A DNA stretch of 43,656 nt from positions 1 to 43,656 of the forward strand of contig QCLE01000015.1 of assembly GCA_003214815.1 (NCBI GenBank). Reading direction: 5' to 3'. This document shows positions 1 to 43,656 of the stretch, piece by piece. The stretch comes from Prochlorococcus sp. AG-412-J13. Its GTDB lineage: Bacteria; Cyanobacteriota; Cyanobacteriia; PCC-6307; Cyanobiaceae. The notes beneath the pieces are model-generated. The model ran no database searches. It saw only the letters and a list, made by a program, of their open reading frames with translations, and was not told the DNA's origin. Each line of letters opens with the position of its first letter. Position 1 is the first letter of the stretch. The position numbers were made by a program, and so were the translations under genes.

Positions 1-23
1 ACATTTATAAAAATCAAATTTAA

Positions 24-367
24 ATGAAAAAAATATTTTAATTGGTTTAATTGCTGGGCTTGCGATTGGTTATAAAGTCCTAAAAGACAAGAATGTTGGT
101 TATGTAATGTTTTCTGGTATGATTACAAATCCAGAACAAGCAAGTAAATACTTTGCAGCAGTAAATGATGTAGTTGTTAAAGATTTCTGAGCAAAGATAT
201 TAACAGTTGATTATGAAACAGATGTAATAGAGGGATATGCCCCACCGTTTGCTGTACTCGCACAATTTCCAAGCAAAAAAGCATCACAAGATCGCTATGA
301 AGGTGATTATCAAAATATTATTCCTTTAAGAAAAGGAGCTATAGATATAAACTTTAGAATAGTTTAG
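24..367 (+). pseudogene. Broken DUF1330-like small protein gene
   Basis: A coding relic of about 114 codons. The ATG at 24 is followed by MKKIF and then an early stop; adding one T in the T run near 36-40 would join it to the long frame, which begins LIGLIAGLAIGYKVL (a membrane-anchor-like stretch). The body reads GYVMFSGMITNPEQASKYFAAV, then a TGA at about 188, then EGYAPPFAVLAQFPSKKASQ before a final TAG. The order of a strand, a YFAAV helix, EGYAPP and a FPS.. segment followed by RY resembles DUF1330 (dimeric alpha-beta barrel) proteins. Two lesions (a probable 1-nt deletion and a nonsense codon) make it non-functional unless these are sequencing errors. The family call is from motif memory only. 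Confidence 0.55.
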
Positions 368-540
368 AGAAACAGATAAAAAATAAATCTATTTCTAGTG
401 ATACTGATCTACATGATTCAGCAAAGTGCGGCAAGGTATAGCAAATCCTCGCTCAAAGCTTGCTCAGTCTCATCTTTCGAAGTGTTGCTAATAAAAAAGA
501 GAGTCTGGGAAACTCATTAGTATGACTTGGTTTTTGTTGA

Positions 541-587
541 GTCAGGGCGACAGTATTCGAACCTGCCGCCAAATGCTCCCAAAACAC
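541..587 (-). repeat. 3' half of a tRNA-Pro(TGG), tRNA-derived repeat / integration scar
   Basis: Read on the minus strand, this begins in the anticodon arm (TTTGGGA loop, anticodon TGG), continues through a variable region and a T arm with GGTTCGAATA, and ends in an acceptor-like CGCCCTGAC. No tRNA-Pro 5' half (D arm, CGGGGTGTAG-like start) precedes it, and the T stem has a G-A mismatch, so it is not a working tRNA. A repeat of about 48 bp resembling the 3' end of tRNA-Pro has been described from Prochlorococcus genomic islands (from memory, called PRE1); the length and content here fit. Such 3' halves are the usual scar of tRNA-targeted integration. Confidence 0.65.
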
Positions 588-754
588 CCATACGATAAAT
601 TTAGACAGAAACCTTAAATACAAACTTTGGTATAACTTGTTAGTTAAAAGCTAGTATTTAAAATGAGTCTTAGGATTGTATCTAGTTTATACAAAGACTA
701 TCATAAATTTACAAATAATCGCTAAATAATTTTTCAAATTTTCTAATAAAAAAA
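588..754. other. Short AT-rich gap holding an ACAAATAATCGCT repeat
   Basis: No gene seen. It contains the 13-nt word ACAAATAATCGCT at 711-723, which recurs at 1636-1648 and, without its last two bases, at 772-782 inside the 3' end of the neighbouring methyltransferase gene. Confidence 0.5.
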
Positions 755-1510
755 TTAATTTTCTTTTGTATACAAATAATCGTGATGTGAGAGTTTCTTA
801 ATTAAGTAATATCCAGAATTTATAAGATAGTCGTTAATGGTTTTATAATCTGAAGTCTCTACAAGAATATTTTTTATATGCCCTTTCTCTAAGCTGGAAC
901 CTTCCAATATAGCGAGTTCATTGCCTTCAACATCTAAAGATAATAAATCAATATTTTTTATAGAATGCTTTTCAATTAAACTGTTAAGAGTTATTGCAGG
1001 TGCAAAAAAATTATAAACTTTATCTTTAGGTAATCCTAATAATTTTCTAATAGGTAATTTTCTAATAACTCCTTTTTCTGCATGTTCTCTATAACCTTTT
1101 TTTTGGTTTGTTTGTGTAGTAAATAAATTCCCAAAAATTAATTTTACAAATTCTTTTTTATAAGTTGGAGAAACTAATGCATAATTCTCTATGATATTTT
1201 GTTTGCTTCTGTAAATAAAGCATTTCTCATAAAGTGAAGGAGAAGCTTCAATGAGCATTCCTTTTGCCTTATATTTTTTTTCTAAGAAAAATGTATTACT
1301 TTGAGTAATTCCATCATTGGCCCCAACTTCTATATAAAAAGTTTTACTATTTAGTAAATCTGGCAAAAGGATAGAAATCTGTTTATCTAAATCATTTATT
1401 GATGTAAATGGATCGATAGATGATGATTGTTTTTTAAAAAATATTGAAAAATCATATAGTAAATCAGATATTTTTCGGGCACAAAAACTTATATTTTTTC
1501 TTATTCTCAT
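755..1510 (-). CDS. FkbM family SAM-dependent methyltransferase
   Basis: A 251-residue protein with the two marks of the FkbM (Methyltransf_21) family: the SAM-binding loop IEVGANDG at about residues 60-67, followed by an acidic strand end (MLIEASP), and the late motif LLSLDVEGNE at about residues 190-199. Family members O-methylate sugars or polyketides; in polysaccharide islands they are usually thought to methylate glycan hydroxyls. It starts at ATG; the N-terminal 50 residues are basic and not recognisable. It stands alone, about 400 nt from the next methyltransferase, and is not clearly in an operon. The substrate is unknown. The C-terminal DYLY sequence shares its DNA word with two noncoding copies nearby, which may be tails of lost relatives. 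Confidence 0.85.
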   Translation of the reverse strand: MRIRKNISFCARKISDLLYDFSIFFKKQSSSIDPFTSINDLDKQISILLPDLLNSKTFYIEVGANDGITQSNTFFLEKKYKAKGMLIEASPSLYEKCFIYRSKQNIIENYALVSPTYKKEFVKLIFGNLFTTQTNQKKGYREHAEKGVIRKLPIRKLLGLPKDKVYNFFAPAITLNSLIEKHSIKNIDLLSLDVEGNELAILEGSSLEKGHIKNILVETSDYKTINDYLINSGYYLIKKLSHHDYLYTKEN

Positions 1511-1913
1511 AGAGTTATTTTTTATCTACTTATTTATTAGTTTAAATGTTAAAGAAAAAGTTGAAAAATAATTACTCGAAACTTAATAGGAATCTTTTAA
1601 TTAAAAATGATCTCTAATAGCCATAGTAAAGCCATACAAATAATCGCTATTTAATCGCTAAATGGAATATTGAGATTGCTGAGAAGTAAATCTGTGCAGA
1701 TCAGAAGTTATAAGATTATCTGAAAATATTGAGAGAATTTAGATCAATTTAAAAAATATTTTTTTATTAATTCTGGAAAGATTATCGGAGTATTAGGGAA
1801 ATAACATCCAATATTGCAAATTAGAGAAGAATTTAAGCTGATCGCACAGATAAAATATTTAAAAACTTAATACATATTGGAAAATTAATATTTAACTTTT
1901 AAATACAGAAATA
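1511..1913. other. Non-coding gap between two FkbM genes
   Basis: AT-rich, with stops in all frames that I followed. The word ACAAATAATCGCT (1636-1648) is followed closely by a second TTTAATCGCTAAAT. On the minus strand the word encodes SDYLY, as at the end of an FkbM protein, so this may be the remains of a third family member. Nothing else is recognisable. Confidence 0.4.
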
Positions 1914-2744
1914 TTAATTTTTGAAGTAAAGGAAATCAGCTTGTCCATCTGTTTTTAGTAATTGGTAATTATTGTTGATTAATATTTGATTAATATATGT
2001 AACCCTTTCAAAACTTCTTGCCGAAGGGATATTAAGTTCATCAAACTCGACCAAAATTTGTCTTGGTCTAAACCCTTTATTAAAGCAATCAACTAAAAAC
2101 TCTATTTCAGCTCCCTCTATATCAAGCTTAATGAGGGGAATATCATCTTTACTTAACTTCAGTTGATCCAATAATTTATCAATAGTAATAGAATCAACTT
2201 CAATAAAGTTTGTATCCTCCTTGTATTGATTTTGGTAATTAATTATTGAATGTGAAACATGTTCAGGGTTAGGGGGAGAATAAAATCTTAATTTCTCATT
2301 TTTATTCCATAATGCCTTTTGTAAAAGTATTAGATTTTCTTTTTTTAGATTTGTAAGATTATATGAATTTATTGGTTGTTTGCCACCTACTTCATATTCA
2401 GTTTCTGATGGATTACCAAGAGAATCAATTATTTCATAGTAGTGGTTTATGGCTCGCGGAGTTGGATCTACAAAAATTATTTTTGCATCATATTTTGAAG
2501 CAAATTCTATATCAAAGGAAGCATCCTCTCCCAAACCAGCACTTATTATTGTGCAATTCATTAAGCTTTCTTCGTCTACAAGAGTCCAGCCGCCATATTT
2601 AGTTCCTAGAAAAATTAAGTTATATCCCTTAGCCTCTTTAGCTTTTTGCAATGGGTGTTTATTTCTAAAAAAAGTCTTTATTTTTTGGAAAAAAGTTAAA
2701 AGCTTTACACTTTTGAGGAAATTTCTTAAAGAGTTTTTAAACAT
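1914..2744 (-). CDS. FkbM family SAM-dependent methyltransferase
   Basis: A 276-residue protein, distantly like the gene before it. The glycine-rich SAM loop is AGLGEDASFD (about residues 69-78), followed by the acidic strand end IIFVDPTP; the late family motif is LIKLDIEGAE at about residues 204-213, then QILVEFDEL. The protein ends QADFLYFKN, the family's usual closing block. The first 40 residues are basic and hydrophobic and may form a membrane-associated helix. It starts at ATG. It probably O-methylates a sugar in the surface glycan; the true acceptor cannot be read from the sequence. Ordinary low-GC codon use, no sign of damage. Confidence 0.85.
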   Translation of the reverse strand: MFKNSLRNFLKSVKLLTFFQKIKTFFRNKHPLQKAKEAKGYNLIFLGTKYGGWTLVDEESLMNCTIISAGLGEDASFDIEFASKYDAKIIFVDPTPRAINHYYEIIDSLGNPSETEYEVGGKQPINSYNLTNLKKENLILLQKALWNKNEKLRFYSPPNPEHVSHSIINYQNQYKEDTNFIEVDSITIDKLLDQLKLSKDDIPLIKLDIEGAEIEFLVDCFNKGFRPRQILVEFDELNIPSARSFERVTYINQILINNNYQLLKTDGQADFLYFKN

Positions 2745-3215
2745 ATTATTTATATAGTGGTTAATAGCAGATTTAGAGAATTGTTCATACGTGTTTAAAG
2801 TAATTGTATCAAAACATATTTTTCAAATCTTTTTCTTTATAGATGATTTCTAAAATATCTTTTTAGATTGAAAAAGATAAACTTGGGATTCTAAATTAGA
2901 TAATTTTTTTCTAGCCTCATATAATTTTATTTCTAATTAACAACGTTCATCATAAAAGGAGGAGCTAAGAAAATAATTTTTTATCAAGAAGCGAGTACGT
3001 AAAGTTTTTCTCATTGAATTCTTTTAACAAAAACTTTCTATAAATAAAAAAAATATAAAAATCAACTTATATCTCTTAATGTTATTCAATTAAGTCATCA
3101 AATAATAAAAGATAACGTATTAGACAGAATACAAAATAGATAATTAATAGAGATCAGGGAAGTATTAATAGATAAGGAAAATACAAAAATTATTAATGTG
3201 ACAGATTATTAGTTA
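2745..3215. other. Gap with coding-like scraps only
   Basis: No intact gene. On the minus strand around 2860-2940 a short frame reads like a coiled-coil fragment (KLEIKLYEARKKLSNLESQV), ended by stops. This is probably eroded coding sequence, too short to identify. Confidence 0.3.
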
Positions 3216-3341
3216 GTGAATAAAAAAGAAAATAATAAAACATCAGTTAATGAATTTGATGAAATAGATGAAAGACTTGCTGCAGGTTGGTACGAAGATT
3301 CTGGTCAAAAAAAATATATTTTAAATCTATTTATAAGATAA
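3216..3341 (+). pseudogene. Fragment of a DUF2510-like C-terminus
   Basis: A 41-codon open stretch from GTG to TAA that reads VNEFDEIDERLAAGWYEDSG followed by QKKY. AGWY-D-SG-...-Y is the start of the short tryptophan-rich motif found at protein ends in DUF2510-type proteins (normally AGWYPDPSG..RYWDG..W); here the WDG part is missing. It could be an eroded gene end or a small expressed peptide. The link is weak. Confidence 0.25.
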
Positions 3342-3370
3342 AATAATTATTTTATTATTTAATTAAAAAG

Positions 3371-4048
3371 TTAAATTCCTAAGCAGTTTTTTTCTCTATA
3401 AAATATAGAAGTTTCCCAAAAATTTACGTTTATTGGACCATGCCCTTGGAATTCTAATCTTTTGAATCCATTTTCATTTAGAAATTTAAAACCTTCTTCG
3501 TAGCCTTCTCTATCAGAATTATCAAAAATTATAACTCCTTCTTTATTTAAGTAATTTATAGAATTGATAATACAATTTACCCTATCTCTACCATCTATAA
3601 TCACAATATCAAACCTAATGTTTTGCCTAGTTATTGATTTACAATAATCTCCGTTAACTTCTAAAGGGCAATAATTTTAATTTACATTTTTAGGTAATTG
3701 ATCTTTAAGCGTATTATACCAACTTAAATTATGTTCAATAGTATTTAAAAAGCAGCCTTTATTGGCAAACCATAAGGTTGAATTACCACTACCAAATTCA
3801 AAAATTTTCATCCCCTTTTTAATTCTTTTATTTAGGAAATAAATTGTAGAATATGTAAACCAAGGTATCGCTTCTTTATTTTTGTTTACTGGCTTTTTCT
3901 TATTTCTACTTTCGTACCATCCAGTTTCATCGAGATAATTTTTAAAAATGATTGTTTGTAATATTTTGTTAGGAGATTTTATATACCCTAGTGAAAAATT
4001 AAATCCTATATTAAAGATTTTTAATAACTTGTTAAGTGTTCTTTGCAA
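3371..4048 (-). pseudogene. Class I SAM methyltransferase interrupted by one in-frame stop
   Basis: The frame runs 225 codons on one reading frame with a single TAA at 3677-3679 (codon 124). Before it lies the SAM-binding loop FEFGSGNSTLWFA (about residues 87-99) and IEHNLSWYNTL; after it the same frame gives RFDIVIIDGRDRVNC, EGVIIFDNSDREGYEEGF and a complete tail. Everything fits one Rossmann-fold methyltransferase, so the gene is whole except for one nonsense codon. The start is TTG at 4048; no ATG is available upstream before the stop at about 4100. The context (two other methyltransferases upstream on the map, a glycosyltransferase beyond the tRNA) suggests a glycan-modifying enzyme. It could be a fresh pseudogene or a sequencing error. 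Confidence 0.7.
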
Positions 4049-4239
4049 AACTAATTCATGTAATTTGGGACTATAAGAAATAAAAAAATTTAAAGTTAAT
4101 TACTTTTAACTTTTTTTAACTTACCATATAAGTAATTTTATATTTTTAAATTAAGTCAGAAAATTAGTTTACATATATATGGTATGTTTTTAATTTTGAT
4201 TAATTACTGGTTAGGTGTGCAGGGCTGTTATAAAATAAA

Positions 4240-4319
4240 AAGGTTGTTTAGGTTTTACCTTCTCAGACTGTCGAAGAATGACGATATGTTATCTCTGCGA
4301 CCCAAACCCTAACAACCTT
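4240..4319 (+). other. Long imperfect inverted repeat just upstream of tRNA-Arg
   Basis: The left arm 4240-4255 (AAGGTTGTTTAGGTTT) and right arm 4304-4319 (AAACCCTAACAACCTT) are complementary over about 15 pairs with one small bulge, enclosing about 48 nt that is noticeably less AT-rich than its surroundings. The tRNA begins 2 nt later. It could be a small structured RNA, a processing leader for the tRNA, or a terminator for a lost gene. I recognise no known RNA family. Confidence 0.4.
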
Positions 4320-4321
4320 CA

Positions 4322-4395
<74 letters not shown>

Positions 4396-4434
4396 TATTT
4401 ATAAAGTTAAAATTTTACAACTTAAACAAAAAAA

Positions 4435-5592
4435 CTATATCTTAAGAACGAGGGCTCTAAGTACATATAAAAAAATGTCTTTAAAAACTAAAAATGGATA
4501 AAACAAGATTTTCAAAAAAGATATAAAAAATAAAATTATAATAGTTGGATTTGAAAGCGTAATTAGGATTAAATCCTTTGAAAAGTATTTGTATATTGAA
4601 AGAGAATATTTTTTCTTAACTAATATTAATCTAGCTGATTTATCTTTTGAAATTTCCTGATTTAGTATCTTTTTTTTTTGATTGATGATATCAACCCAAT
4701 ACTCTAAGGTGATTTTTTCTAGGTTATAGTTACCAAAAATATAATTTTTGTTTAATAAATTATCACTTATTTCTTTATATGATTCAACAATTAAAACAGG
4801 CAAGTCTTTAAATAAGATATCATTTACTGATGTTTTTATAATTGGTACAACTCCCAAAGCAAGCGCTTCCCAAGTTCTGTGGCAATCGAACCCCCTTCCT
4901 CTAGGTGAAATTATATATTGAGAATTTCTCATAAGGCGCCAGAAATTAATTCTAGAGGTTGCTTTATTAATAAAAAAAGCATTTTTTATATGTAATGATT
5001 GTTGATATGCAACTTGTCTTTCTTTATTAAAATTTCCCTTATTTAGATGAATATCACAAATTAATTTAACTTTTCTTTTATTAAAATCGTTGAATCTTTT
5101 CCTAGAAATAAAATTTAAGTTTATGTCTTGAAAAATAAAGTGGGTTTTTTTCTCTCCCCAAAAATCCCTCCTATGAAGAGTATGGTAATCAACACCTACA
5201 GGTATGGGAGTTACATAATCCTCAAAATCAATATCACAATTTTGGCAAAACCAGTGATAAATTATGCCTTCTTCTTTTAATTCTTTAAATTCATCAATAT
5301 TCATTCCTAAAGCACCCAGAGGTGCGTTCTGGATTGAATCTCCAGTTACTAAAATAATAGCTTTATTTTCTTTTAACAAAATAGGATAAATTTCCCTAAA
5401 CCAACTTCTTAAAGCTGAAGAAATAACATAAACTAAACTTCCAGAAGATATATTTGAGTAATCCTCAAATTTAATTTGTGTTAAATCTGAGACTAAAATA
5501 TTAGGATAATAATCGCACTTAAGAGCGATACCATATTTATTTACAAATTTGGTATTAAATTTACTACCTTCCTCGTAAAAAAGATTTGACAA
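4435..5592 (-). CDS. Exostosin-family glycosyltransferase (GT47-like)
   Basis: A 385-residue protein. The decisive block is ISPRGRGFDCHRTWEALALG followed by VVPIIKTS (about residues 226-255), matching the C-terminal nucleotide-sugar-binding part of exostosin-like transferases (SP.G.G.D..R.WEAL..G.VPI). Upstream it has IPVGVDYHTLHRRDFWG and a stretch of repeated basic residues. The last 40 residues form a hydrophobic tail (about 340-380) that probably anchors it to the inner membrane. The start is TTG at 5592, since no in-frame ATG exists before the upstream stop. It is transcribed divergently from the plus-strand module at 5720. It adds a sugar (donor unknown) during glycan assembly. Confidence 0.8.
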   Translation of the reverse strand: MSNLFYEEGSKFNTKFVNKYGIALKCDYYPNILVSDLTQIKFEDYSNISSGSLVYVISSALRSWFREIYPILLKENKAIILVTGDSIQNAPLGALGMNIDEFKELKEEGIIYHWFCQNCDIDFEDYVTPIPVGVDYHTLHRRDFWGEKKTHFIFQDINLNFISRKRFNDFNKRKVKLICDIHLNKGNFNKERQVAYQQSLHIKNAFFINKATSRINFWRLMRNSQYIISPRGRGFDCHRTWEALALGVVPIIKTSVNDILFKDLPVLIVESYKEISDNLLNKNYIFGNYNLEKITLEYWVDIINQKKKILNQEISKDKSARLILVKKKYSLSIYKYFSKDLILITLSNPTIIILFFISFLKILFYPFLVFKDIFLYVLRALVLKI

Positions 5593-5719
5593 AGAATATA
5601 TATATAAGGTGAAATTTAGTATTTAATTATCATATAATAATTTTACTATTTTTTCTTTTTAAAATATGTATGAACTATAAAAATTTAATTTTAAAATTGC
5701 AAAGTAAAGATTAAAAGTA

Positions 5720-7117
5720 ATGGTAAAAGATTTTTTAAGAGGAAAGAGAATAGCCATTACAGCATTTGATCTGGAAAACCAAGAACACAGAGGTATAGCT
5801 TCTTTTATAAAATCCACAATTAAGATATTAAGTAAATACGGAGCTGAAGTGTATTTAATTACAAGCTTTGATTGTAATAGAAAAGCGAAGCATACGAATT
5901 ATCAAGATTTTGAAAATATTTTTGTTAATGAAATCTATGATTTTCTAAGTGTTGGCAGGGGTTATAGACAATTATTTAATTCAAATACAAAATATAAATT
6001 TAAATTATTATTAGAATTAAGTTTTAATCTATTTAAATTATTTAAATACAATTTTTTACTTAAATATAAATTTTACAAAGTCAAAAAAGATTTTAAATAT
6101 AAAAATAATTTAAACGATAGAACTAAATATCTTATAGATATAAAAGGATTTATTTCTATTAAAAATATTTTTCACTTATGCAGACTAAGAAGCATGAGAT
6201 TTATTTTCAAAGATCCAATTTTAAACATAAACAAAGAGGATATAGACCTTATAATTTCCAGCAGTCCATTGTCCTTAAAGAAAAAAGGTAGTAAAAACGC
6301 TGATGTTATCCAAATAATTCATGATGCAATTCCAATACAAATTTCAAATCATCCAGAAAGAAGCTGGATTTTTTTCAATAGATTGAGAGACGCTCATAAA
6401 AATTCTGAATGTCTCTATGTCTCAAAAGAAAGCAGAAAAATTGTAAAAAATATTTTAAAAATTAAACATTCTAAAAGTAATAGAAATGAAATTATTTACC
6501 CAATGCCATCATTACAAATCGAGCTACTTGAAAAAGCTTTTAAAATTCCTTCTATAAGATCTATAGAAAAGAGTTTTATTCTTTTTAATTCTTCTATAGT
6601 TGAAACAAAAAAGGTTGAAAATGCTATAAATTATTTTTCAAAGTCAAATCTTCCTAGAAGAGACTTTTTGTTATGCATTGCAGGAAAGATGCATAAGAGT
6701 GAATATTGCAACTACATAAAAGATTTATGTAAAAATCATAAAAATATATTATTACTAGATTATGTAAGCGAAACTGAAAAGGCTTGGCTTTTTCTTAATT
6801 CTTCTCTCTTAATTTCAACATCCTCTATAGAGGGTTTTGGAATTCCTATTTTAGATGCTTTAAGCTTAAATTTATCTTCATTAGGCACCTCAATTCCTTC
6901 TTATCTAGAAATTAAAAATTTAACTAAGAAAAATAAAATTAATTTAGTAAAACAAAACAAACCATCAAAATGGGTAGACAAATTAAACAGTCTTTCCAAA
7001 TTCGATATTAAAAATAAAAGTGATAAAAGACACAGAATAAATAACTTTAAGATTTTCCAAAATAATTTCGAAAGAAATTTTTTATTGAAAATTGGAGATC
7101 ATTTAAGTAATAATTAA
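5720..7117 (+). CDS. GT4-type glycosyltransferase
   Basis: A 465-residue GT-B fold transferase. It opens with GKRIAITAFDLENQEHRGIA, the N-terminal strand and glycine turn of such enzymes; the mid part has IQIIHDAIPIQ and CLYVSKESRK, typical of mannosyltransferase-like members; the donor-binding domain has IAGKMHKSE, NILLLDYVSE and STSSIEGFGIPILDAL (about residues 366-381), where the EGFG glutamate binds the nucleotide sugar. The insert at about 80-150 is lysine-rich and unusual. It is the first gene of a plus-strand run of five; ATG start. The sugar is unknown. Confidence 0.8.
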   Translation: MVKDFLRGKRIAITAFDLENQEHRGIASFIKSTIKILSKYGAEVYLITSFDCNRKAKHTNYQDFENIFVNEIYDFLSVGRGYRQLFNSNTKYKFKLLLELSFNLFKLFKYNFLLKYKFYKVKKDFKYKNNLNDRTKYLIDIKGFISIKNIFHLCRLRSMRFIFKDPILNINKEDIDLIISSSPLSLKKKGSKNADVIQIIHDAIPIQISNHPERSWIFFNRLRDAHKNSECLYVSKESRKIVKNILKIKHSKSNRNEIIYPMPSLQIELLEKAFKIPSIRSIEKSFILFNSSIVETKKVENAINYFSKSNLPRRDFLLCIAGKMHKSEYCNYIKDLCKNHKNILLLDYVSETEKAWLFLNSSLLISTSSIEGFGIPILDALSLNLSSLGTSIPSYLEIKNLTKKNKINLVKQNKPSKWVDKLNSLSKFDIKNKSDKRHRINNFKIFQNNFERNFLLKIGDHLSNN

Positions 7118-7170
7118 CTTTTATGAACAATTAAAAAAGTGTCTTTTGAACTACTTAGATTTTACTTCTC

Positions 7171-9018
7171 ATGGCATTAATACAAACTATTAATAGCAAA
7201 ACATTTAATTTATTTATAAAAATATTTTCTTTTTTACCAAAATCCAGAAGAAAAGAATTTTATTCTTTAATACCGTTAGCTCTAATTGCAGGTCTTTCTG
7301 AAATATTTGTTTTAACAACTGTATCAAGATTATTTCACTTCTTAAGTGATCAACCTAGAGTTCCTGTTCCTTTTTTCAGCAATTTATTGGATTTCGAACC
7401 AAAATACAAAGTTTTAATTCTAATATCCAGTTTTATATTTCTTAGTTGGTTTTCTTCCTTAATTAAGCTATATGTTAGGGCAAAACAATTAAAGCTTAAA
7501 GCAACTATTTGGAGAGATCTTTCTGAATTAGCACTTAAAAACTTACTTTCTCAAGAATACGAATTTTTTATTGAAAATAAAAATACTGACCTTTCAACAT
7601 CTATCCTCGTAAGCATTAATAGAGTAGCCGAAAATATAGTTCTCCCTATATTAAAAACTGTCAGCGGGATATTTTCAATAATCTTAATTTCTATTGCCAT
7701 CCTGGTTATTGCGAAGATGAGCGCTCTCCTACTTATATTAGGACTGATAATAGGTTTTCTCCTTATATCATTATCCATTATTCCTTATATAAGGTATGCA
7801 ACTAAGAAAAGATTAGAAGTAGAGTTGGCTTCAAATAACATTATTAATGAGTCCCTAAATTCAATAATTGATGTAAAATTAACTAAATCTGAAATTTTTT
7901 TTAAGGAGCAATTTCATAAAGTAGGTAAGAACTCAGTTCAAGCAATTTGGAAGGGGGAAACTTTACCTGAAATCCCTAGAGCATTAATAGAACCATTTGG
8001 AATTACCCTTATTTTTATAATTGGTATTTTACCATCATTATTTAATTCAGATATAGATGAAATCGCAAAAGTTATTCCATTTCTTGCTACTATAGCCGCT
8101 GCTTGCTTAAAACTTACACCTCCTCTTCAAGATACATTTAAGGGTTACAGTGCCATTAGGGGTGGCCTTCCTGATTTAGAAGTTACATATAAATTGATAA
8201 ATTTAATTAAAAATAAAAACGCCATAAATAATTCAAAATCAATTGAATCTAAAGATTATTTTTTATACCCAAAAAGATCCATTGAGCTTTATAAAATTTC
8301 ATATCAATATCCAAATTCTAGGATTAAAGCAATAAATAATTTGTCTTTAAAAATTAATGTTGGATCAAAAATAGCTTTCGTTGGTGGAACAGGAAGCGGT
8401 AAAACAACCACTGCTAATTTATTACTTCAACTTTTAAAACCTAGTAAAGGAAATTTATTATTAGATGACTTGCCTTTAAAGCAAGAAGATCTAAAAAAAT
8501 GGCAAAATAATTGTGCTTACGTACAACAATCTTTTCATTTAAACAACTCTAGTATTTTAGAAAACATTGCTTTCGCAACAGATAGGGGGCAAATCAATAT
8601 AGATGAAGTATGGAAGGCTATAGAGTCGGCAAAATTAAAGGAATATGTTGAAAGTCTTCCTAACGCTTTAGATACTAATATTGGGGAAAGTGGAATTAAA
8701 TTATCTGGAGGCCAAAGGCAAAGAATAGCAATTGCAAGAGCTTTTTATAGAAAATCAAGGTTACTAATTCTTGATGAAGCAACAAGTTCACTAGATAATA
8801 AAACCGAGTCTGAAGTTATGAATTCAATTGATTTAAAAAAAAATAACTGCACATTAATAGTTATTGCTCATAGACTTTCAACAGTTATTAATTCAGATAA
8901 AATTTATGAATTTAATAAAGGAAAGATAATTAATTCGGGTAATTTCGAAGAATTATGCAAAAAATCAGAAAGTTTCAAAGATTTAAAATTTTTAGAGAAT
9001 AAAATACTAAAAGGATAG
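7171..9018 (+). CDS. ABC transporter, fused permease and ATPase (PglK/MsbA-like flippase)
   Basis: A 615-residue half-transporter. Residues 30-330 hold about six membrane segments (clear ones near 31-55, 80-100, 160-205, 275-315). The ATPase domain follows: Walker A GGTGSGKT (405-412), Q-loop VQQSF, signature LSGGQRQR (511-518), Walker B LLILDEATSSLD (531-542) and the H-loop IAHRLS. Such proteins work as homodimers in the inner membrane; in a glycan locus, between a glycosyltransferase and a ligase-like gene, flipping of a lipid-linked oligosaccharide as PglK does is the likeliest job. ATG start, 53 nt after the previous gene. It could instead be a lipid exporter. Confidence 0.85.
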   Translation: MALIQTINSKTFNLFIKIFSFLPKSRRKEFYSLIPLALIAGLSEIFVLTTVSRLFHFLSDQPRVPVPFFSNLLDFEPKYKVLILISSFIFLSWFSSLIKLYVRAKQLKLKATIWRDLSELALKNLLSQEYEFFIENKNTDLSTSILVSINRVAENIVLPILKTVSGIFSIILISIAILVIAKMSALLLILGLIIGFLLISLSIIPYIRYATKKRLEVELASNNIINESLNSIIDVKLTKSEIFFKEQFHKVGKNSVQAIWKGETLPEIPRALIEPFGITLIFIIGILPSLFNSDIDEIAKVIPFLATIAAACLKLTPPLQDTFKGYSAIRGGLPDLEVTYKLINLIKNKNAINNSKSIESKDYFLYPKRSIELYKISYQYPNSRIKAINNLSLKINVGSKIAFVGGTGSGKTTTANLLLQLLKPSKGNLLLDDLPLKQEDLKKWQNNCAYVQQSFHLNNSSILENIAFATDRGQINIDEVWKAIESAKLKEYVESLPNALDTNIGESGIKLSGGQRQRIAIARAFYRKSRLLILDEATSSLDNKTESEVMNSIDLKKNNCTLIVIAHRLSTVINSDKIYEFNKGKIINSGNFEELCKKSESFKDLKFLENKILKG

Positions 9019-9100
9019 TTTTTTAAATACTCTCAAATTAACCATACATTACAAATGCACTTGATAGATGATAAATTTATCACTGTAATTAAAAATAAAA

Positions 9101-10372
9101 GTGTTAGTGAAATATTTTATAAAATTAATTAAAAAAGATGAAATATTGTTTAAGTTTGGATTGTTTTTATTGCCTTCTGCATTTTCCTTTTCCTCAATAT
9201 TCATTTTATTATCACTTTTAATTCAAACTTATAAGAGGAAAAAGTCTCTTTTTAAAGATTTTTATAATCAAATACTTTTTTGCATAAGTAGTTTAATGAT
9301 CTTAAGTTGCATAGTACAAAATTTAATTATTGATAAAAAGTATGATTTTTTAATTGAAAAATACGTTACCTGGATAGGATTATTCAACTGGATACCTTTT
9401 TTCTGGATATTTTGGGCGGCACAAGGTTTTTTAAAAACAAAAAAAGATCGTAATGATTTCAGTCTTATTTTAATTCTAGGTACAATTCCTGTAATTTTAT
9501 CTGGCATAGGACAATACTTTTTTGATTGGATTGGTCCTTTCAAATTTTTTAATGGGATTATTATTTGGTATCAGAGACCTATAAATGAAATATCTGGGTT
9601 AACGGGATTATTTAATCATGCAAATTATGCAGGATCATGGTTAACTTTAATTTTTCCTCTATGCATTGCACAAATTTGTAATTCAAAAAATAAGTTTAAG
9701 TTTTCATTTTTATTAATTTTACTTATAGGGATTGGAACTTGTATTTTTCTTACAAATTCTAGAAATGCATGGGGATCATCAATATTAACATTGCCTTTGG
9801 TTTTTGGTTTTATATCACTTTGGTGGTTTTTACCTCTTATTTTATTTATTTTATCTGTAATTTTATTTTCGACCAATAATATTTTTCAGGGCCAGTTTCA
9901 AGAGAATTTATTAAATATCTTACCTAATAAAGTTTTGCTTGAATTTACAAGTGAGGGATTCAATCATTTAAATGCGACTAGAATGGAAATATTGAGTGCG
10001 GCAACTAATATAATCATAAATAATCCAATCTTTGGTACCGGATCAGGCTCCTTCCCAATAATATTTGAAATTGAAACAGGTTTTTGGAAAGGTCACTCTC
10101 ATAATATATTCGCAGAATTAGCTATAAGTTATGGGTTACCTAGTACGATAATTTTTATTATTTTTTTGATATTTCTTTTAATTAATTCATTTAAGAAAAT
10201 ATATAATTATCCATTAAAAAATATTAATGATAAAGCTTACTGGGCAGCCTCATCAATTTTTCTTATTTCACAATTAGTCGATGTACAATATTTTGATGGA
10301 AGAATCAGTCTTGTTTTTTGGTTACTATTAGCAGGTCTAAAAACTATTATAGATGAAAAGAAATTTATTTAA
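9101..10372 (+). CDS. O-antigen ligase/polymerase-like membrane protein
   Basis: A 423-residue multi-span protein with about ten hydrophobic segments, ending with the Wzy_C/WaaL pattern: the segment GLTGLFNHANYAGSWL, a soluble loop with LNATRMEILSAATNII, then FGTGSGSFP and GHSHNIFAELAISYGLP (about residues 313-350), where the HSHN motif is the usual signature. Such proteins transfer or polymerise lipid-linked glycans on the outer side of the inner membrane. The start is GTG at 9101, with a second GTG at 9107. It follows the ABC flippase, which fits a flip-then-ligate pathway. Ligase and polymerase cannot be told apart from sequence. Confidence 0.8.
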   Translation: MLVKYFIKLIKKDEILFKFGLFLLPSAFSFSSIFILLSLLIQTYKRKKSLFKDFYNQILFCISSLMILSCIVQNLIIDKKYDFLIEKYVTWIGLFNWIPFFWIFWAAQGFLKTKKDRNDFSLILILGTIPVILSGIGQYFFDWIGPFKFFNGIIIWYQRPINEISGLTGLFNHANYAGSWLTLIFPLCIAQICNSKNKFKFSFLLILLIGIGTCIFLTNSRNAWGSSILTLPLVFGFISLWWFLPLILFILSVILFSTNNIFQGQFQENLLNILPNKVLLEFTSEGFNHLNATRMEILSAATNIIINNPIFGTGSGSFPIIFEIETGFWKGHSHNIFAELAISYGLPSTIIFIIFLIFLLINSFKKIYNYPLKNINDKAYWAASSIFLISQLVDVQYFDGRISLVFWLLLAGLKTIIDEKKFI

Positions 10373-10657
10373 AATGAATAAAAAATCAATAAATCTAAAT
10401 ATTGTAAATAATTATTCTAATTCGTATTTATTTAAAGCTGTCTTATTAATTTACAATTTTAAGAATCAAAAATAAGAAAAATTATTAGTTTACCTAGTAA
10501 ATTTAATTTTGAAAGTAACTTATATTCCAAAATTAAAATATTTAATTCATACAGATTATAATTATATATAGATTAAGATCTTTAATATAAATATAAAATA
10601 TGAAAATATTTATTTTAAATTTATCAAAAGAAAAATTATTTTTTATGTTTCAAATAA
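10373..10657 (+). other. Gap, possibly with a 33-codon open frame
   Basis: Directly after the stop of the ligase-like gene, an ATG at 10374 opens a 33-codon frame ending at 10475 (MNKKSINLNIVNNYSNSYLF...). It may be a truncated gene start or chance. The rest (to 10657) is AT-rich with no recognisable element. Confidence 0.25.
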
Positions 10658-11821
10658 ATGATATCAAACTATAAAGGTAATATCGCAATAATTCATGACT
10701 GGTTCTCAGGCGAATTCACAGGAGGATCTGAAAAAGTTTTTAGTGAAATTGAAAAAATAATCATTGAGAATAATTCATATTACGAGATATTCAGTTTGGT
10801 GAATCACTTAGATAAAAATCATAATTTAAACAAAAAAAAATATATTAATACATCTTTCATACAAAATTTACCCTTCAGCAAAAAACATTTTCATAAATAT
10901 TTACCACTCTTCCCTTTGGCAATAGAACAATTTGATCTTAGAGAATATAACCTAATAATAAGCTCAAGTCACGCAGTGGCAAAAGGTGTAATTACTTCTC
11001 CTGATCAACTGCACATAAGCTATATTCATACACCAATGCGGTATGCATGGGATCAAATGAATGTTTATTTAAAGAATTCTTCTTACAAAAAATTCAGAAT
11101 TAATTTTATTTTAGGCGTTATTCTTCAAAACCTTAGACAATGGGATTATATTAGTAGCTCAAGGATTGACAAACTAATTGCTAACTCTAATTTTACCTCA
11201 AGAAGGATTAAAAAATATTGGGGGAGGGATTCCGAAGTATTACATCCTCCTGTTGATACTAAAAAGTTTTCTCCTAATAAAAGCCGGGGAAGTTTTTACT
11301 TAAGTGTTTCAAGGTTAGTTCCTAATAAAAGAGTTGATATATTAATAAAGGCATTTAATACACTCAACCTGCCATTAATTATTGTTGGAGATGGTCCAGA
11401 GAAAAAAAGTCTTAAAGAAATTGCAAAAAATAATATAAAGTTTACTGGTGTTATAGATAATAAGGAATTAAAAAAACTGATGGAAGAATGTAGGGCTTTT
11501 GTTTATGCGGGCATTGAAGATTTTGGCATAGCTCCCGTTGAGGCGATGGCAGCAGGGGCTCCAGTTATAGCTTATGGGAAAGCAGGTATTCTAGATACAG
11601 TTAATTGTATAAGTTCTAAAAATAAAATTCCAACTGGTCTTTTATTTAATAATCAAAGTGATAGGGACTTAAGGGAATGTATAAACTTTTTTGAAGAAAA
11701 AAAACTTTGGTTAGAGTTTTCTAGCGAGGATATAAATTTATGGTCTAAAAATTTTAGTATTAATAATTTTAAAACAAAATTCTCAAATTTCATAAATAAA
11801 TCTTTGGAAGATTTTAGATAA
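10658..11821 (+). CDS. GT4 glycosyltransferase (WbaZ-like mannosyltransferase type)
   Basis: A 387-residue GT-B enzyme. The opening is IAIIHDWFSGEFTGGSEKVF, the typical glycine-rich start of WbaZ/WbdA-type transferases; further on are ISYIHTPMRYAWD and LIANSNFTSRRIKKYWGR, then LHPPVDTKKF, SRLVPNKRVDILIKAF, IVGDGPEKKSL and the donor site GIEDFGIAPVEAMAAG (about residues 284-299) with the acidic ED..G pair. These blocks closely match O-antigen mannosyltransferases, so a GDP-mannose donor is plausible, and ManC nearby makes that sugar. ATG start after a gap of about 285 nt; its own promoter is possible. Confidence 0.85.
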   Translation: MISNYKGNIAIIHDWFSGEFTGGSEKVFSEIEKIIIENNSYYEIFSLVNHLDKNHNLNKKKYINTSFIQNLPFSKKHFHKYLPLFPLAIEQFDLREYNLIISSSHAVAKGVITSPDQLHISYIHTPMRYAWDQMNVYLKNSSYKKFRINFILGVILQNLRQWDYISSSRIDKLIANSNFTSRRIKKYWGRDSEVLHPPVDTKKFSPNKSRGSFYLSVSRLVPNKRVDILIKAFNTLNLPLIIVGDGPEKKSLKEIAKNNIKFTGVIDNKELKKLMEECRAFVYAGIEDFGIAPVEAMAAGAPVIAYGKAGILDTVNCISSKNKIPTGLLFNNQSDRDLRECINFFEEKKLWLEFSSEDINLWSKNFSINNFKTKFSNFINKSLEDFR

Positions 11822-11822
11822 A

Positions 11823-11850
11823 TTTATTTATTTATTTATTTATTTATTAT
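11823..11850 (+). repeat. TTTA tetranucleotide microsatellite
   Basis: About six consecutive TTTA units lie right after the stop codon of the mannosyltransferase-like gene and about 60 nt before the initiating sugar transferase. Slipped-strand changes here would alter the spacer length only, not a reading frame. Confidence 0.7.
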
Positions 11851-11910
11851 TAATTAAAAAATATAAAATAGATATTTAAACAACAAAGCAATTATTATTA
11901 AAAAAGTTTT

Positions 11911-12540
11911 TTGATAATTTTGAATTACAAAATTTTAAAGAGATTTTTAGATTTTTTATTCTCTTTTTTATTAATAATTTTCTTAATACCACTATTTATA
12001 ATTATTGGGATACTAATTAAAACAAGCTCAAAAGGTTCTATTATTTATATTCAAAAAAGGATGGGAAAGAATAATACAACTTTTTCTTGTTACAAATTTC
12101 GAACAATGTACCCGCAATCAAAATATCTTTTAAAAAAAATATTAATTACAAATCCAAATTTAAAAAATGAGTTTAAAAAAACGAGAAAAATGATTAATGA
12201 TCCAAGAATTACACCCATTGGCAAATTCCTCAGATTTTCAAGCTTAGACGAATTACCTCAAATATTTAATGTATTAATGGGAGATATGAGTTTTATAGGA
12301 CCAAGACCAATAGTAAAAAGCGAAATAAAAAAATATGGAAAAGATTTTGAAAAAGCATTCTCTGTTTGCCCAGGTATTTCAGGCCTGTGGCAAGTTAGTG
12401 GCAGAAATAATCTTTCTTATGAAAGAAGAATAGAATTAGATATGTTTTATTCAAAAAATATAAACTTTATTCTAGACATTAAAATTTTTATTAAAACCTT
12501 TAAAGTTATTCTATTTCCCCATGGAAAAGGAGCTTATTAA
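11911..12540 (+). CDS. Initiating sugar-phosphate transferase (bacterial sugar transferase, WbaP/WecP-like)
   Basis: A 209-residue monotopic enzyme of the bacterial sugar transferase family (PF02397). One hydrophobic N-terminal hairpin (about residues 8-33), then YKFRTM (about 59-64), the acidic block LDELPQIFNVLMGDM followed by FIGPRP (about 111-132), and the late CPGISGLWQVSGR motif. It moves a sugar-1-phosphate from a nucleotide sugar onto undecaprenyl phosphate, the first step of repeat-unit assembly. It is the short form without the extra N-terminal domain. There is no ATG; TTG at 11911 or 11920 is the likely start. Last gene of the first module; a second initiating enzyme lies at 35339. 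Confidence 0.88.
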   Translation: MIILNYKILKRFLDFLFSFLLIIFLIPLFIIIGILIKTSSKGSIIYIQKRMGKNNTTFSCYKFRTMYPQSKYLLKKILITNPNLKNEFKKTRKMINDPRITPIGKFLRFSSLDELPQIFNVLMGDMSFIGPRPIVKSEIKKYGKDFEKAFSVCPGISGLWQVSGRNNLSYERRIELDMFYSKNINFILDIKIFIKTFKVILFPHGKGAY

Positions 12541-12689
12541 AATTAATAAGGAAAAATTCAGCATCTAAGAATAGGAATTGAAGGAATATTTCAAAATTAA
12601 AGAATAATTTTTAATACTTTTCAAGAATCCTATAAATAATAAATAAATTCTAAGATAACAAAAATCAAGTGGTTATATTTTAAAATTTT

Positions 12690-14018
12690 AAAATGTCTTT
12701 TTTATTAAAAACATTTGATGCATTGGTTCAGATTTCGTAGGGGTACCCACTTTGGCATTAATGGCTAAAAAATGAAATAATTTATTTTTAATGTTGTTGA
12801 TATAAATAAGCAAAGAATAGCGGCATGGAATAAAAAAGATTTATCAAAATTACCTATTTTTGAGCCTGGTTTAAACGAAATAATAGAGAAAACTAGAAAT
12901 AACAATCTTTTTTCTCCTCCGAAATCGAAGATGCTATTGCATCGGCAGATCTAATATTTATTTCCGTAAATACTCCTACAAAAACAAAGGGTCTAGGTGT
13001 AGGCAAATCTAGTGATTTGAAATGGCTCTAGGCAAGTGCAAGACAAGTAACCAAATTTGCCACTGGTCAAAAAATAGTTGTAGAAAAAGTACATTGCCTG
13101 TAAGAACAGCTGAAGTAATAGAAAGCATTCTTAATTCAAATGACTCTAATTTAAATAGTGATAAAAAACTTTTAGTGTATTGTCCAATCCTGAGTTCCTT
13201 GCAAAGGGAACAGCTATAAATGACTTAGAAAATCCAGATAGAGTTTTAATTGGCGAAGAGAATAAATCAGCGATGCTTTTATTGAGTAAAATATATGAAA
13301 TTTGGGTACCAAAATAAATAATACTATTTACAAATATATGGAGCAGCAAACTTGCAAAACTTACTTCTAATGCTTTTTAGCCCAACGCATTAGTTAAATA
13401 AATGCTATAAGTGCTATATGTAAATTCACGGGTACCAATATTAGGGAAGTTTCAAGAGCAATTGGTAAAGATTCAATAATTGGATCAAAATTTATAGATT
13501 CAGGTCCAGGAGTTGGAGGAAGTTGTATATATCAATTCTTGGCATTAAAAAAGAATATCAAAAATAGTTTAAAAAACCTTTTGGGACTATATCTCAAACG
13601 AAAAATGATACAAGAGAATCTGCAACTATAGGAATTTGCAAAGATTTAATCGATGAAGGGACTGAACTTTTTATTCATGATCCTAAAGTCAATCCTTCAC
13701 AAATAGAGAACGATTTAGGAATGAAGTAATTTTCAAAAATTAAAAATGAAAATTTAGATTATTCAAATAATAATCTTGGTAATTGCACAGTCAGTGAGGA
13801 TCTTGCATTTTTGATGATGCGCACGACGTTTTAGTTCTAATAGAATGGGAAGATTATAAAACTATTGAATTGGATCAAGTTGCAGAAAAAATGATTAAGC
13901 CTGAATGGGTATTCCATTCAAGGTCCATAATTAATTTTGATTTAGTAAAAAAATCAGGGATAAATCTGTGGCATTTTGGGTTGGCGTTGAAAAAAAATAA
14001 AATAATAAATTTTTTAGT
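12690..14018 (+). pseudogene. Decayed UDP-glucose 6-dehydrogenase (second ugd copy)
   Basis: Broken pieces that align in order to the intact dehydrogenase at 21329: CIGSDFVGVPTLALMA, then after a frameshift [36 protein letters not shown] with a stop, [47 protein letters not shown] (the catalytic-cysteine block), NDTRESATIGICKDL, FIHDPKVNPSQI and finally KPEWVFHSRSII. Stops and frameshifts occur throughout, and the segment between the cysteine block and FGT is mostly deleted (roughly 40-50 codons). The TGC/TGT at the start has become TGA. It overlaps the end of manC on the other strand. A clear relic of an animal-type UDP-glucose dehydrogenase. Confidence 0.9.
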
Positions 14019-15474
14019 CTTTTTCTCTACCATATTTGTCTTCAAATCGTTTAATATCATCTTCACCAAGATAAGATCCACTTTGAATCTCTATTAATAT
14101 TAGAGGGTATTTTGTAGGATTAGATAACCTATGCTTAGTTCCTAAAGGTACATAAACACTTTCATTAGGTCCTATGATTTTTTCAAGATCACCTATTTCT
14201 ACTTTTGCAGTACCAGCTACAACGACCCAATGTTCAGATCTATGGAAATGCATTTGAAGAGATAAAGATGCTCCAGGATTAACTTCAATTTTTTTTATTT
14301 GCCAAGTACTTCTCTCTTCGATGGATAAAAAAGAACCCCATGGTCTATATACAACTTTATGATTTTGAGCCTCACTGAAACCTTTTTCATTCATTAAAGA
14401 GACTATGTTTTTTACTCCTTGAGAACTTTTACTATTTGCAACTAAAACGGCATCTTTTGTTTCAACTATAACAACATTCTCCAAATCAATACCTACTACT
14501 AATTTATCCTCACTAAGTATCAAAGAATCTTTAGTATCTTGCACTAATACCCTTCCATTCACAGAATTACCATTAAGATCTTTTTCAGATATTTTCCAGA
14601 GAGATTCCCAGTTCCCTAAATCATCCCAACCGCAATTAAGAGGTATTACAAATGCCTTTTTTGTTTTTTCAAATACTGCAATATCAATTGAAGTGTTTTC
14701 ACAATTTTTAAATGACTTTTCTTCCAATCTTAGGAAATCAAGATCAACTTTACTTTTGTCAAGACATTTTTTGCAATTTTTGAGTGTCTCTGGAGCAAAA
14801 TTTCTGATCTCATTAAGTATTGCAGCTGCCTTAAAAACAAACATTCCACTATTCCAGGAATATTTTTTATCCTTTACAAAATATTTAGCAGTTTTCTCAT
14901 CTGGTTTTTCTATAAATTTATCAACCCTACTAGGATTAAATTCATTAAGGTCAAGTTTTTTTTCAGATTTTATATATCCATAACCAGTTGAAGGATATGT
15001 GGGAGATACTCCAAAAATTATTAGATTATCTTTCGAAGATAATTCAATACTACTTTTAATAGCTGAGTGAAAATTATTAATATCTTTAATTTGCTGATCT
15101 GAAGAGAGTATTAAAAGTATAGGATCAATTTCAGTATTTTTATATATATCTAAAACTTTAAGAGCAGCGATTGTAATTGCAGGAGCAGTATTTCTACCTT
15201 CTGGCTCTAATAATATCTCTAGTGGTTCAATGTTTATTTCTTTCATTTGATGACCAACAATAAACCGATGTTCCTCATTACAGATAACTATAGGTCTGCT
15301 GATATTTTCTAAATTCTCAACTCTTTTATATGTTCTTTGAAGCATAGTATATTCATCATCTAACAAATTCAGAAATTGTTTTGGAAAACTCTTTCTTGAG
15401 AGCGGCCAAAGTCTTGAACCTGTTCCACCAGCTAAAATAATTGGAATAATTTTATAAATAATATTAGAACTCAT
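14014..15474 (-). CDS. manC: Mannose-1-phosphate guanylyltransferase / mannose-6-phosphate isomerase
   Basis: A 486-residue bifunctional enzyme. The N-terminal nucleotidyltransferase opens with LAGGTGSRLWPLSRKSFPKQ (residues about 15-34), the pyrophosphorylase signature; later are FIEKPDEKTA and WNSGMFVFKA. The C-terminal cupin isomerase part has YRPWGSFLSIEE, VNPGASLSLQMHFHRSEHWV (metal-binding histidines) and NESVYVPLGTKHRLSNP. It makes GDP-mannose from mannose-6-phosphate in the cytoplasm, feeding the mannosyltransferase-like genes. Usual family length, ATG start. It is preceded, 4 nt away, by a small unknown gene, so they are probably co-transcribed; its 3' end meets the dead ugd copy on the opposite strand. 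Confidence 0.95.
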   Translation of the reverse strand: MSSNIIYKIIPIILAGGTGSRLWPLSRKSFPKQFLNLLDDEYTMLQRTYKRVENLENISRPIVICNEEHRFIVGHQMKEINIEPLEILLEPEGRNTAPAITIAALKVLDIYKNTEIDPILLILSSDQQIKDINNFHSAIKSSIELSSKDNLIIFGVSPTYPSTGYGYIKSEKKLDLNEFNPSRVDKFIEKPDEKTAKYFVKDKKYSWNSGMFVFKAAAILNEIRNFAPETLKNCKKCLDKSKVDLDFLRLEEKSFKNCENTSIDIAVFEKTKKAFVIPLNCGWDDLGNWESLWKISEKDLNGNSVNGRVLVQDTKDSLILSEDKLVVGIDLENVVIVETKDAVLVANSKSSQGVKNIVSLMNEKGFSEAQNHKVVYRPWGSFLSIEERSTWQIKKIEVNPGASLSLQMHFHRSEHWVVVAGTAKVEIGDLEKIIGPNESVYVPLGTKHRLSNPTKYPLILIEIQSGSYLGEDDIKRFEDKYGREKD

Positions 15475-15478
15475 TATT

Positions 15479-15931
15479 CTAGGATGCTATATATTGAAAA
15501 CCTTTCTTTTTTAGTAAAGATTCTTTTTTAGCCTCATTAGAATCTTTTTCAATCATCGCAGCAAAAGGTTGATTTGGAATCATATTAAGATTCCCTTTTA
15601 ATTCTTTTCTAAATTTAGTCCAATCCTTTTTCAAAAGCTCAGCATCAGTTGGGCTAAAGTACGCAGGATCTTCGCCTAAAACATCGTCATCTTTATAAGT
15701 TATTTTACCTACTTCATATAAAACACTTTCCCCCAGGATAATAGCTTGACCTATCTCTTGCTTTTTACAACCAAGCTGTTTTGCACTTAGTTTTATGAAT
15801 TCTCGAACATAATCTAGTTGTCCATTAGCAAAAACATAATCAGAGAGCTTTGCTGTATAAAGCATAAGACATTGCTTACAAACAATATCTTTAGCATGCA
15901 CCCAAGCTCTTTTTTGATTAAGATTACTCAT
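15479..15931 (-). CDS. Unknown soluble protein, probably co-transcribed with manC
   Basis: A 150-residue protein from ATG at 15931 (a TTG six codons upstream is less likely). I do not recognise the family. It is soluble, with no signal or membrane helix. Visible features are KDIVCKQCLMLYTAKLSDYV near the N-terminus with a CxxC pair, a helical middle (AKQLGCKKQEIGQAIILGES), an acidic DDDVLGEDPAYFSPTDAELL segment and a charged tail ending KKGFQYIAS. The gap to manC is 4 nt, so it sits in the same transcript; just upstream a short frame ends with TAG immediately before its ATG. It may be a lineage-specific accessory protein. No function is proposed. Confidence 0.75.
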   Translation of the reverse strand: MSNLNQKRAWVHAKDIVCKQCLMLYTAKLSDYVFANGQLDYVREFIKLSAKQLGCKKQEIGQAIILGESVLYEVGKITYKDDDVLGEDPAYFSPTDAELLKKDWTKFRKELKGNLNMIPNQPFAAMIEKDSNEAKKESLLKKKGFQYIAS

Positions 15932-15932
15932 A

Positions 15933-16091
15933 CTAAATACATTTTTCAATAAGATAATTTATTCTTGAAAGCTCACTTTTTATTTTTCTATAAACAAAAG
16001 TTTCACCTCTGATAGGCATCTCTTTGTTGAAAATAATATCTTTATAAGCAAAAATAGCATATGTTTCTCTATAAATAATTGCTATACAATA
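15933..16091 (-). pseudogene. Truncated coding relic upstream of the unknown gene
   Basis: An open stretch on the minus strand reads CIAIIYRETYAIFAYKDIIF, NKEMPIRGETFVYRKIKSEL and SRINYLIEKCI before TAG. The composition looks like real protein, but there is a stop just before it and the only ATG is internal (giving 28 residues, MPIRGETF...). Its TAG lies 1 nt before the ATG of the next gene, as in a coupled pair. Either the 3' end of a lost gene or a very small one. Confidence 0.35.
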
Positions 16092-16296
16092 TTAATATAA
16101 TTTCACTAATGCATAATCCTTATAAGATGAAAAAGTGTTGATTCTTTTTAGGACCTCTTGTTCTAATAAGTTTAGTTCAATTGTAATTAAAAATATATTT
16201 TATTTTTTATTAGATTTAAATTTTTAAACTTCTTGAGAATCTTAAAGGGTTCAAATTTATTACAACTTGCTTTTATATTGAAGTTTCCAAAACTAA

Positions 16297-16530
16297 CTGC
16301 GAATTGACTCTGAAAATCCTAATTATGGATATCGTGAGGCTGAATCTTTTTATATAAGTTTATTAATTTTGAACTATAGATTTAAACTCCAGAATGAAGC
16401 AAAAACTTTGAAATACTTTAATGCGGTACTTAAAATAAATCATCAATCCTGGAAGTATTTAAAGATTTTAAATGTCTTTTTAAAGAAGAAACTTAATAAA
16501 CTTTTTCTAAATGTAATTTTTTACAGATAA
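16297..16530 (+). pseudogene. Fragment of a TPR-like protein
   Basis: A 77-codon open frame without a good start contains DSENPNYGYREAESFYISLL and ILNYRFKLQNEAKTLKYFNA followed by VLKINHQSW, the spacing of a tetratricopeptide repeat (N..EA..YF..AL.IN..SW). It is flanked by stops and AT-rich sequence. Probably the remains of a deleted gene. The TPR link is by eye only. Confidence 0.35.
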
Positions 16531-16622
16531 TTATCATATTGTCATGTAATAAATGAAGCTTTATTTTTGACTAAAATAAACTAAAAACTCTCATTTTTAG
16601 CTTATTAAAATATATTTAAGAC

Positions 16623-17675
16623 TTAATAACCATTAGGATTTTTTAATTGCCAATTCCAACCATCTCTACAAATATCCTCAATATTTCTTTTTGGTGCCCA
16701 ATTTAAAATTAATTTAGCTAAAGAATTATCTGCGACTACAAAAGCATTATCTCCTGGTCTTCTTTCTTCGACACAAAATGGGATCTCAACATTATTTACC
16801 TTTTCAAAAATTTTTATAAATTCTCTTACACTCGTTCCTATACCTGTTCCAAGATTTAAAGTTAAAATTTGAGGTTGTTTTTGCAAGAGATAATTTAATG
16901 TTGATATATGACCTTCAGCAACATCCATCACATGTATATAGTCTCTAATTCCAGTGCCATCAGGCGTTGGCCAATCAGAACCAAAAATTTTGATCCTATT
17001 CATTCTACCCAAGGCAACTTTTGTAATCTGTGGAAAAATATTATTTGTCTTAACTTTTGGATCCTCTCCTAAATACCCTAATTCATTTGCTCCGACAGGA
17101 TTAAAATACCTCAAACAAGCAATCCTCCACTCTAGAGGGTCTTTTTTAAATAAATCCCCAAGAATATTTTCAATAGTTAGTTTATTGTTTCCATATGGAT
17201 TAATTGGTTTACAAATATCATTCTCATTAAGAAGGTTTTTTGAAGTTGTTCTGTATACAGTCGCACTGCTACTAAAAACAATATTTTTACAATTATATTT
17301 TTTCATAACTTTTAATAGATTTATTGTTCCAGAAACATTATTTTCCCAATATGAAAGAGGTTCTAAAGTTGATTCATGAACAGATTTTAAACCTGCAAAA
17401 TGAATAACTGCTAAAATCATTCTTTTGAGTTTCAAACATAATTGAAATACTTTTTCAATATCTTTTGCATCTTTTAAATCTCCTTTTATTAAATGTAATT
17501 TTTCTCTAAGTTCTAAATTCTCTGCTTGTAGAGTTAGTAATATTTTTTCTGTTGATTTTTCAGAAGAATTAATAAAAGAATCAAATATAAATACTTCATA
17601 ACCTTGCTTTAAGAGCAAAAGACAAGTATGACTCCCAATAAAACCTGCACCTCCAGTTACTAATATTGATTGCAT
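16623..17675 (-). CDS. galE: UDP-glucose 4-epimerase
   Basis: A 350-residue short-chain dehydrogenase-type epimerase. NAD binding: ILVTGGAGFIGSHTCLLLL (about residues 4-22). Catalytic: SSSATVY ahead of NPYGNNKLTIE with Tyr161 and Lys165. Downstream are LRYFNPVGAN, GTGIRDYIHVMDVAEGH and LNLGTGIGTSVREFI, all GalE hallmarks. It interconverts UDP-glucose and UDP-galactose in the cytoplasm, giving galactose for the glycan. Minor oddity: the usual SSATVYG reads SSATVYR. ATG start. It stands alone between two gaps. Confidence 0.93.
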   Translation of the reverse strand: MQSILVTGGAGFIGSHTCLLLLKQGYEVFIFDSFINSSEKSTEKILLTLQAENLELREKLHLIKGDLKDAKDIEKVFQLCLKLKRMILAVIHFAGLKSVHESTLEPLSYWENNVSGTINLLKVMKKYNCKNIVFSSSATVYRTTSKNLLNENDICKPINPYGNNKLTIENILGDLFKKDPLEWRIACLRYFNPVGANELGYLGEDPKVKTNNIFPQITKVALGRMNRIKIFGSDWPTPDGTGIRDYIHVMDVAEGHISTLNYLLQKQPQILTLNLGTGIGTSVREFIKIFEKVNNVEIPFCVEERRPGDNAFVVADNSLAKLILNWAPKRNIEDICRDGWNWQLKNPNGY

Positions 17676-18708
17676 TATTCTTAATCTATGATTTAACTTT
17701 AGACTAAATTTATTCTTAACACATCAACTTTGTTACTATCAAGAACAAACAAAAGAAAATTATGTAAAGAAAGTAATATTTTTAGATCAACAAATTTTGA
17801 ATAATTTTTTTAAAACTTAAAAACCTTAAAATATCTTTAATAACTTTTTTAAAGATAAAGTTTTACAAAGCAAAATCAAAATTCTTGGATTCTATCCAAG
17901 AATATCTTTAGATATAGGGCTTATTAGTACCATAAAAAGCTATCAAGAAGAATATTATTCAAATTATTTTGAAGTCCTTTAAAAATCAAAAGAATATATC
18001 TAATTAGTATTAAAATATTTCTCTCCATTAATACCTTTGATCACCTATTTAAGTTGAATATATACTTATAAATGATTCTGTGATTACTTTAGAAAACCTG
18101 TTGATATACCTATAAACTATTTTTAATGATTACTAAATTACCTGCTAGTAGTAATGGATTTTTGGAGGTCCAGAGGAAGCATTCGAATAATATATAATTA
18201 TTTTTCTTAATATACTTATCTGATATTTTTTTATTTAATTAAATAAATTTTCCACAAGAGAATTTTACATTAGCCTAGTGAATTCATAATATTAGATAAA
18301 TTTCACTAAATTGGAATAAATATAGTTCCAAGACTTTCTATGCTCTCTGCAATTTTTAAACTTGAAAAATTCAAATATAGAAAAGAAAGTAGTGATTTGG
18401 GTATTTTACAGTAATCCCTCTCTAAGGATAATTAGACAAATAGATTTTCTGATCTATTTTTTTGCGAAAATACTAACCTAAAGGAATAGCATTCTTAAGA
18501 TGACTCGTTTTAAAATAAATTTTTCTTCAAAAGTGCGTTATTTTTAAAATAAGCTTATGTTTCTTTGATACTTTAAATAATAAGCTACTTCAATTAATTT
18601 TTCATAGCAATGTATTAGTAAGAACGAATAAATCAATGCAGGGTTTATTATCTAAATCTGCATTTTGTATACTATTAAATTCTTTTAAAAAGTTAAGTAA
18701 ATATTTAA
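17676..18708. other. One-kb gap with a perfect hairpin and no gene
   Basis: Stops in all frames. At 17881-17903 there is a perfect hairpin with 10-bp arms ATTCTTGGAT and ATCCAAGAAT around a TCT loop; no T run follows, so it is not a typical terminator. Plus-strand words after it (FYPRISLDIG, EEYYSNYFE) faintly recall Wza-type repeat units, but too weakly to call. The rest looks like eroded DNA. Confidence 0.45.
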
Positions 18709-20793
18709 TCAATCATTAAAACTTTTAATTATTTCTGTGGTTGAATAAATTCCAATAAATGGTGCTGTAACTTCTCCTATAACGCCTGTTGCTCTTCCTA
18801 ATAAACTATTTCTCACAGATATTAAATCACCTTGTTGTATGTAAGGATTCCTTTTTGAACCTCTTTTTGCCTTAGCTGAATATGAAATATTTTTCTTAAA
18901 AATTGTCCCATCTTTGTTGTATCTTAACAAAATAATCTTTCCTGATAGAGGTCTTATTGGTCCAGTAAGGTCAATGGCATCTGATAATGTAGATTCTAGT
19001 GGTAATGATACATTTCCAGGATTTTCAACTCGACCAAAAATATCAACTGTTATAAATCTTGGAGAAATACCATTAAGGATAGATTTTGGGATGATATCTG
19101 AGGAAGCTGTAGCTAACTCTGGTAAAAATATTCTATCTCCATCAAATAATCTAATATCATTAGTAGGATCGTTGTCATTTAAAAAAGATGTAAAGTCAAT
19201 AATTGCCCTTTTTTTCCCTCCTCCTTTTCCAATAGGCACGTCTCTTATAATTTCGATCCTTGACAGGTCAGTTTTGGAAGTTATTCCACCTGCTTTTCTA
19301 ATTACATTAGAAATGGTAGTGAAATTTTCAGATGGTCTTTTTATTTGAAAGTTTGATTTATTGATCGTATTATTTATAAAGGTATTATCCAGATTTTTAT
19401 TTTGAAAATTATCTTGATAGTTAACAATCAAATCTTTGTTTATTTCTTGAATTGAGTTTTCCTTTATCTTGTTTCGATCGATCATTTTATTTTCTTTATT
19501 TAATATACTTTGATTCCTTTCAAATAAAGTTTTTTCTTTTCCCTCTTTATCAACATCATCTATTATACTTTTAAAGTCCATAACAGAATAAGCTGGGAAA
19601 TTGTAAATACCTGGTACTCTTACCTCCCCACTAACTAGTATCCTCAGTTTTTTAAATGTTGCTATTTTAATAGTCGTTTTAGCATTAATATTAAATTCAG
19701 AGTACTTTCTTTGGATAATTTGAGAGAGCTCACTAGGTGTTAATCCTCTTACATAAGTCTCTTTTATTTTGGGAAGAAAAATTTCACCTTCTAGATCAAC
19801 ATTATAAATTCCTGATCCTATAAATTTAAATTTGCTGACCTTGATTTCAACATCAGTGAAAAGACCAAATTCCCTATATTTTTCTTCCAAAAGTTTTTCC
19901 AGTTCTTTTATTTTTAAACCTTTTACATATAAATTTTCGGCTTCCGGAACAAAGATTTCTCCTAACTTACTAATTCTATAATCCCCAGAATCAATAAATC
20001 TATATTTAACAATTCTAACTTCAATTTCGGGATCTATTAAAAATTCTGTATAACGTTCTTTTAATAATTTTGTGAGTTGATAAATTGTTAAACCTCTTAT
20101 GTATGTATCTTTAATTCGTGGAAGATAAACTTCTCCTAATTTATCTAATGTTACCGTCTTATTAAGCTCTGGTGTCTTTTCAAATTGTATAAAAATACTA
20201 TCTCCTTCATCCAGAAGATAGTTTTGAAGATTACTTATTTGCGCTAAGTAGGCAGTATCGAGAGGTTTGTTTTTAGTAACTTTTTTCAGTAATTCAGGAT
20301 CTCCTTTTGGAATATTTTTAAATTCGATATTTATAACATCCCCTTCATCTAATATGTAGTTACTAAGATCATTTTTTGGTTCTAAGTAAGATACATTTTT
20401 TGGGCCAATTTCATTTTTATTTTCTTGATTCAAAGAATTTAAGCCTCTTGGCGCATTTTCGAATTCGATATATAAAGCATCACCAGTATCAATAATGTAA
20501 TCTTCTAAATCTTTTTTAGACTTGATATAGTCAACGCTGAGCTTTTTTATATTTTTAATATTTAATTTTTCTGATTCCAAATCAAAATCTAGTTTCTCCA
20601 GTGTACTTTTTGAATTTAAATTATCTATTGCAATTTTAGCCTTATTATTAGCAATTGAATTATTACTTTCTGCTTTAGTCAAATCAAAAATACAAAAAGA
20701 AATCAAAAAACAAGTCATTAAAAAATTTCTTGAATTCCTTTTAAAGGAAAATAATTTTATAAATTTATTCTCAAAAACTTTTTCTAAACTCAA
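18709..20793 (-). CDS. Wza-like polysaccharide export protein with tripled internal repeats
   Basis: A 694-residue outer-membrane exporter with SLBB domains. A hydrophobic signal-like segment lies at about residues 22-42 (LMTCFLISFCIFDLTKA). Three copies of a Y-(I/L)-(I/L)-D-(E/T)-GD...F unit follow at about 99-111, 146-158 and 192-204, then three copies of a longer unit (G-E-(V/I)-(Y/F)-(L/V)-P...(Y/V)-(V/I)-(R/K)-GLT/K...) at about 220-266, 278-324 and 337-382, ending in LRILVSGEVRVPGIYNFP, an SLBB start. A second SLBB begins near 581 (ITVDIFGRVENPGNV). It likely forms the export channel for the capsule or EPS. The start is TTG with AGG five bases upstream. A ruined relative lies at 26575. 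Confidence 0.85.
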   Translation of the reverse strand: MSLEKVFENKFIKLFSFKRNSRNFLMTCFLISFCIFDLTKAESNNSIANNKAKIAIDNLNSKSTLEKLDFDLESEKLNIKNIKKLSVDYIKSKKDLEDYIIDTGDALYIEFENAPRGLNSLNQENKNEIGPKNVSYLEPKNDLSNYILDEGDVINIEFKNIPKGDPELLKKVTKNKPLDTAYLAQISNLQNYLLDEGDSIFIQFEKTPELNKTVTLDKLGEVYLPRIKDTYIRGLTIYQLTKLLKERYTEFLIDPEIEVRIVKYRFIDSGDYRISKLGEIFVPEAENLYVKGLKIKELEKLLEEKYREFGLFTDVEIKVSKFKFIGSGIYNVDLEGEIFLPKIKETYVRGLTPSELSQIIQRKYSEFNINAKTTIKIATFKKLRILVSGEVRVPGIYNFPAYSVMDFKSIIDDVDKEGKEKTLFERNQSILNKENKMIDRNKIKENSIQEINKDLIVNYQDNFQNKNLDNTFINNTINKSNFQIKRPSENFTTISNVIRKAGGITSKTDLSRIEIIRDVPIGKGGGKKRAIIDFTSFLNDNDPTNDIRLFDGDRIFLPELATASSDIIPKSILNGISPRFITVDIFGRVENPGNVSLPLESTLSDAIDLTGPIRPLSGKIILLRYNKDGTIFKKNISYSAKAKRGSKRNPYIQQGDLISVRNSLLGRATGVIGEVTAPFIGIYSTTEIIKSFND

Positions 20794-21124
20794 GATTACC
20801 TGTTTAATATAGTTTTGTATATCTTACTATTAATCTCGTAAAATGATAACAAACTACCAATAGCTAATAAGCATGATTTTTAAAAATTATTCCACTTTAT
20901 CTTTTATGTTCTAATATCTATTCAAGAAATATTAATAATTAATATTGCTTTGCTATCTTTTAAAATGTTCCGCAAAAGGAGAATAATAGCATTATTACTT
21001 AGTTTTGATCATACCAAATCCTACCATAACAATTTATATTGTAGAATTAAGGACCAAAAGTATTCGTATTTGAAAGAAATTAGTGTTAAAAATATAAAAT
21101 TTATTTCATATAGTATTAAAAAAT

Positions 21125-21152
21125 ATTAAATCATTAAATCATTAAATCATTA
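21125..21152 (+). repeat. Tandem ATTAAATC octamer, three units
   Basis: Three consecutive identical ATTAAATC octamers followed by ATTA, in the divergent intergenic region about 180 nt before ugd. It may be a chance AT-rich microsatellite or a protein-binding array. Confidence 0.6.
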
Positions 21153-21279
21153 ATTTAATTGATATTTAAATAGAGATTTAAAATTTGATCAAAGTTATAA
21201 AATTTTCAAATAAATCTTCTTTAAAACACCTTTGATTTCATTCTATTCTTGCTTATCAATTTTTTGAGGACCTTGGGAC

Positions 21280-21285
21280 TATAAT
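21280..21285 (+). promoter_or_regulatory. Possible -10 box of ugd
   Basis: A perfect TATAAT about 44 nt before the ugd ATG. No good -35 is seen at 17 nt spacing; in this AT-rich DNA such boxes also occur by chance. Confidence 0.35.
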
Positions 21286-21328
21286 ACGAGATAATGTGTA
21301 GATCATAAATTTTGAAAATATCAAAGCC

Positions 21329-22750
21329 ATGAAATTCAAAATAAAAAGTATTTGTTGTATCGGAGCGGGATATGTCGGAGGACCAACTATGTCAGTAATA
21401 GCAGATAGATGTCCCGATATTAAAGTCAATGTAGTTGATATAAATTTAGAAAGAATAAATGCATGGAATAGTAAAAATCTCGAAGATTTGCCAATATATG
21501 AACCAGGATTGAAAGAAATTGTTAGTAGATGCAGGGGAAGAAATTTATATTTCTCAACTGATTTAGAAAACAATATTAAAAATGCGGATATGATTTTTAT
21601 ATCTGTTAATACACCCACTAAGACAAAAGGGGTTGGGGCTGGTATGGCAAGCGATTTAAAATGGGTTGAGGCTTCAGCGAGACAAGTTGCGACTTACTCA
21701 TCTAACCATACGATAGTTGTTGAGAAAAGTACTCTACCAGTGAGAACAGCAGAAGTGATTAAAAAAATACTTTTCTCTGTTGAATCAAACTCTAAGGCTG
21801 ATAGAAAGAGTTTTGAGGTGTTATCTAACCCTGAATTCTTAGCTGAAGGAACTGCAATTAATGATTTAGAGAAACCTGATAGGGTCCTTATTGGTGGAGA
21901 GAGTAAAGAGGCTATGGATGCATTAACTAGAATTTATTTAAATTGGGTTCCTAAAAATAAAATTCTTCATACAAATATCTGGAGCAGTGAGCTTGCTAAA
22001 TTGACTGCAAACGCCTTTTTAGCGCAAAGGATAAGTTCAATAAACTCTATCGCGGCTATTTGTGAAGCTACTGGAGCTGAAGTAAAAGAAGTATCAAGAG
22101 CTATTGGGACTGATAATAGAATTGGATCCAAATTTTTAAATTCTGGACCTGGATTTGGAGGAAGCTGTTTTAAAAAAGATATTTTAAATTTAGTTTATTT
22201 GTCAAAATATTTTGGATTAGAAGAAGTCTCAGTTTTTTGGGAAAGTGTCGTTAAACTAAATAATTGGCATCAGCATAGAATTTCAAAACTAATTGTAACA
22301 AGTCTATTTGGTACAGTTACTGGAAAAAAAATTTGTATTTTAGGTTTTGCTTTTAAAGCAGATACAAATGATACAAGAGAATCTTCAGCGATTAATATAT
22401 GCAAAGATTTACTTGATGAGGGAGCAATATTATTTATTAATGACCCAAAAGTAAATTCTGATCAAATTGCTAAAGATCTAGGTTTATTAGAAACAGATAT
22501 TCTTAATTTAGATGAAGGAAACTGGTATTTTGCAGAAAATATGGATATAGGTTTTGATAATGCAGATGCAGTAGTTATTCTGACTGAATGGGATGAGTAT
22601 TCAAAAATAAACTGGAAAGAAGTATCAAAAAAAATGCGCAAACCTGGTTGGGTTTTTGATTCAAGATCAATAATTTCAGATAAAAGCTTAAATGGTTCAG
22701 AGTTGAATTTATGGAGAATTGGGGGTGGATCTAAAATAAAAAATTATTAA
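21329..22750 (+). CDS. ugd: UDP-glucose 6-dehydrogenase, animal-type
   Basis: A 473-residue NAD-dependent enzyme that oxidises UDP-glucose to UDP-glucuronate. NAD binding GAGYVGGPT (12-20); [74 protein letters not shown]; the catalytic block [12 protein letters not shown] with Cys280; [16 protein letters not shown] near the C-terminal domain. These segments and the length (about 470 rather than 390-440) match the animal UGDH subfamily rather than the common bacterial Ugd/TuaD. Product UDP-GlcA is the substrate of the 4-epimerase-like gene facing it at 23062. ATG start. A decayed homologue lies at 12690. Confidence 0.95.
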
Positions 22751-23061
22751 TAGTTTCTCAAATAAAATTAATATTTAAACGATTAGATTTTCATAATTTT
22801 AATTACAATAAATTCTGTAAAAATAAAGCATTAAACTTAAAAAGATATAGATCTAAAAAAATTACAAGTTCATATAAATTAAAATTCTTACAATTTTTAA
22901 TTTTTAGTAAATTATTTTTTTAATTGATAAGATCGCTTGCGTTAAGTCAAAAATAACTAATTAAAGTAATTCCTTTTTAAAATAAAAATCAAGAAAAAAA
23001 TTTTTTTCAATTTAATCAAATAATTATTTAATTTTTCAAATTAATTATAAATTGAATCACT
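22751..23061. other. Convergent gap between ugd and the 4-epimerase
   Basis: AT-rich, no gene. It contains a perfect palindrome of A7T7 flanked by G and C at 22993-23008. No strong GC stem-loop terminator seen. Confidence 0.4.
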
Positions 23062-24084
23062 CTATAAAGAATAATAATTTTTATACCAATTGACAAAATT
23101 ATTTATACCCTTCTCTAGTGAGGTTGTAGGAGCATAGCCAATCCAATCCTTTAAATTAGTTGTATTTGCCCATGTATCAACTACATCTCCTTGTTGCATA
23201 CCCAAATATTCTTTTTTAGATTCTATGCCTAAGCTATTTTCTAAAATTTCTATAAATCTCATAAGATTTACTGGTTTACCATTACCAATATTAAAAATCT
23301 TATAAGGTGCTTTAGAAGAAAAATCACTTATTTGATTATCTTTAACGGCAGGCTTTAAGCAACATCTACAGATACCCTCAACAACATCATCTATATAAGT
23401 GAAATCTCTACTCATATTGCCTTTATTAAAAATTTTTATTACCCTTTTTTCTAGAATTGCTTTTGTAAATATCATTGGAGCCATATCTGGCCTACCCCAT
23501 GGTCCATAAACAGTAAAGAATCTCAATCCTGTAGTTGGTATTTGATATAGATGACTATATGCATGAGCCATTAACTCATTTGATTTTTTTGTTGCAGCAT
23601 AAAGGCTTATTGGATAATCAACATTATCTTTTTCGTTAAATGGTATTTGCTTATTATTGCCATAAACAGAACTACTGGAAGCAAATATGAAATTTTTTAT
23701 ATCTTGATTTTTGCAAAGATCTAAAATATTCCCAAACGCAACTAAATTAGAATTGATATAAGACTCAGGGTTTTTTAATGAATATCTCACTCCTGCTTGA
23801 GCTGCGAGATGTATAACTATATCAAAATCAATTTCAAAACAAATTTTTCTAAGAGATTCCCAGTCTTCTAAAGAAAATTGAAAAAAATTAAAATTTCCTT
23901 TAGTAAATTTTCTATTTTTTTTAATTTGTTCAAGCCTAGCAAGCTTTAAGTTCTTTGAATAATAAGTATTTAAATTATCAATTCCGGTTACATTTACATT
24001 GAAATTTAACAACTTTTTCACTAAAGCTGCACCTATAAAACCAGCACATCCGGTAACCAGTATTTCTTTATTTTCTAAAAGCAT
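23062..24084 (-). CDS. UDP-glucuronate 4-epimerase-like NDP-sugar epimerase
   Basis: A 340-residue short-chain dehydrogenase epimerase. NAD site VTGCAGFIGAALVKKLL (about residues 10-26); HLAAQAGVRYSLKNPESYI; SSSSVYGNNKQIPF; active site SLYAATKKSNELMAHAY with Tyr162 and Lys166; then LRFFTVYGPWGRPDMAP and FNKGNMSRDFTYIDDVVEGI. QAGVRYSL...P..Y, the VYGPWGRPDMA and SRDFTYIDD blocks are those of CapI/LspL-type UDP-GlcA 4-epimerases, giving UDP-galacturonate. It faces ugd, which makes its substrate, supporting the call. ATG start. dTDP-glucose 4,6-dehydratase is excluded by the missing YSAS.A..D motif. Confidence 0.88.
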   Translation of the reverse strand: MLLENKEILVTGCAGFIGAALVKKLLNFNVNVTGIDNLNTYYSKNLKLARLEQIKKNRKFTKGNFNFFQFSLEDWESLRKICFEIDFDIVIHLAAQAGVRYSLKNPESYINSNLVAFGNILDLCKNQDIKNFIFASSSSVYGNNKQIPFNEKDNVDYPISLYAATKKSNELMAHAYSHLYQIPTTGLRFFTVYGPWGRPDMAPMIFTKAILEKRVIKIFNKGNMSRDFTYIDDVVEGICRCCLKPAVKDNQISDFSSKAPYKIFNIGNGKPVNLMRFIEILENSLGIESKKEYLGMQQGDVVDTWANTTNLKDWIGYAPTTSLEKGINNFVNWYKNYYSL

Positions 24085-24244
24085 ATGTTATTCAGATATT
24101 TGAATTATATCAAATAGTAATATTTCGTTTAATGATTATTTTTTTATATCTTTTTAAAGGGTTAAAAAAATATATTTATTTTAATAAATAATTTACGTTA
24201 AAAAAATTCAAACGATACTTAAAAATCAAATTATGAATTTTTAT

Positions 24245-26179
24245 TTAGGCTATATATCTTTGCCATTCAGGAACTAGTTTTTTCATAGTCAACAATGTAT
24301 TTTCTTTGTCCATGTTCATAATGTATTCTCTTAATTTATTTATTTCGGGGAATAATATATTAGGTTCTATACTCTTTTCAGTTGCTTTATAAATTAAATT
24401 ATGCAATGTTTTCTGAGAAGTAGAATCAATCAGTAATTCCTCGAAAAGTTTTTCTCCAGGCCTTAATCCAGTTTGAATTATTTCTATGTCTCCATTAGGA
24501 TTGTTTTTATCTTTAACTCTTAAACCACTAAAAAATATCATTTTTTTTGCTAATTCATAAATAAGTATTGGACTGCCCATGTCAAGTAAAAACACTTCAC
24601 CACCTTTTGACAAAGATGATGATTGAATTACTAATTGAGCTGCTTCTTCAATTGTCATAAAATATCTATTTATTTTAAAGTCTGTAATAGTAATTGGTCC
24701 GCCTTCAGCAATCTGCTTTTTAAATAGAGGCACAACTGAACCAGATGAACCAAGTACGTTCCCAAATCTAACCATAGAGAAAATTGTTTTGATGAATTTT
24801 TCAGGGTTATTTTTATTCTTATTAACTGTATCTTTAGAAAAAGCCTGAACTATTAATTCTGCAAGTCTTTTGGAAGCTCCCATTATATTTGTTGGACGTA
24901 CGCATTTATCAGTAGATATGAATACTAATTTCTCTAAATTTACTTTTTGAGCGGCAAGACATATATTGTAAGTAGAAAATACATTATTAAATATTCCCTC
25001 TAAAGGATTATTTTCTACAATTGGGACATGTTTATATGCCGCCGCGTGAAAAATTACATCAATATTATATTGGACAAATATTTTCTCAAGAAAAAATAAA
25101 TTACAAGCATCTCCTAATAAAGCCTCAAAATGTAATTTTTTATCATTTAAATTTATTATTTTTGCATTTAAATTATATAAATTTTCTTCATTTCTCTCTA
25201 TGAGTATTAATGATTTAATGTTGAATTTTAAAAGTTGCAAACATATTTCCGTTCCAATTGAGCCACCTGCTCCGATTACGCAAATAACCTTTCCAACCAA
25301 ATTAGTTCCAAATAAATTTGGATAGACTGGAACTATTTGTCTCCCTAATAGTTGTTCGATTGATATTGGTCTTAGATTATTTATGGTAGCTTGTCCAGAA
25401 GTAATCTCCTCAATGGATGGAATTTGAAGAACCGGTATATTGTAGTATTCTAAAGATTTAAGTAAGGTTTTTCTTTTAGGTATACTTAACGAAGGAATTG
25501 CCACAAGAATTTGATCGACTTTGATATTCAAATCCTTTAATGAACTAGGTGAAATAATATTAATACCGTTTAATGACCTACCCCACTTGATAGGTGCATC
25601 ATCAATAAATGTACATATGCTGTGTGAATTTGACTTTTCTATAGTCATGGCGAGGGCAGATCCCGCAGACCCAGCTCCATAAATAGCTACAACAGGCAGC
25701 CCATTTTTATAGCTTGATGAATATATTTTCACTGCTTTGCTGAAAATTAACCTAACAGCACCCACTCCAAAAGATAAAATTAGCCAGAAACTTAACCAAT
25801 AAGCATTTGATAAAGTAATTCCAAACCCTAATCTATTTATTAAATAGATGAAAAGAGCAGCTATTAAACTTTTCAGCGATGATTTATAAATAGATAATCC
25901 GCTTGTATATCTAACAATTTGTTTATATTGTTTTAAAAAAATAAATATTATTATTCCCAGAGTTGAAGTTAAGGGTATTATGAAAATATTTGAGGAGAAT
26001 AGGCTAATAAAATTGGGATAAACTATAAAAATAGTTATTAGTGAAGATAGGAAAAAAACTATTATATCCGTACATATAATTAAGATTTTTTTGTATTTTA
26101 AATCTAACTCTAATAGTCTTGAGAGTTGTTTGCCTATTTTAAAAAATATTTCTTTTTTAAATTTGGACAGTAAAACCAT
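24245..26179 (-). CDS. Membrane-bound NDP-sugar 4,6-dehydratase (CapD/WbpM-like)
   Basis: A 644-residue protein. About four membrane segments in residues 28-150, then a first nucleotide-binding fold (VAIYGAGSAGSALAMTIE, about 163-180) with a CoA-binding-like shape, then the catalytic Rossmann domain: VICVIGAGGSIGTEICLQLL (about 297-316), HAAAYKHVPIVE, FISTDKCVRPTNIMGASKRL and FGNVLGSSGSVVPLF. In the long WbpM/CapD group the usual catalytic Tyr is replaced by Met in NVMGATK; the NIMGASK here fits. Such enzymes make UDP-4-keto-6-deoxy-GlcNAc at the inner face of the membrane, the first step to many rare amino sugars. It may supply the DegT aminotransferase at 38903. ATG start. Confidence 0.9.
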   Translation of the reverse strand: MVLLSKFKKEIFFKIGKQLSRLLELDLKYKKILIICTDIIVFFLSSLITIFIVYPNFISLFSSNIFIIPLTSTLGIIIFIFLKQYKQIVRYTSGLSIYKSSLKSLIAALFIYLINRLGFGITLSNAYWLSFWLILSFGVGAVRLIFSKAVKIYSSSYKNGLPVVAIYGAGSAGSALAMTIEKSNSHSICTFIDDAPIKWGRSLNGINIISPSSLKDLNIKVDQILVAIPSLSIPKRKTLLKSLEYYNIPVLQIPSIEEITSGQATINNLRPISIEQLLGRQIVPVYPNLFGTNLVGKVICVIGAGGSIGTEICLQLLKFNIKSLILIERNEENLYNLNAKIINLNDKKLHFEALLGDACNLFFLEKIFVQYNIDVIFHAAAYKHVPIVENNPLEGIFNNVFSTYNICLAAQKVNLEKLVFISTDKCVRPTNIMGASKRLAELIVQAFSKDTVNKNKNNPEKFIKTIFSMVRFGNVLGSSGSVVPLFKKQIAEGGPITITDFKINRYFMTIEEAAQLVIQSSSLSKGGEVFLLDMGSPILIYELAKKMIFFSGLRVKDKNNPNGDIEIIQTGLRPGEKLFEELLIDSTSQKTLHNLIYKATEKSIEPNILFPEINKLREYIMNMDKENTLLTMKKLVPEWQRYIA

Positions 26180-26574
26180 TTAAAAATCTTTAAATTTGTT
26201 TTTCATTAGCTTTCATTTTAATGAATAAACTCTATTTAAATATATGATTATAAGCTTTTTAATATATTAATAGATGAAATTTCATAACACAATATTAAAT
26301 TAACTTTAAATTAAGAATTTTTTTCTAAGTAACAAAATAGTTAATTTTTAAATAAAAAAACTCTTTTTAATCTCTTAGGTTATAGAAATATTGTTTGCAG
26401 AAGTTAAAGGAAAAGACAAATTAAAATTCTTTGAAATTAATTTATATCCTTAAAAATTAGGACTCTTATCTAAATAATATTTAATTCAAGTACTAAATCA
26501 GAAAATGTATTTTAAAGAAGATTATAATTATTTTGATATTTCATAGCATGAATCAAAAAAGGAGGAGAGAGAAA
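26180..26574. other. Gap ahead of the dead export gene
   Basis: About 400 nt of AT-rich DNA with stops in all frames that I followed. Probably the eroded 5' part of the pseudogene that follows plus the promoter side of the dehydratase gene. Nothing else recognisable. Confidence 0.35.
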
Positions 26575-27976
26575 ATATAGTTGATTCTGGATATTTATAT
26601 AAATATAAAATTAAAAAAAAACAACAAGCAAATTACTTGTTGAATGAAATTAATAGAAACTAATATCTTTTATTGAGAACCAAGGAAATGTTTAAAAAAA
26701 TTATATATTGGATAAGGGTGATTATTCTGTATCTATTAAAATTTCTAAGACTCCCGAATTATCTGAAAATAATGCTATAAAAAATGATTGGGAAATACTT
26801 CTTCAATGAAAAAAAAAGACTTTAGAAAGAGGTTTTACTAGAAGAGAACTTGAGAAATTACTTGATGAAGTTTTTAGACTACATAATCAAACCTGAAATA
26901 TAAATTTCTATCTTTAGATTTAACTTTTTGACTAATGGTAAGTGTAAATATGCTTTAAATGAGGAGGTTTAAATAATCGTTCCTAATTTTTCTGCGGATC
27001 AGAAAGAAGAAACCAGAAAAATATTTGTAAGAGGATTAACTTTATATGAAATTAGTAAGCCTGCTCGAGAATATTATTCAAATCACTTTAACAATGCAGA
27101 AGTTTTATTGATATATAAATATTTAAGCTAATAAGAATTTCTATTACTAGCGAATTAAAAGATCGAGGAATATATAATTTTCCCGCTTATCAAAGAGCTA
27201 ATTTTTAATATTTTCAAACAGGAAAAAGTATGATTTAAAGTGAAAAATTATTTTGGTAAAAACAAAGATAAAAAACTATATTAAAAATAAATTTACAGAA
27301 ACAGAATTATTAGAAGTATAAAGTAATAATCCCGTTAAAAAAATTCTCTAACTAACTTAATTGAATTCCTCTCTCCTACTATTTAAATAACGATCATTTT
27401 CAAAGCTAAAAATAAAGCAGGAAAACTAACAAGTTACAGGGATATATCAAAATTAAAATAACTAGAGATAAAACAATTAGTTTATTTGACAGAAATATAA
27501 ATTTTTATACTTATATTCTAAATTCTGAGCAATAAATTAATATCAGGATTAGGATTTATATGCCAAAACTGAAAACAAGGGTAATAATTTACCAAATTTA
27601 TATATTTGACTAGTTTTATTTCAAAAATTTAGTAATGTTTCTGTATTCTTATTTAGGTCAAATAAAAAATCCAAGGAAAGTGAGAATCGCTCTTGAAGTT
27701 TTTGTATCAGCTTAAATAAAACATATCTATCAATACCACGAGCTGACAAATATTTTTACTAGGTATAGTCCAAATGGAAGTGTTATCATGAAAACTATAA
27801 ATTATTATTCAAAAGCAAAAACTGGTTTCAATAAAAAACCTTTTTTTAGTAGATGGAGATTTTATCAGTTTAAATAGTAGCTTTTTCAGCAGAACAATAA
27901 ATAAAATTGGCGCCGTAAATGCCCATTTATTAGTATTTATGCCACAAAAGAGTTGATTAATGAGTTTAATGTTTAA
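26575..27976 (+). pseudogene. Decayed Wza-like export protein (second copy)
   Basis: Fragments in several frames line up in order with the intact exporter at 18709: VDSG.YLYKYKIKK and YILDKGDYSVSIKISKTPEL (the Y-x-x-D-x-GD repeats), ERGFTRRELEKLLDEVF, RIFVRGLTLYEISKPAREYY (the long repeat), ELKDRGIYNFPAYQRA (SLBB start), YLGQIKNPRKVRIALEVF (second SLBB), and near the end RYSPNGSVIMKTINYYSKAK followed by APFISIY-like and ATKELINEFNV stop. Many stops and frameshifts; clearly dead. The order and the tail ATKELINEFN against STTEIIKSFND of the intact copy show paralogy or a replaced orthologue. It lies on the plus strand just before the Wzc-like gene, the usual wza-wzc order. Confidence 0.88.
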
Positions 27977-28425
27977 ACTTTTAAAAAGATTTGAATTTCA
28001 AAAAAAGATTAAAAATTCTATAAATATTTTTGTTATAAAGGGATTTATAAAGAAATATTCTTAATAAATTTAACTTTAACGAATTTTAAAAACAGCGATT
28101 AATTTTTGATCTCTAAAACTATAAAAATTCAAGAAATAGAAATTTATTTTTTTATTATATCTAAAGAAATTATTTCAAAAATAACTATGTAATTAAGAGC
28201 AATCAAATAAAAAGTTACCTAAAAATTTCTTAATTATTAAATATCCATATTTAATAAATTCGATCAAGTAGAAGATTTAATTTCAACAGAATTTTTTATT
28301 ATCAAACTCCTATTTTAATATAAATTTATTTTTGTATATTATTTGGAAAAAAAAGAAAAAAAATCTCTCTCCATTTATTAAAATAAAATTGTATATAATG
28401 TTAAAATAAAAAGTAGTCAAATATA
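27977..28425. other. Gap before the chain-length gene
   Basis: AT-rich, no gene. A TATAAT at 28394-28399 lies 26 nt before the ATG of the Wzc-like gene and is the best -10 candidate, with no clear -35. Confidence 0.4.
28394..28399 (+). promoter_or_regulatory. Possible -10 box of the Wzc-like gene
   Basis: TATAAT 26 nt before the ATG; no matching -35. Weak in such AT-rich DNA. Confidence 0.3.
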
Positions 28426-30165
28426 ATGGAAACAAACTTTAACTCTCAAGAAAATGAAAGTTATAATGATAATGATATTAATTTAATTTATTTTTTTAAT
28501 AGACTAATCAGAAATAAGAATTTAATAGCCTTATTCACATTTATATCAATATTAATTGCAATAACCTCATATGCTTTAACAAAAAAAACATGGCAAGGTG
28601 AATTCCAAATTGTTTTATCATCTGAGAAAAATAATGTTTCTAGGATTCCTATAAATCTTCAACAATTATCCTCAATTAAAGGTAATAACATTAACAATAA
28701 ATTAAAAACACAGGTTGGCATCTTAAAAAGTCCCTCTGTTTTAATGCCTATTTTTCAATTCGTTAATGAAGAGAAAAGAAAACTCAGACCCCAAAAAGAT
28801 GAAGAGAAGAGAAAACTCAAACCTCAAAAAGATGAATTAAATTTTTCAGATTGGGAAAGAAGTCTAAAAATAAAACTAAAAAAAGGTACCTCTATATTAG
28901 ATATTAGCTATAAAGATCAAGATAGGGAAATTATAATTCCAGTATTGGAAAAAATGTCTAAAGCTTTCCAAGACTATAGTGGAAAAGATAAGTTTGAGGC
29001 AATTAGAATGGCAAAAAATTATTTGATTGAACAAAAAAATATTTATAAATTAAAAAGTGCTGATTCCATTAAACAAGCTCAGAAATTTGCAATATCTCAT
29101 GATCTATTAATAAACAATGAACTTAAAAATTCTTTAGATGTTGATAAATCAGAAAATTTTATAACTGAAAATTATAGGATACGTAATACTTCAATAGAAG
29201 GACTTAGAGTTAAGGTGGCTAATGAAATCAGGAATTTAAATGAACAGATAAAGAAAATTGAATCATTAGATAATGATGCTAATGAACTTCAATATATTGG
29301 TTCCACAATCCCAGCATTAGTTAAAGAAGGTCTACCTCAAAACTTAGAAAGATTAGAGAGTAATTTAGCAGAACTTAGAACAAGATATACAGAAAAAGAT
29401 AAGGATATACAATTTACAATTAAAAGAAGAAATCTTCTCATTGGTTATCTCAAAAAAAGAGCAATTGGGTATTTAAAAGCAGAAAGAAATTCGGCTGAAG
29501 CATTCATGAAATCCCTCATGAGACCAGAGGGTGTTGTTCTCAAATACAAAGAGTTAATGAGAGAAGCAAGTAGAGACGAGGCTACTTTAATATCTTTAGA
29601 AAATAAACTAAGAGAAATATTACTTGAAGAAGCAAAATATGAAGATCCCTGGGAGCTAATAACGAATCCTACATTAAAGGAAAATCCAATTGCACCAAGA
29701 TTAAGAAATTTTGGTATAGTTGGGCTAATTTCTGGTTCATTTTTAGGAATTGCTGCCTCAATTCTTTACGAAAGAAAAAAAGATATAATTTATGAAAAAG
29801 ATATTTTGAATAATTACTTTCCTAATGCGTTAATAGTAAATTTTGAGAAAAAACCTATTGATGAAAATGAAAAAAAATATTTAAATGAGATTATTAAGAA
29901 TTCAAAAAATATTATTTTCAATAGCCTATTGGAATTAATCGATAGAGAAATTGAATTTATTAAGTCTAAAATTAAGAAAGAATCTTTTGAAAAATTAGCT
30001 AAAGATAAAATAATTTTCACAACGGAATTATTAAAGAAAGAAAATAAAGATGACTTTAAATTTTTTGTAGTAAACATCAATCAAATAACTTATGCGGATT
30101 TAAATTTCTTCCTAAAGACGATTCAATTTAATAAGCATGAATTTAATGCCATACTATATATATAG
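28426..30165 (+). CDS. Wzc/Wzz-like polysaccharide chain-length protein
   Basis: A 579-residue inner-membrane protein. Membrane segment 1 at about 34-52 (LIALFTFISILIAITSYAL), a long periplasmic coiled-coil domain, and membrane segment 2 at about 427-448 (FGIVGLISGSFLGIAASILYE) preceded by NPIAPRLRN, the proline-rich pre-membrane motif of the family. The cytoplasmic tail (about 450-579) has the place of the tyrosine-kinase domain, but no Walker A (GKT/S) and no tyrosine cluster, so a kinase looks unlikely. At residues 115-136 is an 11-residue tandem duplication (EEKRKLRPQKD, then EEKRKLKPQKD). It probably sets glycan length with the Wza-like exporter. ATG start. It follows the dead wza copy. 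Confidence 0.85.
   Translation: METNFNSQENESYNDNDINLIYFFNRLIRNKNLIALFTFISILIAITSYALTKKTWQGEFQIVLSSEKNNVSRIPINLQQLSSIKGNNINNKLKTQVGILKSPSVLMPIFQFVNEEKRKLRPQKDEEKRKLKPQKDELNFSDWERSLKIKLKKGTSILDISYKDQDREIIIPVLEKMSKAFQDYSGKDKFEAIRMAKNYLIEQKNIYKLKSADSIKQAQKFAISHDLLINNELKNSLDVDKSENFITENYRIRNTSIEGLRVKVANEIRNLNEQIKKIESLDNDANELQYIGSTIPALVKEGLPQNLERLESNLAELRTRYTEKDKDIQFTIKRRNLLIGYLKKRAIGYLKAERNSAEAFMKSLMRPEGVVLKYKELMREASRDEATLISLENKLREILLEEAKYEDPWELITNPTLKENPIAPRLRNFGIVGLISGSFLGIAASILYERKKDIIYEKDILNNYFPNALIVNFEKKPIDENEKKYLNEIIKNSKNIIFNSLLELIDREIEFIKSKIKKESFEKLAKDKIIFTTELLKKENKDDFKFFVVNINQITYADLNFFLKTIQFNKHEFNAILYI
28768..28833 (+). repeat. 33-bp in-frame tandem duplication inside the Wzc-like gene
   Basis: Units 28768-28800 and 28801-28833 differ at only a few bases and encode the 11-residue unit EEKRKL(R/K)PQKD twice. 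The highly charged unit lies in the periplasmic part soon after the first membrane segment. A recent duplication that keeps the frame. Confidence 0.9.
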
Positions 30166-30237
30166 TTAGATGATTAAATTGTTTATTGCCAAAAAATATG
30201 TAAATCTGATTGAAATAAAAAATATAGATTATTGTTA

Positions 30238-31413
30238 ATGAATAATAGAACTATAAATATCTTATTAATCAAAGATGGTGAGATTATACCTATTAAAAAG
30301 AATGACAGAAGAATGAGAGTATCTCACTTAATTTCTTACTTTAAAAAGAACGGATACAACACAAGTTGGATAACAAGTAATTTTCTACATTCACAAAGAG
30401 CTTTTGTTAAAAAAAAAGATTTAAAAAATAATGAAAATATAATCTTACTAAAATCTATTGGTTATTTTAATAATAAATCTCCAAGAAGATTCATTCATAC
30501 AATATTTTTTTCATTAGAATTATTTATATTTTTATCTAAAAATATAAAAAAATATACTCATATTTGTATTGCTTATCCAACTCCAGAATCATTATTTGCA
30601 ACATTAATTTTTACTAATCATTTAAAAATTCCTTTAATTATTGACGTAAGAGATATATGGCCTCCAAAAACTAAAAATGGTTTTATTTATTTTATTTATA
30701 GTAAATTCACAATTTTTCTAATGAAAAAAATTAAGAATAAATCCAGGCTTTATCTTCTCTCAGTTTCAGAAGGTTTAGAAAATTGGTTTAGAGAATTCTT
30801 CCCAAGATTAAAGCCTTTATCATCAACTATTTGTCCAATAGGCTGTGATGAGCAATTCTATGGTAAAAAAGTATTAAATAAAAACTCAATAAATATAATT
30901 TATGTTGGTAGTCTTGGAGTCAATTATGATGTAACAGGTATAATTAAATCAATAATAAGTATTAAACAAGAAGATATTTTAAATATTCATATCATTGGTA
31001 ATGGGGAACAATTTAATAAATTAAAAAAATTGAATTCCAAAAGGTCTAACATCAATCTCTATGGGTTTCTAGATAAAGAACAAATAAAAAGAATATCTTC
31101 TAATTGTGATATTGGTTTAGTCCCTCATAAAATTGATGGTTTACTTCCAAATAAGATTGGTGAATATTTATGTGCAGGACTTTATATAATTTCAACTATC
31201 AAAGGTAAATGTGCAGAACTAATTAAAAATAATGAAGTTGGGTTTACAGTTGATCGAGAATACAAATTAATGAAAAAAGCACTTAACGTTTACAAAGAAT
31301 TAGATAAAAAAAATTTACTTAAAAACACACAAAAGCTGTACACTTCAGATTTTTACACGGAAAATGTTTATATTAATCAATTAAACACACTTAAAGAATT
31401 TATTAATAACTAA
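30238..31413 (+). CDS. GT4-type glycosyltransferase
   Basis: A 391-residue GT-B transferase from ATG at 30238 (a TTG two codons upstream is possible). The N-terminus has MNNRTINILLIKDGEIIPIK and RMRVSHLISYFKKNGY, the typical donor/acceptor fold start for WbuB-like proteins. Middle: LIIDVRDIWPPKTKNG (DIRD.WP.. block of WbuB-like enzymes), then SVSEGLENWFREFFP. Donor domain: IYVGSLGVNYDVTGIIKSI, IHIIGNGEQFNKLKKL, YGFLDKEQIKRISSNCDIGL and LLPNKIGEYLCAG. Likely adds a sugar to a growing lipid-linked unit, cytosolic side. The IDVRDIWP block suggests WbuB-type, but the sugar is unknown. Confidence 0.83.
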   Translation: MNNRTINILLIKDGEIIPIKKNDRRMRVSHLISYFKKNGYNTSWITSNFLHSQRAFVKKKDLKNNENIILLKSIGYFNNKSPRRFIHTIFFSLELFIFLSKNIKKYTHICIAYPTPESLFATLIFTNHLKIPLIIDVRDIWPPKTKNGFIYFIYSKFTIFLMKKIKNKSRLYLLSVSEGLENWFREFFPRLKPLSSTICPIGCDEQFYGKKVLNKNSINIIYVGSLGVNYDVTGIIKSIISIKQEDILNIHIIGNGEQFNKLKKLNSKRSNINLYGFLDKEQIKRISSNCDIGLVPHKIDGLLPNKIGEYLCAGLYIISTIKGKCAELIKNNEVGFTVDREYKLMKKALNVYKELDKKNLLKNTQKLYTSDFYTENVYINQLNTLKEFINN

Positions 31414-31448
31414 AAATATTTTTTAAGTTTTCTAAGTCAAAAAATTTT

Positions 31449-32498
31449 ATGAAACTCCTTTATATTGCACCAGCTTCTAATCCCCATTCAATAAGATGGA
31501 TAAAGAAAGTAAATACAATTTTAAATTTTGAAGAAATAACTTGGATAACATATGAACCAATTCCTAATGAGATAATTGACAATAAAATAAACATAAAATA
31601 TTTAAAATTAAATTCTATTTTTGATCCAAAAACTTTTAAAGTTTTTTTCTTAAAATATGATTATGTTCATGTGCATTCTCTAGCTAGATATCTTTTGCCA
31701 AGCTTATTTGTAAACAATAAAAAATTAGTGCTCACCGCTTGGGGTTCAGATATATATTTTGCAAGGAAGAATATATTAATTAAAATACTTCAAAATATAC
31801 AAATTAAAAATGCTAAAGCGATTACTTGTGATTCTGATCAATTAATAAAAGAACTATCAAAAATTACTAAAAAGGAAAAAATACATCGAATAAATTTTGG
31901 AACAGATTGCATAATTTTTAAACCAAACAAAAAAGAGCCAAAAATATCTAATGGTTCAAAATATATTTTGAGCACTAGAAATTTTCATGAAGTTTATGAC
32001 ATCAAAACCCTTTTAAAAGCTTACTGCAAATTAAATACTGATATTCAAGAAAATTATAAACTTATCTTAATTGGTAAAGGTCCTTGCGAAAAAGAACTCA
32101 AACAATTCGCTTTAGATAATAATTTAAAGAATAAAGTTTTATTTCCTGGATATGTTAATCAAGTTGAGTTAAGTAAACTCTACGCAAATTGTCAGATATA
32201 TGTTTCTACATCTTTAAGTGATGCAGGAATTGCTGCAAGCACCGCAGAAGCAATGGCTTCAGGTGCTATTTCTCTTATAACTGATGTTAGAGAAAATAAA
32301 AAATGGGTAAATAATTATGAAAATAATGGAGTACTTTTTAAGCCCAGTAACTACAAACAATTAGCAAGGAAAATTACAAATATAATTAATCTTCCAAAAA
32401 AGGATAAAGAAATTATGTCAAAAAATGCACGAAAAAAAATTCTTAACGAGTGTAATATCTCTAAAGAGATGATTAAATTTTCTGACTTGTTAAGTTAG
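31449..32498 (+). CDS. GT4-type glycosyltransferase
   Basis: A 349-residue GT-B enzyme with MKLLYIAPASNPHSIRWIKK at the start, YVHVHSLARYLLPSL, VLTAWGSDIYFARKNILIK (the TAWGSD block), AITCDSDQLIKEL and INFGTDCIIFKP. The donor domain has LSTRNFHEVYDIKTLLKAY, LILIGKGPCEKEL, VLFPGYVNQVELSKLYANC and STSLSDAGIAASTAEAMASG (about residues 252-271). A typical glycogen-synthase-like retaining transferase. It lies 35 nt after the previous transferase, so the two are likely one operon with the Wzc-like gene; ATG start. It meets the next gene head to head (convergent) with only 17 nt between. Confidence 0.85.
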   Translation: MKLLYIAPASNPHSIRWIKKVNTILNFEEITWITYEPIPNEIIDNKINIKYLKLNSIFDPKTFKVFFLKYDYVHVHSLARYLLPSLFVNNKKLVLTAWGSDIYFARKNILIKILQNIQIKNAKAITCDSDQLIKELSKITKKEKIHRINFGTDCIIFKPNKKEPKISNGSKYILSTRNFHEVYDIKTLLKAYCKLNTDIQENYKLILIGKGPCEKELKQFALDNNLKNKVLFPGYVNQVELSKLYANCQIYVSTSLSDAGIAASTAEAMASGAISLITDVRENKKWVNNYENNGVLFKPSNYKQLARKITNIINLPKKDKEIMSKNARKKILNECNISKEMIKFSDLLS

Positions 32499-32515
32499 TT
32501 TTAATTTAAATTGAT

Positions 32516-33421
32516 CTAAATTTCACTTTTTATTTCATTAAGGATATCAATATTCTTACCAATATATATATTTCTTAAATAATTTTGATCGCCAACTGCA
32601 TCTGTAAATTTATTTTCTATCCCAAAACATTTAATTTTTTTAAAAATATTTAAATAATTTAGACCGGAAATTAAATTAGATCCAAAACCACTTGAAACAT
32701 TATGCTCCTCTAAAGTAAAAATATAATCATGATTTTTAATTATAGATATCAATTTATCATTAATCTCAAGGGAAGGGACACTAACAATATTAAGATCTTC
32801 AAAAATGGAGTCATTAAGATCTAAATTATCAAAAATGTTAATAATTGATCCATGAGTAATTAAAAGTTTTTTGGGTTTATTATCCATTCTATAAAAAAAC
32901 ACTAAATCATTTTCAAAGTAATGAAGTGGTTTTCTTTTTGTAAAACTTTTATCTAACCTTAAATATTTTGGAGATTTTACATTCTCCCAACTTTTCAAAA
33001 TAGAATCCATTTCAAAAGTCGAGGCTGGAGAAGCAATCTTTAAGTTTGGGATTGATCTAGTGACACCAATATCTTCTATACAATGATGGGACATTCCAAG
33101 AGGTCCGTATGAGAACCCTGCTCCAGTTGTACATATTAAAACATCTGAATTGTGATAACAAATATCATTTCTGATCTGTTCGATACATCTTAAGGTTGGG
33201 AAAACCCCAATACTATAGGTCACAACTTTCTTCCCAACTTTTGATAATCCGCATGCCATGGAGCTCATAAGTTGTTCACATACTCCACAATTAATTCCTT
33301 TTTCTCCTAAATCTTCGAATAATTTATCAAATAATCCAAAACCTAGGTCAGCTGTAATAACTACTAGATCATCATTTATTTTACCTAAATCAACAAGATA
33401 TTTAACAAAATCATCTCTCAT
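32516..33421 (-). CDS. Split transketolase, C-terminal (Pyr + C) subunit
   Basis: A 301-residue protein corresponding to the second half of transketolase. The pyrimidine-binding domain has ITADLGFGLFDKLFED and INCGVCEQLMSSMACGLSKV, where the glutamate in VCEQ activates the cofactor; the mid region has GAGFSYGPLGMSHHCIEDIG (the GP..H..ED loop) and IPNLKIASPAS. The tail (TLEEHNVSSGFGSNLISGL) matches the C domain. With the partner at 33421 it should form a thiamine-diphosphate enzyme that moves two-carbon ketol units, possibly onto a sugar. Start overlaps the partner's stop by TAATG, showing translational coupling. Split transketolases are known from archaea and from secondary-metabolism and polysaccharide loci. 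Confidence 0.85.
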   Translation of the reverse strand: MRDDFVKYLVDLGKINDDLVVITADLGFGLFDKLFEDLGEKGINCGVCEQLMSSMACGLSKVGKKVVTYSIGVFPTLRCIEQIRNDICYHNSDVLICTTGAGFSYGPLGMSHHCIEDIGVTRSIPNLKIASPASTFEMDSILKSWENVKSPKYLRLDKSFTKRKPLHYFENDLVFFYRMDNKPKKLLITHGSIINIFDNLDLNDSIFEDLNIVSVPSLEINDKLISIIKNHDYIFTLEEHNVSSGFGSNLISGLNYLNIFKKIKCFGIENKFTDAVGDQNYLRNIYIGKNIDILNEIKSEI

Positions 33422-34218
33422 TAATTTATCTCCTTAAGTGCGCTCTCAAGTTCTGCATTGTCAGGTGCTCGATAATGCCATAAAACAGAATTCTCCATAA
33501 ATGAAACACCTTTTCCTTTAATAGTATTTGCTATTATTATTGAAGGATTCATTGTGTTTTTGGCCTTTTTAATTGTATTCTCAATCTCTTGATGATCATG
33601 ACCATTAACCTTATAAACATCCCAACCAAAACTCAATAATTTATTATCCAAAGGTTCTAGAGCCAGGGTTTGCTCAGTATTCTTAATACTTTGAAGATTA
33701 TTTCTATCAATAATTACAATTAGATTTTTTAATTTATGATGAGCCCCGAAAAGAAATGCTTCCCAATTAGATCCTTCATCCAACTCTCCGTCACTCATTA
33801 AACAAAAAATATAAGAATTCAATCTATTAATTTTCAATCCATATGCTATCCCAATAGAAATTGGTAAGCCATGACCTAATGAACCAGTCGATATTTCAAC
33901 TCCTTTTAATAACTTATGAGAAACATGACCAGAAAGATTTGATCCATTTTGATAGTGAGTCAAAAGAATTTCTTTACTAATTATGCCCTTTTCAGCTAAA
34001 ACTGCGTAAAGAGCTGCTCCAGCATGTCCTTTACTCATAACAAATCTATCCCTATCACATGCTTGATCTTTTATTTTCTCGACATCAATAATATTTGAAT
34101 AAAGAACTGACAGAATATCGGTACATGATAAAGCTGATCCTACGTGAGACGATTTCCCCTTATTAGTCATTTTCAGAATAGACTTTCTTACATTTTTAGC
34201 GGTAACAAAGCTATTCAT
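33421..34218 (-). CDS. Split transketolase, N-terminal (TPP-binding) subunit
   Basis: From ATG at 34218 (a TTG ten codons upstream is less convincing) this is a 265-residue protein. The TPP domain shows SSHVGSALSCTDILSVLY (the GH.G.S position), SKGHAGAALYAVLAEKG, GSLGHGLPISIGIAYG and the thiamine-diphosphate motif from SDGELDEGSNWEAFLFGAHH to IDRNN. Together with the following gene (overlap TAATG) it is a two-subunit transketolase. It belongs to a long minus-strand run with reductase, sugar transferase, E1-like enzymes and aminotransferase, so it is probably dedicated to a sugar for the glycan rather than to the Calvin cycle, which uses the full-length enzyme. Confidence 0.87.
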   Translation of the reverse strand: MNSFVTAKNVRKSILKMTNKGKSSHVGSALSCTDILSVLYSNIIDVEKIKDQACDRDRFVMSKGHAGAALYAVLAEKGIISKEILLTHYQNGSNLSGHVSHKLLKGVEISTGSLGHGLPISIGIAYGLKINRLNSYIFCLMSDGELDEGSNWEAFLFGAHHKLKNLIVIIDRNNLQSIKNTEQTLALEPLDNKLLSFGWDVYKVNGHDHQEIENTIKKAKNTMNPSIIIANTIKGKGVSFMENSVLWHYRAPDNAELESALKEIN

Positions 34219-34283
34219 AGTGTCTTTTAATTTAGAGTTAAAATACAAAACTTTATGTTCATCTTAATTATATAGGTAGGTCT

Positions 34284-35318
34284 TTAATGATTTGGTAATC
34301 TTGGTTCAAATTGATATTTTTCAAGTTTCTCTAAAATTTGATTGAAGTTGATTTCATCTATTTCTGCGGAGTTTAATCTGCCAAAAATAGGATCTATGTG
34401 TCTTTTATGCTTTACACCAATAATCATTTCAGAATTATTACCAAGAATTCTTTTTTGACAAGCAACTATTATCTCTTCTGGATTCTTGTTGAGTTTTACC
34501 GCATATTCTTGAATCAGTGAATTAATATTATTAACCCATTCATACTCATATTTTTTTGTATTCAGGAACTTAGGAAATTCTTGTCCTGAGGATTCTTCGA
34601 TCACCTCTCTAGAAGAGCTAGATAGAATACCTTGCGCAAAAGATGAGTGGGAAACAATTCTAAAGTTTAATCTTTTTGCTTTAGCTATAAAACTTAATTT
34701 TCTGGTTAACAAATTAATTCTTTCTTGAACAGTATTTACTCCCAAATCTCTTAATTTCTCGAGAGTAATTAGTGGTTGCTTAATGGAAATATTACAAATC
34801 CCAATTTCTTTAATCCCTAATTGATTAGCGAAGATTACTAATTTACCCAAACAATTTAGAGTGATTTCTGCATTATCTGGATGAGGCCAATGTAAATATA
34901 TTCTATTAGGTGGGGAAATTAATCTTTTACATGATTCTTCAAGTGATTTTTGAATTTGATAATCATCAAAATATCTATAAGTAACTATTTTTTCCTTTTC
35001 GTATTTATAAGTTAATCCAATTTTGGTTGAAATATGAAATTTATCTCTACCAACTATTTTGGAAATTTCACCTAATAATATTTCTGATTTATTTAATCCA
35101 TAAATCTCTGCAGTATCGCAATAAATTAAATGAGAATAATTAATTGAATTATTCTTAATGCTTGATACCAAATTCTTTTCAACTTCTTCTCCATATCTTT
35201 TATCACCTAATTTTTCCAGTCCTATAGAAATACTAGAGATTAATTTTTTTGATTCAGATTCCATATTGATGGAACTACTATACATATTATTACCATTTAA
35301 ACTAAATCTTATCACCAA
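34284..35318 (-). CDS. Aldo/keto reductase
   Basis: A 344-residue (beta/alpha)8 NADPH-dependent oxidoreductase. The catalytic tetrad can be read as Asp and Tyr in YCDTAEIYG, Lys in HISTKIGL and His in IYLHWPHPD; IKEIGICNISIKQ and RIVSHSSFAQGILS are further AKR features, as is IIGVKHKRHI near the end. It reduces a carbonyl, plausibly a ketosugar intermediate made by the nearby TPP enzymes. The start is uncertain: TTG 35318, GTG 35315 (with GAAG just upstream) or ATG 35285 are possible. It sits between the transketolase pair and an initiating sugar transferase on the same strand. Confidence 0.82.
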   Translation of the reverse strand: MVIRFSLNGNNMYSSSINMESESKKLISSISIGLEKLGDKRYGEEVEKNLVSSIKNNSINYSHLIYCDTAEIYGLNKSEILLGEISKIVGRDKFHISTKIGLTYKYEKEKIVTYRYFDDYQIQKSLEESCKRLISPPNRIYLHWPHPDNAEITLNCLGKLVIFANQLGIKEIGICNISIKQPLITLEKLRDLGVNTVQERINLLTRKLSFIAKAKRLNFRIVSHSSFAQGILSSSSREVIEESSGQEFPKFLNTKKYEYEWVNNINSLIQEYAVKLNKNPEEIIVACQKRILGNNSEMIIGVKHKRHIDPIFGRLNSAEIDEINFNQILEKLEKYQFEPRLPNH

Positions 35319-35338
35319 TTCTTCAAAATAAAGAAAGT

Positions 35339-36010
35339 TTATATTTTTATAAATTTCATCAAAAGTTTTCGTCCTAATTGTGGGAATAGTATAGATACTG
35401 GTAACAACATTATCACTATCAAATCAAGTTTAATGTTCCCATTTTTTAGATAAAATTTAACCAATAATTTTTTCTTAGGAAATATATTTTTTAAGTAATA
35501 TTGATGAGGATTAATACTTCTACTTGCAATTTTATTTAGATCTGAATAAAACAATGAAGATAAATCTACTAACCCAGGTTTTATTTGAAAAAATAAAAAG
35601 TCATCATCTTTGTAGGTGCCGTCATAAACCTGACCTGGGACATTAGGTCTGGGCCCTACAATACTCATCTCACCTTTTAAAACATTAAATATTTGTGGAA
35701 TCTCATCCAATTTAGATCTTCGAAGCAAATTACCAAAGCTAGTTATAGGCGAATTCTTACTCGCAGTTGGATGTTCCTTTAGATGATTACCAGGGGACAT
35801 ACTGCGAACTTTATAAAGTTTAAATCTTTTTTCCCTTAAACCAATCCTAGTTGAAATATACAGAGGGAAACTAAGGTCCTCAAAAAATTTTAAAATAAGT
35901 ATTGGTAAAAGTAATAATAAAATAATAGGTAGAGAAGTAAGTGCTACAAAAATATCGAAAGTTCTTTTTAAACGAGAATTAACGTATTTATTATTAATCT
36001 GAATTTTCAT
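35339..36010 (-). CDS. Initiating sugar-phosphate transferase (bacterial sugar transferase)
   Basis: A 223-residue monotopic phosphoglycosyl transferase (PF02397): N-terminal hydrophobic segment at about 20-42 (VALTSLPIILLLLLPILIL), YKVRSM in place of the usual KFRTM (about 66-71), the acidic block SKLDEIPQIFNVLKGEM followed by SIVGPRPNVPGQ (about 98-127) and the KPGLVDLSSLFYSD motif. It puts the first sugar-phosphate on undecaprenyl phosphate. The tail has a second hydrophobic stretch (about 188-206), not seen in the copy at 11911. Being the second initiating enzyme in the window, it implies a second repeat-unit pathway. Its start is ATG. Confidence 0.87.
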   Translation of the reverse strand: MKIQINNKYVNSRLKRTFDIFVALTSLPIILLLLLPILILKFFEDLSFPLYISTRIGLREKRFKLYKVRSMSPGNHLKEHPTASKNSPITSFGNLLRRSKLDEIPQIFNVLKGEMSIVGPRPNVPGQVYDGTYKDDDFLFFQIKPGLVDLSSLFYSDLNKIASRSINPHQYYLKNIFPKKKLLVKFYLKNGNIKLDLIVIMLLPVSILFPQLGRKLLMKFIKI

Positions 36011-36105
36011 TTTTAAAAAAATTTAAATTTTCATTAACATCTTTAACTTGATTTAATTGCTTAAAAATTAATTCATAATAATCCTAAAGAATTTATATTC
36101 CTTCA

Positions 36106-37892
<1,787 letters not shown>

Positions 37893-37893
37893 A

Positions 37894-38910
37894 CTATGTA
37901 TTTTTGAGTGTATGGGATGTTAGTTCCTCATAACTAGCAGATTTTTCTCTATCTAAAATTGCTTCTTCTAAAGTTCTTTCTAATATTTTGTTAAATTCAG
38001 TTTCTAAACTGTCCAACTTTTGGAGAAATTCCTCATTACTATAAAAATCTAACATTTTATTTAATGGACATTTTTCTTTCCAAGCTTTAACCTCTTCCAT
38101 AGATCTGGTCACGCCAACATTAATATCATCTCTCCAATCAACATGGCCCTTCCATCTAAAGGTTTTACATTCCACAACATATGGGATTTGTTCATTTCTT
38201 ATTTCATAAATTGCATTTTTTAATGTTTGATTTAATTGATAATAATCATAAGCATCAACTTGTCTATATTTAATACCATAACTATCACTTAATTTGCGAA
38301 TTAAATCTTTTGGTTGACGCAAGCTCAAATGCATATGACTTGCATATTGATTATTTTCAACAACTATTAGAATCTTAGATCTAAGCAACCTTGCCATATT
38401 TAAACCTTCTGATACTACTCCCTCTTCGAAAGATCCATCACCCAAATAAGCTACTGATATTGAATCATTACCTTTATACTGATTTGCGAATCCAGAACCA
38501 ACGGCTAATGCAAATGTTCCAGATACTATTGGTACACTACCCATAAATCCAACTTTTTTATCAAATATATGCATTGAACATCCTCTACCAGACGACAACC
38601 CTTTCGGACTGCCAAGAATTTCTGCTAATAATTCTGATGGGCTCCCACCTAATGATAAATAATGTGCATGTGACCTATGTGCCCCAAAGACACTATCATG
38701 ATTATTAAGGTATTCCGATACGCAAGCAGGTATAGATTCTTGACCAATAGCTAAATGAACTGGACCTTTAATTATTCCAATTCTCTTTTTCTCAGAACAA
38801 AATTCTTCAAATTTTCTTGCTACAAATGACCTTAAAATAAATCTATACTCTGCTGATTGATTCCAATAATCAAAATCTGATTCATTGAGAAAAAAATCTT
38901 TATTAAGCAT
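37894..38910 (-). CDS. E1 alpha-like subunit of a TPP-dependent enzyme
   Basis: A 338-residue protein with HLAIGQESIPACVSEYL, SVFGAHRSHAHYLSLGGSP, GLSSGRGCSMHIFDKKVGFM, IVSGTFALAVGSGFANQYKG, and the thiamine-diphosphate site VAYLGDGSFEEGVVSEGLNM ending in VVENNQYA (about residues 178-208). RWKGHVDWRDD replaces the usual YHGHSMSDP loop, so the phosphorylation loop is unlike pyruvate dehydrogenase. Its ATG overlaps the end of the DegT aminotransferase by 8 nt, a sign of translational coupling and so of a shared pathway. With the E1 beta-like gene it makes one heterotetrameric enzyme; substrate unknown. Confidence 0.86.
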   Translation of the reverse strand: MLNKDFFLNESDFDYWNQSAEYRFILRSFVARKFEEFCSEKKRIGIIKGPVHLAIGQESIPACVSEYLNNHDSVFGAHRSHAHYLSLGGSPSELLAEILGSPKGLSSGRGCSMHIFDKKVGFMGSVPIVSGTFALAVGSGFANQYKGNDSISVAYLGDGSFEEGVVSEGLNMARLLRSKILIVVENNQYASHMHLSLRQPKDLIRKLSDSYGIKYRQVDAYDYYQLNQTLKNAIYEIRNEQIPYVVECKTFRWKGHVDWRDDINVGVTRSMEEVKAWKEKCPLNKMLDFYSNEEFLQKLDSLETEFNKILERTLEEAILDREKSASYEELTSHTLKNT

Positions 38911-40009
38911 AGAACTCTAAAATCTTTTTTATTACAAAATGAACTTCTTGATCTGATAATAAGGGATGAATAGGCAACATTAGACATTCTTTAAAAAAGA
39001 TATCTGTTTCTGGCAAAATTGATTGTGAATCTATTCCATCAAGATTTGACTCGTGTACTGGCATTCCAGCCCATTGGATAATAGTTTTAATATTGTTTTG
39101 ATGTAAAAAATCTTTTAATACATCTCTTTTTTTACAACAAATTTCAAAATTCTGAAAAATATCAAAATTTTGTTCGTTATCCTTAAAAAATGGCATATAG
39201 ATTACCCCCTCACAATCTTTAAGTCCTTCATAATAAATTTCAGCAATTCTTCGCCTTCTCAAAATTTCTTGAGGGAAGTTTTTCAATTTATGATTTAAAA
39301 TCGCAGCTTGCAAATTATCTAATCTCGAATTTAGACCCCAAGATTTTACTTCTCCCTTTTCGTCTCTTCCATGATCTCTTAATAGTCTAATTTGTTTTGA
39401 AATTGTTGTGTCATTTGTTACTATTCCTCCTCCATCCCCAAAGCATCCTAAAACTTTTGCTGGATAAAAACTTATGCCTCCTCCAATACCAAAGGTACCT
39501 GCACTTTTACCTTTATATTTTGCTCCAAATGCTTGGGCAGCATCTTCAATAATTGATAGGTTATATTTTTCACCAATTTTTAAGATTTCATCCATATTAC
39601 AAATCCTTCCATTTACATGAACAGGCATTATGCACTTTGTTTTATCGGTAATAAGATCCTCTATAACATTTGGATTTATTAGTTTATCAATTCCTATATC
39701 AGCTAAAACTATTTTTGCTCCAACATAATGAATTGCAGCAGCAGTTGCAATATAAGTATGTGAAGGGATAATTACCTCATCACCATTTCCTATTCCCGCT
39801 GCTCTTAATAGTAAAATTAATGCATCTGTACCATTAGCAACAGTAATAAAATCACTACAATTTAAAAAATTTTTAGAATTTTCTTCGAATTCATCACAAT
39901 CCTTTTGAAGAATAAATGCACCTCTACTTAAAACTTCATCAATAACATTTGTTAAATTTAACTTATCATTTAAATATAATTCTCTATAGGGAAAGAAGTT
40001 AACTTCCAT
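38903..40009 (-). CDS. DegT/DnrJ/EryC1/StrS family sugar aminotransferase
   Basis: A 368-residue PLP enzyme. Pyridoxal binding: ANGTDALILLLRAAGIG near residue 60, IIEDAAQAFGAKYKG with Asp156 and Gln159, and SFYPAKVLGCFGDGGGIVTN with the Schiff-base Lys185. IPSHTYIATAAAIHYVGAKI and HGRDEKGEVKSWGLNSRLDN are further family blocks, and PVHVNGRICNMDEI is the usual HVNGR region. It transfers an amino group to a ketosugar bound to a nucleotide. It overlaps the E1 alpha gene by 8 nt and lies just downstream of the CMAH-like gene. Likely acts on a 4-keto sugar, perhaps the product of the dehydratase at 24245. ATG start. Confidence 0.9.
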   Translation of the reverse strand: MEVNFFPYRELYLNDKLNLTNVIDEVLSRGAFILQKDCDEFEENSKNFLNCSDFITVANGTDALILLLRAAGIGNGDEVIIPSHTYIATAAAIHYVGAKIVLADIGIDKLINPNVIEDLITDKTKCIMPVHVNGRICNMDEILKIGEKYNLSIIEDAAQAFGAKYKGKSAGTFGIGGGISFYPAKVLGCFGDGGGIVTNDTTISKQIRLLRDHGRDEKGEVKSWGLNSRLDNLQAAILNHKLKNFPQEILRRRRIAEIYYEGLKDCEGVIYMPFFKDNEQNFDIFQNFEICCKKRDVLKDFLHQNNIKTIIQWAGMPVHESNLDGIDSQSILPETDIFFKECLMLPIHPLLSDQEVHFVIKKILEFYA

Positions 40010-40083
40010 TTTCCAAATTTTTTCTATATATTAATGCGATAAGTTTAATTTTTTAGAATTTTGAAAGATTTATAAATTTTATT

Positions 40084-41535
40084 TTACAATTTAAAAAATT
40101 TTTTATTCCCTACTTTAGTTAAACAAAAAGCTACAATATCAAAAATTTCTCTAAACCTTTTGGTCCATCTAATAATAAAAATTATAGATAGGCAATTTCT
40201 AAAAGGAATTGGGCCTCCAGATTCTATTGAATTACACAAAATATTAAAAATTTCATATCTAAAATTACCAGGTAAAGTTCTAATCTCAAGTCTTTTTGAT
40301 ATCCCAAGAGAATTATAGTTATTCATTCTACAAACATCGTTTAAAACATAATTTTGCACTCTTATTATTACTGTAAATTTAGTTAATTTAACAACATTTA
40401 TATTTTCTACAAGTTTTTTTTTAAAATCTAATCTATATATGTTTTTTTTAGATTCTCCATAGGACTCTATATGAATATGATTTGATAAATAAAACCTTAA
40501 AAAGATCGGCGAGTGTTTAATTATTTTAAGAAAAAAAGAATTTATAATTGTTTCTTTTGGTTTTGCTTTTTTTTCATTTTTAATCTGTTTATCAAGTTTT
40601 TCCTGAATAGAGGTTTTAATATCATCAATCAAGACTTCTCTATCTTTAATATTTATTTCTTGTCTAAGAGACTCATCAGTTTTTATTTTTAAGGTATTTA
40701 AATTAATACATTCTCCTGGCAAAATCATTTTACAATCCATATTTGGATAATCATTTTTTAAACTGAAAAAATCTTTTTCTACGTAATCAGAAAAATTACA
40801 AACCGCATTATATTCTTCCGTTTCTTTATGAAGATGAATCATGTTGCTAGCAAAGGGTATTGCTATTTTGGAATTAATTCCATAACAAGAGTCCAGAAAT
40901 TCTTTCGTATATTCAATTCTTGATTTATCTATTATGTCATTCCTTTTTAAACCAGATAAATCTCTTTTACAACATCTTGAATTAGCACTTGAATGACTTC
41001 TTAAGGTGATATCAGGTTTTGGGATGATTGTTTTAAGATGTGACATGCTTAAAGGCATTATTTTTGCATCATTCATATTTAAGACACAAAATTCATTATT
41101 GAATATGGCTAAAGCAGAATCTGTCGTAATAGGACCAGATTGAAAAGATAAAATATTAATTTTTTTATTCAAAAAGTATTTTTTTGCATGTACTAATTCA
41201 ATTATTTCAGCATGAGGTAATACATCTATTAAATCTTTTTTAATTCTAAATTCAGGAGTCTTAGGGATAAGAAATTTTACTTTTTTACAATTCCTATAAA
41301 TTGTTCTTAAGGTTGGTCCGTGAAAATGATCCCAATGTTGATGAGTTAAGTAGACATATAAATTTTCTTTAGTATTCCATATTTTAATTAAAGAATCAAT
41401 TGACTCAGCCTTTGGGAAATTCCACCAAGATCTCCAATAAGCTGATCCGATAAGCCATGGATCACAAATAAGAGAAAAGCTATTGGTCCTTATCTCACAA
41501 CAACTGTGTCCATGTACAAAAAGATTTTTTGCCAT
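40084..41535 (-). CDS. Metallo-beta-lactamase-fold protein, CMP-sialate-hydroxylase-like
   Basis: A 483-residue protein. Near the N-terminus DPWLIGSAYWRSWWNFPK (about residues 25-42) is followed by YVYLTHQHWDHFHGPTLRTI with the metal-binding HxHxDH at His65, His67, Asp69, His70. The DPWL.G.A....WW order and the HLH.DH..PTL.. pattern match the metallo-beta-lactamase-like domain of CMP-N-acetylneuraminate hydroxylase (CMAH) and its bacterial relatives. The Rieske iron-sulphur domain that precedes it in true CMAH is absent. Residues 160-240 (LNMNDAKIMPLSMSHL.., RSHSSANSRCCKRD) continue the family-like core; the C-terminal 200 residues are unrecognised. A role in an unusual sugar is inferred from context. 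ATG start. Confidence 0.72.
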   Translation of the reverse strand: MAKNLFVHGHSCCEIRTNSFSLICDPWLIGSAYWRSWWNFPKAESIDSLIKIWNTKENLYVYLTHQHWDHFHGPTLRTIYRNCKKVKFLIPKTPEFRIKKDLIDVLPHAEIIELVHAKKYFLNKKINILSFQSGPITTDSALAIFNNEFCVLNMNDAKIMPLSMSHLKTIIPKPDITLRSHSSANSRCCKRDLSGLKRNDIIDKSRIEYTKEFLDSCYGINSKIAIPFASNMIHLHKETEEYNAVCNFSDYVEKDFFSLKNDYPNMDCKMILPGECINLNTLKIKTDESLRQEINIKDREVLIDDIKTSIQEKLDKQIKNEKKAKPKETIINSFFLKIIKHSPIFLRFYLSNHIHIESYGESKKNIYRLDFKKKLVENINVVKLTKFTVIIRVQNYVLNDVCRMNNYNSLGISKRLEIRTLPGNFRYEIFNILCNSIESGGPIPFRNCLSIIFIIRWTKRFREIFDIVAFCLTKVGNKKFFKL

Positions 41536-41573
41536 TATTTGAATAAGTATTTACATTAAAACAGAAAAATTTA

Positions 41574-43118
41574 TTAATTGTTTATGAATTTATTATTAAT
41601 TTTTTGATTTACTAATATTAATGGAGGACTAAATAATAGTATGAGACTTAAATTGTCTTCAAAATTTGTACTTATAAATGAAATTAAGATACAAAATAAT
41701 AAACTTAAAGCAATTAATAGACCATATGACTTTGATAAGGATACAATAATTACCCTTAAATATTCAAATAAAAGAATCGTAAAAATTAACCCTTTCTCAA
41801 GAAATATATTACCAATTATCGGGGGTTTAGGAAATTTAATTTCTGTAGAATCACCAATTGTATAACCTAAAGTATTTACAAAACTTTCTCCAGAAATTAA
41901 AAAAGATATTTTATCAAGAGATTCTTTAGCATGATCAAAAAAGGAATAATCTCCTAATCCGCTAAAAATGGTAATAGGATGCAAAAACGGTGTAAGAAAA
42001 CCATGGAGAAGGAAAACTTTTCTACCAAAATCTCCTTTAGATCCTTCCATAACATTCCCTTGATAAATAAAGTCATAGGATCCAGTTTCCCCTTTATTAA
42101 AAAAACCTAAAATAGACGAAAATGATGTAAACATCAAATTAAAAATCCAATTCAGAAAATAAAGAGAGTCCCCAAATAAAATATCCCCAACTAAAATTAA
42201 AATAGCCAATAAAAAGATTAACATTGCTAATGTCCAAATGAATTTCTTAGATATTTTTAAAATCCAAGTACCTCTTGCAAATAAATAACTTGTTATAGAA
42301 AAGAAATAAAACAGTAAGATTGTTCTTGAGTCTGTTAGCAAAGAAATAACGACAATTAAAGGGGAGAGAATATACATTAAATTATCAATTTTTCTTTTTA
42401 ATAATTCTGACAATACAAATCTTTTTTGAATTAATAATATGTAAATAAAAATGAATGGTATTGAAGCACCTATTTGAGGTCCTTGTATACCAAGAGCTCC
42501 ATCTACAGAACCAAATGCAAATATTAGTGGATTATAAAATATTTGGAGTAAGCCATGAATTATATTTGTAATTAGTGCCAAACAAAATCCAATTAATACG
42601 TATATTGGAGCTTGAGGATTGAAAACAATACTGTAAATTTTTCTTCTTTGAATCCAAGCTAAAGTCAAAACAGAGATAAATAATATACTCTTTATTATCC
42701 TCAAGTCTCCGTAAAATAATCCTAGAAAAGCTGCATAAATTGATAAGATAATTAAAATCTTAAATATATTGCTTGCATAAATATTAACTTTTCCATCCCA
42801 TCTTTTAAGGTATGAATTGTAATTACAAAAAAATGTAGATAAAATTAGTGAACCTAATAATAATTCATCGGCAAACGAAAATCTCAAATAATATATTGAA
42901 GAAGATAAACCTAAAGTTAATGGGAAGCAAGTTAATAAAAAATCTTTTTTTATTAATGAAAAAATAAAAATTAATAAAGGCGGTATAAGTGATATTAAAA
43001 AACTAAAAAGTGGAATACTTATTTCAATCCCAGTCCCTTTAGCCTCATATAAAGGTATTCCTACTAAAAGCATTACTAATTGAAGGATAGTAATATAAAT
43101 AATTATCAACATATTCAT
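41574..43118 (-). CDS. Wzy/O-antigen polymerase-like membrane protein
   Basis: A 514-residue protein with about eleven hydrophobic segments spread over its whole length, and a soluble region at about residues 340-430 (GETGSYDFIYQGNVMEGSKG.., FGRKVFLLHGFLTPFLHPIT, GLGDYSFFDHAKESLDKISF). The topology, low sequence conservation and place next to a Wzx-like flippase suggest Wzy, the polymerase that joins repeat units on the periplasmic side. The first base of its ATG is the last base of the upstream gene's stop (TAATG), so the two are translationally coupled. It is unlike the ligase-like protein at 9101, and the HSHN motif is missing. Confidence 0.7.
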   Translation of the reverse strand: MNMLIIIYITILQLVMLLVGIPLYEAKGTGIEISIPLFSFLISLIPPLLIFIFSLIKKDFLLTCFPLTLGLSSSIYYLRFSFADELLLGSLILSTFFCNYNSYLKRWDGKVNIYASNIFKILIILSIYAAFLGLFYGDLRIIKSILFISVLTLAWIQRRKIYSIVFNPQAPIYVLIGFCLALITNIIHGLLQIFYNPLIFAFGSVDGALGIQGPQIGASIPFIFIYILLIQKRFVLSELLKRKIDNLMYILSPLIVVISLLTDSRTILLFYFFSITSYLFARGTWILKISKKFIWTLAMLIFLLAILILVGDILFGDSLYFLNWIFNLMFTSFSSILGFFNKGETGSYDFIYQGNVMEGSKGDFGRKVFLLHGFLTPFLHPITIFSGLGDYSFFDHAKESLDKISFLISGESFVNTLGYTIGDSTEIKFPKPPIIGNIFLEKGLIFTILLFEYLRVIIVSLSKSYGLLIALSLLFCILISFISTNFEDNLSLILLFSPPLILVNQKINNKFINN

Positions 43119-43656
43119 TACAAAATAATGTTTATCTTTAAAGCATTAGCTGATAAAACTCTTCTTAAAAATATTGTAATTAGAGGAGTTATGATGATTA
43201 AGGTCGGTAAGGAATAATAAAGTGAAATAATTAAAAACAAAAAAGCAAAAATTGATAAGATAAAATCAATTTTTATTAAAGCATTAGGATAAAATCTAGA
43301 AATAATTAAATCATGGCCTTGATAACAATTTATTATGAGCATTATCGAAGTAAATAATATTGTATAAAAAGTAATATCTGATTTTAAAACTGGAAATATA
43401 TTGGATAAGGCTAATATAAAAGCAGACAATATTATTAATGTGGATAATAATAAAAGATTTAACTTTATTTGACAAGTAAATATTTTTTTAATAAATACTT
43501 TAGTTAAATGCAAATTTTTTATAGATATTTTTTTAATTTTATATGGATAAACATTTTCATAAAAATCAAGTGATGGAGTAATAAAATCAACAATTTTCTG
43601 CGTAATAAACAACGCTATAAATATTTGTTGATAGTCTTTCCCAAAAAATTTACCGC
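43118..43656 (-). CDS. Wzx-like polysaccharide flippase, C-terminal part (5' end outside window)
   Basis: The frame stays open to the window edge: residues GKFFGKDYQQIFIALFITQK precede what would otherwise be a TTG start, so the gene runs beyond the end. What is visible is about 179 residues with four or five membrane segments (about LLLLSTLIILSAFILALSNI, ITFYTILFTSIMLIINCYQG, KIDFILSIFAFLFLIISLYY, LPTLIIITPLITIFLRRV). The FFGKDY turn followed by a helix and a basic loop, then paired helices, is typical of the last membrane segments of PST/Wzx flippases. Neighbour of the Wzy-like gene (TAATG overlap). It would flip the lipid-linked unit. Confidence 0.65.
   Translation of the reverse strand, partial: GKFFGKDYQQIFIALFITQKIVDFITPSLDFYENVYPYKIKKISIKNLHLTKVFIKKIFTCQIKLNLLLLSTLIILSAFILALSNIFPVLKSDITFYTILFTSIMLIINCYQGHDLIISRFYPNALIKIDFILSIFAFLFLIISLYYSLPTLIIITPLITIFLRRVLSANALKINIIL

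Follow-up and report, generated by a model that had tools for sequence, protein, structure and literature searches.

A decayed OPX exporter gene upstream of wzc in a variable surface-polysaccharide island of Prochlorococcus

Operons of wza and wzc are known from capsule loci. For the exporters themselves, the Wza/OPX proteins, three classes are distinguished in the available part of PMC9603273; Poly_export and repeated SLBB are common to all of them. Genes for surface polysaccharides are also described from flexible genomic islands of the replacement type (PMC4033161, available part). A search of open-licence papers returned no title or abstract beginning on the locus described here.

The window (the entire stretch of DNA analysed, 43,656 nucleotides) is the whole of contig 15 of a draft Prochlorococcus genome (1.83 Mb, 58 contigs, 97.4% complete), and is an island of polysaccharide genes with a G+C content of 26.6%. 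A decayed OPX (Wza-family) gene, denoted relic A (26535..27976, + strand), sits between a divergent capD-like gene (24245..26179, − strand; Polysacc_synt_2 by Pfam) and a wzc-like PCP gene with a Wzz domain (28426..30165, + strand). As in the capsule operons, the OPX gene lies upstream of the PCP gene on the same strand; unlike in those operons, the OPX gene is dead, a 449 bp gap separates the two, no kinase domain was found in the PCP protein by Pfam at E 0.001, and the intact OPX gene (18709..20793, − strand) lies on the other strand, 5.7 kb from relic A. By the domains found, this intact gene resembles the Class 3 proteins in the available text of PMC9603273: it shares Poly_export and SLBB, neither Wza_C nor GfcC was matched by Pfam at E 0.001, and relic A aligns with the family over most of its length. 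The architectures in that text have one Poly_export domain, whereas two or three tandem repeats (PES) are found here; the terms 'tandem', 'two PES' and 'multiple PES' are absent from the text of the paper. The window resembles the replacement-type islands (PMC4033161, available part) in being a glycan-gene island of strongly varying composition, as seen across the 20 capD loci compared, and it departs from them in that the genes displaced here can still be read as relics next to their intact counterparts.

The coding fraction is 0.77 in the window and higher, 0.90 and 0.91, in two stretches elsewhere in the genome, which locates the relics in the island. A phage origin of the window was considered and rejected, as no match was obtained among 50,697 phage records. 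Rfam at gathering thresholds identified a single tRNA in the window and nothing else; this tRNA-Arg (tct), at 4322-4395 within the island, is a possible integration landmark.

The original prediction had placed a decayed wza-like gene at 26575-27976, with fragments matching the intact exporter some 6 kb away. The gene is real, and its intact relative is the OPX gene at 18709-20793. A tblastn search of the window with the intact OPX protein yielded hits on the + strand at 26696-26869 and 27098-27970, in order and with in-frame stops, and a genome search with the same protein returned 26666-26875 (E 2.7e-5) and 27542-27970 (E 1.7e-8). We aligned the whole gap between capD and wzc (26180-28425) to four OPX proteins with a frameshift-tolerant local alignment written for the purpose. 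The scores were 415, 346, 418 and 121, against respective maxima of 55, 66, 66 and 54 in the same 100 dinucleotide shuffles. The reverse strand of the gap gave at most 49, and six unrelated window proteins gave 38-47 (35-56 on the reverse strand). We then scored a wider set, the 59 OPX proteins of more than 250 aa in the fetched loci, for which the shuffle maxima stem from the four test proteins. The best was a protein of the genome G070 (score 422), which aligns at 26535-27970 over its residues 89-574 of 575, with 172 of 457 aligned residues identical. The last frame terminates with a stop at 27976, the predicted end, and the start falls about 40 bases earlier than predicted, at 26535. Upstream, at 26180-26534, no trace of the first ~88 residues was detected (score in the shuffle range), and these residues are lost or unrecognisable.

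The alignment to the G070 protein contains about 13 frameshifts and 14 stops, lesions so many and so spread out that relic A is not an assembly slip. Divergence from G070 at the three codon positions is 0.44/0.35/0.55 in relic A vs 0.29/0.20/0.40 in the intact gene. A Pfam scan of the read-through of relic A returned one Poly_export match (E 8.6e-5, 23.1 bits, under the curated cut-off of 28) and no SLBB match; the frameshift alignment covers two PES regions, the second being identified by that alignment. Relic A belongs to the OPX (Wza) family, with homology along its length including the SLBB part. At the DNA level, no long relative of relic A was found in 266 genomes of the genus, the best outside match being 111 bases (73%) within an OPX gene of G195. 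The other DNA matches are short, and many are to one A+T-rich stretch, 27244-27306, which matches many genomes of the genus at ~77% over ~61 bases and which we take for a fortuitous match to a single conserved place.

The intact OPX gene, the only one found in the draft genome, encodes 694 aa with three Poly_export stretches and SLBB (PF02563, 109.9 bits, three stretches; PF10531, 51.8; PF22461, 31.1; all over cut-off). The three PF02563 matches of the draft genome all fall within this one gene, and its nearest relatives are in G221 (74%) and G223 (68%). Its AlphaFold model is of low confidence (mean pLDDT 45.9, pTM 0.33), too poor to use. Of 266 genomes of the genus, 107 match a 575-aa OPX query at E 1e-20 or better. 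Pfam identified one Poly_export stretch in both ~410-aa proteins scanned and in the single wzc-linked protein scanned, two in both 575-aa proteins and three in both proteins of 692-694 aa. OPX proteins with one, two or three tandem Poly_export repeats are thus present in the genus, on a scan of two proteins per length class (window 18709-20793; L137:9090-10817; L162:9067-10311). At two sites where relatives have OPX genes, the window's genome has none (scores of 45-66, within the shuffle range).

Relic A fits OPX proteins with two PES repeats best. Six of the eight 575-578-aa OPX proteins, of which the two scanned by Pfam both have two PES, score 404-422 against relic A; those of G141 and G023 (the latter truncated) score 355 each, and the intact gene 346. 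The PES part of relic A scores 226-236 with seven of the eight (one truncated) and 159 with the eighth, that of G141, vs 191, 186 and 138 in the long group (G221, the intact gene and G223). The C-terminal part separates the candidates little (G070, 215; the one-PES G063 protein, 211; the intact gene, 194). Of 22 columns that discriminate two-PES from three-PES proteins, relic A matches the two-PES proteins at 5 and the three-PES proteins at 2. On shared columns, in an alignment that is poor in the repeats, relic A is 33-36% identical to seven 575-578-aa proteins and 30-31% to the three long ones, with 31% for the intact gene among these (bootstrap interval of the difference between groups, 1.0-5.8 points). 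On a slightly smaller set of columns from this alignment, mean identity to relic A is 32% for the one-PES group and 23% for the wzc-linked one.

A phylogeny had been proposed as the means of telling a duplicate of the intact gene from a replaced original. In a quick tree of 59 rows, relic A joined the G063 exporter (SH-aLRT 91) and was among the rows flagged as long branches. A careful tree built from 26 of the rows gave its end branch no supported place and did not put it with the G063 exporter; the branch measured 2.4 and 3.0 changes per column in the two trees, 3.0 being that of the careful tree. The best tree groups relic A with the two-PES clade (support 48/76). The tree-test groups were chosen after sight of earlier results and the p values are uncorrected: in the careful tree, a sister pairing of relic A and the intact OPX gene was rejected (p = 0.005, one of three tests), and placement in the three-PES clade (p 0.117) or in the wzc-linked subfamily (p 0.262) was not. 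AU tests on the 59-row tree rejected neither the three-PES (p 0.76) nor the two-PES placement (p 0.75), and each constrained tree scored better than the unconstrained one. Because two-PES proteins fit best, the intact gene has three repeats and the sister pairing is rejected, relic A is probably no recent copy of the intact OPX gene; its branch is very long.

Apart from the wzc-like gene, no gene of the Wzz family was found in the draft. With one intact OPX gene and one Wzz/PCP gene in the draft, the intact OPX gene is the only visible partner of wzc, provided the draft misses none. The original prediction described the position of the relic before wzc as the usual order and suggested that the two were an ancestral pair. 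The order does exist: among 29 other wzc loci, an OPX gene immediately precedes wzc on its strand in 11; in the remainder the OPX gene is downstream (n = 4), divergent (n = 1) or lacking within 600 bp (n = 13, one of them cut by a contig edge). Ten of the 11 upstream OPX genes are of another OPX subfamily, nine by the tree and the tenth, which is cut by a contig end, by its 72% identity to one of the other nine. In nine of these ten loci the gap to wzc is 3-8 bp, vs 449 bp for relic A. The exception is in G010, where an OPX gene near the best matches of relic A precedes wzc by 78 bp, the only such case among the 11. A hidden remnant of the usual wzc-linked subfamily was sought at 27977-28425 and not found. 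The wzc of the window is sister to that of G070 (support 100/99). In G070, one sister with a 67% complete genome, capD and wzc have the divergent arrangement of the window, 453 bp apart, and no OPX gene, whole or in traces, was found in this interval; the segment 27977-28425 has no clear counterpart upstream of the G070 wzc, with one inverted 70-base match. The one OPX gene found in G070 at E 1e-20 lies on a different contig, among neighbours common to several relatives. Pairs of the G010 type exist. Given the sister wzc, the subfamily of the other upstream genes and the width of the gap, an ancestral pair of relic A and wzc is no more than a possibility.

Three further relics, absent from the original prediction, were identified in the island: a second OPX relic, a dead ugd and a dead gmd. 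Relic B (18055..18449, − strand) preserves the C-terminal part of a further OPX gene; it shares its strand with the intact OPX gene and lies some 260 bp downstream. It scores 157 with one protein, vs a maximum of 56 in 200 shuffles, and 174 with the G063 protein (4 frameshifts, 4 stops). The ugd relic (12698..13980, + strand; 8 frameshifts, 7 stops) scores 1415 vs a maximum of 57 in 100 shuffles, and was found by tblastn also. It is closer to the ugd of G063 (317/431 residues, 74%) than to the intact ugd of the window (252/422, 60%). The intact UDP-glucose dehydrogenase gene (21329..22750, + strand) is divergent from the intact OPX gene and is the only intact full-length copy found in the draft genome, which otherwise holds pieces of the dead one. 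The relic of gmd, GDP-mannose 4,6-dehydratase (15477..16550, − strand; 6 frameshifts, 7 stops), scores 524, agrees with a protein of G075 at 151 of 359 residues, and was also detected by tblastn. A 156-aa open frame within it, 15479-15949, could pass for a gene.

The identities of wza, wzc, capD, ugd, gae and gmd are from the Pfam scan, and the remaining gene names in the window are assumed from their look; thus we take the sugar-transferase gene at 11911..12540 (+ strand) to be wbaP-like and the gene at 14014..15474 (− strand) to be manC-like. Both have their closest match in the same place in G063 (83% and 80%), the next-best matches among the fetched loci, which are not whole genomes, being 41% and 53%. 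In G063, wbaP, ugd and manC are all intact, and ugd lies between wbaP and manC, the position of the ugd relic in the window. G063 also has capD followed by a divergent OPX gene, as capD is followed by relic A. As regards the exporter this order (wbaP-ugd-manC-..-galE-capD-wza) is suggestive. We rejected relic A as a proven positional counterpart of the G063 exporter, since wbaP, manC and the ugd relic are the only parts specifically closest to G063; galE and capD of the window rank it 5 and 17 among the fetched loci, and the likeness in order beyond manC may be due to chance. The G063 order was not seen in 20 further capD loci, some of them cut by contig ends. The only intact OPX gene and the only intact ugd are adjacent and divergent, and the other copies of both are dead in the island. 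The pair is flanked by galE and gae, between which G003 has a single, different gene. Relic A has 27 lesions in 1436 bases and the ugd relic 15 in 1283, with no significant difference (p 0.16), so that one event and two are not distinguished by these counts. In L085 (G002), an OPX gene and ugd are divergent as in the window (1-2614); this OPX protein scores 79 against relic A and is 37% identical to the intact one, and the pairing may therefore recur with another exporter.

The original prediction held that the exporter was replaced while wzc was kept. We consider this, read as the displacement of the resident exporter by a paralogue within a mosaic island of surface-polysaccharide genes, the simplest and a probable explanation, with some reserve: relic A is a long-dead OPX exporter gene, and the retained wzc would now work with the three-PES exporter. 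Once the working OPX-ugd pair (18709-20793 and 21329-22750) was present, the resident copies would have become redundant; the resident OPX copies and ugd would then have decayed, and the single PCP gene would have been kept with the three-PES exporter as its new partner. The intact OPX gene as the only visible partner in the draft agrees with this account. We infer the order of events, the joint arrival of the OPX-ugd pair and the work of the intact OPX protein with this wzc. Another account, possible though we would not expect it, is that an OPX gene landed between capD and wzc and died there as never the main partner of wzc, which always used an unlinked OPX gene. The empty interval between capD and the sister wzc in G070, with its OPX gene on another contig, agrees with this, as do the 13 of 29 other wzc loci that have no OPX gene within 600 bp. 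Against it, the G010 gene akin to the best matches of relic A indicates that such pairs exist, and in G070, which is just 67% complete, a clean loss of the gene is also conceivable.

That relic A is a decayed duplicate of the present intact OPX gene is improbable. The two share a broad family and an island, and the three-PES clade as a whole was not rejected, but the pairing of these two alone was, relic A is less identical to the intact gene than to the seven 575-578-aa proteins in an alignment of poor quality in the repeats, and its score of 346 with the intact gene falls below the 422 reached elsewhere. We give very little credence to retention of the stretch for some other function, for instance as a leader or an RNA serving wzc: it has survived before wzc in a lineage known for small genomes, yet Rfam found only the one tRNA in the window, no long DNA relative was found across the 266 genomes, and the three other island relics show similar decay. 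Least credible of all is a sequencing or assembly error in an intact gene. The genome is a draft in 58 contigs, and a wrong join near the intact OPX gene is conceivable, but about 27 lesions are spread over the 1.4 kb of relic A and divergence is raised at all three codon positions. Displacement by a paralogue remains the account that we prefer.

The case is instructive but ordinary gene turnover, of a known kind, in a variable surface-sugar region. It catches the displaced genes of a cell-surface sugar island before they have become illegible, and this in a lineage noted for small genomes. It also suggests that an exporter and its chain-length partner can move, and persist, independently of each other. 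The series of one, two and three PES raises a testable question of the fit between exporter and Wzc. More speculatively, and in our view unlikely, a two-PES exporter would have been swapped for a three-PES one under a constant Wzc; exporters of the genus vary in the number of stacked PES (one, two or three), and this number would determine how long the periplasmic channel is and would be a trait under selection. A mirror case, a dead PCP gene, was observed in G010, where a decayed wzc lies at C8:24005-24610 with ten stops.
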